A stretch of DNA of 64,000 nt from Clostridiales bacterium (GTDB lineage Bacteria; Bacillota; Sulfobacillia; RBS10-35), in assembly GCA_018729555.1 (NCBI GenBank), contig JAHHQG010000024.1:1-64000 (forward strand), written 5' to 3'. The position numbers and the translations under genes are program-made. Below are positions 1-64,000 of the stretch, one piece after another (positions within the stretch are counted from its first letter, which is position 1; every line of letters starts with the position of its first letter). The notes below the pieces were generated by a model that searched no databases, had not been told where the DNA came from, and saw only the letters and a program-made list of their open reading frames with translations.

Positions 1-12
1 CTCCCCGCTTTT

Positions 13-32
13 CCCCGGACTGAAGTCCGGGG
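13..32. repeat. 8-bp perfect hairpin near window edge
   Basis: CCCCGGAC and GTCCGGGG form a perfect 8-bp stem around a TGAA loop. It lies downstream of the two - strand membrane-protein genes, but on that strand the stem is followed by A residues, not a T-tract, so it is not a convincing intrinsic terminator. Positions 33-145 show no further recognisable feature. Confidence 0.5.
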
Positions 33-145
33 CTTGCGCGGGGGAATTTATGTCAGAAGAAGGACGGTATTCCGAAAGACGGAGCCCGGTTGGATGGTCT
101 TCAGTTCTTTTCGCTTTGTCACGGCCATCTCATCCTATTCCGGCG

Positions 146-502
146 TCAACTTTGCGGTGTTCCGGGAGGAGCTTCATCCCGGACGCGGAACCGGATACCT
201 CCCACCCATCCCGCGACGACGTTATATAGCCAGGCCATCAGGGTTGCCAGAAGGGAAAGGATGAACCCGTTGACGATACCCAAGAAGAGGAAGAGAATAG
301 CCCCGGCCCCTGGGGTTAGGCGGGTCGCGGGCCCCCAGCCCATCCCATAGCCCATACCCGGGGGAATGGAGCTGGAGAAGGAGGAAAAGGCGGGATTCAG
401 CAAAAGGGCCGCGAGCAAGCCGATGGCGCCATGGAAAAGGACGAAGAGAAGCACCGTGACCCGAAAGACCGATGCGGGCCGGATGGAGCGGAGCTCTATC
501 AC
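146..502 (-). CDS. small membrane protein, DUF3566-like
   Basis: A protein of 118 residues with a GTG start. Two hydrophobic segments (about residues 14-36 and 66-92) flank a glycine/proline-rich stretch, so a two-pass membrane protein is likely. The opening IELRSIRPASVFR and the closing NVVAGWVGGIRFRV resemble small DUF3566-type membrane proteins; this match is from memory of the pattern. GGAGG lies about 10 nt before the start, and a 6-bp hairpin (500-519) includes the GTG. The next - strand gene (600-960) is a relative. The function is unknown. Confidence 0.6.
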   Translation of the reverse strand: MIELRSIRPASVFRVTVLLFVLFHGAIGLLAALLLNPAFSSFSSSIPPGMGYGMGWGPATRLTPGAGAILFLFLGIVNGFILSLLATLMAWLYNVVAGWVGGIRFRVRDEAPPGTPQS

Positions 503-599
503 GGATACCCACCTCCGTGGACGGAAGTTCTACTTTAAGGGACACCTCCCTTCCCAGGTTAGGACGTTTAACGAAAAAAGGTGCCTAAGGTCCTTAAGG

Positions 600-960
600 T
601 TACGGCATGGCCTGTCCCGCTTGGGAGGCGTCGGCCCGAACCGGGGTTTCTTCCGCCGAGCGGTGGTGAATGCCGCCGAAAAGGTAGGCCATAAGGTTGT
701 AGAACCAGGTGAGGACCACCGAAAAGAGGGCGGCCAACATGCCGTAGACGACTCCCACACCCAGCATCACGTAAGGGGTCATGGCGATGGCGTGGCGGAC
801 CTGTTCAGCCGCCTCCGCCGGGAAGTCCTGTTCCATTGTTGTTTCCCAGCTGGCGACGATGGCGGGGAAGAGCTGGGAGGCGCCTTTGGCGAGAAAAAGG
901 CCTAGGCCATAATCGAAAGACCGACATGGCGCTGATGGAGCGGATCTCCTTCACCGGCAT
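600..960 (-). pseudogene. frameshifted paralogue of the small membrane protein
   Basis: On the - strand an ATG at 960, preceded by AAGGAGGCG, opens MPVKEIRSISAMSVFR, matching the start of the neighbouring membrane protein. That frame is lost near 899-918; the matching continuation lies in another frame, runs through GLFLAKGASQLF, and ends with a hydrophobic segment and WFYNLMAYLFGGI, like the paralogue's tail. The span from 960 to the stop at 600 is 361 nt, so at least one indel is needed. A shorter intact frame could start at ATG 836 (78 residues). Either a decaying gene or a sequencing error in a real one. Confidence 0.6.
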
Positions 961-1041
961 CGCCTCCTTGCGACAGCTTTCGCCGCGCCGCTGACGGTTC
1001 CCCCCGGGAAGAGGGAAGGGATGGCTTCCGGCGAAAACCTC

Positions 1042-1070
1042 TTGCAGGTACATGGCGCTCCTCTTATACT
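1042..1070 (+). promoter_or_regulatory. sigma-A-type promoter of fapR-plsX-fab
   Basis: TTGCAG (1042-1047), a 17-nt spacer and TATACT (1065-1070) make a good housekeeping promoter. The predicted transcription start is about 1076-1077, directly at the fapR ATG (1078). Confidence 0.7.
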
Positions 1071-1077
1071 GCATGCT

Positions 1078-1668
1078 ATGGTTGACTCTTATCACCAGCT
1101 GCCAAAAACCCCTCGGCGCCGGTCCCGCCAAGCCAGGCAGAAGGTGCTCCTGGAGACGGTGGAGAAAGAACCCCTCCTCACCGATGAGGAACTGGCCCGT
1201 CGCCTGGATGTGAGCGTGGCCACCATCCGGCTGGACCGCCTGGCCCTGGGGATTCCCGACGTCAGGGAGCGGACCCGTCGCCTGGCGGCAGGAGTCCTGG
1301 ATAAGATCCGCACCCTCCATCCCAAAGAAGTGGTGGGCGAAATCGTGGACATGGAGATGGGGAGCCATGCCCTTTCCCTCCTGGAGGTGAGCCCCGCCAT
1401 GGCCTTTTTGCGCTCGGGCCATGTGCGGGGCCAATACCTTTATGCCCAGGCGGAATCCTTGGCCCTGGCGGTGGTGGACGAGGAGCAGGCGGTGGCTTCC
1501 GTGGTGAACGTGAAGTTTAAAGGAGCGGTGCGGGTAGGGGAAAAGGTGGTGGCCCAGGCCCGGGTCCTCCGCCAGCCCCGGCCCGGGGAATGGGTGGTCC
1601 TGGTGGAGTCCAAGAGCGGGGGCCGGCCGGTCTTTCGCGGCAAGTTTCTCATTCGGGAAGGGGAGTAA
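1078..1668 (+). CDS. fapR: transcriptional repressor of fatty-acid and phospholipid synthesis, FapR
   Basis: A protein of 196 residues. The N-terminal helix-turn-helix (about 20-60, with LTDEELARRLDVSVATIRLD) is the FapR DNA-binding domain, and the C-terminal half (about 85-195) is a hot-dog-fold domain that binds malonyl-CoA in the family. FapR represses lipid-synthesis genes until malonyl-CoA releases it, and here it heads plsX-fabH-fabD-fabG-acpP-fabF, the expected regulon. The ATG at 1078 has no Shine-Dalgarno and sits at the predicted transcription start, so translation is probably leaderless. A Bacillus-like operator is not obvious. Confidence 0.93.
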   Translation: MVDSYHQLPKTPRRRSRQARQKVLLETVEKEPLLTDEELARRLDVSVATIRLDRLALGIPDVRERTRRLAAGVLDKIRTLHPKEVVGEIVDMEMGSHALSLLEVSPAMAFLRSGHVRGQYLYAQAESLALAVVDEEQAVASVVNVKFKGAVRVGEKVVAQARVLRQPRPGEWVVLVESKSGGRPVFRGKFLIREGE

Positions 1669-1670
1669 CA

Positions 1671-2720
1671 GTGGCCACGGTACTGGCGCTGGATGGTATG
1701 GGGGGCGATTTCGGGCCTAAGGAGGCGGTCCGGGGGGCGGTCCAGGCCCTCAGGGAGCGGCCGGATCTGGAGATCATCCTGGTGGGCCGAAAGGAAGCCC
1801 TGGAACCCTGGCTGGAGGGGGTGGAGCCTTCCCTACGCTCCCGGATCGAGGTGGAGGTGGCGCCGGAAGTCATCGCCCCGGAAGAGCCTCCGGCCCAGGC
1901 CTTTCACCGTAAGAAGCAGTCGTCCCTGGCGGTAGGCCTGCGGTTGGTCCACGAGGGAAAAGCGAAGGCCTTTGTATCCGCCGGGAGCACGGGAGCCCTT
2001 ATGGCCGGAGCCCTTTTGACCTTCGGGCGGATCCCCGGCGTTCACCGGCCGGCCCTCGTCCAGGTGATGCCCGCCCGGCAGGGAAAGGGCGTGGTGTTTC
2101 TGGACATGGGGGCTCACCTGGGGGCTTCGGCGGAAGACCTCATCCAGTGGGCCCTCATGGGCCACCTGTACGCCGAAAAGGTCCTAGGGGTGGTGCGGCC
2201 GCGGGTGGCCCTTTTGAACGTGGGGGTCGAGCCGGAAAAGGGGACGGAAGAGGTGCGCCGGGCCTACCGATTCCTGAGCTCCTGGGGGGCCATCCGCTTC
2301 GTCGGGAACGTGGAAGGCCGGGAGATCCTCTCGGGCGAGGTGGACGTGGTGGTAGCCGACGGTTTTGTGGGAAACGCCGTCCTTAAAGCCATGGAAGGGG
2401 CCACCCGGGATCTCCTCTTGAGCCTTAAAGAGGAGCTGAAGAGTTCCCTTCGCACCCGGATGGGGGCTCTTTTGGCCAAACCCGCCTTCGATCGGCTCCG
2501 CCGCCGCTTCGATGCCCAGGCCATCGGGGGGGCACCCCTTTTGGGGGTGGCGGGGATCTGCGTCAAATGCCACGGCAATTCCACGGCCAAGGCCTTTGCC
2601 GCCGGGCTGGGGGTGGCCCTGGGCGCGGTGGAGCAGGATCTTTTGGGGGCCATCGGGAAGGGCCTGGCGGAGCTGCAAAAGGCCAGGGAAAAGGAGGCCA
2701 GCGGCCATGGAGCAAGGTAA
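1671..2720 (+). CDS. plsX: phosphate acyltransferase PlsX
   Basis: A protein of 349 residues that makes acyl-phosphate from acyl-ACP for the PlsY route to phosphatidic acid. The opening LALDGMGGDFGP is the PlsX signature, and SAGSTGALMAGALL (about residues 100-115) and the VVADGFVGNAVLK stretch are typical. The GTG start at 1671 follows AAGGGGAG and lies 2 nt after the fapR stop. The gene overlaps fabH by 14 nt, consistent with one transcript. The length is normal for the family. Confidence 0.95.
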   Translation: MATVLALDGMGGDFGPKEAVRGAVQALRERPDLEIILVGRKEALEPWLEGVEPSLRSRIEVEVAPEVIAPEEPPAQAFHRKKQSSLAVGLRLVHEGKAKAFVSAGSTGALMAGALLTFGRIPGVHRPALVQVMPARQGKGVVFLDMGAHLGASAEDLIQWALMGHLYAEKVLGVVRPRVALLNVGVEPEKGTEEVRRAYRFLSSWGAIRFVGNVEGREILSGEVDVVVADGFVGNAVLKAMEGATRDLLLSLKEELKSSLRTRMGALLAKPAFDRLRRRFDAQAIGGAPLLGVAGICVKCHGNSTAKAFAAGLGVALGAVEQDLLGAIGKGLAELQKAREKEASGHGAR

Positions 2721-3717
2721 GGCAAAACCCTGGGGGGTGAGGATCCGGGCGGTGGGCATGGCCGTTCCGGAGAAGGTGGTCACCAACCACGACCTGGAGA
2801 AGATCCTCGATACCAGCGATGAGTGGATCCGCACCCGGACGGGGATCCGGGAACGGCGGATCGTGGACAGGGACGTGGCCAGCAGCGACCTGGCGGAGCG
2901 GGCGGCCAGGGAAGCCTTGGGCAAGGCGGGCTGGGAGCCCCAAGACCTGGACCTCATCGTGGTGGCGTCCGCCACCCCTGATCACATCTTTCCCAGCACC
3001 GCCGCGGTCTTGCAGGCGAAGCTGGGGGTCGCGGGAAGCGGCGCCTTCGATGTGTCGGCTGCCTGCAGCGGGTTTGTCTATGCCCTTTCCACGGCGGCTG
3101 CTCAGGTGAAGATGGGAGTGGCCCGGAGGGCCCTGGTGGTGGGGGCGGAAACCCTCTCCAAGATCGTGGACTGGACCGATCGCTCGACGGCGGTGCTGAT
3201 GGGCGACGGCGCCGGGGCCGTCCTCTTGGAACCCACGGAAGAAGGCTCGGATGAAGGGATCTTGAGCGTCTACCTGGGGGCCGACGGCCGGGGGGGCGAC
3301 CTCTTGATCCAGCCGGCGGGAGGCTCCCGCTATCCCGCCTCGGAGGAGACGGTCCGGCAGGGGCTCCACTACCTCAAGATGAACGGCCGGGAAGTCTTCA
3401 AGTTTGCCGTGCAGATCATGGGGGATGCGGCGGAGGAAGCCCTCAAGCGGGCCGGGCTCACCAGCGAGGACGTGGACCTCTACGTCCCGCACCAGGCCAA
3501 CCAGCGCATCATCGATGCGTCGGCGCGGCGCTTCGGCCTCCCGGCGGAGAAGGTGTGGCTCAACATCGACCGCTACGGCAACACCTCGGCTGCCTCCATC
3601 CCCATAGCCCTGGCGGAGGCGGAGGCCCAGGGACGCCTGAAGAAAGGGGATATCGTCCTCCTGGTGGCCTTTGGGGGCGGCCTGACATGGGGTGCGGCGG
3701 TGGTGAGGTGGTCGTGA
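2707..3717 (+). CDS. fabH: 3-oxoacyl-ACP synthase III, FabH
   Basis: A protein of 336 residues that condenses acyl-CoA with malonyl-ACP to start fatty-acid synthesis. The catalytic triad is visible: Cys in FDVSAACSGFVYAL (about residue 122), His in PHQANQRI and Asn in YGNTSAAS. DTSDEWIRTRTGIRERR near residue 40 is diagnostic. The ATG lies inside the end of plsX, and the stop overlaps the GTG of fabD by 4 nt, suggesting translational coupling. Confidence 0.95.
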   Translation: MEQGKAKPWGVRIRAVGMAVPEKVVTNHDLEKILDTSDEWIRTRTGIRERRIVDRDVASSDLAERAAREALGKAGWEPQDLDLIVVASATPDHIFPSTAAVLQAKLGVAGSGAFDVSAACSGFVYALSTAAAQVKMGVARRALVVGAETLSKIVDWTDRSTAVLMGDGAGAVLLEPTEEGSDEGILSVYLGADGRGGDLLIQPAGGSRYPASEETVRQGLHYLKMNGREVFKFAVQIMGDAAEEALKRAGLTSEDVDLYVPHQANQRIIDASARRFGLPAEKVWLNIDRYGNTSAASIPIALAEAEAQGRLKKGDIVLLVAFGGGLTWGAAVVRWS

Positions 3718-4652
3718 AGCTGGCGGCGCTTTTCTCCGGTCAAGGAGCCCAGAAGGTGGGCATGGGGAAGGATGCCTACGAGGCCTTCCCCGAGGCCCGG
3801 GAGATCTTTCAGCGGGCCGATGAGGCGCTGGGGTTTTCCCTCTCCAGCCTCATCTTCGAGGGGCCCGAGGAAAAGCTTCGCTGGACGGAATACACCCAGC
3901 CGGCCCTTTTGACGGTGGGCATGGCCCTCTACGCCATCTCGGCGGCGCGGGGGTTTCGCCCCCAGGTGGCGGCCGGCCTCAGCCTGGGGGAGTACACCGC
4001 AGCCGTGGCGGCGGGGGTCCTCTCCTTGGAAGACGGGGTGAGGCTGGTGCAAAAGCGGGGCCGCTACATGCAGGAGGCGGTCCCCGAGGGGAAAGGAGCC
4101 ATGGCGGCCATCATGGGGCTTTCCGATGAGGAAGTGGAAGAAGGCCTCCAAGAGGTGAAGGAAGGGCTGGTGGTAGCGGCCAACTACAACTGCCCGGGGC
4201 AGGTGGTCATCTCGGGCGAAAGGGAGGCGGTGGAGCGGGCCGTGGAGATCCTCAAGGCCCGGGGAGCCCGGCGGAGCACCCTCTTGCCCGTGAGCGCCCC
4301 CTTCCACTCTCCCCTCATGGCCCCCGCCGCCCAGCGGCTGAAGGCGGACCTCATGGCCCTTTCCTTCCGGGATGCCGCCTTCCCCATCGTCTCCAACGTG
4401 GATGGCCAGCCCCGGCAAAAGGGGGAGGCCATCCGGGAGGCCCTTTTGCGACAGGTGGAGGCGCCCGTCCGGTGGAGCCAGGGCCTTTGGACCATGGAGG
4501 CCATGGGGGTGGAGGGCTATGTGGAGTTCGGCCCCGGGGGGGCGCTGGTGGGCTTTGTGAAGCGCACCCTTTCGGGAAGGCCAGCCCTGGCGGCGGAGAC
4601 GGGGGAAAAGGCGGCCGCGTGGGAGGCTTGGGCAAGGGAGGTTTTTTCGTGA
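3714..4652 (+). CDS. fabD: malonyl-CoA:ACP transacylase, FabD
   Basis: A protein of 312 residues that loads malonyl groups onto acyl carrier protein. The opening LAALFSGQGAQKVGMG and the nucleophile motif GLSLGEYTA (Ser about residue 91) identify the family, and the catalytic His is in APFHSPLM. The GTG at 3714 overlaps the fabH stop, and the gene's own stop overlaps the fabG GTG. An upstream in-frame GTG at 3708 is possible but less consistent with homologues. Confidence 0.94.
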   Translation: MKLAALFSGQGAQKVGMGKDAYEAFPEAREIFQRADEALGFSLSSLIFEGPEEKLRWTEYTQPALLTVGMALYAISAARGFRPQVAAGLSLGEYTAAVAAGVLSLEDGVRLVQKRGRYMQEAVPEGKGAMAAIMGLSDEEVEEGLQEVKEGLVVAANYNCPGQVVISGEREAVERAVEILKARGARRSTLLPVSAPFHSPLMAPAAQRLKADLMALSFRDAAFPIVSNVDGQPRQKGEAIREALLRQVEAPVRWSQGLWTMEAMGVEGYVEFGPGGALVGFVKRTLSGRPALAAETGEKAAAWEAWAREVFS

Positions 4653-5404
4653 AGGACCTTTTAGACCGGGTGGCGGTGGTGACGGGAGGGTCCCGGGGCC
4701 TTGGGAGGGCCATGGCCCTTCGGCTGGCGGCGAAAGGAGCCAAAGTGGCCATCACCTACCGGGATCGGGAAGACGAGGCCCGGAAGGTGAAAGAGGCCAT
4801 CGAGACGGCGGGGGGAGAAGCCCTCCTCCTCAAGGGGGATGTGGCCGAAGGCGATACGGCCCGCCAATGGGTGGACCAGGTGCTGGAGGCCTTTGGCCGC
4901 CTGGATATCTGGGTGAATAACGCCGGCATCCGGAGGGACCAGCTCCTTTTGCGGATGAAGCGGGAAGACTGGGAGGAGGTCCTGCGCATCAACCTCACGG
5001 GGGTGTTCCTCGGGTGCCAGGCGGCCCTTCGCCCCATGGTGCGCCAGCGCTTTGGCCGCATCATCAACATCAGCTCCGTCGCGGGCCTGGTGGGAAACGA
5101 GGGCCAAGGGAACTACAGCGCCGCCAAGGCGGGGGTGGTGGGCCTCACCCGTTCCCTGGCCAAAGAGGTGGCCTCCCGGGGCATCACCGTCAACGCCGTG
5201 GCCCCCGGCTTCATCGAGACGGATATGACGGCGACCCTGCCTTCTTCCGTCCGCGAGGCGGCGGAAAAAGCCATCCCCGCGGGCCGCTTCGGAACCCCGG
5301 AAGAAGTGGCGGAGGCGGTGGCTTTCCTGGCGTCGCCCCTTTCGGGGTACATCACGGGGCATGTGCTGGTGGTGGACGGAGGTCTCTCCGGGGCCTCATT
5401 CTGA
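4649..5404 (+). CDS. fabG: 3-oxoacyl-ACP reductase, FabG
   Basis: A protein of 251 residues, an NADPH-dependent short-chain dehydrogenase reducing beta-ketoacyl-ACP. It shows the Rossmann TGGSRGLGRAMA motif near residue 13, NNAGI, catalytic Ser in INISSVAG, Tyr and Lys in YSAAKAG, and the family tail SGYITGHVLVVDGGL. The GTG start overlaps the fabD stop and follows GGGAGG. The length is standard. Confidence 0.95.
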   Translation: MKDLLDRVAVVTGGSRGLGRAMALRLAAKGAKVAITYRDREDEARKVKEAIETAGGEALLLKGDVAEGDTARQWVDQVLEAFGRLDIWVNNAGIRRDQLLLRMKREDWEEVLRINLTGVFLGCQAALRPMVRQRFGRIINISSVAGLVGNEGQGNYSAAKAGVVGLTRSLAKEVASRGITVNAVAPGFIETDMTATLPSSVREAAEKAIPAGRFGTPEEVAEAVAFLASPLSGYITGHVLVVDGGLSGASF

Positions 5405-5425
5405 TGCAGGAAGGGAGGTGTGCCA

Positions 5426-5662
5426 GTGGCCGACGAAACCTTTGAGCGGGTGAAAGCCATCATTGTGGAGCAGCTGAACGTGGACGAAAGCCAGGTCCAC
5501 GAAGGGGCCTCTTTCATCGATGATCTGGGGGCCGATTCCCTGGACATCGTGGAGCTCATCATGAGCCTGGAGGATGAATTCGAACTGGAGATCCCCGACG
5601 AGGATGCCGAAAAGATCGTCACCGTCGGGGATGCCGTCCGGTACATCAAGGAGCATGCCTGA
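5426..5662 (+). CDS. acpP: acyl carrier protein
   Basis: A very acidic protein of 78 residues that carries acyl chains on 4'-phosphopantetheine. The attachment serine is in [12 protein letters not shown] (about residue 38). GGAGG at 5414-5418 sits 7 nt before GTG 5426; an earlier GTG at 5420 is too close to it, so 5426 is preferred. A strong GC hairpin with four Ts follows at 5667-5692. Confidence 0.96.
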
Positions 5663-5666
5663 AGGC

Positions 5667-5692
5667 GGGGCCCCCCCAAGGGGCCCCCTTTT
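5667..5692 (+). terminator. hairpin with short T-run after acpP (attenuator)
   Basis: GGGGCCCC (5667-5674) pairs with GGGGCCCC (5680-5687) around CCCAA and is followed by C and TTTT. The T-run is short and fabF starts 20 nt later, so partial termination or mRNA 3'-end protection is more likely than a full stop. Confidence 0.55.
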
Positions 5693-5711
5693 GGGGCTAG
5701 GAGGGTTTTTC

Positions 5712-6959
5712 GTGCGCGAGCGGGAACCTGTGGTGGTGACGGGCCTGGGGGTGGTGAGCCCCCTGGGGACCGGGGTGGATCGGCTCTGGGAAAACCTTCT
5801 GGCGGGCCGTTCGGGGGTGGGTCCCATCACCCGGTTTGATACCCGGGACTTTGAAGTCCGGATCGGCGCGGAGGTGAAGGACTTCAACCCCCAGGACTGG
5901 ATGGACCGCAAGGAGGTGCGGCGCCGGGACCGCTTCACCCAGTTCTTTACCGCCGCCACCCAGATGGCCCTTCAGGATGCGGGCCTGGAGTCCAAGGAGC
6001 TGGATCCCGCCCGGGTGGGGCTGGCGGTGGGGACGGGCATCGGGGGGATGGAAACCCTCTACGAGCAGATCCTGGTCCTCCTCGAAAAGGGGCCCCAGCG
6101 GGTGAGCCCCTTCCTGGTGCCCATGATGATCGCCAATATGGCGGCAGGGCAGGTGGCCATCGATTTCGGCTTTACCGGGCCCAACGCCACCTACGTCACG
6201 GCCTGCGCCTCCTCGGCCCATGCCGTGGGGGAGGGCATGCGGATGATCCAGCTGGGGCTGGCCGATGTGGTCATCGCGGGCGGGTCGGAAGCCGCCTTTG
6301 TGCCCATCACCATCGCCGGGTTTACCAGCATGAAGGCGCTGTCCACCCGGAACGACGAGCCCGAGAAGGCCTCCCGCCCCTTCGATGCCCAGCGGGACGG
6401 GTTTGTCCTGGGGGAAGGGGCGGCCGTCCTGATCCTGGAGCGCCTTTCCTTCGCCAAGGCCCGGGGAGCCCGGATCCGGGCGGAGCTGGCGGGCTACGGC
6501 ATGACGGCCGACGCCTACCACATCACCCAGCCGGCGCCCCGGGGTGCCGGAGGGGCGGCGGCCATGCGCCTCGCCATGGCCGATGCGGGCCTGGGCCCGA
6601 GGGACATCCAGTACATCAACGCCCACGCTACTTCCACCCCTGTGGGGGACGTGGCGGAGACCCAGGCCATCCACGATGTCTTCGGGGATCATGCCCGGGA
6701 GCTCATGGTGAGCTCCACCAAATCCATGACGGGCCATCTTTTGGGAGCGGCGGGAGCTTTGGAAGCGGCCATCACCGTCCTCACCCTGGAGCATCAGGTG
6801 GTGCCGCCCACCATCAACTACGAAGTGCCCGATCCTGAGTGCGACCTGGATTATGTGCCCAACCGGGCGAGGCCGGCCCAGGTGGAGGCGGCCCTCACCA
6901 ACTCCTTCGGGTTCGGGGGGCAAAACGCCTGCCTTGTCTTCAAGCGGTGGCGGGGGTAA
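5712..6959 (+). CDS. fabF: 3-oxoacyl-ACP synthase II, FabF
   Basis: A protein of 415 residues that elongates acyl-ACP with malonyl-ACP. The start has VVVTGLGVVSPLG; the active-site Cys is in VTACASSAHAVGEG (about residue 163) and the two His are in NAHATSTPVGD and GHLLGAAGALE. The tail NSFGFGGQNACLVF is typical. The GTG at 5712 follows AGGAGGG at 5699-5705, downstream of the post-acpP hairpin. Confidence 0.96.
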   Translation: MREREPVVVTGLGVVSPLGTGVDRLWENLLAGRSGVGPITRFDTRDFEVRIGAEVKDFNPQDWMDRKEVRRRDRFTQFFTAATQMALQDAGLESKELDPARVGLAVGTGIGGMETLYEQILVLLEKGPQRVSPFLVPMMIANMAAGQVAIDFGFTGPNATYVTACASSAHAVGEGMRMIQLGLADVVIAGGSEAAFVPITIAGFTSMKALSTRNDEPEKASRPFDAQRDGFVLGEGAAVLILERLSFAKARGARIRAELAGYGMTADAYHITQPAPRGAGGAAAMRLAMADAGLGPRDIQYINAHATSTPVGDVAETQAIHDVFGDHARELMVSSTKSMTGHLLGAAGALEAAITVLTLEHQVVPPTINYEVPDPECDLDYVPNRARPAQVEAALTNSFGFGGQNACLVFKRWRG

Positions 6960-6962
6960 GCC

Positions 6963-7676
6963 GTGGAAGAGGAAGCCTTTCGGGAAGGGCTCCGGGCCCT
7001 TTTGGGGGTGGAGCCGGGGGATCTTGGGCTCTACCGGCAGGCCTTCACCCATGCGTCCTTTGCCCTGGAAGAAGGCCTTCCGGTGGAGACCCATTCCTAC
7101 GAGCGGCTGGAATTCTTGGGCGATGCCGTCCTCCAGCTGGCCGTCAGCCAGTGGGTGTATGAGCGCCATCCCCAGGCCCGGGAAGGGGAGCTGACCCGCC
7201 TGCGGGCGGCGGCGGTGCGGGAAGAGACCTTGGCGGCTCTGGGCCGGGACCTGGCCCTGGAGCGCTGGGCCCGCCTGGGGAAGACGGAGATTCAAGGGGA
7301 CGAGCCCCGCCCCAAACTCTTGACCGACCTTCTGGAGGCCCTTCTGGGGGCCCTTTATCTGGACCAGGGATGGACCAAGGCGAGGGATTTCGTCTTTGGT
7401 CTCCTGGATCGCCATCCCCCGCGCTTGAGAGAAGAGGACAATCCCCGGGGGGAGCTGCAGGAACGGCTGCAGCGCATGGGGAAGACGGATATCCAGTACG
7501 TGGTGGTGGGGGAAGAAGGGCCGCCCCACCGGCCCCTTTTCACCGTGGAGCTGCGGGTGGAAGGGGAGCTTTTGGCGGTGGGGAAGGGGCCTTCCAAGCA
7601 GGCGGCCGCCCGGGAAGCGGCAGCGAAAGCGCTATCCCAGCTGACGGAGGAACAGCGTGCGCCTGAGACGCCTTGA
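6963..7676 (+). CDS. rnc: ribonuclease III
   Basis: A protein of 237 residues that cleaves double-stranded RNA in rRNA and mRNA processing. The RNase III signature ERLEFLGDAVLQLAVS lies near residue 42, with a second acidic metal site in LLTDLLEALLGALYLD, and a C-terminal double-stranded RNA-binding domain (about 155-230, with GKGPSKQAAAREAAAKAL). The GTG start lies 3 nt after fabF. The gene overlaps smc by 20 nt, the usual rnc-smc arrangement. Confidence 0.95.
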   Translation: MEEEAFREGLRALLGVEPGDLGLYRQAFTHASFALEEGLPVETHSYERLEFLGDAVLQLAVSQWVYERHPQAREGELTRLRAAAVREETLAALGRDLALERWARLGKTEIQGDEPRPKLLTDLLEALLGALYLDQGWTKARDFVFGLLDRHPPRLREEDNPRGELQERLQRMGKTDIQYVVVGEEGPPHRPLFTVELRVEGELLAVGKGPSKQAAAREAAAKALSQLTEEQRAPETP

Positions 7677-10600
7677 GATCACCGGCTTCAAGTCCTTCGC
7701 CAAGCGAACCGTCCTGGAGCTGGAAGACGGGATTACGGCCATCGTGGGGCCCAACGGCAGCGGCAAGAGCAACGTGGCCGAGGCCATCCTCTGGGTCACG
7801 GGGCAGGTGCAGGCCCGCCAGCTGAGGGGCCAGCGCCAGGAGGATGTCATCTTTGCCGGGAGCGAACGCCTGCCGCCGGCCTCCTTCTGCGAGGTGGAGA
7901 TCACCTTTGAGACGGGGGCAAAGGAGCGGACCGCCCTGGGGGCGGAGGTGAGCGTGGCCCGGCGGGTGGACCGGGCGGGCGGAAGCGAAGTGAGCTTGAA
8001 CGGCCATCCTTGCCGGGTGAGGGATCTGGTCCTTCTCTTTTCGGGGACGGGGATCGGCTCCCATGCCTACGCCTTTGTGGGCCAGGGCCAGGTGACGTCG
8101 GTCCTGGAGGGAAAGCCCCGGGATCGGAAGGCCTTGGTGGAAGAAGCGGCGGGGGTGTCCCTTTACCGCCGTTACCTTGAGGAGATCCAAAAGCTCTTGG
8201 ATCGGTCCCGGCCCCTTCTGGCGCGCTGGGAGGAGCGGCTTCGGGTTCAGGAAGAGGCCCTCCTCCCCCTGGAAGAGCAGGCCCGGAGGGCCCGCCTTTA
8301 CCGGGAACTGAGGGAAGAGGTGCGGCGCCTTTCCCTGGGCCTCGCGAGGGGGCGGTGGGAACGCCTGGCGGCGGCCATGGGCCGGCTTCGGGAAGAGATG
8401 GAGGGGGTGGAAGGGGCTCTTTGGGCCCTGGAGGGGGAGCGGGCCCGGCTGGAGGCGGAAGAAGGCCGCCTGTGGGAAGCCCTCCAATCCCTCCGGCGCC
8501 GCCGGGATGAGGGGGAAGAGGCGAGGCGGCGCCTCTGGCGGGAGAAAGAGATGCTCCTCTCCCGCCTGGGGGAGCTGGAGCGCCAAGAAAAGCTCTGGGA
8601 AGAAGCCCTGGAGCGGGGAAAGGAGCGCCGGGCCGCCCTGGAGCGCATGAAGGCCCAGTGGGAAGCCCGCCTGGCGGAGGCGTCCCCCTCGCCGTCGGCG
8701 GGCCTGGAGGCGGATCTGGAGAAGCTAAAAAAAGAGCGCCAAGCCCTCTGGGCTCGCCGTCAGGCTTGGGAGCGGGAGCGAAAGGCGGCGGAAGAAGCCC
8801 TTTCGCAGGTGGAAACCCTTCTCCGGCGCCTGGAGGCCCTCCGGCGGGAACGAGAGGCCTTGAGCAACCGCCAGGCGGAGCTGGAGGCCCGCCTTTTAAA
8901 GGGAAAAGAGGCCCTCGAGGCCGCCCGAAACGCGCTGGAGGGGGCCCGCCGGGAACGCCAGGCGGCCCAGGAAGAAGAAGCCCGGCTTCAGCGGGAGCTT
9001 CTCTCCCTCACCCGGCAGCTGGGGCGGCTTCAGGGGGAGCGGGAGGGGTATCGGGCCCGGTCCTTTCTGGCCCAGGGGCCAAGGGCCCTTCTCCAAGCCC
9101 GGGATGAAGGCGTAAAGGAGCTCCAAGGCCTCTTGGGGACGGTGGCGGAGCTTTTGGAGGTGCCGCCCCATCTCCAGCGGGCGGTGGAGGCGGCCCTGGG
9201 CGGAGGGGCCGAATACCTGGTGGCCACCACGGGGGATGAGGCGGAAGCGGCCATCGGGTGGCTGAAGAAGACGGGCCGCGGCAGGGCCACCTTCCTCCCC
9301 TTGGATCAGGTGAAGCCCCCGCGCCTTCCCGAGGAGCGGGCCCTTTCCATGCCGGGAATCCTGGGATGGCTGGCGGAGAAGGTCGGGGGGAGGGCGGGGG
9401 CGGAGGCGGCGATTCGCCACGCCCTCGGAAGGACGGTTCTGGCGGAGGATCTTTCCTCGGCCCGCGCTTTTGCCCGGGCCACGGGGCAGCGCTACCGGGT
9501 GGTGACCCTGGAGGGGGACCTCATCTTGCCGGGGGGCGCCATGACGGGAGGAAGCCCCTCACCGGGGAGGAGCCTCCTCCAGCAGGTGGAGCGGATGCGG
9601 GAGCTGGAAGCCCGCTATGAAGGCCTGAAGGCCGAGGAGGAAGCCGGGCAAAAGGAGCTGGCAAGGGTTCAGGAGCGAAAGGGAAGGGCCCAGGTCCGGG
9701 AGGCCCAGGCGGAGGAGGAGGAGCGGGAAGCCCGCCGGAGCCTTTTGGAAGTGGAAAAGGAGCTCCACGCGGTGGCCCGCCAGGGAAAGGCCCTGGACGA
9801 GGAGGAAGGGGCCCTCCGGTCCCGGGGGGAAGGTTCCCTGGAAGACCGCCGCCAGGAGGCCCTTGGGGTCCTTTCCCGCCTGGACGAGGAGCGGCTCCGC
9901 CTGGAGGCGGAGACGGCGGAGCTGGAGGCGGCGTGGGAAAAAGCCCAGGAGGCTTTCCGGCAGCAGGAGCTGGCCCGCGAGAAGGAGCGCCTGGTGAGGG
10001 AAGAAGCCCGCTTCCGCCTGGAGCGGCTCCAGCAGGAGCTGGAGGAGGAAGAAGCCCGGGCGCGGGAGGCGGGGCGCCTTTTGGAGAAGGCGGCCCGGGA
10101 ACGGGAAGAGGGGATGAGGGCCCTTGAGGAGAAGGAAGGGGAGCTCAAAACCCTGGAAGAGGGCCTAAAGGCGTGGGAAGGCTCCCTCGAAGAGGCCCAA
10201 AAGGCCCTGGACGAAGTCCGACAGGCAAAGATCCGGGCGGAAAAGGAAGGCCGCGCCTTGGAGGCGAGGAGGCGTCAGCTGGAGGGGGAGCTCATCCGGG
10301 GGGATGCGGAGCTTAGGCATCTCCTCTCGCGGGTGCGGGAAACCTTTGCCGTCGATGAACGGGAGCTTTCCCGGGTGGAACCCCTGGAAGGGGAGGAGCT
10401 GGAACGGCAGCTTCAAGAAAAACAAGAGGCCTTGCGGGCCCTTGGAGGCGTAGATGAAGGGGCCATCGAGGCCTTTGAGGTCCGCTGGCGGCGCTACCGG
10501 GAGGAAGCCTCTCGCTTTCAGGCCTACAAGGAAGGCCTGGGCCTTCTGGAAACCATGGCGGGCCGGTTGGAACGGGCGGTGGAAGAGGGATATCGGGAGA

Positions 10601-11139
10601 CCCTTCAGCGGGTGAGGGCGCGCTTTCGAGAGCTCTTCATCCGGCTTTTTGGGGGCGGCCATGCCGATCTCCAGGAGGAGGAAGGGGACGAGGGCTTTTC
10701 CATCCTGGCCAGTCCACCGGGGAAGAAGACGGAGCGGCTATCCCTTCTTTCGGGGGGCGAGCGCTCCCTGGTGGCCATCGCCTTTCTCTTCGCCCTTCTC
10801 CTGGAGAACCCGCCGCCCTTTTGCCTTCTGGACGAGGTGGACGCGGCCTTGGACGAGGCCAACGTGGAGCGCTTCACCTATCTTTTGCGGGAGCTTTCGG
10901 CCCATACCCAGGTGCTGGTGATCACCCATCAGCGGGGTACCATGGAAGGAGCCGACCGCCTCATCGGCATCACCATGGGGGATTCGGGTGTGAGCCAGGT
11001 GGTGGCGGTGGAGCTGAGGCAGGAGGGCGATGGCGACCTTGTCTACGTGGATGGAAAGGCTGCGCCAGGGTTTGCGGAAGACCCGGGAGCAGCTGGCCGA
11101 CCGGGTGCGGCAGCTGGTGGCCGGGAGGACCCTGGATGA
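7657..11139 (+). CDS. smc: chromosome segregation ATPase SMC
   Basis: A protein of 1160 residues forming the condensin-like ring that compacts and segregates DNA. It has Walker A GPNGSGKSNVAEAILWVTGQ near residue 32, a long coiled coil, a hinge (about 480-640), a second coil, then LSGGERSLVAIAFLFALLL and Walker B FCLLDEVDAALDEAN. The usual bacterial SMC end (about VVAVELRQ) is followed by about 35 low-complexity residues, because no stop occurs before 11139; this tail lies over the start of ftsY in another frame. The GTG start is inside rnc. Confidence 0.95.
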   Translation: MRLRRLEITGFKSFAKRTVLELEDGITAIVGPNGSGKSNVAEAILWVTGQVQARQLRGQRQEDVIFAGSERLPPASFCEVEITFETGAKERTALGAEVSVARRVDRAGGSEVSLNGHPCRVRDLVLLFSGTGIGSHAYAFVGQGQVTSVLEGKPRDRKALVEEAAGVSLYRRYLEEIQKLLDRSRPLLARWEERLRVQEEALLPLEEQARRARLYRELREEVRRLSLGLARGRWERLAAAMGRLREEMEGVEGALWALEGERARLEAEEGRLWEALQSLRRRRDEGEEARRRLWREKEMLLSRLGELERQEKLWEEALERGKERRAALERMKAQWEARLAEASPSPSAGLEADLEKLKKERQALWARRQAWERERKAAEEALSQVETLLRRLEALRREREALSNRQAELEARLLKGKEALEAARNALEGARRERQAAQEEEARLQRELLSLTRQLGRLQGEREGYRARSFLAQGPRALLQARDEGVKELQGLLGTVAELLEVPPHLQRAVEAALGGGAEYLVATTGDEAEAAIGWLKKTGRGRATFLPLDQVKPPRLPEERALSMPGILGWLAEKVGGRAGAEAAIRHALGRTVLAEDLSSARAFARATGQRYRVVTLEGDLILPGGAMTGGSPSPGRSLLQQVERMRELEARYEGLKAEEEAGQKELARVQERKGRAQVREAQAEEEEREARRSLLEVEKELHAVARQGKALDEEEGALRSRGEGSLEDRRQEALGVLSRLDEERLRLEAETAELEAAWEKAQEAFRQQELAREKERLVREEARFRLERLQQELEEEEARAREAGRLLEKAAREREEGMRALEEKEGELKTLEEGLKAWEGSLEEAQKALDEVRQAKIRAEKEGRALEARRRQLEGELIRGDAELRHLLSRVRETFAVDERELSRVEPLEGEELERQLQEKQEALRALGGVDEGAIEAFEVRWRRYREEASRFQAYKEGLGLLETMAGRLERAVEEGYRETLQRVRARFRELFIRLFGGGHADLQEEEGDEGFSILASPPGKKTERLSLLSGGERSLVAIAFLFALLLENPPPFCLLDEVDAALDEANVERFTYLLRELSAHTQVLVITHQRGTMEGADRLIGITMGDSGVSQVVAVELRQEGDGDLVYVDGKAAPGFAEDPGAAGRPGAAAGGREDPG

Positions 11140-11968
11140 AAGTCTTTACGAAGATCTGGAAGAAACCCTCATCCTGGCAGACGTGGGGGTGGTGGCCACC
11201 CGGAAGCTCTTGGAGGAAGTGCGCCGCCGGGTGAAGGAAGAAGGCATCCGGGACGGGAGTCGGGTGCCGGAGCTTTTGAAAGAAGCGGTGGAGGAGCTTT
11301 TGGAAAAGCCCCTTTCCGTGACGGATCAGCCCCTGGGGCTGGCCTGGCCGGAGGAGCCGCCGCTGGCGGTTTTGGTGGTGGGGGTGAACGGCAGCGGGAA
11401 GACCACCACCGTGGCTAAGCTGGCCCAGAAGCTGAAAGAGGCGGGCGAAGCGCCTCTTCTGGCGGCTGCTGATACCTTCCGGGCGGCGGCGGCGGAGCAG
11501 CTGGAGGTGTGGGGGGATCGCCTGGGGGTGCCGGTGATCCGCCAAAAGGAAGGGGCGGATCCGGCGGCGGTGGCCTTCGATGCCCTCCAGGCCGCCAAGG
11601 CCCGGGGGAAGACCGCCGTTTTGGTGGATACGGCGGGGCGCCTCCACACGGAATCCAACCTGATGGCGGAGCTGAAGAAGATCCGCCGGGTCATGGGGCG
11701 GGCCCTTCCCGGGGCGCCCCATGAGGTCCTTTTGGTCCTGGACGGGACCATGGGCCAAAACGCCCTCCAGCAGGCGCGCCTCTTCCACCAGGAGGTGGGG
11801 GTTACGGGGGTGGTCCTCACCAAGCTGGACGGGAGCGCCCGGGGAGGCGTGGCGGTGGCGGTGGCGGGGGAACTGGGGCTTCCCGTCCGCTTCGTGGGGG
11901 TGGGGGAAAAGGCGGAGGATCTGCAGCCCTTTTCCCCGAAGGAGTTTGCCGAGGCGCTTTTCACCTGA
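11030..11968 (+). CDS. ftsY: signal recognition particle receptor FtsY
   Basis: A protein of 312 residues, the membrane-associated GTPase that docks SRP-ribosome complexes. It has the N domain (about 1-95), G1 GVNGSGKTTTVAKLA, DTFRAAAAEQL, G3 [15 protein letters not shown]4 TKLDGSARGG and the closing GVGEKAEDLQPF. The acidic A domain of longer FtsY proteins is missing. ATG 11030 has GGAGG just 3 nt upstream and lies 110 nt inside smc; ATG 11051 is an alternative. Confidence 0.95.
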   Translation: MATLSTWMERLRQGLRKTREQLADRVRQLVAGRTLDESLYEDLEETLILADVGVVATRKLLEEVRRRVKEEGIRDGSRVPELLKEAVEELLEKPLSVTDQPLGLAWPEEPPLAVLVVGVNGSGKTTTVAKLAQKLKEAGEAPLLAAADTFRAAAAEQLEVWGDRLGVPVIRQKEGADPAAVAFDALQAAKARGKTAVLVDTAGRLHTESNLMAELKKIRRVMGRALPGAPHEVLLVLDGTMGQNALQQARLFHQEVGVTGVVLTKLDGSARGGVAVAVAGELGLPVRFVGVGEKAEDLQPFSPKEFAEALFT

Positions 11969-12032
11969 TCAAGGAGAGGAACTTGACAGACCTTCTCCCC
12001 TTCTCCACAGTGAAAGGGGTAGGGATGGAGCC

Positions 12033-12407
12033 GTGGCGGAGCTGGATGTGGCGGACAAAGCCCTCCTCTTCGATACCTACGGAGCCCTTCTCACGCCCCA
12101 CCAGCGGGAGCTCCTGGAGATGTACCAGGAGTGGGACTGGACCCTGGCGGAGGTGGCGGAAGAGAAGGGGACCAGCCGGCAGGCGGTCCACGACGCCCTG
12201 AAGCGGGCCTACGGGGCCCTTTTGAATTACGAGGAGAAGCTGGGCTGGGTGCGCCGGTACCGGGAGCGGCGGCGCCTCCTCATGGCCATGGCTAAGGAGC
12301 TCCAGGACCTGAAGGAGGCCCTGATGAAGGACCCTCCCCAGGTGGAAGGGGCGAAGGAGCACCTCCTTCGGGCCCAGAAGCACCTTTACACCCTCTTGCA
12401 GGAATGA
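12033..12407 (+). CDS. ylxM: YlxM/p13-like helix-turn-helix protein
   Basis: A protein of 124 residues resembling the YlxM/P13 family, encoded beside ffh in many Gram-positives and implicated in SRP function. Residues about 15-75 hold the region-4-like helix-turn-helix: LLTPHQRELLEMY, then TLAEVAEEKGTSRQAVHDALKR. GTG 12033 follows a purine-rich stretch. The 64-nt gap from ftsY has a TTGACA (11983) but no convincing -10. ffh starts 9 nt downstream. Confidence 0.85.
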   Translation: MAELDVADKALLFDTYGALLTPHQRELLEMYQEWDWTLAEVAEEKGTSRQAVHDALKRAYGALLNYEEKLGWVRRYRERRRLLMAMAKELQDLKEALMKDPPQVEGAKEHLLRAQKHLYTLLQE

Positions 12408-12416
12408 GGTGGCCTT

Positions 12417-13754
12417 TTGTTTGAGAATCTGACGGCCCGGCTACAGGGGATTTTCTCCGGCCTTCGCCAGCGGGGAAAGCTCACCGAAGAGGACGTGAAG
12501 AAGGCCTTAAGGGAGGTCCGCTTGGCCCTCCTGGAGGCCGATGTCCACTTCCAAGTGGCGAGGGATCTGGTGGAGCGGATCCAGGCGAGGGCCGTGGGAC
12601 AGGAAGTGATGGAGAGCCTCACCCCGGGGCAGCAGGTGGTGAAGATCGTCCGGGATGAGCTGCAGGAGCTTTTGGGAAGCTCTCAGGAGGCCCGCTTGAA
12701 GGGGCGGCGGGGGTTGGATCCTCTGGTGATCCTCCTCTTTGGCCTGCAGGGGGTGGGGAAGACCACCACGGCGGGAAAGCTGGCCTTCCACCTCAAGAAG
12801 GGGGGGCAGCGGGTCCTCCTGGTGGCGGCCGATCTGCAGCGGCCGGCGGCGGTGGAGCAGCTGAAGATCCTGGGGAAGAAAGAAGATATCCCCGTCTTTA
12901 CCCTGGAAGGAAAGCCGGCGCCGGAGGTGGCCCGCCTCGGGGTGGAAGAGGGAAAGCGCAGGGGCTTCGATGCGGTGGTGGTGGATACCGCCGGGCGGCT
13001 CCACGTGGATGAGGAGCTTATGGCGGAGCTGGAGGAGGTGGCCCGCGCCACCCAGCCCGATGAGAGCCTTTTGGTGGTGGATGCCATGGCGGGCCAGGAT
13101 GCCTTGAAGTCGGCCACCGCTTTTGCCGAGCGGCTTCCCCTGACGGGCTTTATCCTCACCAAGATGGACGGCGATGCCCGGGGCGGTGTAGCCCTCTCCC
13201 TGCGGGCGGTGGCCCAAAAGCCCATCAAGTTTGTGGGCACGGGGGAGGGCATGGGGGATCTGGAACCCTTCCGGCCCGAGCGGATGGCCAGCCGCATCCT
13301 GGGGATGGGGGATGTCTTGACCCTCATCGAGAAGGCGGAGGCAAGCCTCGATAAGGAGAAGGCGGCCCAGTGGGAGAAGCGCCTCCGGGAGGCGGAGTTC
13401 ACCCTGGAGGATTTCCTCGAGCAGATGCGGGAGATGCGAAAATTGGGGCCTCTGGATCAGCTTTTGCGGATGATCCCCGGGTTTTCGGGGGCGGTGCCCC
13501 AGCTGGATCGGGAAAAGAGCGAAAAGGAGCTGAAGCACCTGGAGGCCATGATCCTCTCCATGACGCCTCAGGAGCGCCGGCGCCCCCAGATCATCGATGC
13601 CAGCCGCAAACGGCGCATCGCCCGGGGGGCGGGGGTGGACGTCCAGCAGGTGAACCAGCTCCTCAGGCAGTTCGAAGAGATGCGGCGGTTGATGAAGACC
13701 CTTTCCAAGGGCGGCATGAAAGGCAAGAAGCGGGGCCGGTGGGGCCTCTTTTGA
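12417..13754 (+). CDS. ffh: signal recognition particle protein Ffh
   Basis: A protein of 445 residues, the SRP54 GTPase that binds signal peptides and 4.5S/6S RNA. It has the N domain (1-90), G1 [15 protein letters not shown] near 104, [14 protein letters not shown]3 [14 protein letters not shown]4 [10 protein letters not shown], and a methionine-rich M domain (about 300-440) with [20 protein letters not shown] for RNA binding. It starts with TTG (12417) behind AGGTGG; no other start gives the normal [10 protein letters not shown] opening. Confidence 0.95.
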
Positions 13755-13771
13755 AGGGGGGTGAAAGGCGC

Positions 13772-14026
13772 ATGGCAGTCCGCATCAGGCTTCGGAGGAT
13801 GGGGGCCAAGGGGCGGCCCTTCTATCGCCTGGTGGTGGCCGACAGCCGGGCCCGCCGGGATGGGCCCTTCATCGAAGAGGTGGGCTATTACGACCCGGTG
13901 GCCGATCCCGCCATCGTGGAAATCAAGAAAGACCGGGTGGAGGAATGGATCCGCAAGGGGGCCATTCCTTCGCCGACGGTAAGAAGCCTCCTCCGGAAAG
14001 CAGGAATTTCGGTGGGCAAGAGCTAA
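13772..14026 (+). CDS. rpsP: 30S ribosomal protein S16
   Basis: A protein of 84 residues. [25 protein letters not shown] split over residues 2-26 is the S16 signature, with YYDPVADP and the KAGI ending typical. The ATG at 13772 follows GGTGAAAGG. It sits between ffh and the KH-domain gene, as in Bacillus. Confidence 0.96.
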
Positions 14027-14056
14027 TTGGTGGAAGACAAAGGAGGATGAAGCCGA

Positions 14057-14302
14057 GTGAGCCGCTACAGTGACCTGGTTGCCTTTGTGGCCCGCAGCAT
14101 CGTGACCCGGCCGGATGAGGTGTCGGTGGCCGAAAGCCACGAGGGCGAAGAGATCCTGGTGAACCTCCGCGTCCATCCGGAGGATGTGGGCCGCGTGATC
14201 GGGCGGCAGGGCCGCACCATCCAGGCCATCCGCCAGCTGGTGAGGGCGTCGGCATCCCAGGACGGGAAGAAAGTGCGGGTCGACATCCCCGACGAGAAGT
14301 GA
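14057..14302 (+). CDS. khpA: KH-domain RNA-binding protein KhpA
   Basis: A basic single-KH-domain protein of 81 residues. The GxxG loop is in RVIGRQGRTIQAIRQLV (about residues 48-64). KhpA pairs with KhpB/Jag in Gram-positives and affects RNA metabolism and cell-envelope growth. The GTG start follows AAAGGAGGATGAAGCC, and the stop overlaps the rimM GTG by 4 nt. Confidence 0.92.
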   Translation: MSRYSDLVAFVARSIVTRPDEVSVAESHEGEEILVNLRVHPEDVGRVIGRQGRTIQAIRQLVRASASQDGKKVRVDIPDEK

Positions 14303-14790
14303 AGGGCCGGCCTCGCATCGGCCGGGTGGTGGCTCCTCACGGGCTGAGGGGAGCGCTGCGCTGTGACCTCGCCCTGGAGGAGGCCTTCGGCCTGCAAGGA
14401 AAGGCGGTCTGGCTGAAGGGCCAGGCGCGCCAGGTCCTGGGTGTGCAGCGTCTGGGCGGCTCCCGGTGGATCTTGCGCCTGGAAGGGATTGGGAACCGAG
14501 CGGAGGCGGAGGCGTTCCGGGGCGAGGATCTCTACCTGGCGTGGGAGGATCTTCCGCCCCTCCCCGAGGGAACCTTTTACGTGGGGGAAATCCTGGGCTT
14601 TGCCGCCGTGACGCCCGAGGGGGAGACCCTGGGCCAGCTGGTGGACGTCTGGCATCTGCCGGCCCACGATGTGTATGTGGTGGAAGGGCCCAAAGGGAGG
14701 CGGTTGGTGCCGGCGGTGAAGGCCATCATCCGGGCTTTGGATCGGGAGCGGCGGGTGATGGTGGTGGATCTTCCCGAGGAGGAAGCGTGA
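14299..14790 (+). CDS. rimM: ribosome maturation factor RimM
   Basis: A protein of 163 residues that helps assemble the 30S head with S19. The opening IGRVVAPHGLRGALR is the RimM motif; the PRC-barrel half (about 90-163) shows FYVGEILGFAAVTPEGE and ends with VMVVDLPEEEA. The GTG start overlaps khpA. trmD starts 2 nt after the stop, the normal rimM-trmD pairing. Confidence 0.93.
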   Translation: MKGRPRIGRVVAPHGLRGALRCDLALEEAFGLQGKAVWLKGQARQVLGVQRLGGSRWILRLEGIGNRAEAEAFRGEDLYLAWEDLPPLPEGTFYVGEILGFAAVTPEGETLGQLVDVWHLPAHDVYVVEGPKGRRLVPAVKAIIRALDRERRVMVVDLPEEEA

Positions 14791-14791
14791 C

Positions 14792-15529
14792 CTGAAGATC
14801 GATATCGTCACCATCTTTCCCGGTCTGGTGGAACCCCACCTGGCCACGGGCATGTGGCAAAAGGCCATCCGGGAAGGCCGGGTGGAGGTGCGGGCGGTGG
14901 ATCTCCGGGCCTTTGCCCTGGACCGCCATGCCACCACCGACGATTACCCCTTTGGAGGCGGCCCGGGGATGATCATGAAGCCGGAGCCCTTGGGGCGGGC
15001 GGTGGCGGCTCTCAAAGGCGACGGGCCCGCCAAAGTGCTCCTCATGAGCCCCAAGGGGCGCCCGTTTCATCAGGCCATGGCCCGCCGGCTGGCGAAGGAA
15101 GAGCACCTCATCTTCCTTTGCGGGCGGTACGAAGGGGTGGATGAACGGGTGAGGGAGGCCTTGGTGGACGAAGAGATCTCCCTCGGGGATTTCATCCTGA
15201 CGGGGGGCGAGCTGGCGGCCCTCGCCATGGCTGATGCCATCATCCGGCTCATCCCGGGGGTCCTGGGAGCGCCGGAGGGGCCCTGGGACGAATCCTTTTC
15301 CCGCGGGCTCCTGGAAGCGCCTCAGTATACCCGCCCCCGGGAGTGGGAGGGGCGGGCGGTCCCGGAGGTGCTCCTTTCGGGGGATCACGGGGCCATCGCC
15401 CGGTGGCGGAAGGAGATGTCCCTCTTGGAGACCATGAGGAGGCGCCCCGACCTTCTTGCCAAAGCCGATCTGGTCGAGGAAGATTACAAGGTACTGGCGA
15501 AGCTTCGCCTGGAGGAGGAACGGCGATGA
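14792..15529 (+). CDS. trmD: tRNA (guanine37-N1)-methyltransferase TrmD, CTG start
   Basis: A protein of 245 residues that methylates G37 next to the anticodon. It is a SPOUT/trefoil-knot enzyme with [28 protein letters not shown] and [15 protein letters not shown]. The first strand of the fold, [16 protein letters not shown], is encoded from 14795, and the only codon that can start it is CTG 14792, with GAGGAGG ending 9 nt upstream. GTG 14828 would remove the first 12 residues, including the conserved IVTIFP strand, so a CTG start is preferred. The stop overlaps the rplS ATG. Confidence 0.92.
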
Positions 15530-15876
15530 ACATCGTGGATCAGTTCCTGAGGGATCAGCTCCGGACCGATCTTCCGGAGTTTGGACCGGGGGACACGGTG
15601 CGGGTGTATGTGAAGGTGGTGGAAGGGGGCCGGGAGCGGGTCCAGCCCTTTGAAGGGACGGTCATCGCCCGCAAAGGTTCGGGGATCCGGGAGACCTTCA
15701 CGGTGCGGCGGGTGAGCGCCGGCGTGGGGGTGGAACGGGTCTTCATGCTCCATTCGCCCCGCATCGAGAAGATCGAAGTGATCCGGCGGGGGGATGTGCG
15801 GCGGGCCAAGCTCTACTACCTGAGGGGGCTCAGCGGCAAGGCGGCCCGCATCAAGGAACAGCGGAGGGACCGCTGA
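15526..15876 (+). CDS. rplS: 50S ribosomal protein L19
   Basis: A protein of 116 residues with the L19 hallmarks [42 protein letters not shown] and [18 protein letters not shown]. The ATG overlaps the trmD stop by 4 nt. The length is normal. Confidence 0.96.
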
Positions 15877-15896
15877 CGGGAAGAAGGGACCTGAGG

Positions 15897-16433
15897 TTGA
15901 ACGCCACGCCCCCGCAGAAAAGCAGCCCCGGCCGAGCCGCGTGGGAAGTGGCCCAGGCCATCCTTTTGGCCCTGGTTCTGGCCCTTTTGATCCGCCATTA
16001 CGTGGTGGAGTCCTTCGTGGTGGAAGGCCCCTCCATGGAGCCCACCCTCTATCCGGGGGAGAGGCTCCTGGTGGCGAAATTCGTGTACTATTTCCGGCCC
16101 CCCAAGAGGGGGGACGTGATTGTCTTCAAACCGCCCAAGAACACCGACAAGGATTACGTGAAGCGGATCATCGCCGTGGGCGGGGATACGGTGCAGCTGA
16201 AGCAGGGATATGTCTACGTCAACGGGGAGCGGCTGGATGAACCGTACGTGCGCTTCCGCTCCAACACCACGACGCCGCCCATCCGGGTCCCCGAGGGGAC
16301 GGTATGGGTCTTGGGGGACAACCGGCCCGACAGCGAGGACAGCCGGGATTTCGGCGAGGTGCCGGTGAGCTCCATCCGGGGGGAAGCCGTCCTCATCTGG
16401 TGGCCCTTGAGCGCAGCCGCGGTGTTGCCGTGA
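15897..16433 (+). CDS. lepB: signal peptidase I
   Basis: A protein of 178 residues with one N-terminal membrane anchor (about 17-36) and an external catalytic domain that removes Sec signal peptides. The catalytic Ser is in EGPSMEPTLYPG (about residue 51) and Lys in DYVKRIIAVGGD; box E is VLGDNRPDSEDSRDFG. TTG 15897 is the only start preserving the anchor. The stop overlaps the rbgA GTG. Confidence 0.93.
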   Translation: MNATPPQKSSPGRAAWEVAQAILLALVLALLIRHYVVESFVVEGPSMEPTLYPGERLLVAKFVYYFRPPKRGDVIVFKPPKNTDKDYVKRIIAVGGDTVQLKQGYVYVNGERLDEPYVRFRSNTTTPPIRVPEGTVWVLGDNRPDSEDSRDFGEVPVSSIRGEAVLIWWPLSAAAVLP

Positions 16434-17314
16434 GCCGGGGCTGGCTGAAGGGCCATATGGCCCGGCAGCTCCGCCACCTTCGCGCCTACCTTTCCCAGGT
16501 GGACCTCCTCCTGGAGGTGGTGGATGCGAGGGCCCCCTACAGCACCCGGGAACGGGATCTTTTGCGCTGGGCGGGAGATAAACCCCGCTGGCTCCTTTTG
16601 GGAAAGAAGGACCGGGTCACGCCCCCGGATCTGGAGCGATGGCGGCGCTTCTACGAGGCCCGGGGGGAAAAGGTGCTGGCCTTTGCCGCAGGACCCCGGA
16701 CCGATGTGGGGGAAGTGCAAAAGGCCCTGGAGGAAGGGGTAAGGCAGCGCGGCAGCCCCCTTTCGGTGATGGTGGCGGGGATACCCAATGTGGGGAAGTC
16801 CTCCCTCATCAACGCCCTTTTGGGGAGGCGAAAAGCCGCCCGGGGGGCCAGGCCCGGCATCACCCGGGGTGCCCAGTGGATCCAAGGGGAAGGGATCCGT
16901 CTCCTGGACACCCCGGGGATTTTCTTTCCCCGGCACCGGAGCCCCCTTCACGCCCATAAGCTCCGGGTCTTGGAGTGCATCGGCGATGAGCTCTGGCCGG
17001 CCGAGGCGGCCGCTTTGTGGCTGGTGACGTACTTGGCGGAGCGCTATCCGCGGACCCTGGAGGTGGCCTTCGGCCTCTCCCGGGAAGAAGGAGAACCGGA
17101 GGATGTCCTCGAAGAGCTGGGGCGGAAGAAGGGGATGCTCCTTTCGGGCGGCCGGGTGGATCGGGAGCGGGCGGCTGCCTTCCTCATCCTGGCCTTCCGG
17201 GAAGGTAAGCTGGGAGACGTGATCCTGGAGGTGCCGGAGGATGTGGCCGGAGCGCCTGAGGATCGAAGGGGATCTATGGAGCCAGGGGTACCGCCTCGTG
17301 GCGGGCCTGGATGA
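16430..17314 (+). CDS. rbgA: ribosome biogenesis GTPase RbgA (YlqF)
   Basis: A protein of 294 residues, a circularly permuted GTPase for late 50S assembly. The order is G4 first (GKKD, residues 58-61), then G1 GIPNVGKSS (117-125) and G3 DTPG (160-163). The family normally has NKxD at G4; here Asn is Gly, which is unusual for guanine recognition. HMARQLRHLRAY at the start is typical. GTG 16430 overlaps lepB by 4 nt, and the frame stays open 74 nt into rnhB. Confidence 0.9.
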   Translation: MSRGWLKGHMARQLRHLRAYLSQVDLLLEVVDARAPYSTRERDLLRWAGDKPRWLLLGKKDRVTPPDLERWRRFYEARGEKVLAFAAGPRTDVGEVQKALEEGVRQRGSPLSVMVAGIPNVGKSSLINALLGRRKAARGARPGITRGAQWIQGEGIRLLDTPGIFFPRHRSPLHAHKLRVLECIGDELWPAEAAALWLVTYLAERYPRTLEVAFGLSREEGEPEDVLEELGRKKGMLLSGGRVDRERAAAFLILAFREGKLGDVILEVPEDVAGAPEDRRGSMEPGVPPRGGPG

Positions 17315-17852
17315 GGCAGGGCGAGGTCCCCTGGCGGGGCCTCTGGTGGTGGCGGCGGTGATCCTTCCGCCGGAATGGCACCATCCTGAGATCCAGGATT
17401 CCAAGAAGCTTTCGCCCAAGGAAAGGGCTCGCCTGGCGGAGATCATCCGGCAGGCGGCCCTGTCCTATTCTTTGGTGACGGTGGCGGCCGACGTCATCGA
17501 TACGGTGGGCCTCAGCCGGGCCTGGCATCAGGCGGTGCGGGCGGCGGTGCGGCGGCTTTCCCTGCCGCCCCAGGCGGTGCTGGTGGACGGCACCTGGAAG
17601 CCCGCCCTGGAAGTGCCCTTTTGGGCCATCCCCGGGGGGGACGACCGTTCCCAGACGGTGGCGGCGGCCTCCATCCTCGCCAAAGTCTACCGGGATCACC
17701 TTATGGCCCTTTACCACCGGCGCTGGCCCCAGTACGGCTTCGACCGCCACATGGGCTACGGGACCCGGGAGCACCGGGACGCCATCCGGCGCTACGGCCC
17801 GTCGCCCATCCATCGGTGGAGTTTTCGCTGGGAGGGCACCCTTCCTTCGTAG
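17241..17852 (+). CDS. rnhB: ribonuclease HII
   Basis: A protein of 203 residues that removes ribonucleotides from DNA-RNA hybrids. The RNase HII motif is VAGLDEAGRGPLAGPLVVAA (about residues 20-39), with further acidic ligands in VLVDGTWKP and AAASILAKVYRDHLM. The ATG at 17241 follows GCCGGAGG and is inside rbgA. It ends the conserved rpsP-to-rnhB block; the inverted duplication lies just downstream. Confidence 0.94.
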   Translation: MWPERLRIEGDLWSQGYRLVAGLDEAGRGPLAGPLVVAAVILPPEWHHPEIQDSKKLSPKERARLAEIIRQAALSYSLVTVAADVIDTVGLSRAWHQAVRAAVRRLSLPPQAVLVDGTWKPALEVPFWAIPGGDDRSQTVAAASILAKVYRDHLMALYHRRWPQYGFDRHMGYGTREHRDAIRRYGPSPIHRWSFRWEGTLPS

Positions 17853-17894
17853 CCCCGGCCTTGGACCAGTTGGTGCCGATCCGAAACTCCATGG

Positions 17895-18067
17895 CTGGCC
17901 CTCTTCCAGCTGCAAGCGCACGATCTCCCGGTAAAGGCCCGGCCGTTGCATGAGCTCGTCATGGGTTCCCTCCTGGACGATCCGGCCCCGGTCCAGCACC
18001 AGGATCCGGTCGGCCATGAGGACAGTGGACAGGCGATGGGCCACCACAAAAGCCGTCCGCCCCTCCA
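17895..18067 (-). repeat. 173-bp perfect inverted duplicate of an ABC-transporter gene 3' end
   Basis: Read on the - strand, these 173 bases are identical to 20287-20459, the end of the ABC gene at 18732-20480, encoding from about EGRTAFVVAHRLSTV through REIVRLQLEEGQ. Identity stops abruptly at both ends. The copy has no start of its own, so it is a fragment and not a gene. It fills most of the 281-bp gap between rnhB and the next gene; the remaining bases show nothing recognisable. Confidence 0.93.
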
Positions 18068-18133
18068 GCGGCGCCCTCTGGAAAGGAGCCTGAGATTGCG
18101 ATAGCTTAAGGCTGACGAGGAGGAGATGGCGAC

Positions 18134-18454
18134 ATGGCGCTGGAGATCACCAAGCCGGCCCTACAGCAGCTGAAGACCCTCTGGGAGAAGGAAGGGGACC
18201 CGAAGCCTTACCTAAGGATCCTCATCCAGCACCGCTGCCATTGCGGCAACGTCCACTTCGGCATGGGCTGGGACGACCGCCAGGAAGGGGACTGGGTCCT
18301 GGAGATGGAAGGCCTTCCCATCGCGGTGGACCCGGAGACCTATCCCTATCTGGAAGAAGCCCAGGTGGATTGGCTGGATGACGGGGTGCGCCAGGGGTTT
18401 GTGCTGAGGCGTCCCTCCAGCGGCGGGGGCTGCGGCTGCGGTGGGCACGGCTGA
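18134..18454 (+). CDS. A-type iron-sulfur carrier-like protein (HesB/IscA fold)
   Basis: A protein of 106 residues. YLRILIQ, WDDRQEGDWVLEMEGLPIAV, a VDP near residue 65, and a C-terminal CGCG (Cys100, Cys102) match the HesB/IscA/ErpA layout of proteins that pass Fe-S clusters to targets. The first conserved Cys lies in an unusual HRCHCG (Cys35, Cys37) instead of the normal single-Cys context. AGGAGGAG sits 8 nt before the ATG. No isc or suf genes are nearby. Family assignment is likely; the role is unproven. Confidence 0.75.
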   Translation: MALEITKPALQQLKTLWEKEGDPKPYLRILIQHRCHCGNVHFGMGWDDRQEGDWVLEMEGLPIAVDPETYPYLEEAQVDWLDDGVRQGFVLRRPSSGGGCGCGGHG

Positions 18455-18668
18455 CGAAAGTTCCAAGGAGAACACCGAAGGAAAGAAGGGCCAAGGGCGC
18501 ACCTTCGATAGCGGCACCCTTGGCCTTTTGATCATGCTGGCCGGGGCAGCCATCGTGTGGAAGGCGCCGGTCCTGGCCGATATCTTTCATACGTCCCCTG
18601 CCCTTTTCGGGGCGGGAGGGGTTCTTCTCTCGGTCTTTGGCCTTTCGGTGCAGCGCCAGCGGCGCTGA
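18441..18668 (+). CDS. small two-pass membrane protein, unknown
   Basis: A protein of 75 residues with a GTG start overlapping the previous gene by 14 nt. A charged N-terminus (about 1-23) is followed by hydrophobic segments at about 25-45 and 50-67 and a basic tail QRQRR. No family is recognised. Overlap with the Fe-S carrier-like gene suggests co-translation; it could be spurious given its size. Confidence 0.5.
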   Translation: MGTADESSKENTEGKKGQGRTFDSGTLGLLIMLAGAAIVWKAPVLADIFHTSPALFGAGGVLLSVFGLSVQRQRR

Positions 18669-18693
18669 TCTTTCGCCCCTCGAAGAAATCCCC

Positions 18694-18699
18694 TATAAT
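18694..18699 (+). promoter_or_regulatory. -10 box of the ABC exporter operon
   Basis: A perfect TATAAT lies 33 nt before the ABC-transporter ATG in a locally AT-rich stretch. The -35 at 17-nt spacing is weak (TTTCGC, 18671-18676), so an activator may be needed. An AGGAGGT ribosome-binding site follows at 18720-18726. Confidence 0.55.
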
Positions 18700-18731
18700 G
18701 ATGATGTTGAGATTTTAGCAGGAGGTGGCGG

Positions 18732-20480
18732 ATGAACCCCCTCTGGCGGATCTTGCGTTACATGAAACCCCACCGGCGCTACCTCATGGTGGCGGTGGGG
18801 GCTCTTTTGGTGGCGACCGCCATGGACCTGGCGGCGCCGACGGTGACCCGGTACGCCGTGGATTTCGTCCTGGGGTCGCAGCATTACCAGTGGCTGGGGT
18901 GGTTTGCCGCCGCCATCCTGGCGGTGGCGGGGATCAAAGGGACCTTTTGGTTCTTCCAGCGCTACTCCATGGCCTATCTGTCGCAGCGGGTCATCTTCGA
19001 TGTGCGGGAAGATCTCTACGCCCAGCTGCAGCGCCTCTCCTTCCGCTTTTACGATCGGGCCCAGACGGGCCAGCTGATGAGCCGGGTGGCCCAGGATGTG
19101 GAGCTTTTGCGGCGCTTCATCGGGTTTGGCCTCCTGATGCTGGTGAGCCAGGGGCTCCTCTTTCTGGCCGTCCTCACCTATCTCTTTCTGCTGGATCCCC
19201 TCCTGACGGCCCTGGTGTTGCCGGTGGTCCCTCTTTTGATCCTCAACATCTGGCATTTCAACCGCACCGTCCGGCCCAAATACCAGGAGATCCAGCAGCG
19301 CCAGGCGGACATCACGGCGGTGCTGCAGGAAAACGTGGCGGGGGTTCGGGTGGTGCGGGCCTTTACGGCGGAAGATCATGAGATCCAGAAGTTCGACCGG
19401 GTGAACCGCGCCTACCTGGACCAGAACTTGGAGGCGGCTCGCCTTCGGGCTTTTTGGTTTCCCCTCATGAGCCTGACGGCCGATTTGGGGGTGGCGGTGG
19501 TGCTGGCGTTGGGGGGCTGGCAGGTGGCCCGGGGCGTCATCAGCTTGGGTTCCTTTGTGGCCTTCTTGCAGCTCCTGGGGATGCTCTTCATGCCCCTCCG
19601 GCAGATGGGCTGGCTGGTGAACATGGGGTCCCGGGCGGTGGCGGCCGGGGTGAGGATCTTCCAGCTGATGGACGAAAAGGCCGATGTGGTGGAAAAGCCG
19701 GGGGCCAAGCCCTTGCCCAAGGTGCGGGGGGAGGTCCGCTTCGAAGGGGTCTACTTCCGCTATCACGAGGATAGCCCCTGGGCGTTGGAGGGCGTCGATT
19801 TTGTGGTGCGGCCCGGGGAGACGGTGGCCCTTTTGGGAGCCACAGGCTCGGGGAAGACCAGCATCTTGCAGCTGATCCCCCGCTTTTACGACGTCGACCG
19901 GGGAGCCGTTCGGGTGGACGGCCACGACGTGCGGGATGTGAAGCTGGCCGATCTCAGGGGCCATATCGGGATCGTTCCCCAGGAGACCTTCCTCTTTTCC
20001 GCCACCATTGCGGAAAACATCGGGTATGGCCGCCCCGGGGCCAGCCGCGAGGAGATCATCGCGGCGGCCAAGGCGGCCCAGATCCACGATTTCATCATGT
20101 CCCTTCCCCAGGGGTACGACACCATGGTGGGGGAGCGAGGGATCGGCCTGTCGGGAGGGCAAAAGCAGCGGGTGGCCATCGCCCGGGCCCTCCTCCTCGA
20201 CCCGGCCATCCTCCTCTTGGACGAGGCCACCTCCAGCGTGGATGCGGAGACGGAAGCCCTCATCCGTGAGGCCCTGCGGCGCCTCATGGAGGGGCGGACG
20301 GCTTTTGTGGTGGCCCATCGCCTGTCCACTGTCCTCATGGCCGACCGGATCCTGGTGCTGGACCGGGGCCGGATCGTCCAGGAGGGAACCCATGACGAGC
20401 TCATGCAACGGCCGGGCCTTTACCGGGAGATCGTGCGCTTGCAGCTGGAAGAGGGCCAGGCTCGGGCGGGGGGTATGTAA
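18732..20480 (+). CDS. ABC exporter half-transporter, subunit 1
   Basis: A protein of 582 residues: six membrane helices (about 15-310) and a nucleotide-binding domain (about 335-570), the type-IV exporter architecture of multidrug/lipid transporters. It has Walker A LLGATGSGKTS, signature LSGGQKQRVAIARAL, Walker B ILLLDEATSSVD with the catalytic Glu, and H-loop VVAHR. The next gene encodes a second half-transporter, so a BmrCD-like heterodimer is likely; substrate unknown. The last 173 bp before the final few codons are duplicated in inverse orientation at 17895-18067. Confidence 0.9.
   Translation: MNPLWRILRYMKPHRRYLMVAVGALLVATAMDLAAPTVTRYAVDFVLGSQHYQWLGWFAAAILAVAGIKGTFWFFQRYSMAYLSQRVIFDVREDLYAQLQRLSFRFYDRAQTGQLMSRVAQDVELLRRFIGFGLLMLVSQGLLFLAVLTYLFLLDPLLTALVLPVVPLLILNIWHFNRTVRPKYQEIQQRQADITAVLQENVAGVRVVRAFTAEDHEIQKFDRVNRAYLDQNLEAARLRAFWFPLMSLTADLGVAVVLALGGWQVARGVISLGSFVAFLQLLGMLFMPLRQMGWLVNMGSRAVAAGVRIFQLMDEKADVVEKPGAKPLPKVRGEVRFEGVYFRYHEDSPWALEGVDFVVRPGETVALLGATGSGKTSILQLIPRFYDVDRGAVRVDGHDVRDVKLADLRGHIGIVPQETFLFSATIAENIGYGRPGASREEIIAAAKAAQIHDFIMSLPQGYDTMVGERGIGLSGGQKQRVAIARALLLDPAILLLDEATSSVDAETEALIREALRRLMEGRTAFVVAHRLSTVLMADRILVLDRGRIVQEGTHDELMQRPGLYREIVRLQLEEGQARAGGM
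20287..20459 (+). repeat. arm of the 173-bp inverted duplication
   Basis: This is the + strand copy of 17895-18067, lying within the nucleotide-binding-domain end of the first ABC gene. The arms are separated by 2219 bp, holding the Fe-S carrier-like gene, the small membrane protein and most of the ABC gene. Confidence 0.93.
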
Positions 20481-20483
20481 GGC

Positions 20484-22310
20484 ATGTGGCAGCTGATGCA
20501 CCAGAGCGGTGAACGGGCGCCCTTCAACTGGTCCACCTTCCGTCGGCTGGTGAGCTACCTGGCACCCTACAAAGGCCACGTGCTGGCGGCCGCCGTGGCC
20601 CTCCTGGTGGCCCAGGCGGCCCTCATGTTGGGGCCCTACATCACGGCGCAGGCCATCGACCGCTACCTGACCCCGGCCCTCGCCGCCAGGGAAAAAGGGC
20701 TTCCGGTGCCGGGGGGGACCTTAAGCGGACTTATCCTTTTGGGCCTCCTCTACTGGGGCCTTTCCCTTCTCTCGTGGCTGGGAAACTATCTCGAGATCTA
20801 CTTCATGTCCTATGCGGGACAAAGGGCCATCTACGAGCTCCGGGACCGGATCTACCGCCATTTGCAGCGGCTTTCCTTCCGCTTCTTCGATCGGCAGCCC
20901 ACGGGGGTCATCATGTCCCGGGTGACCAACGACATCAACACCATCGAGGAGATGCTGACCTCCAGCATCCTGACGGTCCTGGCGAGCCTTTTCAGCTTCA
21001 CCTTCATCGTGGCCATCATGCTGACCATGAACTGGAGGTTGGCCCTGGCGTCCTTTACCGTCCTCCCCTTTTTGATGGCGGCCATCTGGTACTTCAGCGA
21101 AAGGGTGCGGGCGGCCTACGACCGGGTGCGCAACACCATCGCCCATGTCTACGCCAACCTCCAGGAAAGCATCTCGGGCATCAAGGTGACCCAGTCCTTT
21201 AGGCGGGAAGCGGTGAACCAGGAGCGGTTTTCCAGCGTCAACGAGCGCAATTTCCAGGCCAACATGCAGGCAGAAAGCTTGAACGCCGTCTTTATGCCGG
21301 TGGTGGACCTCATCGGGGCCATGGGCACGGCCATCATCCTCTGGTACGGCGGGCGCCTCGTCATCGGGGGCGATCTGGAGGTGGGGGTGCTGGTGGCCTT
21401 CCTCCAGTACATGGACCGCTTCTACCGGCCCATGCGGGAGATGGCCATGTTCTACAACCAGATGCAGGCGGCCATGGCGGCGGCCGATAAGGTGTTTGCG
21501 GTGCTGGATGAAGAGCCGGAGGTGAAGGATCCCGAGATGCCCTTGGTACTGCCGAAGGTGCGGGGGGACGTGGAGTTTGAGAACGTCCGCTTCGGCTACA
21601 AAGAGGGGGAAGAGGTCCTCCACGGCATCTCCTTCAAGGTGGAGGCGGGGCAGAAGGTGGCCCTGGTGGGCCATACGGGGGCCGGGAAATCCAGCATCAT
21701 CAACCTGTTGGCCCGCTTCTACGATCCCTGGGAGGGCCGCATCCTTCTCGACGGCCATGATCTCCGGGAGTTTTCCCAGCGGGAGCTCCGCCGCCACATG
21801 GGGATCGTCCTCCAGGATACCTTCCTCTTCTCAGGGACGGTGGCGGAGAACATCCGCTACGGGCGGCCCGGGGCTTCCATGGAGGAAGTGGTGGCGGCGG
21901 CCCAAGCGGTGGGGGCCCATGAGTTCATCGAGCGGCTCCCCCAGGGATACGACACGGTGGTCCACGAACGGGGAAGCCTTCTTTCCGTAGGCCAGCGGCA
22001 GCTGGTGGCCTTTGCCCGGGCCCTTCTCCGCGATCCAAGAGTCCTCATCCTCGACGAGGCCACCTCCAACATCGACGTGGCCACGGAGCTCCTCATCCAA
22101 AAGGCCCTTCGCACCCTCCTCAAGGGAAGGACCGCCTTCATCATCGCCCATCGCCTCTCCACCGTGCGGGAAGCCGACCTCATCCTGGTGATGGAAAAGG
22201 GTTACCTGGTGGATATGGGGACCCATGACGAGCTTTTGGCCCGGCCTGGCCATTACCGCACCCTCCACGAAGCCCAGTTCAAGAGCGCCAGCCTTCTCGC
22301 GGGGAACTGA
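20484..22310 (+). CDS. ABC exporter half-transporter, subunit 2 (degenerate signature)
   Basis: A protein of 608 residues: six membrane helices (about 30-335) with an extra loop near residues 65-80, then a nucleotide-binding domain (about 360-595). Walker A VGHTGAGKSS, Walker B VLILDEATSNID and H-loop IIAHRLSTV are intact, but the signature reads LLSVGQRQLVAFARALL instead of LSGGQ, as in one partner of heterodimeric exporters. It starts 3 nt after subunit 1 and ends exactly against the stop of the convergent lipoprotein gene. Confidence 0.9.
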   Translation: MWQLMHQSGERAPFNWSTFRRLVSYLAPYKGHVLAAAVALLVAQAALMLGPYITAQAIDRYLTPALAAREKGLPVPGGTLSGLILLGLLYWGLSLLSWLGNYLEIYFMSYAGQRAIYELRDRIYRHLQRLSFRFFDRQPTGVIMSRVTNDINTIEEMLTSSILTVLASLFSFTFIVAIMLTMNWRLALASFTVLPFLMAAIWYFSERVRAAYDRVRNTIAHVYANLQESISGIKVTQSFRREAVNQERFSSVNERNFQANMQAESLNAVFMPVVDLIGAMGTAIILWYGGRLVIGGDLEVGVLVAFLQYMDRFYRPMREMAMFYNQMQAAMAAADKVFAVLDEEPEVKDPEMPLVLPKVRGDVEFENVRFGYKEGEEVLHGISFKVEAGQKVALVGHTGAGKSSIINLLARFYDPWEGRILLDGHDLREFSQRELRRHMGIVLQDTFLFSGTVAENIRYGRPGASMEEVVAAAQAVGAHEFIERLPQGYDTVVHERGSLLSVGQRQLVAFARALLRDPRVLILDEATSNIDVATELLIQKALRTLLKGRTAFIIAHRLSTVREADLILVMEKGYLVDMGTHDELLARPGHYRTLHEAQFKSASLLAGN

Positions 22311-22847
22311 TCAGGGGACGCCGTTGGGTTTCAGGGAAACCACCATGGGGCTGAATCCCCGCGGGGCCACCACCAGGAGCCAGCTCGAGGCCTGGGGGTC
22401 GGCTTCAAAGGTGAGGGTGGCCCGGAAGGTCTTTTGGGGCGCGAGGAGCCATGGGGTCCCCTTCCGGAGTTCCACCGCCTCCACCCGGTACACCTTTCGT
22501 TCCGACGGGAGCTGGCTATGGAGTTCAAAGCGCAGGACCTCCAGGAGATCCAAGGGGTCCTTCCCGCTGTTGGTCAAATCCAAGTCCACCGCCAGCCAGC
22601 GGGAGCCGGGATCCAGCTTTTCGGCAGGGCCGGCGGAGGTCCAGCGGGCGCCGCGGACCTTGAGGGTGAGGGGTCCGACGCCGCCGACGCCTCCCGGGGG
22701 GATCCAGTGGGCGGCGGCGAGGTTGGCAGCCTCCTCTTGGTCGATGAAGCTTCGCTCGACCACGGCGCGGGCCAGAGGGTCGGCGCCGCAGGCCGCCAGG
22801 ACCAGAAACGGGGCTAGGATGAGGAAGGCTAGGACCTTTGGTTTCAC
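22311..22847 (-). CDS. lipoprotein with a DUF4352-like domain
   Basis: A protein of 178 residues from a GTG at 22847. A lipoprotein signal peptide is clear: KPKVLAFLILAPFLVLAAC, with the lipobox Cys near residue 20, so it should be anchored outside the membrane. The rest has the beta-strand pattern of DUF4352-type immunoglobulin-like domains (SRWLAVDLDLTNSGKDPLDL, later strands ending in SLKPNGV). No catalytic motif. A start 15 codons upstream is possible but does not improve the signal peptide. The function is unknown. Confidence 0.75.
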   Translation of the reverse strand: MKPKVLAFLILAPFLVLAACGADPLARAVVERSFIDQEEAANLAAAHWIPPGGVGGVGPLTLKVRGARWTSAGPAEKLDPGSRWLAVDLDLTNSGKDPLDLLEVLRFELHSQLPSERKVYRVEAVELRKGTPWLLAPQKTFRATLTFEADPQASSWLLVVAPRGFSPMVVSLKPNGVP

Positions 22848-22983
22848 TACCGTTCCCCACTTTCCGGTAGGTCTCAGTGGATGTGGCTGCAAGCGGATAA
22901 CAATAGTCTTCTTGGCACCTTGGAAGAAATCCTTCCCCGTCCTCGGGGAGGGAAAGGCGGGGGCTCCGGCGAATCCAGAGGGT

Positions 22984-23811
22984 ATGGTACAATATGGAAA
23001 AGACAGAGGTTTTCTCGCCTACCACGAAGCCGGCATCTTCTTACCCCGCCACTGGGCAAAGCTTATGGCCCGATACCCCGGAGGCATTCCCTTGGACCGA
23101 AAGCCTCCCTTCGACCCGGCGGAGCGGGGTATCCGGGTTCTCATCCGGGGGGAGGCGGGATACCCGGAAGGGTTCGACGATCTCCGCCACCTGGATCCCC
23201 GGGAAGGTCCGCCGGTCCTTTTGCAGATGCGGGGAGAGCTTTTCCCCGGAGAAAAATACGTGACCTTGGTGGGGGCCCGCCGGAGCGATCCTTCCACGTT
23301 GGAGCGGGCCCGCCGGTGGGCGAGGCGCCTGGCGGAAGAGGGCGTGGTGGTGGTGAGCGGCCTTGCCCGGGGGGTGGACGGGGCATGCCACCGGGGGGCC
23401 CTGGAGGGAGGCGGGCGGACGGTGGCCCTTTTGGGAAGCGGCCTGGGGTGCATCTATCCGCCGGAGCATGAGGAGCTGGCGGAGGCCATCGCCCAAAGGG
23501 GGGCCCTTTTGAGCGAGTTTCCTTACGGGATGAAGCCTCGGCCCTTCCATTTCCCCTTTCGGAACCGGCTTTTGGCGGCCTTCTCGCCGTTGACGGTGGT
23601 GGTCCAGGCCGGTGCCCAAAGCGGGGCCCTCCACACGGCGGAGTATGCCCAATCCCTCGGGCGAGGGGTGGCGGCCTTGCCGGGGCCGGTGGAGGATCCC
23701 CTTTATGAGGGGAGCAACCGGCTTTTGCAGGAAGGGGCGCATCCGGTGACGTCGGTGGAGGATATCCTTTTTCTCTGGCGGCTATATGCTGGGGGCAGGG
23801 AAAGGGATTGA
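22984..23811 (+). CDS. dprA: DNA-processing protein DprA (short form)
   Basis: A protein of 275 residues matching the Rossmann-like DprA core that loads RecA on incoming single-stranded DNA: VTLVGARRSDPSTLERARR, VVVSGLARGVDGACHRGAL, TVALLGSGLGCIYPPEH, LLSEFP and FPFRNRLLAAFS. The N-terminal SAM/helix-hairpin-helix part of longer DprA proteins is absent, as is any clear C-terminal winged helix. The start is uncertain: ATG 22984 has only a weak ribosome-binding site and overlaps an extended -10-like TGGTACAAT (22985-22993). Confidence 0.85.
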   Translation: MVQYGKDRGFLAYHEAGIFLPRHWAKLMARYPGGIPLDRKPPFDPAERGIRVLIRGEAGYPEGFDDLRHLDPREGPPVLLQMRGELFPGEKYVTLVGARRSDPSTLERARRWARRLAEEGVVVVSGLARGVDGACHRGALEGGGRTVALLGSGLGCIYPPEHEELAEAIAQRGALLSEFPYGMKPRPFHFPFRNRLLAAFSPLTVVVQAGAQSGALHTAEYAQSLGRGVAALPGPVEDPLYEGSNRLLQEGAHPVTSVEDILFLWRLYAGGRERD

Positions 23812-23815
23812 ACGG

Positions 23816-23844
23816 TTGTTCCCTTTCTTCCTGCCGACTATAAT
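23816..23844 (+). promoter_or_regulatory. sigma-A-type promoter of topA
   Basis: TTGTTC (23816-23821), a 17-nt spacer and a perfect TATAAT (23839-23844) lie just before topA. The transcript should begin near 23851, leaving a leader of about 20 nt with GGAGAGG before the GTG. Confidence 0.75.
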
Positions 23845-23869
23845 GCCCTAGCGAAATGGAGAGGATCGG

Positions 23870-25966
23870 GTGGCACGTCCTTTAGTCATCGTGGAATCGC
23901 CGGCCAAGGCGCGCACCATCGAGAAGTTCTTCAACCGCCGCGTGAAGGTGGTGGCGTCCATGGGCCATGTTCGGGACCTTCCCAAGAGCCAGCTGGGCGT
24001 CGATGTGAAGAACGGGTTTCAACCCCGGTACATCACCATCCGGGGTAAGGGTCAGGTGGTGAAACAGCTGAGGGAAGAAGCCAAAAAGGCGGGGAAAGTG
24101 TATCTCGCCACCGACCCCGACCGGGAGGGCGAGGCCATCAGCTGGCACCTGACCCAGGTTCTGGACCTCGATCCCCAATCGCCCCTTCGCCTGACCTTCC
24201 ACGAGGTGACCAAGCCGGCCTTGGAAAAGGCCATGAAGGAGCCGCGGCCCATCGATATGCACCTGGTGGAGGCCCAGCAGGCCCGGCGGATCCTGGACCG
24301 GCTGGTGGGCTATGAGCTGAGCCCCCTTTTGTGGCGGAAGGTGCGGGGAGGCCTTTCGGCGGGCAGGGTCCAGTCGGTGGCGGTGCGCCTCATCGTGGAG
24401 CGGGAGCGGGAGATCGAGGCCTTTACCCCTGAAGAATACTGGACCCTGGAGGCGGAGCTTCAAGCCGGCGACCAGGTCTTTAGGGCCCGCTATCAGGGGG
24501 AAGGGCCCGAGAAGGACCGGCTTGCCAGCGAGGAAGCAGCCCTTTCCGTGGTGGAGGCGTGCCGGGGGAAGACCTTTTGGGTGCGGGAGGTGAAGAAAGG
24601 GCAGCGGCAGCGCCAATCGCCCCTCCCCTTCACCACCAGCACCCTCCAGCAGGAGGCGTCCCGGCAGCTGGGGTTTACCGCCCAGCGGACCATGCGGGTG
24701 GCCCAGGAGCTTTATGAAGGCCTTTCCTTGGGGAGCCTGGGCCACGTGGGCCTCATCACCTACATGCGCACCGACAGCACCCGGGTGGCGCAAGAGGCTA
24801 TGGAGGCGGCAGAGAAAGAAATCCTCCGGCGTTTTGGCGGAGCCTACGTGCGTTTGAGGCAGGGGGGACGGGGCGCTCAGGATGCCCATGAAGCCATCCG
24901 TCCTACCCACGTGGATCTGGACCCTGACGCCATCAAGGAGCACCTCACCCGGGACCAGTACCGCCTCTACCGGCTCATCTACCTCCGGTTCCTGGCCTCC
25001 CAGATGGCGCCGGCCCGGTATGACACCATGACGGTCACCCTGGAAGCGGGGGAGACGGGCCACCTCTTCCGGGCTTCCGGGTCTCGCTTGGTGTTCCCGG
25101 GCTTTCTCGCCCTCTACCAGGAGGGGAAAGAAGACGACGAAAGGGACGAAGACGAGGTGAGCCTGCCGGCCCTGGAGGAAGGGCAGATGGCGGAGCTTTT
25201 GGATTTCTACCCGGAGCAGCACTTCACCCAGCCGCCGCCCCGGTACACGGAAGCCAGCCTCATCAAAGCCCTGGAGGAAAAGGGGATCGGGCGGCCCAGC
25301 ACCTACGCCCCCATCGTGGAAACCATCCAGAAGCGGGGCTATGTCGTCAAAGAGCAAAAGCGCTTTTATCCCACGGAGCTGGGGAGGCTGGTGACGGAGC
25401 TCCTGGAGGAGCATTTCCCCAAGATCGTCGATGTGGATTTCACCGCCCGCATGGAGAGCCTCTTGGATCAGGTGGAAGAAGGGAAGGTCTCCTGGAAAGA
25501 GATCCTGGAGGACTTCTACCGGGACTTTGCCGAGGATCTCAAAAAGGCCGAAGCGGCCATCGAAAAGGTCCACCTGGAGGAAGAAGTCACCGATGAGCGG
25601 TGCCCCCGGTGCGGCCGGCCCATGGTGGTGAAGCACGGGCGGTTTGGGCCCTTCCTCGCCTGCTCCGGTTACCCCGAGTGCCAGGAGACCAAGCCCCTTT
25701 TGGTGAAGACCGGGGTGGCCTGTCCGAAGTGCGGCGGCGAGATCGTGGAGCGCCGCAGCCGAAAGGGGCGGGTCTTTTACGGATGCTCCAACTACCCCGC
25801 CTGCGACTTTGTCCTCTGGGACCGGCCGACGGGGGAGACCTGCCCCGTCTGCGGGAGCCTCATGGTGGAAAAGCGGGGTAGAGGCGGAAAGGTATACACT
25901 GTATGCAGCAACCGGCAGTGCGAGATGTCCCGGGTGCCGGGTAAGGGCAAGGCGCCGGTGGGGTGA
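23870..25966 (+). CDS. topA: DNA topoisomerase I
   Basis: A protein of 698 residues that relaxes negative supercoils. The Toprim domain starts at VIVESPAKARTIEKF and has ATDPDREGEAISWHL; the catalytic Tyr is in VGLITYMRTDSTR (about residue 303). Three C-terminal zinc ribbons occupy the last ~125 residues (CPRCG, CPKCG and CPVCG with matching CSGYPEC, CSNYPAC and CSNRQC). The stop overlaps the xerC GTG by 4 nt. Confidence 0.96.
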   Translation: MARPLVIVESPAKARTIEKFFNRRVKVVASMGHVRDLPKSQLGVDVKNGFQPRYITIRGKGQVVKQLREEAKKAGKVYLATDPDREGEAISWHLTQVLDLDPQSPLRLTFHEVTKPALEKAMKEPRPIDMHLVEAQQARRILDRLVGYELSPLLWRKVRGGLSAGRVQSVAVRLIVEREREIEAFTPEEYWTLEAELQAGDQVFRARYQGEGPEKDRLASEEAALSVVEACRGKTFWVREVKKGQRQRQSPLPFTTSTLQQEASRQLGFTAQRTMRVAQELYEGLSLGSLGHVGLITYMRTDSTRVAQEAMEAAEKEILRRFGGAYVRLRQGGRGAQDAHEAIRPTHVDLDPDAIKEHLTRDQYRLYRLIYLRFLASQMAPARYDTMTVTLEAGETGHLFRASGSRLVFPGFLALYQEGKEDDERDEDEVSLPALEEGQMAELLDFYPEQHFTQPPPRYTEASLIKALEEKGIGRPSTYAPIVETIQKRGYVVKEQKRFYPTELGRLVTELLEEHFPKIVDVDFTARMESLLDQVEEGKVSWKEILEDFYRDFAEDLKKAEAAIEKVHLEEEVTDERCPRCGRPMVVKHGRFGPFLACSGYPECQETKPLLVKTGVACPKCGGEIVERRSRKGRVFYGCSNYPACDFVLWDRPTGETCPVCGSLMVEKRGRGGKVYTVCSNRQCEMSRVPGKGKAPVG

Positions 25967-26868
25967 AGGCCGTGGATGAAGCGTGGCGGTCCTTTGAGAT
26001 GGTCCTCCTGGGGGAGCGGCAGCTCTCTCCCCACACGTGGGAGGCCTACCGCCGGGACCTCCTCCAGTTTTTCCGCCACCTGACGGGAAAGGAAGGCCTG
26101 CCGCCCCTGGAGGCGCTGGAGGGCCTGAAGGCGGAGGACATCCGGGGCTTTCTGGGAATGCTTCAGGAAAAGGGCTATAGCCGCCGGTCCATGGCGCGAA
26201 AGCTGGCGGCCCTCCGGACGTTTTTCCGTTTTCTTTTGCGGGAAGGTTTCCTCCGGGAAGACCCCACCCGGCTCCTCCATACCCCCAAGCTGGGACGGCC
26301 CCTTCCCCGCGTGCTGACGGTGAGGGAGGCGGCCCTTTTGGTGGAGGCGCCGGAAGGGGAGGATCCTTTGGCCCTTCGCGACCGGGCTCTTTTGGAAGTG
26401 CTCTACGGGGCGGGGCTGCGCATCGGGGAGCTGGTGCAGCTCAACGCCACCGACGCCGAAGCGGGGAAAGGCTGGTTGCGGGTCATGGGGAAGGGGAAGA
26501 AAGAGCGCCTTGTGCCCCTGGGAAGGCCGGCCCAAGAGGCCCTTTCCCGGTACCTTTTGGAAGGGAGGCCCCGGCTCCTTCGCCGCCCCGAGGAGGCCCT
26601 TTTCCTCAACCGGCGAGGAGGCCGCCTGACGCCCCGGGGAGTGCGGACCATCCTTTCCCGCTACGTCCCGGGGCTTTTTCCGGGGCGGCGGGTGACGCCC
26701 CATACCTTCCGGCACTCCTTCGCCACCCACCTCCTGGATGGGGGCGCCGATCTCCGGCTGGTGCAGGAGTGGCTGGGCCATGCTTCCCTTTCCACCACCC
26801 AGATTTACACCCACCTTTCCAGGGAGCGGCTGCAGGAGGTGTACCGCAGTGCCCATCCGCGGGCTTGA
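25963..26868 (+). CDS. xerC: tyrosine recombinase XerC
   Basis: A protein of 301 residues that resolves chromosome dimers. The N-terminal core-binding domain spans about 5-90, and the catalytic domain has Arg in [13 protein letters not shown], Lys in [43 protein letters not shown] with the nucleophilic Tyr. The position topA-xerC-hslV-hslU is the standard Gram-positive order. The GTG start overlaps topA. Confidence 0.94.
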
Positions 26869-26881
26869 GGGAGGGGTTTCT

Positions 26882-27418
26882 CTGCGCCAGACGACCATCA
26901 TCGCCGTCCGAAGGGATGGCCGGGTGGCCATGGCCGGCGACGGCCAGGTGACCAACGATGCCGAGAAAACCATCATGAAGAAGGGTGCCGTGAAGGTCCG
27001 GCGGGTGTACCGGGACCAGGTCCTCACCGGCTTTGCCGGGGCCACCGCCGATGCCATCACCCTCAGGGAGCGCTTTGAGGGAAAGCTGGAGCAGTACGGC
27101 GGGGATCTTTTGCGGGCGGCGGTGGAGCTGGCCAAGGAATGGCGGGGGGATCGGGTCTTGCGCCACCTCCAGGCCCTTATGATCGTGGCCGATCGCCAAA
27201 GGCTCCTGGTCATCTCCGGTGCGGGGGACGTCATCGAGCCCGACGACGGCGTGGCGGCCATCGGGTCGGGAGGCGCTTACGCCCTGGCGGCCGCCCGGGC
27301 CCTTTTGCGCCATACCTCCCTTTCCGCCGCCGACATCGCCAGGGAAGCTCTGGCCATCGCCGCGGAGATCTGCATCTACACCAACGACCACATCACAGTG
27401 GAGGAGCTGGGAGGATGA
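26882..27418 (+). CDS. hslV: ATP-dependent protease peptidase subunit HslV (ClpQ)
   Basis: A protein of 178 residues, the proteasome-like subunit of HslUV. After a short leader comes [20 protein letters not shown], with the N-terminal threonine nucleophile exposed on processing; [21 protein letters not shown] is family-typical. Two starts are possible: CTG 26882 (GGGAGGGG 5 nt upstream, leader MRQ, like homologues) or GTG 26849 (AGGAGGTG upstream, inside xerC, adding 11 residues). I favour CTG, with moderate confidence. The stop overlaps hslU by 4 nt. Confidence 0.92.
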
Positions 27419-28800
27419 GGGAACACACGCCCCGTCAGGTGGTGGCAGAACTTGATAAGTACATCGTGGGGCAGGATGAAGCGAAGCGGGCCGTGGCCAT
27501 CGCCCTTCGCAACCGGTATCGGCGGCGCCTCTTGCCCCCAGAGGTCCGGGATGAAGTCACGCCGAAAAACATCCTCATGATCGGCCCCACCGGGGTGGGG
27601 AAGACGGAGATCGCCCGGCGCATGGCCAAACTGGTGAAGGCCCCCTTTTTGAAGGTGGAAGCCACCAAGTTCACGGAAGTGGGCTATGTGGGCCGGGATG
27701 TGGATTCCATCATCCGCGACCTCACGGAGCTGGCGGTGCGGATGGTGAAGGCCGAAAAGATGGAAGCGGTGAAAGAAAAGGCGGAAGAGCTGGCCCAGGA
27801 GCGGATCTTGGAATACCTGAAGCCCTTGCCGGAACGGCCGCTGCCGCAAAATCCCTTTGAAGTTCTTTTGCGCGGGTCGGCGGGGTACCAGGAACCGGGC
27901 GAGTACGAGTATCAGCGGCAGCGGGTCCTGGCGGAGCGGGCGGAGCTCCGCAAAAAGCTCCTGGCGGGGGAGCTGGAAGGGGAAATGGTGGAGATCGAGG
28001 TGGAGGAAAACCTCTCCATGCTGGAGATCTTCACCGGCCAAGGGATCGAGCAGCTGGGGGTGAACCTCAAGGACGCCTTCGGGAACCTCTTTCCCCCCAG
28101 GAAAAAGAAGCGCCGCATGACGGTGGCGGAAGCCCGCCGGATCCTGGCGGCCCAGGAGGCGGAAAAGCTGATCGATGAAGATCAGGCCATCCAGGAAGCT
28201 ATCCACCGGGTGGAGCAGGACGGCGTGGTTTTTATCGACGAGATCGACAAGATCGCGGGAAGGGATCAGACGGTGGGCCCCGATGTGTCCCGGGAAGGGG
28301 TGCAGCGGGATCTCCTTCCCCTGGTGGAAGGGAGCACCGTCATGACCAAGTACGGCCCCGTGAAGACGGACCACATCCTCTTCATCGCCGCCGGCGCCTT
28401 CCACATCTCCAAGCCTTCGGACCTCATCCCCGAGCTGCAGGGGCGCTTTCCCATCCGCGTGGAGCTCAGCCCCCTCACCCGGGCTGATCTTCGCCGCATC
28501 CTCTCGGAGCCGGAGAACAGCCTGGTGCGCCAGTACCAGGCCCTTCTTGCGGCCGATGGGGTAAGGCTCCAGTTCACCGAAGATGGCCTCGACGCCATCG
28601 CCGAATTCGCCGAGATGGTGAACCAACAGACGGAGAACATCGGAGCCCGGCGGCTCCACACCATCATGGAAAAGCTTCTGGAGGACATCTCCTTCCAGGC
28701 TCCCGAAGAAGGCGGCGATGTGGTCATCGATCGGGCCTACGTGGAAAAGCGCCTGGCCAGCCTGGTGGAGGACCGGGATCTCAGCCGCTACGTCCTTTAG
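27415..28800 (+). CDS. hslU: ATP-dependent protease ATPase subunit HslU (ClpY)
   Basis: A protein of 461 residues, the AAA+ unfoldase that feeds HslV. It opens with [20 protein letters not shown], has Walker [17 protein letters not shown] near residue 60, an I-domain (about 110-245), Walker [16 protein letters not shown], a sensor arginine region in [18 protein letters not shown], and the typical tail DRDLSRYVL. The ATG overlaps hslV. In Bacillus codY follows, but here no codY is present. Confidence 0.96.
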
Positions 28801-28805
28801 GCTTC

Positions 28806-28834
28806 TTCCGGCAAAGGGCGAAAGCCCGCCGGAA
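28806..28834 (+). other. 11-bp hairpin with GAAA tetraloop after hslU
   Basis: TTCCGGC pairs with GCCGGAA and the inner GGGC with GCCC around a GAAA loop; an AAA bulge separates the two stem parts. It starts 6 nt after the hslU stop. No T-tract follows, so it may protect or process the mRNA end instead of terminating. Confidence 0.45.
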
Positions 28835-29230
28835 CCCCCGCGAAGGCAAGGGAGCTGCCCGGGGGGCGTTTTGGGTCTAGAGGCTTTCGGCCGACGGGGA
28901 CCTTTCCCGCCCATATCCCGAGCCGATCTAACCTTTTGTGGTTGGCGTAGAGATGCCTCAGCTGAAGGCCGCCGGCCCAAAGGAGAAGGGGTGCCGCCTC
29001 CGGCTGGGCCGTGTCATGGCCCCGTGGGCCGCCACCATGATCCCGTTGGCAGGCGGCATTGAAGGAGATATCCACGGTCGAGGATTTCCTGCCGGTCGGG
29101 GGGCAAGGTGCTGGATGTGGTCTATGCCTTCTCCATCTTGGAAGCCCAGCCCTTGCCACCAAGGTGCGAGGAGAGGCTTTGGGAAAGGCGTCTGAATGAA
29201 CATGGGGTAAAGTTGGGGTGTCGAGAAAAA
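28835..29230. other. gene-free stretch, nothing recognised
   Basis: About 400 bp at the position of codY in Bacillus. Short open frames occur on both strands, but none has a family match I recognise, a consistent ribosome-binding site or the codon pattern of the neighbours. Several GC-rich inverted pairs (for example GGCCC and GGGCC around 28975-29010) could fold. Decayed coding sequence is possible but not shown. Confidence 0.4.
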
Positions 29231-29237
29231 AAGTTTC

Positions 29238-29266
29238 TTATCGGAAGAAGGAGTTTGAAAGTTAAT
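29238..29266 (+). promoter_or_regulatory. weak candidate promoter of the flagellar operon
   Basis: Bases 29220-29280 are strikingly AT-rich for this genome. TTATCG (29238-29243), 17 nt and GTTAAT (29261-29266) is the best sigma-A-like pair I see; both boxes match only partly. It would start transcription near 29273, just before the riboswitch. No sigma-D-type promoter was recognised. Confidence 0.3.
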
Positions 29267-29340
29267 AGAGAATAGCTGGAATCCCAGGGAGAGTAAGACC
29301 AAGGTCCTGGGACGGGCCGAGGTCGTTGACAACTTCCAAT

Positions 29341-29437
29341 AGGTTCCGAAAGGGCAAACCCGCCGAAAGGCGGGGACGCAAAGCTACGGGTCCTCGCCGG
29401 CCATGGCCGGCAGGACCGCCGGGCTGCCGAAGAACCA
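29341..29437 (+). promoter_or_regulatory. cyclic-di-GMP-I (GEMM-I) riboswitch aptamer
   Basis: The class I core is visible: GAAAGGGCAAACC (29348-29360), a CCCGCC-GAAA-GGCGGG hairpin whose GAAA loop is the expected tetraloop (29359-29374), then GACGCAAAGC, a long P3 arm with GGTCCT and AGGACC, and GGGCTGCCGA. P1 closes with GGTTC (29342-29346) and GAACC (29432-29436). Class I aptamers bind cyclic di-GMP. It precedes flgB and a strong terminator, as in the C. difficile flgB operon. P1's 3' strand can instead pair in the hairpin at 29433-29451. Confidence 0.93.
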
Positions 29438-29465
29438 TTCCTCGAATGGTTTCCCGTGCTTCTTG

Positions 29466-29499
29466 CGCCCCTCGCCGTGCCCGGCGGGGGGCGTTTTTT
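29466..29499 (+). terminator. riboswitch-associated intrinsic terminator
   Basis: A 12-bp stem (29466-29477 with 29482-29493, one T-G pair) with loop TGCC is followed by six Ts (29494-29499). It lies 24 nt before flgB, inside the leader, so transcription of the whole flagellar operon must pass it. It is the likely expression platform of the c-di-GMP aptamer. Confidence 0.9.
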
Positions 29500-29522
29500 G
29501 TCGAAGGAGAGGAGGGATTCCG

Positions 29523-29858
29523 TTGGAGATCCGGGAGGTCACCCATCTGGAAGCGGCCCTTAAGGTTTTGGGAGAACGGCAAAAGCTTTTGGCCCACAAC
29601 CTGGCCAACGTCGATACCCCAGGGTACCGGCGGGTGGATGTGGATTTTGCCGAAGCTTTCGAGGCGGCCCTTGCCGGAAAGAGCATCCCCTATCACCGGG
29701 AGGCGGCCACCTTCTACAAACCCGACGGAAACGGCGTGGATGTGGACAGCGAGATGGCCCTTTTGGCGGAGACCACCCTCCACTACCAGTCGGCGGCCCA
29801 GATGCTGAGCCTGGCCCTGGGCCGCTACCAGACGGCCATCACGGGGAGGAGTCGCTAG
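29523..29858 (+). CDS. flgB: flagellar basal-body rod protein FlgB
   Basis: A protein of 111 residues, a proximal rod subunit. HNLANVDTPGYRRVDVDF (about residues 22-39) is the rod/hook N-terminal motif, and the C-terminal helix (about 75-108) is heptad-like. TTG 29523 is preceded by GAGGAGGG with good spacing and restores the normal N-terminus. It is the first gene downstream of the c-di-GMP riboswitch and terminator, so its expression should report that switch. Confidence 0.93.
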   Translation: MEIREVTHLEAALKVLGERQKLLAHNLANVDTPGYRRVDVDFAEAFEAALAGKSIPYHREAATFYKPDGNGVDVDSEMALLAETTLHYQSAAQMLSLALGRYQTAITGRSR

Positions 29859-29859
29859 G

Positions 29860-30249
29860 ATGTTCGACATGCTCAACATCAGCTGGAGCGGACTTTCGGC
29901 CCAGAGGTTCCGCTTGGATGTGGTGGCGGAGAACCTGGCCAACATCCACAGCACCCGGACGCCTCAAGGCCACGCCTACTGGCGGCAGGTGCCCATCTTC
30001 CAGGAGGCGGGGGGCCTTCGGGGTGTGAAGGTGGTGGGTCTCGCCACCGATCCCCGCCCGGGCCCCCGGGAATATCAGCCGGGCCACCCCGATGCCGACG
30101 GCGACGGGTACGTGCAGCTTCCCAATGTGGATCCCACGGTGGAGATGGTGAACATGCTGGCGGCGGCGCGGGCTTACCAGGCCAACGTGACGGCCTTTGA
30201 GGCCGGAAAATCCATCTTCAAGGCAGCCCTGGAGATGGGGCGGAGCTAA
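29860..30249 (+). CDS. flgC: flagellar basal-body rod protein FlgC
   Basis: A protein of 129 residues, a rod subunit paired with FlgB. It shows ISWSGLSAQRFRLDVVAENLANIHST at the start (conserved rod motif) and VDPTVEMVNMLAAARAYQANV near the end. The ATG is 2 nt after the flgB stop. The length is close to the family norm. Confidence 0.95.
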   Translation: MFDMLNISWSGLSAQRFRLDVVAENLANIHSTRTPQGHAYWRQVPIFQEAGGLRGVKVVGLATDPRPGPREYQPGHPDADGDGYVQLPNVDPTVEMVNMLAAARAYQANVTAFEAGKSIFKAALEMGRS

Positions 30250-30264
30250 GAAGGAGGTCATGGC

Positions 30265-30576
30265 ATGGCAGGTATCCTTCCCCAGTTTCCCATCCTTCCT
30301 TCCCAGCCCGGGAGCGCCGGGGGGGTGGGGATGCCCCGGGAGAAGAAGGGGGCGGGCGAAGCCTTCCTGGAGGAGCTGAAGAGCGCCCTTTCCGAGGTGG
30401 ATCGGTACCAGAAAGAGGCCCTGATGGCAGGGGAGGCCCTCTCCCGAGGCGACCTCCAGGATGTGGCCCAGGCCATGGTGGCGGCCCAGAAGGCCCAGCT
30501 GGCCTTGAGCCTGACGGTGGAGGTCCGCAACCGGGCCATCGAGGCCTACCAAGAGATCATGCGGATGCAAGTGTGA
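30265..30576 (+). CDS. fliE: flagellar hook-basal body protein FliE
   Basis: A protein of 103 residues joining MS ring and rod. The C-terminal half (about 30-103) holds the FliE pattern: FLEELKSALSEVDRYQ, then DVAQAMVAAQKAQLALSL and a tail ending RNRAIEAYQEIMRMQV. The first ~28 residues are Pro/Gly-rich. AAGGAGG precedes the ATG. It lies in the usual flgB-flgC-fliE-fliF order. Confidence 0.94.
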   Translation: MAGILPQFPILPSQPGSAGGVGMPREKKGAGEAFLEELKSALSEVDRYQKEALMAGEALSRGDLQDVAQAMVAAQKAQLALSLTVEVRNRAIEAYQEIMRMQV

Positions 30577-30590
30577 GGAGGTCCTAAGGG

Positions 30591-32126
30591 ATGCCGGGGT
30601 TGGACCGGCTCAAGGATGTGTGGCAAAGGGTCAAGCCTTCCCAGCGCCTGGCGCTCTTCTTCGTAGGAGGAGGGCTCATCCTGGCCCTTTTGGTCTACAC
30701 CCTCTTTGCCCGCCAGAACCAGGAGTTCGTCCCCCTCTTCAGCGACCTTCAGCCTGCCGATGCGGCGGCGGTGGTGGCGGCCTTGGAGAGCCGCCACATC
30801 CCCTACCGGCTGGATCAGCAGGGGCAGACGGTGCTGGTGCCCAGCCAGGATGTCTACCGGCTTCGCCTGGACCTGGCGGCGGAGGGGATCCCCCATTCGG
30901 GGCGGGTGGGGATGGAGATCATGGATCGCCTGAGCCTCACCAGCACCGACTTTGATCGCCAGGTCAGCCTCCTCCGGGCCACCCAGGGGGAGCTGGAGCG
31001 AACCCTCTCCCAGATCCAGGGGGTCCGCCAGGCCCGGGTCCACATCGTCATGGGGAAGAGCTCGCCCCTGGTGGGGGAAAGCATCCCCGCCAGCGCCGCC
31101 GTCCTTTTGGAGATGCAGCCGGGCCAGACCGTCACCCCCAAGCAAGTGCAAGGGATCATCCACCTGGTGGCCGCCAGCGTGCCGGGCCTCCAGCCGGAAC
31201 ATGTCACAGTGGTGGACCAGTACGGCCAGCTCCTCTCGGCGGCCGCCGGAAGCTCGGTGGATTTGGCAGGGGCCGACCACTACCTGGACCTCCAGGCCCG
31301 CTTTGAGCGGGATCTTCAAGAGCGCTTGCAGGCCTTTCTCACCCAGATCTTCGGGCCGGGGCAGGTGGTGACCCAGGTGTCGGCCCGCCTCAACTTCGAC
31401 AAGGTGACCACCGAAGAAGATCTCTTCACCAACCCCGGCGACGGGCAGCAGGGCCTTTTGCGCCAGGCCAACGAGTACCGGAAGGAGGTGGTGGGGGAAG
31501 GGCCCCAGGGGGGTGCCCCGGGGGACAGCAATTTCCCCACGGCCCCTCCCTTTGTGGCGGGGAGCGGCGCCACCCGCACCACGGAAGAAAACCTCCAGCA
31601 CACTTACGAATACAACCGCACCCACACCGTGACCCAGGTGGCCCCGGGGACGGTCCGCCAGCTGCAGGTGGCGGTGGTGGTGGCCAAGCCCCTCACGGCG
31701 GAGCAGCAGGCCCAGCTGCAGCAGCTGGTGGCGGCGGCGGTGGGGACCGACCCCGCCCGCAACGATGTGGTGACGGTCACCAGCATGCCCTTTGACCGCT
31801 CGGTGCTGGACCAGTTTCCCCCGGAGGAGCCCGTGCCTTCGCCCCAAGGCATCCCGCCCCTCTACCTCTACGGGGGCGCGGGGGCAGCCCTTCTCCTCCT
31901 CGTCGTCCTGATCCTCTGGATGAGGAGGCGGGCCCTCGCCCGGCGGCGGAAGGAGAAAGAGGCGGAAGAAGAGCTCCGCCTCCTGCAGGAAGAGATGCAA
32001 AAGAACGGCCGGGCCCGCTCCATCCCCACGCCGACGGTGGATGAGGACCTCAAGCGCCTCGCTCGGGAGCACCCCGATCTGGTGGTCCGGACCCTTAGGG
32101 CCTGGATGATGGAGGAGCGATCCTAA
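30591..32126 (+). CDS. fliF: flagellar MS-ring protein FliF
   Basis: A protein of 511 residues forming the membrane ring base. It has membrane segments at about 23-42 and 425-444, with ring-building periplasmic domains between (VPLFSDLQPADAAAVVAAL; IPHSGRVGMEIMD; GVRQARVHIVM; a secretin-like region near 195-235). The C-terminal tail, about 475-511, is the FliG-binding end. The stop overlaps the fliG ATG as TAATG. Confidence 0.96.
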   Translation: MPGLDRLKDVWQRVKPSQRLALFFVGGGLILALLVYTLFARQNQEFVPLFSDLQPADAAAVVAALESRHIPYRLDQQGQTVLVPSQDVYRLRLDLAAEGIPHSGRVGMEIMDRLSLTSTDFDRQVSLLRATQGELERTLSQIQGVRQARVHIVMGKSSPLVGESIPASAAVLLEMQPGQTVTPKQVQGIIHLVAASVPGLQPEHVTVVDQYGQLLSAAAGSSVDLAGADHYLDLQARFERDLQERLQAFLTQIFGPGQVVTQVSARLNFDKVTTEEDLFTNPGDGQQGLLRQANEYRKEVVGEGPQGGAPGDSNFPTAPPFVAGSGATRTTEENLQHTYEYNRTHTVTQVAPGTVRQLQVAVVVAKPLTAEQQAQLQQLVAAAVGTDPARNDVVTVTSMPFDRSVLDQFPPEEPVPSPQGIPPLYLYGGAGAALLLLVVLILWMRRRALARRRKEKEAEEELRLLQEEMQKNGRARSIPTPTVDEDLKRLAREHPDLVVRTLRAWMMEERS

Positions 32127-33157
32127 TGAGCGTGCAGGAAAGGCTCATGCAGCGACCGCAGCTGAGAGGCCGGCAAAAGGCCGCCATCTTCCTCATCAGC
32201 CTGGGGCCGGAAGCATCGGCGGCCATCATGAAGAAGATGAGCGACGAGGAGATCGAGGCCCTCACCCTGGAAATCGCCAACATCCAACGGGTGGATCCCC
32301 AGGTGCGGGAACAGGTGCTGAAGGAATTCCACGATCTCGCCCAGGCTCAGGCGTACATCGACAAGGGCGGGGTGGAGATGGCGAAGGAGATCCTGGAGCG
32401 GGCCTTGGGCGTGGCCCAGGCCCAGGAGATGCTCAAGCGCCTCACGGCATCCCTTCAAGTTCGCCCCTTCGATTTCATCCGCAGGACCGACCCGTCCCAG
32501 ATCATCAACTTTTTGCAGCAAGAGCATCCCCAGACCATCGCCCTCATCCTCTCCTACCTGAATCCCGAGCAGGCGGGGCAGGTCCTCTCCAGCATGCCGG
32601 CGGAAAAGCAGAGCGACATCGCCCGCCGCATGGCCCGCATGGATACCACCTCGCCGGAGATGGTGCGGGAGATCGAGAAGGTCCTGCAGGGGCGCTTTGC
32701 CCAGCTCATGACGGAAGGGTCGCAGCGGGTGGGGGGCGTGGACACGGTGGTGGCCGTCCTCAACCGGGTGGACCGGGCCACGGAGCGGACCATCCTCCAC
32801 TCCCTGGAAGAGACGGACCCGGAGCTGGCGGAGGAGATCAAGCGGCGCATGTTCGTCTTTGAAGATCTGGTTCTCTTGGACGATCGGGCCATGCAGCGCG
32901 CCCTCCGGGAGATCGATCTCCAGACGGATCTTCCTCTGGCCCTCAAGGTCGCCAGCGAGGAAGTCAAGACCCGGATCCTGCAGAACCTTTCCGAGAGAGC
33001 CCGGCAGCACCTGGAGGAGGCCATGTCCTATCTGGGCCCGGTCCGCCTGAAGGAAGTGGAAGAGGCTCAGCAGCGCATCGTCAATGCCGTGCGGGCCCTG
33101 GAGGAAGCCGGGGAAATCATCATCAGCCGGGGGGGTAAGGATGAAGTGGTGGTTTGA
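32126..33157 (+). CDS. fliG: flagellar motor switch protein FliG
   Basis: A protein of 343 residues, the switch-ring subunit that contacts stators. It shows LRGRQKAAIFLISLGPEA at the start, EHPQTIALILSYLNPEQAG in the middle domain, and the C-terminal torque domain with FVFEDLVLLDDRAMQRALRE and the charged helix. The length matches the family. It overlaps fliF by 1 nt and fliH by 17 nt. Confidence 0.96.
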   Translation: MSVQERLMQRPQLRGRQKAAIFLISLGPEASAAIMKKMSDEEIEALTLEIANIQRVDPQVREQVLKEFHDLAQAQAYIDKGGVEMAKEILERALGVAQAQEMLKRLTASLQVRPFDFIRRTDPSQIINFLQQEHPQTIALILSYLNPEQAGQVLSSMPAEKQSDIARRMARMDTTSPEMVREIEKVLQGRFAQLMTEGSQRVGGVDTVVAVLNRVDRATERTILHSLEETDPELAEEIKRRMFVFEDLVLLDDRAMQRALREIDLQTDLPLALKVASEEVKTRILQNLSERARQHLEEAMSYLGPVRLKEVEEAQQRIVNAVRALEEAGEIIISRGGKDEVVV

Positions 33158-33770
33158 AGGGGCTCCTTCTCCGGGGACTCTCTCCCAGCCGGCCTGGCCC
33201 TCCCTGGAAACCGTCTTCGCCGAGGAAGGGCAGGAGCGGGCGAAGGTGGATCCCGTGGAGGTGGCCCGGGAAGAGGGGCGCCAGGAGGGAAGGCGCCAGG
33301 GTTACCAGGAGGGCTATGCCGCGGGGGTCCAGCGGGGGCAGGAGGCCCTCCGGGAGGCGGAGGCCATGAAAGAAGCCCTTTTGCGGAGGGAGAAGGAGCT
33401 CCAGGAGCGCTTCCGGGGGCTTTCCGAGGAGCTGGAGAAAGCGGCCCTGGAATGGGCCCTCGCCCTGGCGAGGGCGGTGGTCCTGAGGGAACTTCGGGAT
33501 CCCGCCCAGGCGGTCCTGGAGGAAGCCCGGCGCCTCCTGGAGGGCGGGGAGGCCGATGAAGCGTGGGTCTCCCCGGAGGATTACGAGGCCGTGAAAGGGG
33601 CCTGGACCTGGTCGGTGCCCCTAAAGGCGGAGGATCCCGTGGCCCGGGGCGACCTTTGGCTCTGGAAAGAGGGAGAGCTCCAGCTCTGGGGAGCGTCGCG
33701 CCGCTGGCGGCAGCTGGTGGCCCTCTTGGAAGAAGAGCTGCGGCGGGAAGCCAAGGAGGTGGAGCCGTGA
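33141..33770 (+). CDS. fliH: flagellar assembly protein FliH
   Basis: A protein of 209 residues, the probable regulator of the FliI export ATPase. A Gly-rich heptad segment, REEGRQEGRRQGYQEGYAAG (about 38-57), gives the FliH GxxxG pattern, followed by a coiled coil (about 65-130) and a C-terminal domain. Sequence conservation is low in this family; the position between fliG and fliI supports the call. The ATG lies inside fliG. Confidence 0.88.
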   Translation: MKWWFEGAPSPGTLSQPAWPSLETVFAEEGQERAKVDPVEVAREEGRQEGRRQGYQEGYAAGVQRGQEALREAEAMKEALLRREKELQERFRGLSEELEKAALEWALALARAVVLRELRDPAQAVLEEARRLLEGGEADEAWVSPEDYEAVKGAWTWSVPLKAEDPVARGDLWLWKEGELQLWGASRRWRQLVALLEEELRREAKEVEP

Positions 33771-35068
33771 GGACGGGGAGGGCGGTGGAGGGGGCCATCC
33801 AGCGCCTCCAGCCCTACGGGCGGGGCGGCCGCATCCGGGAGGCCGTGGGCCTTCTCCTGGTGGCGGAGGGGTTGGTGGCGTCGGTGGGGGAGGTGGGTCT
33901 CCTCCACCTTCCCTGGGGGGAGGTGCCGGCGGAAGTGGTGGGCTTCCGCGGCGAAGACGCCCTCCTCATGCCCCTGGGGGAGGTGAAGGGGGTCCAGCGG
34001 GGCGCGTTGGTGGAAGCCCTCCAGCAGCCCCTCAAGGTGGGAGTGGGCCCCGGCATGGTGGGGCGGGTGGTGGGCCCCCTGGGGGAACCCCTGGACGGGG
34101 GGCCCCTCTGGGAGGTGGCGGAGGAGAGGGTATTGGAGGGGGAGGCTCCGGCGGCCCTGGAGCGGGCTCCCATCCGGGAGCGGCTTCTTACAGGGGTGCG
34201 GGCCATCGATCACCTTCTCACCCTGGGGAAGGGGCAACGGGTGGGCATCTTTGCCGGCAGCGGGGTGGGGAAGAGCACCCTTTTGGGGATGATCGCCCGG
34301 CGCAACCAGGCGCCGGTGACGGTGGTGGCCCTCATCGGGGAGCGGGGCCGGGAGGTAAGGGAGTTCCTGGAAGAGGATCTGGGGGAGGAGGGGCGGCCCA
34401 AGTCGGTGGTGGTGGTGGCCACCTCGGATCAGCCGGCCCTTTTGCGCATCAAGGCGGCCCACACCGCCACGGCCATCGCCGAGTACTTCCGGGATCAGGG
34501 CCAGGATGTGGTCCTGATGATGGATTCCCTCACCCGGTTCGCCATGGCCCTTCGGGAGGTGGGCCTGGCGGCGGGGGAACCCCCCACCACCCGGGGTTAC
34601 ACCCCCAGCGTCTTTGCCGCCCTTCCCCGGCTGGTGGAGCGGGCCGGGCCGGCGGGCAAGGGGAGCATCACCGCCTTTTACACCGTCCTCGTGGAAGGCG
34701 ATGACTTCCAGGAGCCGGTGGCCGATGCGGTGCGGGGCCTTTTGGATGGCCACATCGTCCTCTCCCGGCGCCTCGCCCAGGAGCATCACTACCCCGCCAT
34801 CGATATCCTCGAAAGCCTGAGCCGCCTCATGCCCAAGGTGGTGGGGGAAGAGGAGCTGCGGTGGGCGGGGGAGGCCCGCCGGATCCTCGCCACCTACCGG
34901 GATGCCCAGGACCTCATCCATATCGGCGCCTACCAGCCGGGGCGAGACCCGGAGATCGATCGGGCCGTGGCCCTTCGGCCCCGCTTGATGGCCTTCCTCC
35001 GCCAGGGGATCCATGAACCTCCGGGGACCGAGACCCTCGCCCAGGTGCTGGGGGAGGGACGGCCGTGA
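33767..35068 (+). CDS. fliI: flagellum-specific ATPase FliI
   Basis: A protein of 433 residues, the F1-beta-like ATPase of flagellar type III export. It has the P-loop GIFAGSGVGKSTLLGMIAR (about residue 161), the catalytic-site IGERGREVREF, Walker B VVLMMDSLTRFAMALRE, and GEPPTTRGYTPSVFA, typical of FliI. The GTG start overlaps the fliH stop, and its end overlaps fliJ by 4 nt. Confidence 0.96.
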   Translation: MRTGRAVEGAIQRLQPYGRGGRIREAVGLLLVAEGLVASVGEVGLLHLPWGEVPAEVVGFRGEDALLMPLGEVKGVQRGALVEALQQPLKVGVGPGMVGRVVGPLGEPLDGGPLWEVAEERVLEGEAPAALERAPIRERLLTGVRAIDHLLTLGKGQRVGIFAGSGVGKSTLLGMIARRNQAPVTVVALIGERGREVREFLEEDLGEEGRPKSVVVVATSDQPALLRIKAAHTATAIAEYFRDQGQDVVLMMDSLTRFAMALREVGLAAGEPPTTRGYTPSVFAALPRLVERAGPAGKGSITAFYTVLVEGDDFQEPVADAVRGLLDGHIVLSRRLAQEHHYPAIDILESLSRLMPKVVGEEELRWAGEARRILATYRDAQDLIHIGAYQPGRDPEIDRAVALRPRLMAFLRQGIHEPPGTETLAQVLGEGRP

Positions 35069-35508
35069 AGGGCGGGGAGCGGTGGCGACGGCTGCAACAG
35101 ATGGCTTCCCTCCGGGAAAAGGTGGCGGCCCACGACTTCCGGGCGGCCCTCGCCGAGGAACGGGAGGCCAAGGAGCTTCTCGAGGAGGGGCGGGCCCGGG
35201 TGCGGGAGGAGGAAGCCCGCTGGAAAGAAGGCCTTTTGAAGGGCGCGGGAAGGGAGGAGCTCCTCTGGATCTGGCAGGGGGCCGAAGGCGCCCGGAAGGC
35301 GGAAAAGGCCCTCTTCCTGGAATGGCGGGCGCGGGAAGCCCTGCGCCGCGAAAAGGAGCGCCGTTTCCAAGAGGCGCGAAGGGACCTTCGGACCTATGAG
35401 CGCCTGGCGGAGAAGGCCGAGGCGGAAGCCCAGAAAAGGACCCGTGACCAAGCCCAAAAGGCCTTGGATGAAGCAGCCATCCTTCGCTGGAAAGGAGGTG
35501 ATGCCTAG
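35065..35508 (+). CDS. fliJ: flagellar export chaperone FliJ
   Basis: A protein of 147 residues, almost entirely charged alpha-helical coiled coil (about 5-140) as expected for FliJ, which stimulates the export gate. It starts with GTG overlapping fliI by 4 nt. Assignment rests on coiled-coil character, size and position; the sequence itself is weakly conserved in this family. An ATG at 35509 starts fliK immediately after the stop. Confidence 0.85.
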   Translation: MKGGERWRRLQQMASLREKVAAHDFRAALAEEREAKELLEEGRARVREEEARWKEGLLKGAGREELLWIWQGAEGARKAEKALFLEWRAREALRREKERRFQEARRDLRTYERLAEKAEAEAQKRTRDQAQKALDEAAILRWKGGDA

Positions 35509-36666
35509 ATGAAAGTGGCCATGATGATGCCCGCCGGGGGGGAGGGGCTTCCCCAAACCCAGGGAAAGGAAGAGTCTTTCCCCGCCGCCGACTGGCTGGC
35601 CGCCCTTCTCCTCGCCCTCTTCGAGGGAAAGGCTCCCCTCCCCGGGGTCCGGCGGGGATGGGCGGGGGAACCCCTTCCGCCGGGTTTGGCGAAGGTGGTG
35701 GAGGCGAAGGCCTTCCCCCTGGCGGAAGGCGCCGCGGCGTCCCCTTTGGAGGCGGGTGGCGAGGGGCAGGTGGAGGGAGCTCCCGGCCTGACCCTTCCCC
35801 TTGGGGCGGATGAAACCCAAGGGCCGGAGGCCCGGGGAGGAAGGGTACCCTCTGCCCCAAAGGAAGGACCTCCATCTTTCCCTTGGCAGCCGGTGACGGT
35901 GCCGGCCCGTGGGGAAACGGGGGACAAGCCCTCCCTCGACCTCGCCCTTCCCGGAAAGGGAGCCCTTCCCATCCTTCCCGCCCCCGGGAAGGAAAGGCAG
36001 GGCCAAGGGGAAGAGAAACCCCTCCACCCGCCGGGGACCATCACCCTTCCCGTCATCCGGGGGCCGCTCCTTCCTCCCGAGGAAAGCCTCTCCTCGAGGA
36101 GTGGGGGGAAACCCCGGGAAAAGGATGGGCTTTTCTCGGGGGACCCCGCCGGCGGGGGAACGCCCCCTCCGCTTGTCCTTCCGCAGGGGATGCGCTCCCC
36201 ATCGTCTCCGGGAGCCGGAAACCCTTCCGTTCCGGAGGCGGTGCGGCCGGAGATGCACCTTGAGGAGCCGGAAGTCTTCTCTTCGGGGGTGGTCTCCCGA
36301 GGCGAGGGCCATGCCTGGCGGGGGCAGGTGGACGCCGGCCACCTCGGGACCCTGGAGATCCAGGTGGAGGTCCGGGGGGAGAGGGTGGGAGCCCGCCTGG
36401 AAGGCCACGCCCAGGCTCTCCAGTGGCTGCGGGATGCGGTGAAGGAGCTGGAGGCGGGCCTTCAGCACCGCGGGCTTTCCCTGGCCCACGTGGAATGGGT
36501 TCCTCAGGGAGGGGGGAGTTCCCCCGGATCGGGAGGCTTTAGCCCCTCAGGGGGGATGCCCTTTCACCACGGCGGGGAGGCCTTTGGAAGGGGAACCTCG
36601 GGCGAGGGGTTTTCCCAGCCGCGCCGGCAGCCGGGCCGGAGGGAAGGCCAAGAGTGGCAGATGTAA
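35509..36666 (+). CDS. fliK: flagellar hook-length control protein FliK
   Basis: A protein of 385 residues. The first ~240 residues are low-complexity, Pro/Gly-rich, as in the FliK ruler region; the C-terminal domain (about 255-335) has the Flg_hook pattern GTLEIQVEVRGERVGARLEG followed by LQWLRDAVKELEAGLQHRGL. The tail is Gly/Arg/Gln-rich. It sits between fliJ and flgD as usual. FliK sets hook length and switches export specificity. Confidence 0.9.
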   Translation: MKVAMMMPAGGEGLPQTQGKEESFPAADWLAALLLALFEGKAPLPGVRRGWAGEPLPPGLAKVVEAKAFPLAEGAAASPLEAGGEGQVEGAPGLTLPLGADETQGPEARGGRVPSAPKEGPPSFPWQPVTVPARGETGDKPSLDLALPGKGALPILPAPGKERQGQGEEKPLHPPGTITLPVIRGPLLPPEESLSSRSGGKPREKDGLFSGDPAGGGTPPPLVLPQGMRSPSSPGAGNPSVPEAVRPEMHLEEPEVFSSGVVSRGEGHAWRGQVDAGHLGTLEIQVEVRGERVGARLEGHAQALQWLRDAVKELEAGLQHRGLSLAHVEWVPQGGGSSPGSGGFSPSGGMPFHHGGEAFGRGTSGEGFSQPRRQPGRREGQEWQM

Positions 36667-36678
36667 GGAGGTGATGGC

Positions 36679-36960
36679 GTGGACGTGACGGCCGTCGGGG
36701 GTGGAGGCGGCGTCAAGCCGGGAGATGTGGGGGATCGCCTGGCCAAGATGGGGAGCGACACCTTCATGCAGCTCCTGGTGGCGCAGCTCAAGTACCAGAA
36801 TCCCCTCCAGCCCCAGAACCAGATGGACTTCGTCAACCAGCTGGCCCTTTTCAGCATGATCGAGCAGCTGCAGGCCATCCGGGAGGAGCTTCGGGCCCTG
36901 CCGGAGGCCCTTCAGAAGGGAGGCGCGGGGGATGGCGGCGGGACCCCTCAAGGGGATTGA
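36679..36960 (+). CDS. flgD: flagellar hook-capping protein FlgD, short form
   Basis: A protein of 93 residues containing only the conserved N-terminal region, DTFMQLLVAQLKYQNPLQPQ and MDFVNQLALFSMIEQLQAI (about 29-72). The C-terminal tudor/Ig-like domain of typical FlgD (about 140-230 residues) is absent. Bacilli also have shorter FlgD proteins, but this one is at the low end. GTG follows TAAGGAGGTGATGGC. It overlaps the next gene by 29 nt. Confidence 0.88.
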   Translation: MDVTAVGGGGGVKPGDVGDRLAKMGSDTFMQLLVAQLKYQNPLQPQNQMDFVNQLALFSMIEQLQAIREELRALPEALQKGGAGDGGGTPQGD

Positions 36961-37351
36961 CGGCGGGGCGAACCTAAGGCCCCTTGGCGAACGTCCCAGG
37001 GAACCCTCAGGGGAGGGCTTCCGGGAGGTCTTCGACCTCACCCTCTCGCGCCACGCCCAAAAGCGCCTGGCCCAGGCGGGCATCGACCTTCGGGGGGTGG
37101 AAGGGGAAGCCCTTCGGGGGGCCTTTGAGGAGGCCCGGAAGAAAGGCGGAAGAGAAGCCCTTCTTCTCACGGACCGGGCCGCTTACATCGTCCATGTGCC
37201 GGAAAAGAAGATCATCACCGCCATTCCACCCGAGAGGTGGCAAGGCGGCGTCTTCACCCATATCGACACCGCCGTGATCTGGCAGGGAGGGCGGCCGGGC
37301 CGCTCGTCGGAGGCCGCCTCCATCAATGAAAGGGAGGGTTCGTCATCATGA
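36932..37351 (+). CDS. flagellar operon protein, TIGR02530-like
   Basis: A protein of 139 residues matching the small flagellar-operon family found between flgD and flgE in Bacilli and Clostridia. It has LTLSRHAQKRLAQAGIDL, then LLLTDRAAYIVHVPEKKIIT and GGVFTHIDTAVIW. The biochemical function is not established. The ATG is inside flgD and the stop overlaps the flgE ATG, consistent with coupled translation. Confidence 0.85.
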   Translation: MAAGPLKGIDGGANLRPLGERPREPSGEGFREVFDLTLSRHAQKRLAQAGIDLRGVEGEALRGAFEEARKKGGREALLLTDRAAYIVHVPEKKIITAIPPERWQGGVFTHIDTAVIWQGGRPGRSSEAASINEREGSSS

Positions 37352-38571
37352 TGCGGGCGCTATATGCGGGCGTTTCGGGGCTGCAAAACCATCAGCTGCG
37401 GATGGACGTGGTGGCCGACAACATCGCCAATGCCAACACGGCGGGCTTTAAGGCCAGCCGGGTGACCTTTGCCGAAACCATGGCCCAGACCCTCCGGGGG
37501 GCGGGGGCTCCCCAGCGGGGCATCGGGGGCACCAATCCCCTGCAGGTGGGCCTGGGAGTGCAGACGGTGGCCATCGATACGGTGGCCACCCGGGGTAGCG
37601 CCGAGATGACCGGGGTGGGCACGGACCTCAGCATCGAGGGCGAAGGGTACTTCATCGTCGAAGGGCCGGGGGGCCGCTTCTACACCCGGGCGGGAGCCTT
37701 CCGGTTCGATGCCCAGGGGAACCTGGTGAATCCCGACGGGTTTAGGGTCCTGGGATGGATCGCCGACAGCCGGGGGAACATCGCCCAGGGGGTGGGGGAC
37801 TTGAAGCCCCTTCAGGTCCAGCTGAACCAAGTCCTTCCCGGCCAAGCGTCCACCGCCATCGATGTCCTGGGGAACCTGGACGCCCGCTCCAAGCCCGGGG
37901 ATACCTTCACCATGTCGGTAGCCGTCACGGACTCCCTGGGGGCCACCCATGTCCTCCTGGTGGAGTTCACCGCCGGGGCCAACCCCGGGGAATGGGACGT
38001 GACGGTGAAGGACGGCGGGGGGAATGTCCTGGCGCAAAGCGCCAATCCCCTCACCTTTGACAGCAGCGGGGTTCCCACCGCCAACACCACCCTCACCTTC
38101 ACCTTCAATCCCCCCGGGGGAGCGGCGGCCATGAACCTCAAGCTGGATCTGGGGTCCCTGCGGCAGATGGCCATGGCGACGGACCTCTTCGGCCGCTCCG
38201 ACGGATACGGGCCGGGCCAGCTGACGGCGGTGACCATCGATCACGGGGGGACCATCCGCGGGAGCTTCTCCAACGGCCGCACCGCCGTCTTGGGGCAGAT
38301 CGCCCTCGCCCTGTTCGCCAACCCGGCGGGCCTGGAGCGGCAGGGCGGAAGCCTCTTTGCCGAGACGGCCAACTCGGGCCGGGCCGATATCGGGGCGCCG
38401 GTCACGGGGGGGCGGGGCGGCATCCTCCCCGGGACCTTGGAGATGTCCAACGTGGATCTGGCCCGGGAGTTCACCACCATGATCACCACCGAAAGGGGCT
38501 TCCAGGCGAACGCCCGGGTCATCACCGTGGCGGACGAGATGCTCCATGAGCTGGCCAATCTGAAGCGATAG
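37348..38571 (+). CDS. flgE: flagellar hook protein FlgE
   Basis: A protein of 407 residues, the hook subunit. It opens with MRALYAGVSGLQNHQLRMDV and DNIANANTAGFKASRVTFAE, has the central FlgE/F/G domains (FYTRAGAFRFDAQGNLVNPD), and ends with EMSNVDLAREFTTMITTERG and a helical tail. Two tandem ATGs (37348, 37351) lie behind AGGGAGG. The strong hairpin at 38579-38608 follows. Confidence 0.95.
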   Translation: MMRALYAGVSGLQNHQLRMDVVADNIANANTAGFKASRVTFAETMAQTLRGAGAPQRGIGGTNPLQVGLGVQTVAIDTVATRGSAEMTGVGTDLSIEGEGYFIVEGPGGRFYTRAGAFRFDAQGNLVNPDGFRVLGWIADSRGNIAQGVGDLKPLQVQLNQVLPGQASTAIDVLGNLDARSKPGDTFTMSVAVTDSLGATHVLLVEFTAGANPGEWDVTVKDGGGNVLAQSANPLTFDSSGVPTANTTLTFTFNPPGGAAAMNLKLDLGSLRQMAMATDLFGRSDGYGPGQLTAVTIDHGGTIRGSFSNGRTAVLGQIALALFANPAGLERQGGSLFAETANSGRADIGAPVTGGRGGILPGTLEMSNVDLAREFTTMITTERGFQANARVITVADEMLHELANLKR

Positions 38572-38578
38572 AGGCGGA

Positions 38579-38608
38579 GGGGGAAAGGCCTTTTTGGGCC
38601 TTTCCCCC
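38579..38608 (+). other. 12-bp perfect hairpin between flgE and fliL
   Basis: GGGGGAAAGGCC (38579-38590) pairs perfectly with 38597-38608 around TTTTTG. No T-tract follows on either strand, so it is better read as an mRNA stabiliser or processing element separating hook from switch genes than as a terminator. Confidence 0.7.
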
Positions 38609-38630
38609 ATCCCGCGTAGGGAGGGTGGCG

Positions 38631-39047
38631 ATGGATACAGGGAAAGGGATCCTGGCGGCGCTGGTGCTGGTGTTGGTGCTCCTCATCCTTCTGGGCGGAG
38701 GCTTTGTCTGGTTCCAGATGCAGGGAAAGGAGCTGAAAGAGCCGCTGCCGGTGGAGGTGGACATGGGGGAGTTCACCACCAATTTGGCCGATACCGAGCG
38801 GACCCGGTACATCCAGACCCAGGTAACCCTTTTGGTTCAAGGGATGGGGATTCAAAAGAAAGTGGCGCAAGAAAAGGCCGCCCTTCGGGATGCCATCAAC
38901 AGCACCTTGCGGAGCTTCACCTCCGCGCGCCTCCAGACACCCCACGGGGAAGACGAGCTGAAGGCGGCCCTGAAGGCGGCGGTGGAAGGCATCCTGGGGC
39001 CCGGCACGGTGCAGAAAGTCTACCTGCCGCGGCTGGTCATCCAGTGA
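38631..39047 (+). CDS. fliL: flagellar basal-body-associated protein FliL
   Basis: A protein of 138 residues: one N-terminal membrane anchor (about 8-30) and an external domain with FTTNLADTERTRYIQTQVTL, typical of FliL, which rings the stators. ATG 38631 has AGGGAGG 6 nt upstream; an in-frame GTG at 38625 lies too close to it. The flbD/motA/motB genes that often lie here in other Gram-positives are absent. Confidence 0.92.
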   Translation: MDTGKGILAALVLVLVLLILLGGGFVWFQMQGKELKEPLPVEVDMGEFTTNLADTERTRYIQTQVTLLVQGMGIQKKVAQEKAALRDAINSTLRSFTSARLQTPHGEDELKAALKAAVEGILGPGTVQKVYLPRLVIQ

Positions 39048-39061
39048 GGGGAGGGAGAGGC

Positions 39062-39973
39062 GTGAAGGTCCGTCCGGGAGGTACTGTCCGTCCTTACAAC
39101 TTTCGGGCGCCCGACAAGTTTTCCAAGGATCAGCTGAGGACTATCCTCATGCTCCACGAGAGCTTTGCCCGGGGGGCGACCACCATGTTCTCCGCCCACC
39201 TCAGGTCCTGGGTGGAGGTGCGGACCGTCACCGCCCTGCAGATGACCTACCGCCAGTTCAGCCAGGAGCTGGGGGAGGCCAGCATCCTGGCGGTGATCTC
39301 GGTGCCGCCCCTTCCCCAGCGCATGGGCTGGAGCCTCGATCCCCGGCTGGCCCTCTACATGCTGGATCGGCTGTTGGGGGGACCCGGCACGGTGCCGGCG
39401 GAGGGGCGGCCCCTCTCGGACATCGAGGAGGTGGTGGTGCGGAGGATCCTCCAGAACATGATGGCGGCCTGGCGGGATGCCTGGAAGCCGGTCCTTTCGG
39501 TGACGCCCAAGGTGGAAGCCTTGGAGACCAATCCCCTTTTCGCCCAGCTGGCGGCCCCCGACGACATCGTCCTGGTGGTGGAGCACCAAGTGCAGGTGGA
39601 GGCGTTTACGGGGGCCCTCAAAAGCTGCTTTCCCTTCCGCCTCTTGGAGCCCATCCTCCCGCGCTTGGCAGCCCGGGGTGGGTTTTGGGCGGAGCCGGAG
39701 GACCACCGGGAGACCAGCGAAGAGCGGATGGCCCGCCACCTCTTGCAGGTGGAGGTGCCCCTCACGGTGGAGGTGGGGCACGTGCGGATGACGGTGGAAA
39801 AGCTCCTCTCCCTGAAGAAAGGGGACCTCCTCCCCCTGGACCGCGGCCCGCAAGAAGAGCTTTCCCTCTGCGTCGGCGGGATCCCCACCTTTTCGGTGAC
39901 GGTGGGACAAGCTTCCCGGCGCCTGGCGGTTCTGGTGCGGGGGGTGGCGAAAGGAGGTGAAGGCCGTGGGTGA
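39062..39973 (+). CDS. fliM: flagellar motor switch protein FliM, lacking the CheY-binding N-terminus
   Basis: A protein of 303 residues. It enters directly with [20 protein letters not shown], which in usual FliM begins near residue 40; the N-terminal SQxEIDALL peptide that binds CheY-P is missing, and no upstream start recovers it. The middle domain (about 30-215) and the C-terminal SpoA domain (about 225-295, with [20 protein letters not shown]) are present. GTG 39062 has GGAGGGAGAGG behind it. No cheY or fliY is nearby. Confidence 0.93.
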
Positions 39974-40241
39974 AGGGGTAGACCTCCAGGATTTGAGCCT
40001 GGTGATGGATGTGCCTTTGGAAGTGACGGTGGAGCTGGGGCGGACCACCAAGAAGGTGAAGGAGGTCCTCCAGCTGGGGCCGGGGACGGTCATCGAGCTG
40101 GACCGGCTGGCGGGAGAACCGGTGGATGTCCGGGTCAACGGCCGCCTGGTGGCCAAGGGCGAAGTGGTGGTCCTGGATGAGCTCTTTGCCGTGAGGATCA
40201 CGGAAGTGGTGCCGCAGACAACGGAGGAAGAAGGGGGCTAG
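39966..40241 (+). CDS. fliN: flagellar motor switch protein FliN
   Basis: A protein of 91 residues consisting of one SpoA domain: [40 protein letters not shown] and [10 protein letters not shown]. It is a short FliN, not FliY, since the CheC-like phosphatase half is absent. GTG 39966 sits 8 nt after AGGAGG; GTG 39957 is too close. It overlaps fliM by 8 nt. Confidence 0.94.
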
Positions 40242-40243
40242 CG

Positions 40244-40588
40244 GTGGACGCCTGGACGGTGTTGCGGGTGGTGGCAGCCCTTTTCCTGGTCCTGGGGATC
40301 CTCTGGGCCCTTCGCCTTCTTCTTCAGCGGTGGGGCCAGGGGGCCGTGGGGTCGGGGTCCCTCCGGGTCCTGGGGGGCGTTTCCCTGGGAGGCGGCCGCT
40401 CCCTCACCCTGGTGCAGGTGGGGAAGAAAGTCCTGGTCCTGGGGGTGGGGGATAAAGAGGTCCGGCTGTTGCACGTGGTGGAGGACCCTTTGGAAGTGGA
40501 AGAGCTGGGGGGCAGCCGCTGGATCCCCTTGCGGGAAGCGGAAGCCATGGCCCGGGGGAAAGGGGGAAGCGGGCGTGCCGGCGGATGA
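40244..40588 (+). CDS. fliO: flagellar biosynthetic protein FliO
   Basis: A protein of 114 residues with one membrane helix (about 6-27), then GSLRVLGGVSLGGGRSLTLV and KVLVLGVGDKEVRLLHVVED, the FliO/FliZ pattern. FliO helps FliP assemble in the export gate. GTG 40244 is 2 nt after fliN; it overlaps fliP by 14 nt. Note that cheY, which precedes fliZ in Bacillus, is absent here. Confidence 0.9.
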   Translation: MDAWTVLRVVAALFLVLGILWALRLLLQRWGQGAVGSGSLRVLGGVSLGGGRSLTLVQVGKKVLVLGVGDKEVRLLHVVEDPLEVEELGGSRWIPLREAEAMARGKGGSGRAGG

Positions 40589-41222
40589 GGTATTGGGGAA
40601 TCCTTCGGCGGTGCTGCAGATCCTCTACTTTCTGACCGCCCTGGTCTTCATCCCGGCGGTTCTTATGATGACCACCGCCTTCACCAGGGTTTTGGTGGTC
40701 CTCTCCTTTGCCCGCACCGCCGTCGGGGCGGGCCAGCTGCCGCCCACGGCCATCCTGATCGGCCTCTCCCTCTTTTTGACCATCTTCATCATGGCGCCGG
40801 TGGGAAACCAGGTGTACGAAGAGGCATGGCTTCCCTACCGGGAAGGGACCATCACCTTCGAGGAAGCCTTCCGGATCGCCCAGGAACCTTTGAAGGCCTT
40901 CATGCTGAAGGAAACCCGGGAGCAGGATCTGGAGCTCTTCCTCCGTCTGGGGGGGTATCCCGTGCCCCTGCCGAGGGAAGAGATCCCCATGACGGCCCTC
41001 ATCCCCGCCTTTGCCATCAGCGAGCTGAAGACGGCCTTTCAGATCGGCTTCATCCTCTACCTGCCCTTTCTGGTGATCGACATGGTGGTGGCCAGCACCC
41101 TCATGTCCATGGGGATGCTGATGCTGCCGCCGGTGCTGGTGTCTTTGCCTTTTAAAGTTCTTCTCTTTGTGCTGGTGGACGGCTGGCACCTTTTGGTGCA
41201 GAACTTGGTGGCCAGTTTTTAG
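40575..41222 (+). CDS. fliP: flagellar export-gate protein FliP
   Basis: A protein of 215 residues, a core channel subunit of the type III export gate. It shows MMTTAFTRVLVVLSFARTAV, FLTIFIMAPV, AFAISELKTAFQIGFILYLP and VIDMVVASTLMSMGMLMLPP, all FliP hallmarks. Four hydrophobic segments are visible. The N-terminus is short, so it inserts without the longer cleavable signal of proteobacterial FliP. GTG start inside fliO. Confidence 0.95.
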   Translation: MPADEVLGNPSAVLQILYFLTALVFIPAVLMMTTAFTRVLVVLSFARTAVGAGQLPPTAILIGLSLFLTIFIMAPVGNQVYEEAWLPYREGTITFEEAFRIAQEPLKAFMLKETREQDLELFLRLGGYPVPLPREEIPMTALIPAFAISELKTAFQIGFILYLPFLVIDMVVASTLMSMGMLMLPPVLVSLPFKVLLFVLVDGWHLLVQNLVASF

Positions 41223-41234
41223 GGAGGTTTTCCC

Positions 41235-41504
41235 ATGACCGACGGGATGGCCATGGAGCTGGCGAGGCAGGCGTTGGTGACGGCGGTCCTGGTGGCGGCC
41301 CCCGTCTTGGGGTTGGGCCTTCTGGTGAGCCTTCTCGTAAGCCTCTTCCAGGCCACCACCCAGATCAACGAGCAGACCCTCACCTTTATCCCCAAGATCC
41401 TGGCCATGCTGGCCGGGCTCCTCCTCTTCGGGCCCTGGATGCTCCGGATGCTGGTGGATTTCACCCAGAGGGTCTGGTCCTACTTTCCGGGAGGGGGAGG
41501 CTGA
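41235..41504 (+). CDS. fliQ: flagellar export-gate protein FliQ
   Basis: A protein of 89 residues with two membrane helices (about 15-38 and 52-75) and the FliQ motif SLFQATTQINEQTLTFIPKI between them. The ATG follows AGGGAGG with good spacing; the stop is 1 nt before fliR. The order fliP-fliQ-fliR-flhB-flhA is universal. Confidence 0.95.
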   Translation: MTDGMAMELARQALVTAVLVAAPVLGLGLLVSLLVSLFQATTQINEQTLTFIPKILAMLAGLLLFGPWMLRMLVDFTQRVWSYFPGGGG

Positions 41505-41505
41505 G

Positions 41506-42252
41506 ATGGCCGTGGAGCTTTTCCCTTACCTGGGGGTGGTGGCACGGGCGGCAGGGCTTTTGGGGAGCATGCCCGTCTTGGGGGGCTTCTACGTCCCCCG
41601 CCTTGTGCGGGTGGCCCTGGCCCTCTTGGTGGCCCTGGCCCTCTACCCGGCGGTGGCTGTCCCCTATCCGGAGGATCTTTTCACCGCTTCCCTCTGGATC
41701 CTCTCCGAGACCTTGACGGGCCTGGCCATCGGGTTTTTGGCCCAGATCCTCTTTTCCGCTTTCCAGATGGCGGGAAGCCTTCTGGATCTGGATCTGGGCC
41801 TGGGGGTGGCGGGCCTCCTCGACCCGGTGGGCCACCAGCCGGTCTCCATCCTGGGAAACTTCTTCAACCTGGTGGCGAGCCTCCTCTACTTTTGGACGGG
41901 GGCTTATGCTGTGCCCCTGATGGCCCTTCGCTACAGCTTTCAAGGCCTTCCCGCAGGCGGCTTTTTTGCCGCCGCCTTTTTCCCCGACATGGAGCGGGCC
42001 CTCAGCACCGCTTTCCTGGCGGCGGTGCAGCTGGCCCTCCCGGTCATCGCCGTGTCCTTTGTGGTGACGGTGGCCATGGCCGTCTTCGCCCGGGCCATCC
42101 CTCAGATGAACGTCTTTTTGCTGGGGCTTCCCTTGAAGATCGCCCTGGGGTTTTTGGCCTTGGGGCTTCTCTTTCCCGCCTACCGGGGGATGATGGAGGT
42201 CCTCTTTCCGGGTGAGGCGGCCCTTCTTCTGCCGGGAGGGATGCAGCCGTGA
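41506..42252 (+). CDS. fliR: flagellar export-gate protein FliR
   Basis: A protein of 248 residues with about six hydrophobic segments. Family-typical pieces include RLVRVALALLVALALYPAV, LTGLAIGFLAQILFSAFQMAG, a GLLDP segment near residue 106, and FARAIPQMNVFLLGLPLKIA. It caps the FliP-FliQ channel. It overlaps flhB by 4 nt. Confidence 0.94.
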   Translation: MAVELFPYLGVVARAAGLLGSMPVLGGFYVPRLVRVALALLVALALYPAVAVPYPEDLFTASLWILSETLTGLAIGFLAQILFSAFQMAGSLLDLDLGLGVAGLLDPVGHQPVSILGNFFNLVASLLYFWTGAYAVPLMALRYSFQGLPAGGFFAAAFFPDMERALSTAFLAAVQLALPVIAVSFVVTVAMAVFARAIPQMNVFLLGLPLKIALGFLALGLLFPAYRGMMEVLFPGEAALLLPGGMQP

Positions 42253-43310
42253 ACAGCGGGGAAGAAAAGCGCTTTCCGGCCACCCCCAGGCGGCGGGAGG
42301 AAGCCCGGCGCCGGGGGGAGGTGGCCCGCAGCGCCGACCTTTCGGCGGCCATCTCCCTTCTGGCGGGGGTGCTCCTCCTAAAGCTTCTGGGGGGAGCCTA
42401 CGTCCTCCAGTTCGTGGCCTGGGCCCAAGGGTTTTGGAGCCGCTTTGGGGTGGGGGACTGGACGGTGGAAGAGGTGCAAGAGCTCTTCGCCCAAGGGGTC
42501 TTCATGGGCCTGAAGCTCCTCCTTCCGCTGGGCCTGGGGCTTTTGGCGGTGGCCCTTTTGGGCGGGGTGGGGCAGGTGGGCCTTTCCTTCAACGGAAGCG
42601 GCCTGGTGCCCCAGTTTTCCCGCATCGATCCCATCAAGGGGCTCCAGCGCCTCTTTTCCACCCGGTCCCTGGTGGAGCTGGGAAAGGGCCTTTTGAAGAT
42701 GGCCCTTTTGGGGGGCCTCGCCTACAGCTCCCTCCGCCACCTGATGGACATGCTGCCCCTCTGGCTCCTTTCGGGGCCGGTGGCGGCCGCCGGCCATGTG
42801 GCAGGGGAGACCTATGGCCTGGTGATGAAGCTGGGGGCAGCTTACCTTCTGGTGTCAGCCCTGGATTATGCCTACCAGCGCTATTCCCTGGAGCAACGGC
42901 TGCGGATGACGGTCCGGGAGTGGAAAGAAGAGCTCCGCCAGACGGAGGGGGATCCCCAGGTTCGGATGCGGATCCGCAAGCGGCAGCGGGAGATGGCCCT
43001 AAGGCGGATGCTTCTGGATGTGAAGACGGCCGATGTGGTGGTGGTGAACCCCACCCACGTGGCGGTGGCCTTGCGGTATCGGGAGGATCGGGATCCGGCC
43101 CCCCGGGTGGTGGCCAAGGGGAAGGGCGCCTTGGCCCAGCGCCTTCGGCAGATCGCCTTTCGCCACGGGGTGGTCATCATGGAGGATCCCCCCCTGGCCC
43201 GGGCCCTCTACCGCTCCGTGCGGGTGGGCCAGGTGATCCCCGTGGAGCTTTACAAGGCGGTGGCAGAAGTTCTCGCCTTCGTCTGGAAAGTCAAGGGAAG
43301 GGTGGCGTAA
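42249..43310 (+). CDS. flhB: flagellar export switch protein FlhB
   Basis: A protein of 353 residues: a charged N-terminus with EEKRFPATPRRREEARRRGE, four membrane segments (about 30-205), and a cytosolic domain with the autocleavage motif NPTH in VVVVNPTHVAVALRYR (about residue 262). Autocleavage switches export from hook to filament substrates. The GTG start overlaps fliR; flhA begins 3 nt downstream. Confidence 0.95.
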   Translation: MNSGEEKRFPATPRRREEARRRGEVARSADLSAAISLLAGVLLLKLLGGAYVLQFVAWAQGFWSRFGVGDWTVEEVQELFAQGVFMGLKLLLPLGLGLLAVALLGGVGQVGLSFNGSGLVPQFSRIDPIKGLQRLFSTRSLVELGKGLLKMALLGGLAYSSLRHLMDMLPLWLLSGPVAAAGHVAGETYGLVMKLGAAYLLVSALDYAYQRYSLEQRLRMTVREWKEELRQTEGDPQVRMRIRKRQREMALRRMLLDVKTADVVVVNPTHVAVALRYREDRDPAPRVVAKGKGALAQRLRQIAFRHGVVIMEDPPLARALYRSVRVGQVIPVELYKAVAEVLAFVWKVKGRVA

Positions 43311-43313
43311 GGG

Positions 43314-45326
43314 ATGCGGGCGGGCATCAGCGATCTTCTGGTAGGAGCCGGCCTCATCGTCATCGTCCTCATGATGGTGGTGCCCCTGCCGGCCAGCTGG
43401 CTCAGCCTTCTCATCGCCCTCAACATCGGCTTTTCCCTGGCCCTCCTCCTCTCCACCACCTACCTCACCGATCCCTTGGAGCTCTCCATCTTCCCCAGCC
43501 TCCTTTTGATCATCACCCTCTTTCGCCTCGCTCTGAACGTCTCCGCCACCCGCCTCATCCTTCTCCACGGCGATGCCGGGGTGGTGGTGCAAAAGTTCGG
43601 GGAAGTGGTGGTGGGGGGAAACCCCCTGGTGGGCTTCATCATGTTTTTGATCTTGGCCCTCATCCAGTTCCTGGTCATCACCCGGGGGGCCGAGCGGGTG
43701 GCGGAGGTGGCGGCCCGCTTCACCCTGGATGCCATGCCGGGAAAGCAGATGGCCATCGATGCCGATCTCAGCGCCGGCATCATCGACGAGGCGGAAGCCC
43801 GGGAGAGGCGGCGGAAGATCCAGCAGGAAGCCGATTTCTACGGAGCCATGGACGGCGCCAGCAAGTTCGTCAAAGGGGATGCCATCGCGGCCCTGGTGAT
43901 CATCGCCATCAACATCGTGGGCGGGCTCATCGTGGGCCTCTGGCAAAAGGGGATGGACATCATGGGGGCCCTCCAGCACTACACCCTCCTTACGGTGGGG
44001 GAAGGGCTTTCGGCCCAGATCCCCGCCCTTTTGGTTTCCACCTCGGCGGGCATCATGGTGACCCGGGCGGCGGCCAAGGATCAGCTGGGGCAGGAGATCC
44101 GCCTGCAGCTCTTGGGGCGCTCCCGGCCCCTCATGGTGGCCGGAGGCGCCCTCCTTCTCATGGGCCTGGTGCCGGGGCTTCCCACCTGGCCCTTCCTCCT
44201 CCTGGGGGCGGCCTTCCTCCTGGTGGCGGGGCAGGTCCTGCGGGCGGAAAAGGGCAGGGAGGCCCAAAAGCCAATGGAAGCCATCCAGCCCAAGGAGCCC
44301 ACATCGCCGGAAGAGGCAGCTTCCCTGGTGACGGTCCAGCCCATGGAGATCGAGCTGGGCTACGGCCTTTTGCCCCTGGCGGAAGGGCCTTCCGGGGGAG
44401 AGCTCATGGCCCGCATCGGCTCCATCCGAAGGCATGTGGCCCGGGAGCTGGGCCTTATCCTTCCGCTGGTGCGGGTGCGGGACAACATGGAGCTTTTGCC
44501 CCAGGAGTACCGGGTGCGGGTGCGGGGTGTGGAGGTGGGCCGGGGGGAGATTTACCTGGACCGCTTCCTGGCCATCGATCCGGGGGGTCTGCAGGATGAG
44601 TTCCCCGGCATTCCCACGAGGGAGCCTGCCTTTGGCCTTCCGGCCATGTGGATCCGCAAAGAGGATCGGGAGGGGGCGGAGGCCGCCGGATACACGGTGG
44701 TGGATCCCGCCTCCGTCATGGCCACCCACCTGATGGAGCTGGTGCGCCGCCATGCCGCCGATCTTCTGACCCGCCAGGAGGTGAAGGCCATGCTGGATGT
44801 CCTTCGGGAGGAGAGCCCGGCCGTGGTGGACGACATCGTGCCGGGGACCGTCTCCATGACCCTCCTCCACCGGGTGCTGCAAAACCTCCTTCGGGAGCAG
44901 GTGCCTATCCGGGATCTGGTGACCATCCTCGAGACCCTGGCCCAGGTGGCGGGGCAAAACCCCGACCCCGAGGCGGCGACGGAAGCGGTGCGGGGGGCCC
45001 TGGCCCGGCAGATCACGGCCCGCCTTCCCGTGGAAGGGGGCCAGCTTTCGGTGGTGGCCTTGGCGCCCCGGGCGGAGGAGGAGCTGGCCCAAGCCCTTCG
45101 CGGGGGCGATGTGCCGGCCGAGCGGCTCCAGGAGATCCGCAAGAAGACCCACGAGGCCATCATGGCCATGCGGGCGAGGGGCCAGAGGCCGGTGGTCCTC
45201 TGCTCCCCCGGGGCCCGCCTCTCTCTACGGCGCCTCATCGAGCGACAGCACGGGGATGTGCCGGTGGTGGCCTACCACGAGCTGGCGGGGGATATCCAGG
45301 TGAAGGCCGTGGAGGTGGTGGATTAG
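43314..45326 (+). CDS. flhA: flagellar export-gate protein FlhA
   Basis: A protein of 670 residues: about eight membrane helices in the first ~320 residues with the FHIPEP-type loop (AARFTLDAMPGKQMAIDADL; ADFYGAMDGASKFVKGDAIA), and a large cytosolic domain binding export substrates and chaperones. RRLIERQHGDVPVVAYHEL near the end is typical. The stop directly abuts the flhF ATG. Confidence 0.96.
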   Translation: MRAGISDLLVGAGLIVIVLMMVVPLPASWLSLLIALNIGFSLALLLSTTYLTDPLELSIFPSLLLIITLFRLALNVSATRLILLHGDAGVVVQKFGEVVVGGNPLVGFIMFLILALIQFLVITRGAERVAEVAARFTLDAMPGKQMAIDADLSAGIIDEAEARERRRKIQQEADFYGAMDGASKFVKGDAIAALVIIAINIVGGLIVGLWQKGMDIMGALQHYTLLTVGEGLSAQIPALLVSTSAGIMVTRAAAKDQLGQEIRLQLLGRSRPLMVAGGALLLMGLVPGLPTWPFLLLGAAFLLVAGQVLRAEKGREAQKPMEAIQPKEPTSPEEAASLVTVQPMEIELGYGLLPLAEGPSGGELMARIGSIRRHVARELGLILPLVRVRDNMELLPQEYRVRVRGVEVGRGEIYLDRFLAIDPGGLQDEFPGIPTREPAFGLPAMWIRKEDREGAEAAGYTVVDPASVMATHLMELVRRHAADLLTRQEVKAMLDVLREESPAVVDDIVPGTVSMTLLHRVLQNLLREQVPIRDLVTILETLAQVAGQNPDPEAATEAVRGALARQITARLPVEGGQLSVVALAPRAEEELAQALRGGDVPAERLQEIRKKTHEAIMAMRARGQRPVVLCSPGARLSLRRLIERQHGDVPVVAYHELAGDIQVKAVEVVD

Positions 45327-46100
45327 ATGATCATCCGGAGGTTTGAAGCCCGGGATATGGACGAGGCGGTGAAGAAGATCCGGGAGGCCATCGGGCCCGA
45401 TGCCCTCCTCCTTTCGGCCCGCCCCCGGAAAAAGGGGTTTCCCTGGCGACGGGAAGAGGTCCTGGAGGTGACGGCGGCGGTGCCCCCCGGGCCCCCGAAG
45501 GAAGCTCAGGAGCTGGAGGCCCTGCGGCGGGAGATCCTTTCCGCCCCTCCCCAGCCGGCCCGCCCGTGGTGGGTGCTGGTGGGGCCCAGCGGCGGGGGGA
45601 AGACCACCTTGGCGGGGTCCCTCACCCTGGAGGCCCTCCAGGAGGGTAAGCACCCCCTCTTGGTGGCGGCAGGGGTCTACCGGGCGGCGGCCCTGGCCCA
45701 GGTGAGGGCCCTCGCCCTGGCGACGGGGGCTTCCTTTCGGGAAGCGGGGAGCCCCCGGACCCTGGAAACCCTCCTCCAGCATCCGGGGGGAGGGGTGGTG
45801 GATATCCCCGGGTTCAATATCCGCCAGCCCAAAGAGACGGAATCCTTCCGGTCGTGGCTTCCCGTCCTCAGGGGCTGCCGGCTGGTCTTGGTGTGGCCGG
45901 CGCCCTACCAGGGGCCCGATGCCCCCTTCACCCTGGCGGCCTACCGGCAGCTGGGGATCCGGGAAGCCCTTCTCACCAAAGTGGATGAGACCACCCATCC
46001 CCAGGGGGCGGAAGAGCTCCTTTCGGAGCAGGGGTTCACCCTTTTGGGGTGGCGGGGAAGCCCCCATATGGGGGAGCCGGTGAACTGGGAGAGGAGGTGA
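45327..46100 (+). CDS. flhF: FlhF-like SRP-type GTPase, short and motif-altered
   Basis: A protein of 257 residues against about 360-390 in usual FlhF. The opening IRRFEARDMDEAVKKIREAI and DALLLSARP are the FlhF B-domain start. G1 is intact (GPSGGGKTT, 86-94) and G4 is TKVD (217-220), but the DTYR motif reads AGVYR (Asp lost, near 114-119) and DTAGR reads DIPGF (159-163). FlhF normally places flagella at the pole or sets number. GTP binding may survive while hydrolysis is doubtful. It starts at the flhA stop. Confidence 0.82.
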   Translation: MIIRRFEARDMDEAVKKIREAIGPDALLLSARPRKKGFPWRREEVLEVTAAVPPGPPKEAQELEALRREILSAPPQPARPWWVLVGPSGGGKTTLAGSLTLEALQEGKHPLLVAAGVYRAAALAQVRALALATGASFREAGSPRTLETLLQHPGGGVVDIPGFNIRQPKETESFRSWLPVLRGCRLVLVWPAPYQGPDAPFTLAAYRQLGIREALLTKVDETTHPQGAEELLSEQGFTLLGWRGSPHMGEPVNWERR

Positions 46101-46105
46101 GGACC

Positions 46106-47221
46106 TTGGCGGTCATCCGCATCCAGGGCCGGCGGCCGGGAGCCGGCGTCCGCACCCTGGGCCACCACCTGGCGGCCGCCCTTCGGCGCCTGGGAAAAGA
46201 CGCCCTCTTTGAGGACCTCCGCGGCGGCCCCCGCGTGGATCGACCCCTTTCCGGCGGGAGGGAGGCTTCGGTCCGGGTGGTGGCCTCAAAGGAGCCCCTT
46301 CCCGAGGAAAGGGCGGTTATCTGGGTGCTCCTCCCCGGGGATCCTCTCCCGGAGGACGGCCAGAGCTGGCTCCTTTTCAACCGCCAGGAGAAAAAGGGGG
46401 AGGGAGCGGGGGAGAGGGTCTTGGGTTTTATCCCCGAAGAGCCTTGTTTTTCCCGAGCCTTTGAGGAGGGAAAGGACCTCTTTACCCTCTGCCCCGAAGG
46501 GGAAGGGGCGAAGGCCCTCCTCCAGGCGGCAGCCCGGCTCCAGCGGGCCCTTCGCGAAGGGGAGGCCCCTCCCTCTCGACGGCGGCAGGACGAAGAAGCC
46601 GGGGAGCCGGCCTCCTTTTCGCAGGCGGCCCCGAAGGTCAACCAGAAGGTGGTCCTCCGGGACGAGGAGGGCGAATCCTACGGGTCCTTCGTGGAAGAGG
46701 TGGAAGGGTCTTGGGTGACGGTGGCAGTCCCCATGCGGAGGATGGTGGCCCTCCAAGGGAAGCCCGGAAGCGCCTTTCTTTTGGAGTACGGCGACGGCAC
46801 GGCCGTCTTCCAGTTCCCCGCCGCCTTGGTGGAAGTGGGGCCCCATGGGTGGCGCCTTCAGGTGGAGGAAAAGGGCCTCCGGCGGCAGCGGCGCCGGTAC
46901 CTTCGGTGGCCGGTGGTCCTTCCCGTGAAGGTCTGGTGGGAGGGCAAGGCCCTCGAAGGCCGCACCGCCGACATCAGCGGGGGAGGTCTCCTGGCGGTCC
47001 TTCCCCAGTGGATCCCCGTCGGGAAGAAGGTGACGGTCCTCCTCCAGCTTCCCGAGCGGGAGATCCGGGGGGAGGCCCGGGTGGTGCGGGAGCTCCCCAG
47101 GCTTCCCCAGGGCTATCGCTTTGGCCTGGAGTGGCAGAACCTCCGCATGGCCGACGAAGATGCCATCGTCCGCTTCATCTTTCGTCAGCAGCAAAAGGCC
47201 CGCCGCCAGGGCTTGCTGTGA
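46106..47221 (+). CDS. degenerate FlhG/MinD-like domain fused to a YcgR-PilZ module
   Basis: A protein of 371 residues. Residues 1-150 look like a shrunken FlhG: AVIRIQGRRPGAGVRTLGHH where MinD-type proteins have the GKGGVGKT P-loop (Lys lost), and VLGFIPEEPCFSRAFEEGKD like FlhG's GxIPxDpxVrxAv segment. After a linker, residues 176-256 resemble the YcgR N-domain and 260-365 a PilZ domain with the c-di-GMP residues RRRYLR (262-267) and DISGGG (289-294). It takes the flhG place after flhF. TTG 46106 has GAGGAGGT 7 nt upstream; GTG 46097 is an alternative. Confidence 0.85.
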   Translation: MAVIRIQGRRPGAGVRTLGHHLAAALRRLGKDALFEDLRGGPRVDRPLSGGREASVRVVASKEPLPEERAVIWVLLPGDPLPEDGQSWLLFNRQEKKGEGAGERVLGFIPEEPCFSRAFEEGKDLFTLCPEGEGAKALLQAAARLQRALREGEAPPSRRRQDEEAGEPASFSQAAPKVNQKVVLRDEEGESYGSFVEEVEGSWVTVAVPMRRMVALQGKPGSAFLLEYGDGTAVFQFPAALVEVGPHGWRLQVEEKGLRRQRRRYLRWPVVLPVKVWWEGKALEGRTADISGGGLLAVLPQWIPVGKKVTVLLQLPEREIRGEARVVRELPRLPQGYRFGLEWQNLRMADEDAIVRFIFRQQQKARRQGLL

Positions 47222-47236
47222 GAAAGGAGGGAGATC

Positions 47237-48022
47237 ATGGCTCGGCCGGAACCCACCGGCGATGACCTCTGGGAGGCCTACAAGGGATGGCAGGACGAGG
47301 AAGCCTACGAAAAGCTGGTGGAGCGGTACCTTCCCCTGGTGAAGTACGTGGCGGGAAGGCTGGCCATGGGCCTGCCGGCCCATGTGGACATGGAGGATCT
47401 CTACAGCTACGGGGTTTTTGGCCTCCTGGACGCGTTGAGGAAATACGATCCTTCGCGGGGCGTCAAGTTTGAGACCTACGCTTTTACCCGTATCCGGGGC
47501 GCCATCCTGGACGGCCTGCGAGAGCTGGATTGGGTGCCCAGCTCCCTCCGGCAAAAGGCCCGCCGCCTGGAGCAGGCCTACGGGGCTTTGGAGGCCCGGC
47601 TGGGACGGCCTGCGGAAGACCGGGAGGTGGCGGAGGCCCTGGGCATGGACGAAGAGGCGCTGCAGCAGCTTCTGGTGGATATCAGCCGGGTGACGGTGGC
47701 CTCGCTGGACGATGCCGCGTGGAATCGCGATGAAGAGGGAGAGGGAGACCTGCCCCTCCGGGACATGGTGGCCGACGACAGGGCGGCGGATCCTTTTGAA
47801 GAAGCTTACCTTCGGGAGCGCCAGGCCCTTTTGGCCCAGGCCATCGATCGGCTGCCGGAAAAGGAGCGGCTGGTCATCGCCCTCTACTACTACGAGGGAT
47901 TGACGGTCACGGAGATCGCCCGGGTGATGAAGCTCTCGGTGTCCCGCGTCAGCCAGCTTCACTCCAAGGCGGTCCTCCGGCTCCGGGGCCGTCTTTCCCG
48001 CCAGAGGGAGGCCTTGCGATGA
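47237..48022 (+). CDS. sigD: flagellar RNA polymerase sigma factor SigD/FliA
   Basis: A protein of 261 residues, the sigma-28 factor for late flagellar genes. Region 2 is LEKLVERYLPLVKYVAG-like near residue 25 with MEDLYSYGVFGLLDALRKYD and FETYAFTRIRGAILDGLREL; region 4 is LPEKERLVIALYYYEGLT then EIARVMKLSVSRVSQLHSKA. The ATG follows AAAGGAGGG. In Bacillus the che genes precede sigD; here they are absent. No flgM is in the window. Confidence 0.95.
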   Translation: MARPEPTGDDLWEAYKGWQDEEAYEKLVERYLPLVKYVAGRLAMGLPAHVDMEDLYSYGVFGLLDALRKYDPSRGVKFETYAFTRIRGAILDGLRELDWVPSSLRQKARRLEQAYGALEARLGRPAEDREVAEALGMDEEALQQLLVDISRVTVASLDDAAWNRDEEGEGDLPLRDMVADDRAADPFEEAYLRERQALLAQAIDRLPEKERLVIALYYYEGLTVTEIARVMKLSVSRVSQLHSKAVLRLRGRLSRQREALR

Positions 48023-48306
48023 ATCCGGGGGAAGCCCGGGGTGTCCCCGGGGCGGGGGAAGTGGAACGGGTGGAATGGGTGCAGCGGGCGGCCTGGGAAG
48101 GCCAGCTCCACGCAAAGCGGGCGGCCCAGCGGGCAAGGGAGCGGCGAAAACTGCGGCGGGTCCTTCCCTTTGGGCCGGGAGGAGAGGCAGCTTTGGAAGG
48201 AGAGAAGCCCGCGGCGGAAGGCGTTTGGCGGTATAGCTCCAGTGCCAAGAAAGAGCGAGACCGGGGGGATGAAGGAGGGTTTCTCGATATCCAGGTCCTT
48301 TCCTGA
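48019..48306 (+). CDS. small charged protein after sigD, unknown
   Basis: A protein of 95 residues, overlapping sigD by 4 nt (ATGA), so probably co-translated. The middle (about 28-48) is strongly basic and helical, rich in Arg/Ala (RAAQRARERRKLRR); the end GGFLDIQVLS is hydrophobic. No family is recognised. A small inverted repeat, GGATGG with CCATCC, lies just downstream (48322-48339). Confidence 0.55.
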   Translation: MNPGEARGVPGAGEVERVEWVQRAAWEGQLHAKRAAQRARERRKLRRVLPFGPGGEAALEGEKPAAEGVWRYSSSAKKERDRGDEGGFLDIQVLS

Positions 48307-48369
48307 AGCATAGGAGCGGAAGGATGGGGCATACCATCCAGGGGGTTGTCCCTTTCGGAGGTGGGATGG

Positions 48370-48879
48370 TTGCCCATGAAATCGGCCGGTTATTTCGTGG
48401 CGGGGCTCCTTTTCGGGCTCTTCCTGGAAGCGAGCCTCCTTTTTGTCTGGGTGGAGCGGGAAGGCATCCGGGTGGTCCTGGAGACAGACCCTTTAAGGGA
48501 AGCCATCCAGGCCCAGATCGAAGGCGAAGTGGCCCAAAGGCTTCCTCAGATCCTGGCGGAGGTCCGCCAGCAGGTGCCGGAAAAGGTGGCGGCGCAGGTG
48601 GATAAGGAGCTGGGGGAGACCTCCTTCACCTTGTACGGGGTGCGGGTGGAGCTTCCGCCTTCTGCCACGGAAGGGGTCCGGCGGAAGCTCAAAGAAGAGA
48701 TCACCAAGGAATTTCAGCGGGAGCTGGACGAGCTGGACGTCACGGCCATGGCCCAGAGCTGGGCCAAGGAGGCCACGGTGGCGGTGGAATCCCTTTTGCG
48801 CCAGGAGATGGCCGACTGGGTGGTATCCTGGGAGCTCTTTCCCGGCCTTTCCCTTCCAGTTTTCGTCGACATGCGCTGA
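48370..48879 (+). CDS. membrane-anchored helical protein, positional analogue of SwrB
   Basis: A protein of 169 residues with one N-terminal membrane helix (about 4-25) and a soluble helical part rich in Glu/Gln/Val (about 40-80), then a mixed domain. The layout, size and place after sigD recall SwrB of Bacillus (about 167 residues), which promotes FliP function, but I see no convincing sequence identity. TTG 48370 has GGAGG 8 nt upstream; ATG 48376 is an alternative. The rpsB promoter overlaps its 3' end. Confidence 0.6.
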
Positions 48880-48894
48880 TCCCTGTGGTATAGT
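48866..48894 (+). promoter_or_regulatory. sigma-A-type promoter of rpsB-tsf
   Basis: TCGACA (48866-48871), a 17-nt spacer and TATAGT (48889-48894), the latter preceded by TG as an extended -10, form a strong promoter inside the end of the previous gene. Transcription should start near 48901, about 120 nt before rpsB. Confidence 0.8.
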
Positions 48895-48911
48895 GCCCAG
48901 CGGACAACGCA

Positions 48912-48991
48912 CGCTTTCCGGCATCCCCTTTGGGGGTGCTTGGGCTGCGGGTGGCCCCTCGGGGCTGGCAGCCAGCGCCAGTGGGAAAGCG
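48912..48991 (+). promoter_or_regulatory. structured rpsB leader, possible autoregulatory element
   Basis: CGCTTTCC (48912-48919) pairs perfectly with GGAAAGCG (48984-48991), enclosing an 8-bp hairpin at 48921-48939 (one G-T pair, TTT loop) and smaller hairpins around 48954-48975. The multi-branched fold between promoter and rpsB suggests feedback control by ribosomal protein S2, as known for rpsB leaders in other bacteria; I cannot match it to a named family. Confidence 0.6.
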
Positions 48992-49021
48992 GAAGCCAAC
49001 CCGGAAAGGATGGATGGATCG

Positions 49022-49747
49022 TTGACCGTCGTGCAGATGAAGCAGCTCCTTGAAGCAGGGGTCCACTTCGGCCACCAGACCCGCCGGTGGAACCCCAAGA
49101 TGGCCCCTTACATTTTCACGGAGCGGAACGGCATTTACATCATCGACCTCCAGAAGACGGTCCGCCTTCTGGAAGAGGCCTACCATTTCCTCCGCCAGGT
49201 GGCCCAGGACGGAGGCACCGTCCTCTTTGTCGGAACCAAGAAGCAGGCGCAGGAGAGCATCGCCGAGGAGGCCACCCGGTGCGGGATGCCTTACGTGAAC
49301 GTCCGCTGGCTGGGGGGTACCCTCACCAACTTCCAGACCATCTACCGGCGTCTCCGGCGCCTGGAAGAGCTCATCCAGATGGAAGACGAAGGCTACTTCC
49401 AGAAGCTCCCCAAGAAGGAGGCGGCTCGCCTGTTGGATGAAAAGGCCCGCCTGCAGAAGTACCTGGGGGGCATGCGGGGGATGAAGAACCTCCCCAACGC
49501 CCTCTTCGTGGTGGATCCCCGCAAGGAGCACATCGCCGTGAAGGAAGCCCGCAAGCTGGGGATTCCCATCGTGGGGTTGGTGGACACCAACTGCGATCCC
49601 GAGGATGTGGATTACGTCATCCCCGGCAACGACGACGCCATCCGGGCGGTGCGGCTCATCGCGGGGAAGATGGCCGATGCCATCCTGGAGGGCCGGCAGG
49701 GCGTGGAAGTGACGGAGGATGCCGAGGCGGAGACGGAGACGGCATAA
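49022..49747 (+). CDS. rpsB: 30S ribosomal protein S2
   Basis: A protein of 241 residues. [20 protein letters not shown] opens the S2 family, followed by [32 protein letters not shown] and [22 protein letters not shown] 49022 agrees with homologues and has AAGGATGG about 8 nt upstream; ATG 49010 would add four residues but has no spaced ribosome-binding site. It is paired with tsf as usual. Confidence 0.95.
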
Positions 49748-49762
49748 CGTAAGGAGGGTTTT

Positions 49763-50359
49763 ATGGCTACCATTACGCCGCAGCTGGTGAAGGAACTGAG
49801 GGAACGCACGGGAGCCGGAATGATGGACTGCAAGAAGGCCCTGGAGGCCACGGGAGGCGACATCGAAGAAGCCATCCAGTGGCTCAGGAAGAAGGGCCTC
49901 AGCCAGGCGGCCAAGCTGGCGGAACGGACCGCCAAGGAGGGCCTGGTGGGGGCCTACATCCACGGCGGCGGGCGCATCGGGGTCCTGGTGGAGATCTCCT
50001 GCGAGACGGATTTCGTGGCCCGCACGGAGGATTTCCAGGAGCTGGTGAAAGATGTGGCCATGCACATCGCCGCCAGCAATCCCCGCTTTATCCGACGGGA
50101 AGATGTGCCGGAGGAGGTCCTGCGCCAGGAGCAGGAGATCCAGTTGGCCCGGGTGCGGGAAGAGGGGAAGCCCGAGCATGTGGCCCAGCGCATCGTGGAA
50201 GGGCGCATGGCCAAATTCTTTGAAGAGGTCTGCCTCCTGGAGCAGCCGTTTGTGAAGGATCCCCAGAAGACGGTGGCGGAGCGGGTCCAGGAGACCAGCG
50301 CCAAGCTGGGCGAAAAGATCGAAGTCCGCCGCTTTGCGCGCTTCGAGGTGGGCCGGTAA
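49763..50359 (+). CDS. tsf: elongation factor Ts, short form
   Basis: A protein of 198 residues that recharges EF-Tu with [23 protein letters not shown] and [16 protein letters not shown] are diagnostic. It lacks the second half of the long core of E. coli EF-Ts (282 residues), like the short Thermus type. AAGGAGGG precedes the ATG. pyrH starts on the base after its stop. Confidence 0.95.
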
Positions 50360-51076
50360 GTGGAACCGCGGTACCGCCGCATCCTTTTGAAGCTCAGCGG
50401 AGAGGTCCTGGCGGGTCAAAAGGGGTACGGCATCGACCCCCAGGTGGTGGAGAACCTGGCGCGGCAGATCCAGGAAGTGACCCAGCTGGGGGTCCAGGTG
50501 GGGGTGGTGGTGGGGGGTGGCAACATCTGGCGGGGCCAGGTGGGGAGCCAGCAGGGCATGGACCGGGCCACCGCCGACTACATGGGGATGCTGGCCACCG
50601 TCATCAACGCCCTGGCCCTCCAGGATGCCTTAGAGAAGCTGGGGGTGGAGACCCGGGTGCAGACGGCGGTGGAGATGCGGCAGGTGGCGGAGCCCTTCAT
50701 CCGGCGGAGGGCCATCCGCCACCTGGAAAAGGGGCGGGTGGTGATCTTCGGCGCCGGCATCGGCAGCCCTTATTTCACCACCGATACCACGGCGGCCCTT
50801 CGGGCAGCGGAGATCGAGGCGGAGATCATGTTCAAGGGGACGTCGGCCGATGGCGTCTATGACGACGATCCGCGGCAGAATCCTGAAGCCCGGCGGTTTT
50901 CCCACATCACCTACCTGGATGTCCTTCAGCAGGGCCTGAAGGTCCTGGATTCCACAGCCGTTTCCCTCTGCATGGAGAACAAGATCCCCATCCTGGTCTT
51001 TCAGCTTCTGGAACCGGGGAACATCCGCCGGGCCGTCATGGGCGAACCCATTGGCACCCTGATCACGGTGGATTAG
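50360..51076 (+). CDS. pyrH: UMP kinase
   Basis: A protein of 238 residues phosphorylating UMP to UDP. It belongs to the amino-acid kinase fold: [57 protein letters not shown] and [13 protein letters not shown] are all family motifs. GTG 50360 directly follows the tsf stop with the ribosome-binding site inside tsf. The order tsf-pyrH-frr is conserved. Confidence 0.95.
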
Positions 51077-51088
51077 GAGGGAAGGACT

Positions 51089-51646
51089 GTGTGGCAGGAG
51101 TTGCTGAAGGACACGAGGCAGCGGATGCAGCAGGCCAAAAGCGCCCTGGAACGGGAGCTCAGTAGCATCCGGGCGGGGCGGGCGACCCCGGCCCTCCTGG
51201 AGAAGATCCGGGTGGATTACTACGGCGTTCCCACGCCCCTTCAGCAGATGGCCACCATCCAGGTGCCCGAGCCCCGGCTTTTGGTGATCCATCCCTGGGA
51301 TAAGAGCCAGATTCCCGCCATCGAAAAGGCCATCCAGAAGTCGGATCTGGGCCTCAGCCCCGTCACCGAGGGGGGAGTGATCCGCCTGGCCATCCCTCCC
51401 TTGACCCAGGAGCGGCGGCAGGAGCTGGTGAAATCGGTGCGCCACCTGGCGGAACAGGCCCGGGTGGCGGTGCGGAACATCCGGCGGGATGCCAACGATA
51501 AAGTGCGGGAACTCATCAAAGAGGGCAGCGTCTCAGAGGACGAAGGGAAAAGGGCCCAAGATGAGATCCAAAAGCTGGTGGACAGCACCATCGCCGAGAT
51601 CGATCGGCTCCTCGAGGAAAAGGAAAAGGAGATCCTGGAGGTTTGA
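51089..51646 (+). CDS. frr: ribosome recycling factor
   Basis: A protein of 185 residues that splits post-termination ribosomes with EF-G. It has [46 protein letters not shown] and [14 protein letters not shown], all typical. GTG 51089 follows GGAGGGAAGG. The TGA overlaps a TTG that opens a small frame before uppS. Confidence 0.95.
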
Positions 51647-51828
51647 GGGAAGAGCTTCTCAAGCCCCTGGACGAAGGGCTCTTTCCGGAAGGGAAGGTGC
51701 GTAAACTGGAGAGCCACCTTTCGGAGGGCCAGTGGCGGGTGGTGGCGGTGCGGGAAGGGGAAATCTGGGCGGCTCTTTTCCCACCGGCGCGAAAGGCAGA
51801 GGATGCGGGTGGACGTCCGGGATGCTGA
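51643..51828 (+). CDS. small protein between frr and uppS, uncertain
   Basis: A possible protein of 61 residues from a TTG overlapping the frr stop (TTGA) and running 26 nt into uppS. It starts [21 protein letters not shown] and has alternating strands later ([16 protein letters not shown]). Without it, a 156-nt gap in a tightly packed operon would be unexplained, which is the main support. No family is recognised. Confidence 0.4.
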
Positions 51829-52567
51829 GGTTTTGAGCCGGGTGATCCCTTCTCCCATGGAGAAGGAGATCCCTCGCCATGTGGCCATCATCATGGACGG
51901 CAACGGAAGGTGGGCTCGCCAGCGGGGAAAGGCCCGCTCCTTCGGCCACGAGGCCGGGGTGAAGGCGGTCCGGCGGGCGGTGCAGGCGGCCCTGGACATG
52001 GGCCTGGAGGCCTTGACCCTCTTTGCCTTTTCCACGGAGAACTGGCGGCGACCGGCGGACGAAGTGGAGTTTCTTTGGAGGCTTTTGCAGCACCATCTGG
52101 AGAAGGATGTCCCGGAGCTGAAGGCCCAGGGGGTGCGGGTCCTCATCCTGGGGGATCGGGAAGGGCTTCCCGGCGGGGTCCTGGAGGCCATCCGGGCGGC
52201 GGAGGCGGAGACGGCGGGAAACCGACGCCTGGTGTGCTCCTTTGCCGTGAACTACGGGGGGCGGCGGGACATCACCCGGGCGGCCCGGGAGCTGGCGCAG
52301 CAGGTGCAAAGGGGAAACCTCCGCCCGGAGGACATCACCGAAGCCCTTCTGGAAAAGCATCTGGCCACCGCCAGCCTGCCGCCCCTGGACCTTTTGATCC
52401 GCACCGGGGGCGAGATGCGGGTGAGCAATTTCCTCCTCTGGGAGCTGGCGTACGCGGAGTTTGTGTCCCTCCCGGTGCTGTGGCCCGATTTTGAGGCCCA
52501 GCACCTCAAGGAGGCCATCGGGGAATACCAGAAGCGCCAGCGGCGCTTCGGCGGAGTCGGGCCGTGA
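51803..52567 (+). CDS. uppS: undecaprenyl diphosphate synthase
   Basis: A protein of 254 residues making the C55 lipid carrier for cell-wall synthesis. The cis-prenyltransferase motifs are IPRHVAIIMDGNGRWARQRG with the catalytic Asp (about residue 31), TLFAFSTENWRRP and DLLIRTGGEMRVSNFLLW with ELAYAEF. ATG 51803 is used; ATG 51857 would be very short of N-terminal sequence. The stop overlaps the cdsA GTG. Confidence 0.94.
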   Translation: MRVDVRDAEVLSRVIPSPMEKEIPRHVAIIMDGNGRWARQRGKARSFGHEAGVKAVRRAVQAALDMGLEALTLFAFSTENWRRPADEVEFLWRLLQHHLEKDVPELKAQGVRVLILGDREGLPGGVLEAIRAAEAETAGNRRLVCSFAVNYGGRRDITRAARELAQQVQRGNLRPEDITEALLEKHLATASLPPLDLLIRTGGEMRVSNFLLWELAYAEFVSLPVLWPDFEAQHLKEAIGEYQKRQRRFGGVGP

Positions 52568-53364
52568 AGGATCTGGGCTGGCGCCTTTTGACCATCGCCG
52601 TGGGGCTCCCCCTGGTGCTGGCGGCCATCTATCAGGGCGGGGTGTGGCTCCTGGGGCTCACCCTCCTCCTGGCCCTCGTGGCGGGCTGGGAGTTCAGCCG
52701 CCTGGCCCAGCAGCTCTACGGGGGGAGCTGGCCCCTTCCCGCCATGCTGGCGGGGGCGGCGGTTATCCTGGGAAGCTACGCCTATGGGTTTTCCGGCTGG
52801 CAGCTGGGCCTCTTATTAGGTTTAGGGTGGCTCATTTTCTGGGGAGTGGTGAGGGCCGTCTGGGGAGGTCCCCAGAAGGCCGTGGCGGCTCTCACCGGAA
52901 GTTTGGTTTACCTCCTCCTCATCCCCTCCCTCTACGCCTTCATGATCCTCCTCAGGGAAGAAGGGGGCCGGGTCTACCTTCTTTGGCCGGTGGTGGTGGT
53001 GTGGGGGGCCGACGCGGGGGCGTACCTTTTCGGCCATTTTCTGGGGCGCCATCCCCTGGTGGGGCCCTTGAGCCCTGGGAAGACGTGGGAGGGGTTTCTG
53101 GGAGGCCTTTTGGTGGCGGCCCTGGCGGGATGGGGTTTTGCCTCCCAGGCGGGGTGGCAGGCGACGCTGACGGTGGTAGAGAGCATCCTTCTGGCGGTGG
53201 TGGGGACCCTGGGCGATGTGGTGGAATCGGCCTTTAAGCGGGCGGCGGCGGTGAAGGATTCCAGCCGCCTTCTCCCTGGCCACGGGGGCATCTGGGACCG
53301 GTTTGACAGCCTGGCGGCGGCCCTTCCCCTGGCGGCGTATTTTTTGGGGCTGTGGAATCTATGA
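52564..53364 (+). CDS. cdsA: phosphatidate cytidylyltransferase
   Basis: A protein of 266 residues, a polytopic membrane enzyme making CDP-diacylglycerol. The signature sits in the last third: VVVVWGADAGAYLFGHFLG, LSPGKTWEGFLGG and VVESAFKRAAAVKDSSRLLP with GHGGIWDRFDSL. Six to eight hydrophobic segments are visible. The GTG overlaps uppS; the end overlaps dxr by 4 nt. Confidence 0.94.
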   Translation: MKDLGWRLLTIAVGLPLVLAAIYQGGVWLLGLTLLLALVAGWEFSRLAQQLYGGSWPLPAMLAGAAVILGSYAYGFSGWQLGLLLGLGWLIFWGVVRAVWGGPQKAVAALTGSLVYLLLIPSLYAFMILLREEGGRVYLLWPVVVVWGADAGAYLFGHFLGRHPLVGPLSPGKTWEGFLGGLLVAALAGWGFASQAGWQATLTVVESILLAVVGTLGDVVESAFKRAAAVKDSSRLLPGHGGIWDRFDSLAAALPLAAYFLGLWNL

Positions 53365-54557
53365 GGTCCATCGCCATCGTGGGCGCCACCGGCTCCATCG
53401 GCCGCCAGGCGGTGGAGGTGGTGCGGCGCCATGGCGATAAGCTGAGGCTGGTGGCGGCGGCGGCCCGCTCCAACTGGGAGGGCCTGTGGGCCCTCTTGCG
53501 GGAGTTTCCATTGGAGGCGGTGGCCCTTCTGGATCGGGAGGCGGCCCAGGCCCTCCAGAAGGAAGTCTGGAAAGAAGGCCTTTCGGTGGAGGTCCTGGGG
53601 GGCCCGGAAGGCCTGGAGCGGGTGGCGGGATGGCCTGGGGCGGAAAGGGTCCTTTCGGCAGCTTGGGGGAGCCTGGGGCTGCGGACGACCCTCCGGGCTC
53701 TTGAGGCGGGGAAAGACGTGGCCCTGGCCAATAAGGAATCCCTGGTGGTGGGAGGGCCCCTGGTCAAAGAGGCCCTAAAGGCTTCGGGACGGCGGCTCAT
53801 CCCGGTGGATAGCGAACATACCGCCCTCTTTCAGATCCTCGAAGGGCGGAAAGAGGAACCGAAGGCCCTTTGGCTCACCGCCTCGGGCGGCCCCTTTCTG
53901 GGGCGCCATCCCAGCTCCCTCTGGAAGGTGACGGTGGAAGAGGCCCTCAACCACCCCACGTGGCGCATGGGAGCCCGCATCACCATCGATTCCGCCACCC
54001 TTTTCAACAAGGGGCTGGAGGTCATGGAGGCCCACCACTTTTTCGACATGGATTACGACCGGATCCACGTGGTGATCCACCCCCAGAGCTACGTCCACTC
54101 CATGGTGGAGTTTTCCGACGGGTCCTTTTTCGCCCACGTGGGGATGCCCGACATGCGGGGCGCCATCCAGTACGCCCTCTCCTACCCCGAGCGGTGGGAG
54201 GCGCCGGCGGCTTATCCCCGGCCGTCCGAGTGGCCCAGCTTTCAGTTCCTCCCGGTGGACCAAGAGCTCTTTCCGGCCCTCTCCCTCTGCTACAAGGTGG
54301 GCCGTATGGGCCACCTGGCGCCGGCGGTGATGAACGGGGCGAAGGAAGAAGGGGTGGAGGCCTTTTTGGCGGGAAAACTCGCCCTCCCCTACATCGCGGC
54401 GGTGGCGGGGGCGGCGGTGAAGGCCTACACCCGAAGGGACGATCTTTTGCAAAAGCCCTTGACGGTGGAGGCGGTGGAGGAGGCCGTAGACTTCGGACGC
54501 AGTTTTGCCCGCTTTTGGATGCAGGACCGTTCCCTTTTGAAAGAGGATATGCTGTGA
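53361..54557 (+). CDS. dxr: 1-deoxy-D-xylulose-5-phosphate reductoisomerase
   Basis: A protein of 398 residues, second step of the MEP isoprenoid pathway. It has the NADPH site IAIVGATGSIGRQAVEVVRR, ALANKESLVVGGPLV, PVDSEHTALFQIL and MGARITIDSATLFNKGLEVM with metal-binding acidic residues. ATG 53361 overlaps the cdsA stop; GTG 53352 would add three residues. ispG lies two genes downstream in the same pathway. Confidence 0.95.
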   Translation: MRSIAIVGATGSIGRQAVEVVRRHGDKLRLVAAAARSNWEGLWALLREFPLEAVALLDREAAQALQKEVWKEGLSVEVLGGPEGLERVAGWPGAERVLSAAWGSLGLRTTLRALEAGKDVALANKESLVVGGPLVKEALKASGRRLIPVDSEHTALFQILEGRKEEPKALWLTASGGPFLGRHPSSLWKVTVEEALNHPTWRMGARITIDSATLFNKGLEVMEAHHFFDMDYDRIHVVIHPQSYVHSMVEFSDGSFFAHVGMPDMRGAIQYALSYPERWEAPAAYPRPSEWPSFQFLPVDQELFPALSLCYKVGRMGHLAPAVMNGAKEEGVEAFLAGKLALPYIAAVAGAAVKAYTRRDDLLQKPLTVEAVEEAVDFGRSFARFWMQDRSLLKEDML

Positions 54558-54576
54558 AGAAAAGGAGGGGTGGAGC

Positions 54577-55638
54577 ATGGCCCTTTTGACGGTGGTCCTG
54601 GTGCTGGGCGGCCTCATCTTCTTCCACGAGCTGGGCCACTTCCTCGTGGCCAAAGCGAGCGGCGTGGCAGTGGAGGAGTTTGCCCTGGGCTTTGGGCCCC
54701 TCCTGGTGGCTTTCCGGTGGGGGGAGACCCAGTACAGCCTTCGCCTCCTTCCCCTGGGGGGCTTTGTGCGGATGGCGGGGATGCATCCCGAAGATGCGAT
54801 CCCTCCCGATGAGAAGCTGGCGGCCCCGGAGGCCAAAGCCCGCCCTTACGAAGAGGGTCGGGGCTTTAACGACCAGACGGTGGGCAGGCGGGCGGCCATC
54901 ATCGCGGCGGGGCCCGGCGTAAACATCCTCTTGGCGGTGGTCCTTTTCGCCGTGGTCTACGGGGGCCTGGGGGTGCCCCAGGCCACCTTGACGGTGGATC
55001 GCCTGGTGCCGGGGGCGCCGGCGGAGCAGGCGGGCATCCGGCCGGGGGACCGGCTGGTGGCCATCGACGGGAAGGTCCTGACGTCGTGGGCGGAGGTGCC
55101 CCAGGCGGTGGCCCGGTCGGAGGGTGGCCTGGTGGTGGTGGTGGACCGCCACGGGGAGAAAAAGACCTTCACCTTGACACCGAGGGTGGAAGACGGGCGG
55201 AAGATCATGGGCATCTATCCCCGGGTGGAGCCGGTGCGCCTTCCCTTCTTGGCGGCGGTGGGACAAGGTTTTCGGGATACGGCGGTCCTGGTGGGGAGCT
55301 GGTTTCAGGGCCTCGCCCAGCTGGCGCAGCCGGGAGGCACCCAGGGGGTTATGGGGCCGGTGGGCATCGCCGACACCATCGCCCAGGCCAGCCGGGCCGG
55401 GTGGGCCCAGGTCCTTTTCCTGGCGGGGATCATCAGCCTCAACCTGGGGCTCATCAACCTTTTGCCCATTCCTGCTCTGGACGGGAGCCGGCTGGTATTC
55501 TTAGGATTGGAGGCCCTTCGGGGGAAACCCATCGATCCCCGGAAAGAAGGGCTCATCCACCTGGTGGGCTTCGCCCTTTTGATGCTTTTGATCCTCATGG
55601 TGACCTTCCAGGATATCCACCGGCTGACGGGGAGCTGA
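54577..55638 (+). CDS. rseP: site-2 protease RseP (RasP/YluC)
   Basis: A protein of 353 residues, an intramembrane zinc metalloprotease. The catalytic HELGH lies in the first membrane helix (IFFHELGHFLVAKASG), a PDZ domain spans about 140-215 (VPGAPAEQAGIRPGDRLVAI), and the third metal ligand is in NLLPIPALDGSRL. In Bacillus RasP cleaves anti-sigma factors and FtsL. AAAGGAGGGG precedes the ATG. Confidence 0.94.
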   Translation: MALLTVVLVLGGLIFFHELGHFLVAKASGVAVEEFALGFGPLLVAFRWGETQYSLRLLPLGGFVRMAGMHPEDAIPPDEKLAAPEAKARPYEEGRGFNDQTVGRRAAIIAAGPGVNILLAVVLFAVVYGGLGVPQATLTVDRLVPGAPAEQAGIRPGDRLVAIDGKVLTSWAEVPQAVARSEGGLVVVVDRHGEKKTFTLTPRVEDGRKIMGIYPRVEPVRLPFLAAVGQGFRDTAVLVGSWFQGLAQLAQPGGTQGVMGPVGIADTIAQASRAGWAQVLFLAGIISLNLGLINLLPIPALDGSRLVFLGLEALRGKPIDPRKEGLIHLVGFALLMLLILMVTFQDIHRLTGS

Positions 55639-55642
55639 GGAG

Positions 55643-56749
55643 ATGACGGCTGTGGATGAGAAGACCTCCTGGATCCGGCGACGCCCCACCCGGGCGGTGA
55701 AGGTGGGGCCCCTTCAGATCGGGGGTGGGGCGCCGGTATCGGTGCAGACCATGACCAAGACCGACACCCGGGATATCTGGGCCACGGTGGATGAGATCCG
55801 GCGGCTCCACATCGCGGGGGCCGATCTGGTGCGGCTGGCGGTCCCCGACAAGGAGGCGGCCCGGGCCTTAAAGACCATCGTGAAGCACAGTCCCCTTCCC
55901 GTGGTGGCCGACATCCACTTCCACCACCTCCTGGCCCTCATGGCCCTGGAGGCGGGGGTCCATAAGCTTCGCCTCAATCCCGGCAACATCGGGGGCGAGG
56001 CGAAGGTGCGGGAAGTGGTGCGGGAGGCCAAAGCCCGGGGCGTGCCCATCCGCATCGGGGTGAACGCGGGGTCCTTGGAAAAAGACCTTCTGGAGAAAGT
56101 CGGCAGGGTGCCCGAGGCCCTTGTGGAAAGCGCCCGGCGCCACATTCAGATCCTCGAGGATATGGACTTTTTCGACATCGTGGTGTCCCTCAAAGCGTCC
56201 GATGTACCCACCATGGTGCGGGCCTACGAGCTGATGGCGGAGGTAAGCCCCTACCCCCTCCATCTCGGGGTGACGGAGGCAGGCCCCGGCCTTCCCGGCA
56301 TTGTGAAGAGCGTGGCGGGTATCAGCCACCTCCTGGCCCAGGGTATCGGCGACACCATCCGGGTCTCCCTGACGGAAGATGCGGCCCGGGAGGTGGAAGT
56401 GGGCCTGGAGATCCTCTACGCCTTGAAGCTTCGCACCAAGCGGCTGGAGATCGTGGCCTGCCCCACCTGCGGGCGGGTGGAGATCGACCTCTTCAAAGCC
56501 GTCCGGGAGGCGGAGGAAAAGCTGCAGGACGTCCAGGTACCGGTGAAGGTGGCCATCATGGGCTGCGTGGTGAACGGACCCGGGGAAGCCCAGGAGGCCG
56601 ACGTGGGCGTGGCCGGAGGGAACGGCTACGCCGTCCTCTTCAAGAAAGGCAGAATCGTGCGGCGGGTGCGGGAAGACGAGATGGTGGATGCCTTGGTGGA
56701 GGCGGTGCGGGAAATCGAAGCGGAAGCCAAGAAAGAGGGCGCCGGTTGA
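55643..56749 (+). CDS. ispG: 4-hydroxy-3-methylbut-2-enyl diphosphate synthase IspG
   Basis: A protein of 368 residues, a [4Fe-4S] enzyme of the MEP pathway. It shows PVSVQTMTKTDTRD, VADIHFHHLLA, KLRLNPGNIGG, and the cluster ligands in VACPTCGRVEIDL and IMGCVVNGPGEA. The ATG is 4 nt after rseP. A bidirectional terminator stem overlaps its end, closing the rpsB-ispG block. Confidence 0.95.
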   Translation: MTAVDEKTSWIRRRPTRAVKVGPLQIGGGAPVSVQTMTKTDTRDIWATVDEIRRLHIAGADLVRLAVPDKEAARALKTIVKHSPLPVVADIHFHHLLALMALEAGVHKLRLNPGNIGGEAKVREVVREAKARGVPIRIGVNAGSLEKDLLEKVGRVPEALVESARRHIQILEDMDFFDIVVSLKASDVPTMVRAYELMAEVSPYPLHLGVTEAGPGLPGIVKSVAGISHLLAQGIGDTIRVSLTEDAAREVEVGLEILYALKLRTKRLEIVACPTCGRVEIDLFKAVREAEEKLQDVQVPVKVAIMGCVVNGPGEAQEADVGVAGGNGYAVLFKKGRIVRRVREDEMVDALVEAVREIEAEAKKEGAG

Positions 56750-56768
56750 GGAGGCGCCCTCCTCGTTT
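56735..56768. terminator. bidirectional terminator between ispG and the thioredoxin-like gene
   Basis: GAGGGCGCC (56735-56743) pairs with GGCGCCCTC (56753-56761), 9 bp. On the + strand CTCGTTT follows; on the - strand TTTCTT follows. It overlaps the ispG stop and lies just past the end of the convergent gene, so it probably serves both. Confidence 0.7.
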
Positions 56769-57117
56769 ATCCCACCGAGGTCTGGGTATCGCCTTCCGCC
56801 AGGCTGGCGATGAATTCCTCCACATTTTGGGGGAGGCGGGCCTCCCGGCTGTACAGACGGTCCACCATGCGGCCTCCCTCAAAGACCAGGAGGGTGGGAA
56901 TGCCCCGGATGTCGAAGCGGGCCGCCACTTCCATGGCTTCTTCGGTATCCACTTCCGCAAACTGAAGGTGGGGGTGCTCCTCTGCCAGCTGGGCCACCAG
57001 GTCCCGGATGGGGCTGCAGTCTTCGCACCAGGGGGCATGGAAGAAGACCACCACGGGCTGGGTGGCTTTTTGCACGAAGGGGTCGAAGGTTTCGTCGGTG
57101 AGGTAATTTAGAGCCAT
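56767..57117 (-). CDS. thioredoxin-like protein with CEDC active site
   Basis: A protein of 116 residues with the complete thioredoxin fold pattern: VVVFFHAPWCEDCSPIRDLV near residues 22-41, FAEVDTEE, and the cis-Pro in RGIPTLLVFEGG. The redox motif is WCEDC, not the usual WCGPC, so redox potential or partners may differ. ATG 57117 has GGAGGTG 6 nt upstream. It is a single gene on the - strand with its own promoter and terminator. Confidence 0.88.
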   Translation of the reverse strand: MALNYLTDETFDPFVQKATQPVVVFFHAPWCEDCSPIRDLVAQLAEEHPHLQFAEVDTEEAMEVAARFDIRGIPTLLVFEGGRMVDRLYSREARLPQNVEEFIASLAEGDTQTSVG

Positions 57118-57137
57118 AGGCCACACCTCCGGGCAGA

Positions 57138-57166
57138 ACTTTAGCATGCGGTGCTAGCATTCCCAA
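57138..57166 (-). promoter_or_regulatory. promoter of the thioredoxin-like gene
   Basis: On the - strand TTGGGA (57166-57161), 17 nt and TAAAGT (57143-57138) precede the gene; the leader would be about 14 nt, just enough for the ribosome-binding site. Both boxes match at four of six positions. The TTAGCAT/CTAGCAT copies on the + strand may serve proS. Confidence 0.5.
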
Positions 57167-57183
57167 AGAGGAGGGTTTCCATA

Positions 57184-59001
57184 TTGCGTCTCAGCCAGTA
57201 CTTTTTCACCACCCTTAGGGAGGATCCTGCCGATGCGGAAATCGCCAGCCACCGCCTCATGATTCGGGCCGGGCTGATCCGCAAGGCGGCGGCGGGCATC
57301 TATACCTATATGCCCCTGGGTCAACGGGCAGTCATGAAGGTGAGCCAGATCGTGCGGGAGGAGATGGAGCGGGCAGGGGCCCTGGAAGTGGGACTTCCCA
57401 TCGTGCAGCCGGCGGAGCTCTGGTTCCGCACGGGGCGCTGGTATGCCTACGGCCCCGAGATGTGGCGCCTCAACGATCGCCACGGCCGCCAGTACGCCCT
57501 GGGTCCCACCCATGAAGAGATCATCACCGATCTGGTGGCGGGGGAGGTGAAGTCCTGGCGGCAGCTCCCCTTCACCCTCTTCCAGATCCAGCTGAAGTAC
57601 CGGGATGAGGTGAGGCCCCGCTTCGGCGTCATGAGGGCCCGGGAATTTTTGATGAAGGACGCCTATTCCTTCGATCGGGACCCCGAGGGGATGGAGGCCT
57701 CCTACTGGACCATGTACCACGCCTACCAGAGGATCTTTGCCCGGGTGGGGTTGACCTTCGGGGCGGTAGAGGCCGACTCTGGGGCCATCGGGGGATCCCA
57801 CACCCACGAGTTCATGGCCTATGCCGACTACGGTGAAGCTTCCCTGGTGGTCTGCCCCGCTTGCGGCTATGCCGCCAACGTGGAGCGGGCCACGTCGTCG
57901 CCCCGGTTCCAGTCGCTCTATCCCGGCGAAGGGGAGGCGCCCCTCACCCGCATTCCCACGCCCGGGGTGCGGACCATCGACGACCTGGTGGCCTTTTCGG
58001 GGGTGCCCAAGGATCATACGGCTAAGATCCTCTTCTACGAAGTGACCTTTGCCGTGCCGGAGGGGGAGCGGACGGAGCTGGTGGCGGCCCTGGTGCGGGG
58101 CGATGCAGAGCTCAACGAGGTGAAACTCTTGAATGCCCTTCCGGGGGCCCTTCGGGCCACCCTGGCGTCGAGGGAAGCGGTCCTTTCCGCCACAGGGGCT
58201 CCCTTCGGATCGGCCGGGCCGGTGGGCCTGCGGGGCGTGTACCGGATCCTCGCCGATGAGGAGATCGCCCGGGGGAAGAACTTTGCCGTGGGGGCCAACG
58301 AAGAGGACTGGCACTACCTCAACGCCAACATGGGGCGGGATTTTACCGCCGATGCGGTGGTGGATCTGCGCCTGGTGGGGGCGGGGGACCGGTGCCCCAA
58401 GTGCGGCGAAGCCCTTCAGGCCCGGCGGGGCATCGAGGTGGGTCAGGTCTTCCAGCTGGGGACCCTCTACTCCGAGAAGCTGGGGGCTTACTTCCTGGAC
58501 CAGGACGGTCAGCAAAAGCCCATCTGGATGGGCTGCTACGGCATCGGGGTCACCCGGACGGTGGCGGCGGCCATCGAGCAGTCCCATGACGAGAAAGGAA
58601 TCATCTGGCCCTACAGCATCGCCCCCTATCATGCCATCGTGGTGCCCTTGCATAACGAAGATCCGAGCCTCATGGCGACGGCCGAGGGGATTTACCGGGA
58701 GATGGGGCGCCTCGGGGTGGAGGTCCTCTTGGACGACCGGGATGAACGGGCGGGGGTGAAATTCTCCGACGCCGACCTCATGGGTTTCCCCTTGCGGGTG
58801 ACGGTGGGGGAGCGGAGCCTCCGGGAGGGCCAGGTGGAGATCTTCCACCGCCACACGGGCCAGGTGGAAAAGGTGCCGGTGGAGAAGGCGGCGTCCCACG
58901 CGGCGGAGATCGTAAAGCGGGAGCTGGAGAAGCTTTCGCGGCGGGCCGATGAAGAGGTGCTGCCGGAAGGAGCCCGGCTGGCGGCTGACGAACGGGCATG
59001 A
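57184..59001 (+). CDS. proS: prolyl-tRNA synthetase, bacterial type
   Basis: A protein of 605 residues charging tRNA-Pro. Class II motifs are present: motif 2 with FQIQLKYRDEVRPRFGVMRA, motif 3 with WMGCYGIGVTRTVAAAIEQ. The INS editing domain lies about 230-400 (PTPGVRTIDDLVAFSGVPKD), and the anticodon-binding domain is at the end. TTG 57184 with AGGAGGG 9 nt upstream gives the standard MRLSQYFFTTLREDP start. Confidence 0.95.
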   Translation: MRLSQYFFTTLREDPADAEIASHRLMIRAGLIRKAAAGIYTYMPLGQRAVMKVSQIVREEMERAGALEVGLPIVQPAELWFRTGRWYAYGPEMWRLNDRHGRQYALGPTHEEIITDLVAGEVKSWRQLPFTLFQIQLKYRDEVRPRFGVMRAREFLMKDAYSFDRDPEGMEASYWTMYHAYQRIFARVGLTFGAVEADSGAIGGSHTHEFMAYADYGEASLVVCPACGYAANVERATSSPRFQSLYPGEGEAPLTRIPTPGVRTIDDLVAFSGVPKDHTAKILFYEVTFAVPEGERTELVAALVRGDAELNEVKLLNALPGALRATLASREAVLSATGAPFGSAGPVGLRGVYRILADEEIARGKNFAVGANEEDWHYLNANMGRDFTADAVVDLRLVGAGDRCPKCGEALQARRGIEVGQVFQLGTLYSEKLGAYFLDQDGQQKPIWMGCYGIGVTRTVAAAIEQSHDEKGIIWPYSIAPYHAIVVPLHNEDPSLMATAEGIYREMGRLGVEVLLDDRDERAGVKFSDADLMGFPLRVTVGERSLREGQVEIFHRHTGQVEKVPVEKAASHAAEIVKRELEKLSRRADEEVLPEGARLAADERA

Positions 59002-59022
59002 GGAACGGGGTGGAGGACGAGC

Positions 59023-59658
59023 ATGCGGGTGGTGGCGGTGATCCCCGCCTACAACGAGGAGAAGACCCTGGGGGCCGTGGTGGAGGCCGTCCGGGAGAGC
59101 GGCATGGTGGACCGGATCCTGGTCATCAGCGACGGGTCCACCGATACTACGGCGGAGGTGGCTCGGAAGGCCGGAGCCGAGTGCATTGAGCTGGAGCAAA
59201 ACGTGGGCAAGGGGGGCGCCTTGAAGGAAGGTATCGACCGGGCCGACAGCGACGTCTTCCTCTTCCTGGATGCCGACCTCATCGGCTTAAAGCCCCACCA
59301 CGTGAAGGCCCTTTTGGCGCCCGTCCTGGAGGGGCGGGCCGACATGAGCCTGGGGGTGTTGCGCCACGGGCGGCCGGTGACGGATCTGGCCCAGGCGGTG
59401 GCCCCTTACCTCTCGGGCCAAAGGGCGGTGAAGCGGGAGGTCCTCTTGGATGTGTCCGGGCTGGAGATGGCCCGCTTCGGGGTGGAGGTGGCCCTCACCC
59501 GCCACATCCGGGAGAAAGGCGTTAAGGTGGAGGAAGTCATCCTGGAGGGGGTCAGCCACCGGATGAAAGAAGAAAAATACGGCCTTTTGCGGGGGTTCCT
59601 CCTCCGGATGAAGATGTATTGGGAGATCGTGAAAGCCAGCTCTGCCATACGGGATTGA
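59023..59658 (+). CDS. family 2 glycosyltransferase
   Basis: A protein of 211 residues with a GT-A fold: VAVIPAYNEEKTLGAVVEAV, VISDGSTDTTAEVARKAGA, KGGALKEGI and the metal-binding DADLIGLKPHHV (Asp-x-Asp near 86-88). No membrane segments. It resembles dolichyl-phosphate-sugar or glucosyl-3-phosphoglycerate-type synthases, but donor and acceptor cannot be read. It lies between proS and polC, probably co-transcribed. Confidence 0.85.
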   Translation: MRVVAVIPAYNEEKTLGAVVEAVRESGMVDRILVISDGSTDTTAEVARKAGAECIELEQNVGKGGALKEGIDRADSDVFLFLDADLIGLKPHHVKALLAPVLEGRADMSLGVLRHGRPVTDLAQAVAPYLSGQRAVKREVLLDVSGLEMARFGVEVALTRHIREKGVKVEEVILEGVSHRMKEEKYGLLRGFLLRMKMYWEIVKASSAIRD

Positions 59659-59665
59659 GGTGGCC

Positions 59666-62600
59666 ATGGGCGAACTTGTGGAGATTGTCCCCGACCGGGA
59701 GGCGTTCCCTTTTGTGGAAGCCCTCTGGGTGGACCCTGAGGACGGGCGGGTGTGGGCCGTCCTCACCCCTGGGGCAGGGCCTTCCGAGGTGGAGGCCCTC
59801 AAGGAAAAGCTGAAGGCGTCTTTGGGCGTGGAGGTGGAGTTCCGGGTCCGGGCGGAGGAGGCGGCGGAGATCCAGCCCAAGAAGAAGGCCCGCCGCGCCT
59901 CCCGGGGAAAGGCTGTCGCCCTTTCCGAGGTGCAGCCGGGCATGGGCCGGGTGCAGGTGGAGGGCCGCCTCTTTGACTGGGAGAGGGAATCCCGCCAGGG
60001 GAAAGGGTGGCTCCACCTTTTCATCACCGACGAAACGGACTCCTTGATGCTGAGGCTTGAAGAAAACGGGGAGCCCCTTCCCGAGCTTCAGAGAGATGCC
60101 TGGGTGCGGGCATGGGGGACGGTCCCGCCGGAAGGGCGCCTCAAGGAGAAGGATCCGGTGCTTCTGGTGGAGGGTCTGGAGATGGAGCCCCCTGTCATCC
60201 GGCCCGATGAGGCGCCGGTGAAGCGGGTGGAGCTCCACGTCCACACCCGCATGAGCGCCATGGCGGCCCTCACCGATCCCCAGGCCCTCCTGGAGCGGGC
60301 CAAAGCCTGGGGCCACGAGGCCGTGGCCATCACCGACCACGGGGTGGTGCAGGCTTTTCCCGCGGCCATGGAGGCGGCGGAGAAGCTGGGGATCAAGCTC
60401 ATCTACGGGATGGAAGCCTACGTGGTGGATGAATCGCCGCCTCCGGAGGCGCTAAGGGGGCTGGCCCTTCCCCTGGACGGCCCCTTTGTGTCGGTGGACC
60501 TGGAGACGACGGGGCTTTCCCCCCGGGGCCACCGGATCATCGAGGTGGGGGCGGTGCGCTGGGAAGGGGGGACGCCCCAGGAGACCTTTCAGCGGCTGGT
60601 GCGGCTGGAAGGTGAGCTGGCGGCGGAGGTCACCCGCCTGACGGGCCTTCGGGCCGAGGATCTGGTCAAGGCCCCTCCCTTGAGGGAGGTGCTGGAGGAC
60701 TTCCTCGCCTTTGCCGGCCATCTCCCCCTGGTGGCCCACAACGCCGCCTTCGACGTGGGGTTCCTCTACCGGGCCGCCCGGGAGGAGCTGGGGGTGGATT
60801 ACCGGCCGCCTGTCCTGGACACCCTCTGGCTGGCCAGGGCCTTTATGGGGGAGCTCACGGGCCATGGCCTGGCCTCCCTGGCAAGGGCCCTGGGCGTGCC
60901 CCTCAAGCAGCATCACCGGGCCCTTGACGATGCGGAGACGGCGGGGGGCGTCTTCTTGAAGCTTTTGGAAAGGGCAGGCCGGAAAGGGACCTGGAAAGAT
61001 CTCCTCGAGGCGGCAGGGAAGGAGACCTTCCGGGGCTTGAGGCCTTACCACGTGACCCTTCTCGCCCGGTCGGAAAAGGGCCTGGAGAACCTCTACCGCC
61101 TGGTGACGGCCTCCCACGTGGAGCATTTCTACCGGGTCCCGAGGATCCCCAAATCCCTCCTCCAGGCCCACCGGGAAGGGCTTTTAGTGGGGGCCGCCGG
61201 GTGCAGCGAAGGGGAGCTCTTGGATGCCTGGTTGACGGGGGAGCCCGAGGAGCAGTGGAAGGGGCGCCTTTCCTTTTACGATTACGTGGAGCTTTCGCCC
61301 CTCGATACCCTCGGGCACCTCATCCCCCAGTATGTGGGAAGCCTTGACATCCTGAAGGCTTACCACCGGGAGCTGGTGGCGGCAGCCCGGGAGGCGGCGG
61401 TGCCGGCGGTGGCGGTGGGGGATGTCCACTACCTGGATCCCCGGGACGAAGTGGGAAGGGCCATCCTCCTTCACCAGGGAAGGGGAAGCGGGGAGAAGCC
61501 GGGGAGCTACCCCTTCAGGACCACCGGCGAGATGCTGGAGGCTTTTTCTTACCTCGGGGAAGACGACGCCCGCCAGGTGGTGGTGGAAGCGCCCCTGGCC
61601 CTCGCCCGGAGCATCCCGCCCTTAAAGGCCCTTCCCGACGGCCTCCATGCGCCTCATCTTCCCGAGGCGGAGGAAGAGCTGGGGGAGCAGGTCTACCGTC
61701 GGGCGCGGGAGCTTTACGGGGATCCTCTCCCCGAGCCGGTGGCGCGCCGTTTGGAAGATGAGCTTTCGGCCATCCGGCGCCATGGCTACGCCACCCTCTA
61801 CGTTCTGGCCGCCCGGCTGGTGCGCCGGTCCTTGGAGGATGGCTATCTCGTGGGTTCCAGGGGGTCGGTGGGGTCCAGCCTGGTGGCGACCCTTTTGGGG
61901 ATCACCGAGGTAAATCCTCTACCGCCCCATTACCGCTGCCCCGAGTGCCGCTACACGGAGTTCGTCGCCGATCCGGAGGTGGGCTCGGGCTTCGATCTTC
62001 CCGAAAAGGCCTGTCCCCGGTGCGGGAGCCACCTCGTGGGGGACGGCCACGATATCCCCTTCGCCTCCTTCCTCGGCTTCGACGGGGAAAAGGTCCCCGA
62101 CATCGACCTCAACTTTTCGGGGGAGTATCAAGCCCAGGCCCACCAGCACGCCGAAGCTCTTCTCGGCCGCCAGTACGTGGTGAGGGCGGGGACCGTTTCC
62201 ACCATCGCCGAGCGGACGGCCTACGGGTTTTGCCGCTCCTGGGCGGAGGCCCAGGGAAAGGAGCTGCGGGCGGCGGAGCTCCGACGGCTGAGCCTTCTCC
62301 TGGTGGGGGTGAAGCGGACGACGGGCCAGCACCCCGGCGGGCTGATGCTCTTTCCCCAGGGGGAGGATATCCATCGCTTTACACCCCTCCAGTGGCCCGC
62401 CAACGACCCCAGCTCCCGCCAGATGACCACCCACTTCGACTACGACGCCATCTCGGGGCGCCTCGTGAAGCTGGATCTTTTGGGCCATGACGATCCCACC
62501 ACCTTGAAGCGCCTCCAGGAGCTGACGGGGGTCGATCCCCGGGAGGTGCCCTTCCAGGACGAGAAGACCCGGCGCCTTTTCTGGGAGGACCCGGAGGGAA

Positions 62601-63490
62601 AGGGGGCCATGGGCCTGCCGGAGTTCGGTACCCGCTTTGTGCGGGGCATGCTGGCCCAGACGAGGCCCCGCACCTTTGCCGAGCTGGTCCGGATCTCGGG
62701 GCTCTCCCACGGGACCGATGTGTGGGCCAACAACGGGCGGGACCTGGTGGAGTCGGGGACGGCCACCTTGAAGGAGCTCATCTCCACCCGGGAGGACATC
62801 TACCTGTACCTAGCCCAGAGGGGCATGGATCCCCGCCAGGCTTTTGAGATCGGGGAAAGGGTCCGAAAGGGAAAGGGCCTTCGGCCGGAGGATCGGGAAG
62901 CGATGGAGGCCTTGGGGGTGCCCCGGTGGTACATCGATTCGGCCGCCAAGATCACCTACCTCTTCCCCAAGGCCCACGCCGTAGCCTACGTGATGATGGC
63001 CTTCCGCATCGCCTGGTTCAAAGTGCACCATCCCCTGGCCTTCTACGCCGCCTATTTCAGCAGCAACCGGGAGCTCTTCGACGGGGAATGGCTGGGGATG
63101 GAGGTGGAGGAGTGGCGAAAGCGCCTCGGCCAGCTGGAGCGGGGGAGCAGCCGGGAGATGGCCCAGGCGACCGTCCTGGAGGTGGCCTTGGAGATGGCGG
63201 AAAAGGGGTTCCGCTTTTTCCCCGTGGACCTGGAGCGGAGCCACGCGGTGGAGTTCTTGCCGGTGGAAGAGGGCGGGGTGAAGGGGCTGTTGCCGCCCTT
63301 TGCCGTGGTAGCGGGCCTGGGGGAAAAGAGCGCCTGGCGGCTGGTGGAAGCCCGGGAGGAAGCGGCCTTCACGTCTCGCCTGGACCTTCAGAAACGGGCG
63401 GGCCTCAGCCGGAGCGTGGTGGAAACCCTGGCGGCCCAAGGGGTCTTGCGGAACCTTCCCGAAGACAACCAGCTCTCCTTCTTGGGGTGA
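59666..63490 (+). CDS. polC: DNA polymerase III alpha subunit, Gram-positive type PolC
   Basis: A protein of 1274 residues, the replicative polymerase. In order: a short N-terminal domain, an OB fold (about 92-165), a PHP domain (KRVELHVHTRMSAM near 186) split by a 3'-5' exonuclease (FVSVDLETTGLSPRGHRIIE near 273), the zinc finger CPECRY/CPRCGSH (about 758-790), the palm with PDIDLNFSGEYQ, and HDDPTTLKRLQELTGVD. B. subtilis PolC has about 1437 residues; the difference is mainly at the N-terminus. ATG 59666 is chosen over GTG 59660 for spacing. Confidence 0.96.
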   Translation: MGELVEIVPDREAFPFVEALWVDPEDGRVWAVLTPGAGPSEVEALKEKLKASLGVEVEFRVRAEEAAEIQPKKKARRASRGKAVALSEVQPGMGRVQVEGRLFDWERESRQGKGWLHLFITDETDSLMLRLEENGEPLPELQRDAWVRAWGTVPPEGRLKEKDPVLLVEGLEMEPPVIRPDEAPVKRVELHVHTRMSAMAALTDPQALLERAKAWGHEAVAITDHGVVQAFPAAMEAAEKLGIKLIYGMEAYVVDESPPPEALRGLALPLDGPFVSVDLETTGLSPRGHRIIEVGAVRWEGGTPQETFQRLVRLEGELAAEVTRLTGLRAEDLVKAPPLREVLEDFLAFAGHLPLVAHNAAFDVGFLYRAAREELGVDYRPPVLDTLWLARAFMGELTGHGLASLARALGVPLKQHHRALDDAETAGGVFLKLLERAGRKGTWKDLLEAAGKETFRGLRPYHVTLLARSEKGLENLYRLVTASHVEHFYRVPRIPKSLLQAHREGLLVGAAGCSEGELLDAWLTGEPEEQWKGRLSFYDYVELSPLDTLGHLIPQYVGSLDILKAYHRELVAAAREAAVPAVAVGDVHYLDPRDEVGRAILLHQGRGSGEKPGSYPFRTTGEMLEAFSYLGEDDARQVVVEAPLALARSIPPLKALPDGLHAPHLPEAEEELGEQVYRRARELYGDPLPEPVARRLEDELSAIRRHGYATLYVLAARLVRRSLEDGYLVGSRGSVGSSLVATLLGITEVNPLPPHYRCPECRYTEFVADPEVGSGFDLPEKACPRCGSHLVGDGHDIPFASFLGFDGEKVPDIDLNFSGEYQAQAHQHAEALLGRQYVVRAGTVSTIAERTAYGFCRSWAEAQGKELRAAELRRLSLLLVGVKRTTGQHPGGLMLFPQGEDIHRFTPLQWPANDPSSRQMTTHFDYDAISGRLVKLDLLGHDDPTTLKRLQELTGVDPREVPFQDEKTRRLFWEDPEGKGAMGLPEFGTRFVRGMLAQTRPRTFAELVRISGLSHGTDVWANNGRDLVESGTATLKELISTREDIYLYLAQRGMDPRQAFEIGERVRKGKGLRPEDREAMEALGVPRWYIDSAAKITYLFPKAHAVAYVMMAFRIAWFKVHHPLAFYAAYFSSNRELFDGEWLGMEVEEWRKRLGQLERGSSREMAQATVLEVALEMAEKGFRFFPVDLERSHAVEFLPVEEGGVKGLLPPFAVVAGLGEKSAWRLVEAREEAAFTSRLDLQKRAGLSRSVVETLAAQGVLRNLPEDNQLSFLG

Positions 63491-63870
63491 TGGTGGTGAT
63501 CCTCTTTTTGGGCGATACGGCGGCCTTTCTCCTCTTTGCCCTTTTGGGCCTGAAGACCCATGGGTTTCCCCTGGGAGTGGCGGCGGTGGCGGAGACGGCC
63601 GGCCCTTTCTGGGCGTCGTGGGTGGTGGTGGCCCTTTTGACGGGGGGCTACCGCCTGCCGGCGGCGACGTCATGGAAAGGGATCCTCGGCCGCTACCTCC
63701 TGGCCGGGCCGTTGGCCCTTCTCCTTCGGGCTTGGATCGAGGGCAAGGGGACGCCCCTTGCCTTTGCCGCCGTGGCCCTCAGCATAAGCTTTCTCCTCCT
63801 TTTCGTCTGGCGGCTTCTCTACGGGTTTTGGGTGCAAGGGAGGAATCGCCGCCAGCTTTCGCCAAGTTAA
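63490..63870 (+). CDS. DUF3054-like membrane protein
   Basis: A protein of 126 residues with four hydrophobic segments (about 2-17, 33-52, 65-84 and 92-115). ILFLGDTAAFLLFALLGLKT and GPLALLLRAWIEG match the pattern of DUF3054 proteins, which have no known function. The ATG overlaps the polC stop (TGATG), so it is likely translated with polC. In Bacillus this place is taken by rimP. Confidence 0.7.
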   Translation: MVVILFLGDTAAFLLFALLGLKTHGFPLGVAAVAETAGPFWASWVVVALLTGGYRLPAATSWKGILGRYLLAGPLALLLRAWIEGKGTPLAFAAVALSISFLLLFVWRLLYGFWVQGRNRRQLSPS

Positions 63871-63889
63871 GGGAAAAGGGGGTGGCGGC

Positions 63890-64000
63890 ATGGCCAAGGA
63901 AGGGCCGCACCATGGCCACGGCGAGGACGAATTTTCTCGGGAGGCGGGAAAGTGGGTGGCGCGGCGGACCCACGGGGCCATTTTGGAGCGGCCCCGGACC
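63890..64000 (+). CDS. start of an unidentified gene, cut by the window edge
   Basis: An open frame from ATG 63890 runs off the window after 37 codons. It begins MAKEGPHHGHGEDEFSREAG, with four His in the first ten residues. GGGAAAAGGGGG precedes the start. It does not look like RimP or NusA, the genes expected after polC, and cannot be assigned from this fragment. Confidence 0.55.
   Translation, partial: MAKEGPHHGHGEDEFSREAGKWVARRTHGAILERPRT

Follow-up and report, generated by a model that had tools for sequence, protein, structure and literature searches.

The FlhF-FlhG pair sets the location and number of flagella, and receptors of the YcgR/MotI kind let cyclic di-GMP (c-di-GMP) slow or stop the motor; c-di-GMP also binds the transcription factor FleQ. 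FlhF-FlhG and YcgR/MotI have been treated as separate layers of control, although their genes adjoin in much of the Bacillota sampled here. YcgR/MotI (DgrA) proteins consist of a YcgR-N barrel and a PilZ domain with RxxxR and DxSxxG motifs and are encoded with flagellar genes, and interactions of YcgR with MotA and with FliG have been reported (PMC10140304). FlhG (FleN, YlxH) is a MinD-like ATPase encoded after flhF; it is reported to interact with FliM/N via the FliM N-terminus, and its DQAxxLR helix activates FlhF (PMC12826062).

Partial likenesses to the protein described here occur in other systems. FleQ-FleN functionally connects c-di-GMP with a homologue of FlhG (PMC10723142), although no receptor is fused to FleN itself. 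In cellulose secretion, BcsE-BcsQ likewise re-uses a catalytically dead domain for c-di-GMP sensing with the MinD-like protein BcsQ, but that domain is a degenerate GGDEF and not a PilZ domain, BcsQ is a protein of its own, and the system is not flagellar (PMC7439463). YcgR homologues of the Leptospirales likewise have a lineage-specific extra domain, theirs being an inserted GAF-like domain unrelated to FlhG (PMC11800159). A preliminary description of the locus reported here stated that no described protein is known to join FlhG and YcgR. In the open-access literature searched we found no MinD/FlhG-PilZ fusion and no described YcgR/MotI protein with an FlhG-derived domain, and a 2025 review of FlhF/FlhG contains no occurrence of PilZ or of a fusion.

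Here we describe a gene in which an FlhG remnant is fused to a complete YcgR/MotI-type receptor. The genomes compared are our own assembly (G000) and a congener (G001), both of family f1, two genomes of the sister family f2 (G006 and G002), and one of family f4 (G004).

A fusion gene in the flhG slot

The window (the whole stretch of DNA analyzed, 64,000 nt) carries a long flagellar operon, 3′ of which lie genes that read by translation as rpsB, tsf, and pyrH. As the preliminary description had it, the fusion gene is at the flhG position, between flhF and fliA, and the order flhA-flhF-[gene]-fliA is common to both species of the genus (Table 1). Its start codon is a TTG located 8 nt downstream of AGGAGG, a strong Shine-Dalgarno sequence, and its stop codon is at 47219-47221; in the congener a gene of the same length, 371 aa, occupies the corresponding position and has an identical Shine-Dalgarno sequence and TTG start. 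The open reading frame is real and its bounds are correct. An internal start yielding the receptor alone was considered at the GTG codons of residues 204 and 214, where there is a Shine-Dalgarno-like stretch, but these positions lie inside the YcgR-N barrel, which makes such a start unlikely.

Table 1. Positions in the window of the fusion gene, its parts, and neighboring flagellar genes
Feature	Position	Strand	Basis and remarks
fliM	39062..39973	+	Starts 11 residues ahead of RPYNFR, directly after fliL; N-terminal EIDALL-type motif absent
flhA	43314..45326	+	Basis of the locus species tree
flhF	45327..46100	+	257 aa; TIGR03499; P-loop present, G3 DTAGR and closing GQxVPED absent
Shine-Dalgarno AGGAGG of fusion gene	46092..46097	+	Sequence; overlaps flhF end
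Fusion gene	46106..47221	+	371 aa; FlhG remnant and YcgR/MotI-type c-di-GMP receptor; 70% identity in congener G001
Shrunken FlhG/MinD-like domain, residues 1-150	46106..46555	+	HMM against shuffles, NCBIfam minD_arch, hhalign, AF2 and Foldseek, dN/dS
P-loop remnant GRRPGAGVRT, residues 8-17	46127..46156	+	Alignment with 24 FlhG proteins; counterpart of GKGGVGKSN
Last strand and C-terminal helices of MinD fold (LGFIPEEP...AARLQRAL), residues 104-148	46415..46549	+	HMM, minD_arch, hhalign
Low-conservation linker, residues 149-172	46550..46621	+	At the place of the FlhG membrane-targeting tail; 29% identity
YcgR-N (PilZN-type) beta barrel, residues 173-260	46622..46885	+	Pfam PilZNR below cut-off; AF2, MotI/YcgR match
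PilZ domain, residues 261-360	46886..47185	+	Pfam E=1.6e-16
RRRYLR (RxxxR motif), residues 262-267	46889..46906	+	Sequence; kept in congener
DISGGG (DxSxxG motif), residues 289-294	46970..46987	+	Sequence; kept in congener and both sister-family fusions
fliA (sigma-28-type)	47237..48022	+	Position, translation; synteny in congener; downstream of fusion gene

A complete receptor of the YcgR/MotI kind

By sequence motifs and structural match, residues 173-371 make up a complete c-di-GMP receptor of the YcgR/MotI type, in agreement with the earlier proposal of a full YcgR-type module; the PilZ domain is recognized by Pfam, and both c-di-GMP motifs are present (Table 1). The Pfam PilZNR match to residues 173-260 is below the cut-off (E=0.0048, 17.4 vs 23 bits), and AlphaFold2 (AF2) models this barrel with a pLDDT of about 95. 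Foldseek searches with the whole AF2 model gave B. subtilis MotI/DgrA as the top match (5vx6, E=1.5e-14), followed by VCA0042 and E. coli YcgR, with the match to MotI/YcgR spanning about 210 residues. By the features tested, the fusion protein belongs to the YcgR/MotI kind, from which it differs by the addition of a 150-residue FlhG-derived N-terminal domain. It is the single PilZ protein found in a domain search of its own genome, which also has two GGDEF matches and one MotA-family protein; no MotA was found in the congener's draft genome.

A remnant of FlhG without an ATPase site

Pfam finds almost nothing in residues 1-150 (BcsQ, 0.28), and NCBIfam minD_arch matches residues 104-148 at 0.0071, and at 5e-5 in the congener. 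We built a profile HMM from 33 FlhG proteins, with which our protein reaches 12.9 bits and the congener's 21.8 bits, whereas none of 1000 shuffles exceeds 3.1 bits. The match is split in two, in colinear order: residues 3-37 align with the P-loop strand-helix-strand, and residues 104-148 with the last strand and the C-terminal helices. By hhalign, residues 104-145 match at E=3.9e-6. AF2 and Foldseek agree with the proposal that this region folds like MinD/FlhG, the model of residues 1-173 (pLDDT 71.8, pTM 0.71) having MinD/FlhG structures as its best PDB matches (1hyq and 4rz2; TM 0.53-0.57), but the model was built with FlhG rows in the alignment, such that its MinD-like fold is not independent of the sequence comparison.

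Identity is low, and the single-domain scores of our protein alone are weak (-0.5 and 10.9 bits), as might be expected if the N-terminal 150 residues were unrelated to FlhG and resembled it by chance. However, the two pieces occur in the correct order in both species, the gene is at the flhG position, and in the sister family this place is taken by an intact FlhG, likewise fused; with the HMM scores against shuffles, hhalign, and NCBIfam, these led us to reject a chance resemblance, which we regard as very improbable. Residues 1-150 are, judged from the sequence, MinD/FlhG-like.

The preliminary description called the region a dead MinD domain, of which the MinD-like character stands but the whole domain does not: about 150 of about 260 residues are present, and alignment with 24 FlhG proteins shows that about 100 core residues are deleted between beta2 and the late strands. 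In the same alignment the P-loop GKGGVGKSN corresponds to RRPGAGVRT (GRQGAGVHT in the congener). The P-loop lysine, already reported missing, is replaced by valine and the next serine by arginine in our protein or histidine in the congener, and neither RRPGAGVR nor GRQGAGVH conforms to the deviant Walker A pattern KGGxGK[ST]. The switch II motif DxxAG (DTGAG) has been deleted from both f1 species and is present in f2. Given K to V, S to R, and the deletion of switch II, the ATPase site of the remnant is predicted to be dead. The DQAxxLR enhancer helix is also absent, as the protein opens at beta1 (MAVIRIQG), and inspection found no C-terminal amphipathic membrane-targeting sequence; in place of the GLFFDRL/GVRGFFG-like tails of FlhG there is a polar linker, REGEAPPSRRRQDEEAGEP, modelled with pLDDT<50 around residues 153-163.

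The protein thus resembles FlhG/FleN/YlxH in its slot after flhF and in retaining parts of that fold and sequence family, but it is about 100 residues shorter, is joined to a PilZ receptor, and lacks four defining features (Walker A, switch II, enhancer helix, and membrane tail). With homology to the FlhG/FleN ATPase and the flhF-adjacent position retained and these four features missing, we classify it as a descendant, and not a functional member, of FlhG. No separate complete FlhG was seen among the ten best ParA/MinD-type loci elsewhere in the genome, which by sequence and length look like MinD, ParA, Mrp, CpaE-like, ArsA-like, and SRP proteins. We note two very similar CpaE-like proteins on different contigs (G000:C1:8797-9579 and G000:C21:32711-33493), each with a CpaF-like ATPase gene after it.

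Selection on both halves

The conserved pieces of the FlhG remnant are 70-76% identical between our protein and the congener's, matching the YcgR-N barrel, and residues 41-65 and the linker are 28-29% identical. The dN/dS values are 0.19 for residues 1-148, 0.17 for YcgR-N, 0.12 for PilZ, and 0.21 for flhF, with 0.66 for linker residues 149-172 and 0.53 for residues 41-65; they come from a single species pair with dS of about 1.1-1.4, near saturation, and are supportive rather than strong evidence that the shrunken FlhG domain (dN/dS about 0.19) is under purifying selection and not drifting. These values bear on whether the FlhG half is decaying, a passenger on its way out of a protein in which only the receptor matters, as could be suggested by the loss of some 100 residues with all catalytic motifs and by the poor conservation of residues 41-65 and the linker. 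We think this quite improbable, because the conserved pieces have a dN/dS of about 0.2 and identity as high as that of the barrel, and because the length of 371 aa and the Shine-Dalgarno-TTG start are kept in both species.

Relatives and origin of the fusion

The two genes are not separate in all relatives, and the architecture, which the preliminary description proposed to look for in related genomes, recurs: four genomes in two families have the fusion. G006 codes for a 549-aa protein in which a complete FlhG ATPase is followed in frame by a YcgR module, and G002 has the same intact fusion, with the protein incomplete at a contig end. Domain order and locus are those of the f1 fusion, but the FlhG part has its full length and retains both the GKGGVGKSN P-loop and the DTGAG switch II intact; the receptor part is 37-39% identical to that of our protein, with 78% identity between the f2 members. 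Every genome here seems to be a draft, and at least two were assembled from metagenomes, which invites the question of whether an assembly or frameshift artefact joined two genes. The fusions occur in four genomes, share 70% identity in one family and 78% in the other, and keep an open frame across the junction, and we give an artefact practically no weight.

In families f3 and f5, which belong to the same order, FlhG has an ordinary length and no YcgR module, and no further fusion was found in 154 genomes of the class or among the best 30 loci of a 398-genome phylum sample; in the sampled genomes the fusion is limited to a small uncultured Bacillota group. Apparent frames of 500-630 aa in several other genomes proved, where the DNA was read, to be neighboring flhG and ycgR genes joined only by reading across a stop. 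The two are adjacent separate genes in 14 of the 24 class loci read as DNA, as they are in 21 of the top 30 loci for the phylum, and because they are usually separate neighbors, fusion of neighboring flhG and ycgR would be the simplest origin. An FlhA tree places f1, f2, and f4 in one clade (support 100/100). In f4 the contig ends inside flhG (G004:C132 end, L049), before a fusion could show, and no PilZ was found in the G004 draft.

Changes in FlhF and FliM

In the FlhF proteins of f1, f2, and f4 the DTAGR G3 motif is replaced by VDIPGFN, VDFAAAN, and VDFGPAN, and GQxVPED is lost, among 23 FlhF proteins compared, of which the others recovered keep the DTxGR form. The flhF gene in the window, with an intact P-loop and neither motif, possibly codes for a GTPase-deficient FlhF. 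The DQAxxLR helix is missing from FlhG of f2 and f4 as well, and several other FlhG proteins show it. The N-terminal EIDALL-type motif of FliM is missing in both species of the genus and kept in f2 (LSSEELDVLL) and f4 (VTSEERAALL). Loss of the FliM motif coincides with shrinkage of FlhG, and since both fall in one lineage they count as one putative event.

No MCP or CheW domains were found in f2, and the FliM motif retained there may therefore serve FlhG rather than CheY. Among order relatives, MCP was not found in the five searched, and CheW was found in 0 of 12. Our own assembly has a chemotaxis cluster (G000:C26:79.3-86.0 kb, L143) with MCP, CheW, and CheA and, by sequence, CheD, CheB, and CheR; the assembly is reported to be 7% contaminated and its FliM lacks the usual CheY-docking motif, and these points bear on the wiring or origin of the cluster.

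The partner changes also bear on whether the FlhG half still sets flagellar number or position, as a pseudo-ATPase switched by c-di-GMP via PilZ and not by ATP. Such a protein would be expected in the flhG slot with its remnant under purifying selection, and the intact sister-family fusion suggests that the functions were linked physically before the ATPase was lost. However, the parts for ATP-dependent dimerization, the membrane tail, and the FlhF-activating helix are missing, FlhF is without its G3 motif, and FliM is without its N-terminal motif, so that the known FlhG outputs lack both interaction ends; we consider a persisting FlhG-type role unlikely. The preliminary description had suggested that flagellar placement or motor braking is tied to c-di-GMP, which is plausible, and because the FlhG ATPase site and enhancer helix, the FlhF G3 motif, and the FliM N-terminal stretch are all missing, the evidence favors braking over FlhG-type control of number or placement in this genus.

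Discussion

We propose, with moderate confidence, that the protein most likely brakes the motor in response to c-di-GMP and that its FlhG remnant, no longer an ATPase, has been re-purposed as an interaction domain. Its predicted history begins in the ancestor of f1, f2, and f4, where the FlhF-FlhG GTPase switch would have loosened as FlhF lost DTAGR and FlhG lost the DQAxxLR helix. The adjacent flhG and ycgR genes would then have become one reading frame, and in f1 the FlhG part would have lost ATP binding, its core, and the membrane tail, with FliM losing its N-terminal FlhG/CheY-docking motif. In the cell, rising c-di-GMP would be bound by the PilZ part, and the YcgR part would then engage the stator or rotor (MotA, or FliG/FliM), such that the motor is slowed or unclutched. 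The FlhG remnant may act as a nucleotide-independent docking or stabilizing domain that holds the brake at the flagellar base; this docking role is suggested solely by conservation of the remnant, which could simply stabilize the protein.

We speculate further, and tentatively, that c-di-GMP has a direct action on an FlhG module: the intact f2 fusion would couple flagellar number or assembly to braking in one protein, and f1 would have discarded the ATPase but retained its body at the flagellar base, as an adaptor gated by c-di-GMP, while the FlhF G3 motif and the FliM motif eroded in step.

The genomes compared appear to form a stepwise natural series, from separate genes through a fused and apparently active ATPase (f2) to a fused, apparently dead remnant (f1), and the series shows which features go together: the G3 motif of FlhF, the enhancer helix and ATP site of FlhG, and the N-terminal motif of FliM. 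The fusion makes it testable whether FlhG and YcgR act on one flagellar-base assembly, and f1 offers a natural experiment in how a switch controlling the flagellum can be taken apart and put to new use.
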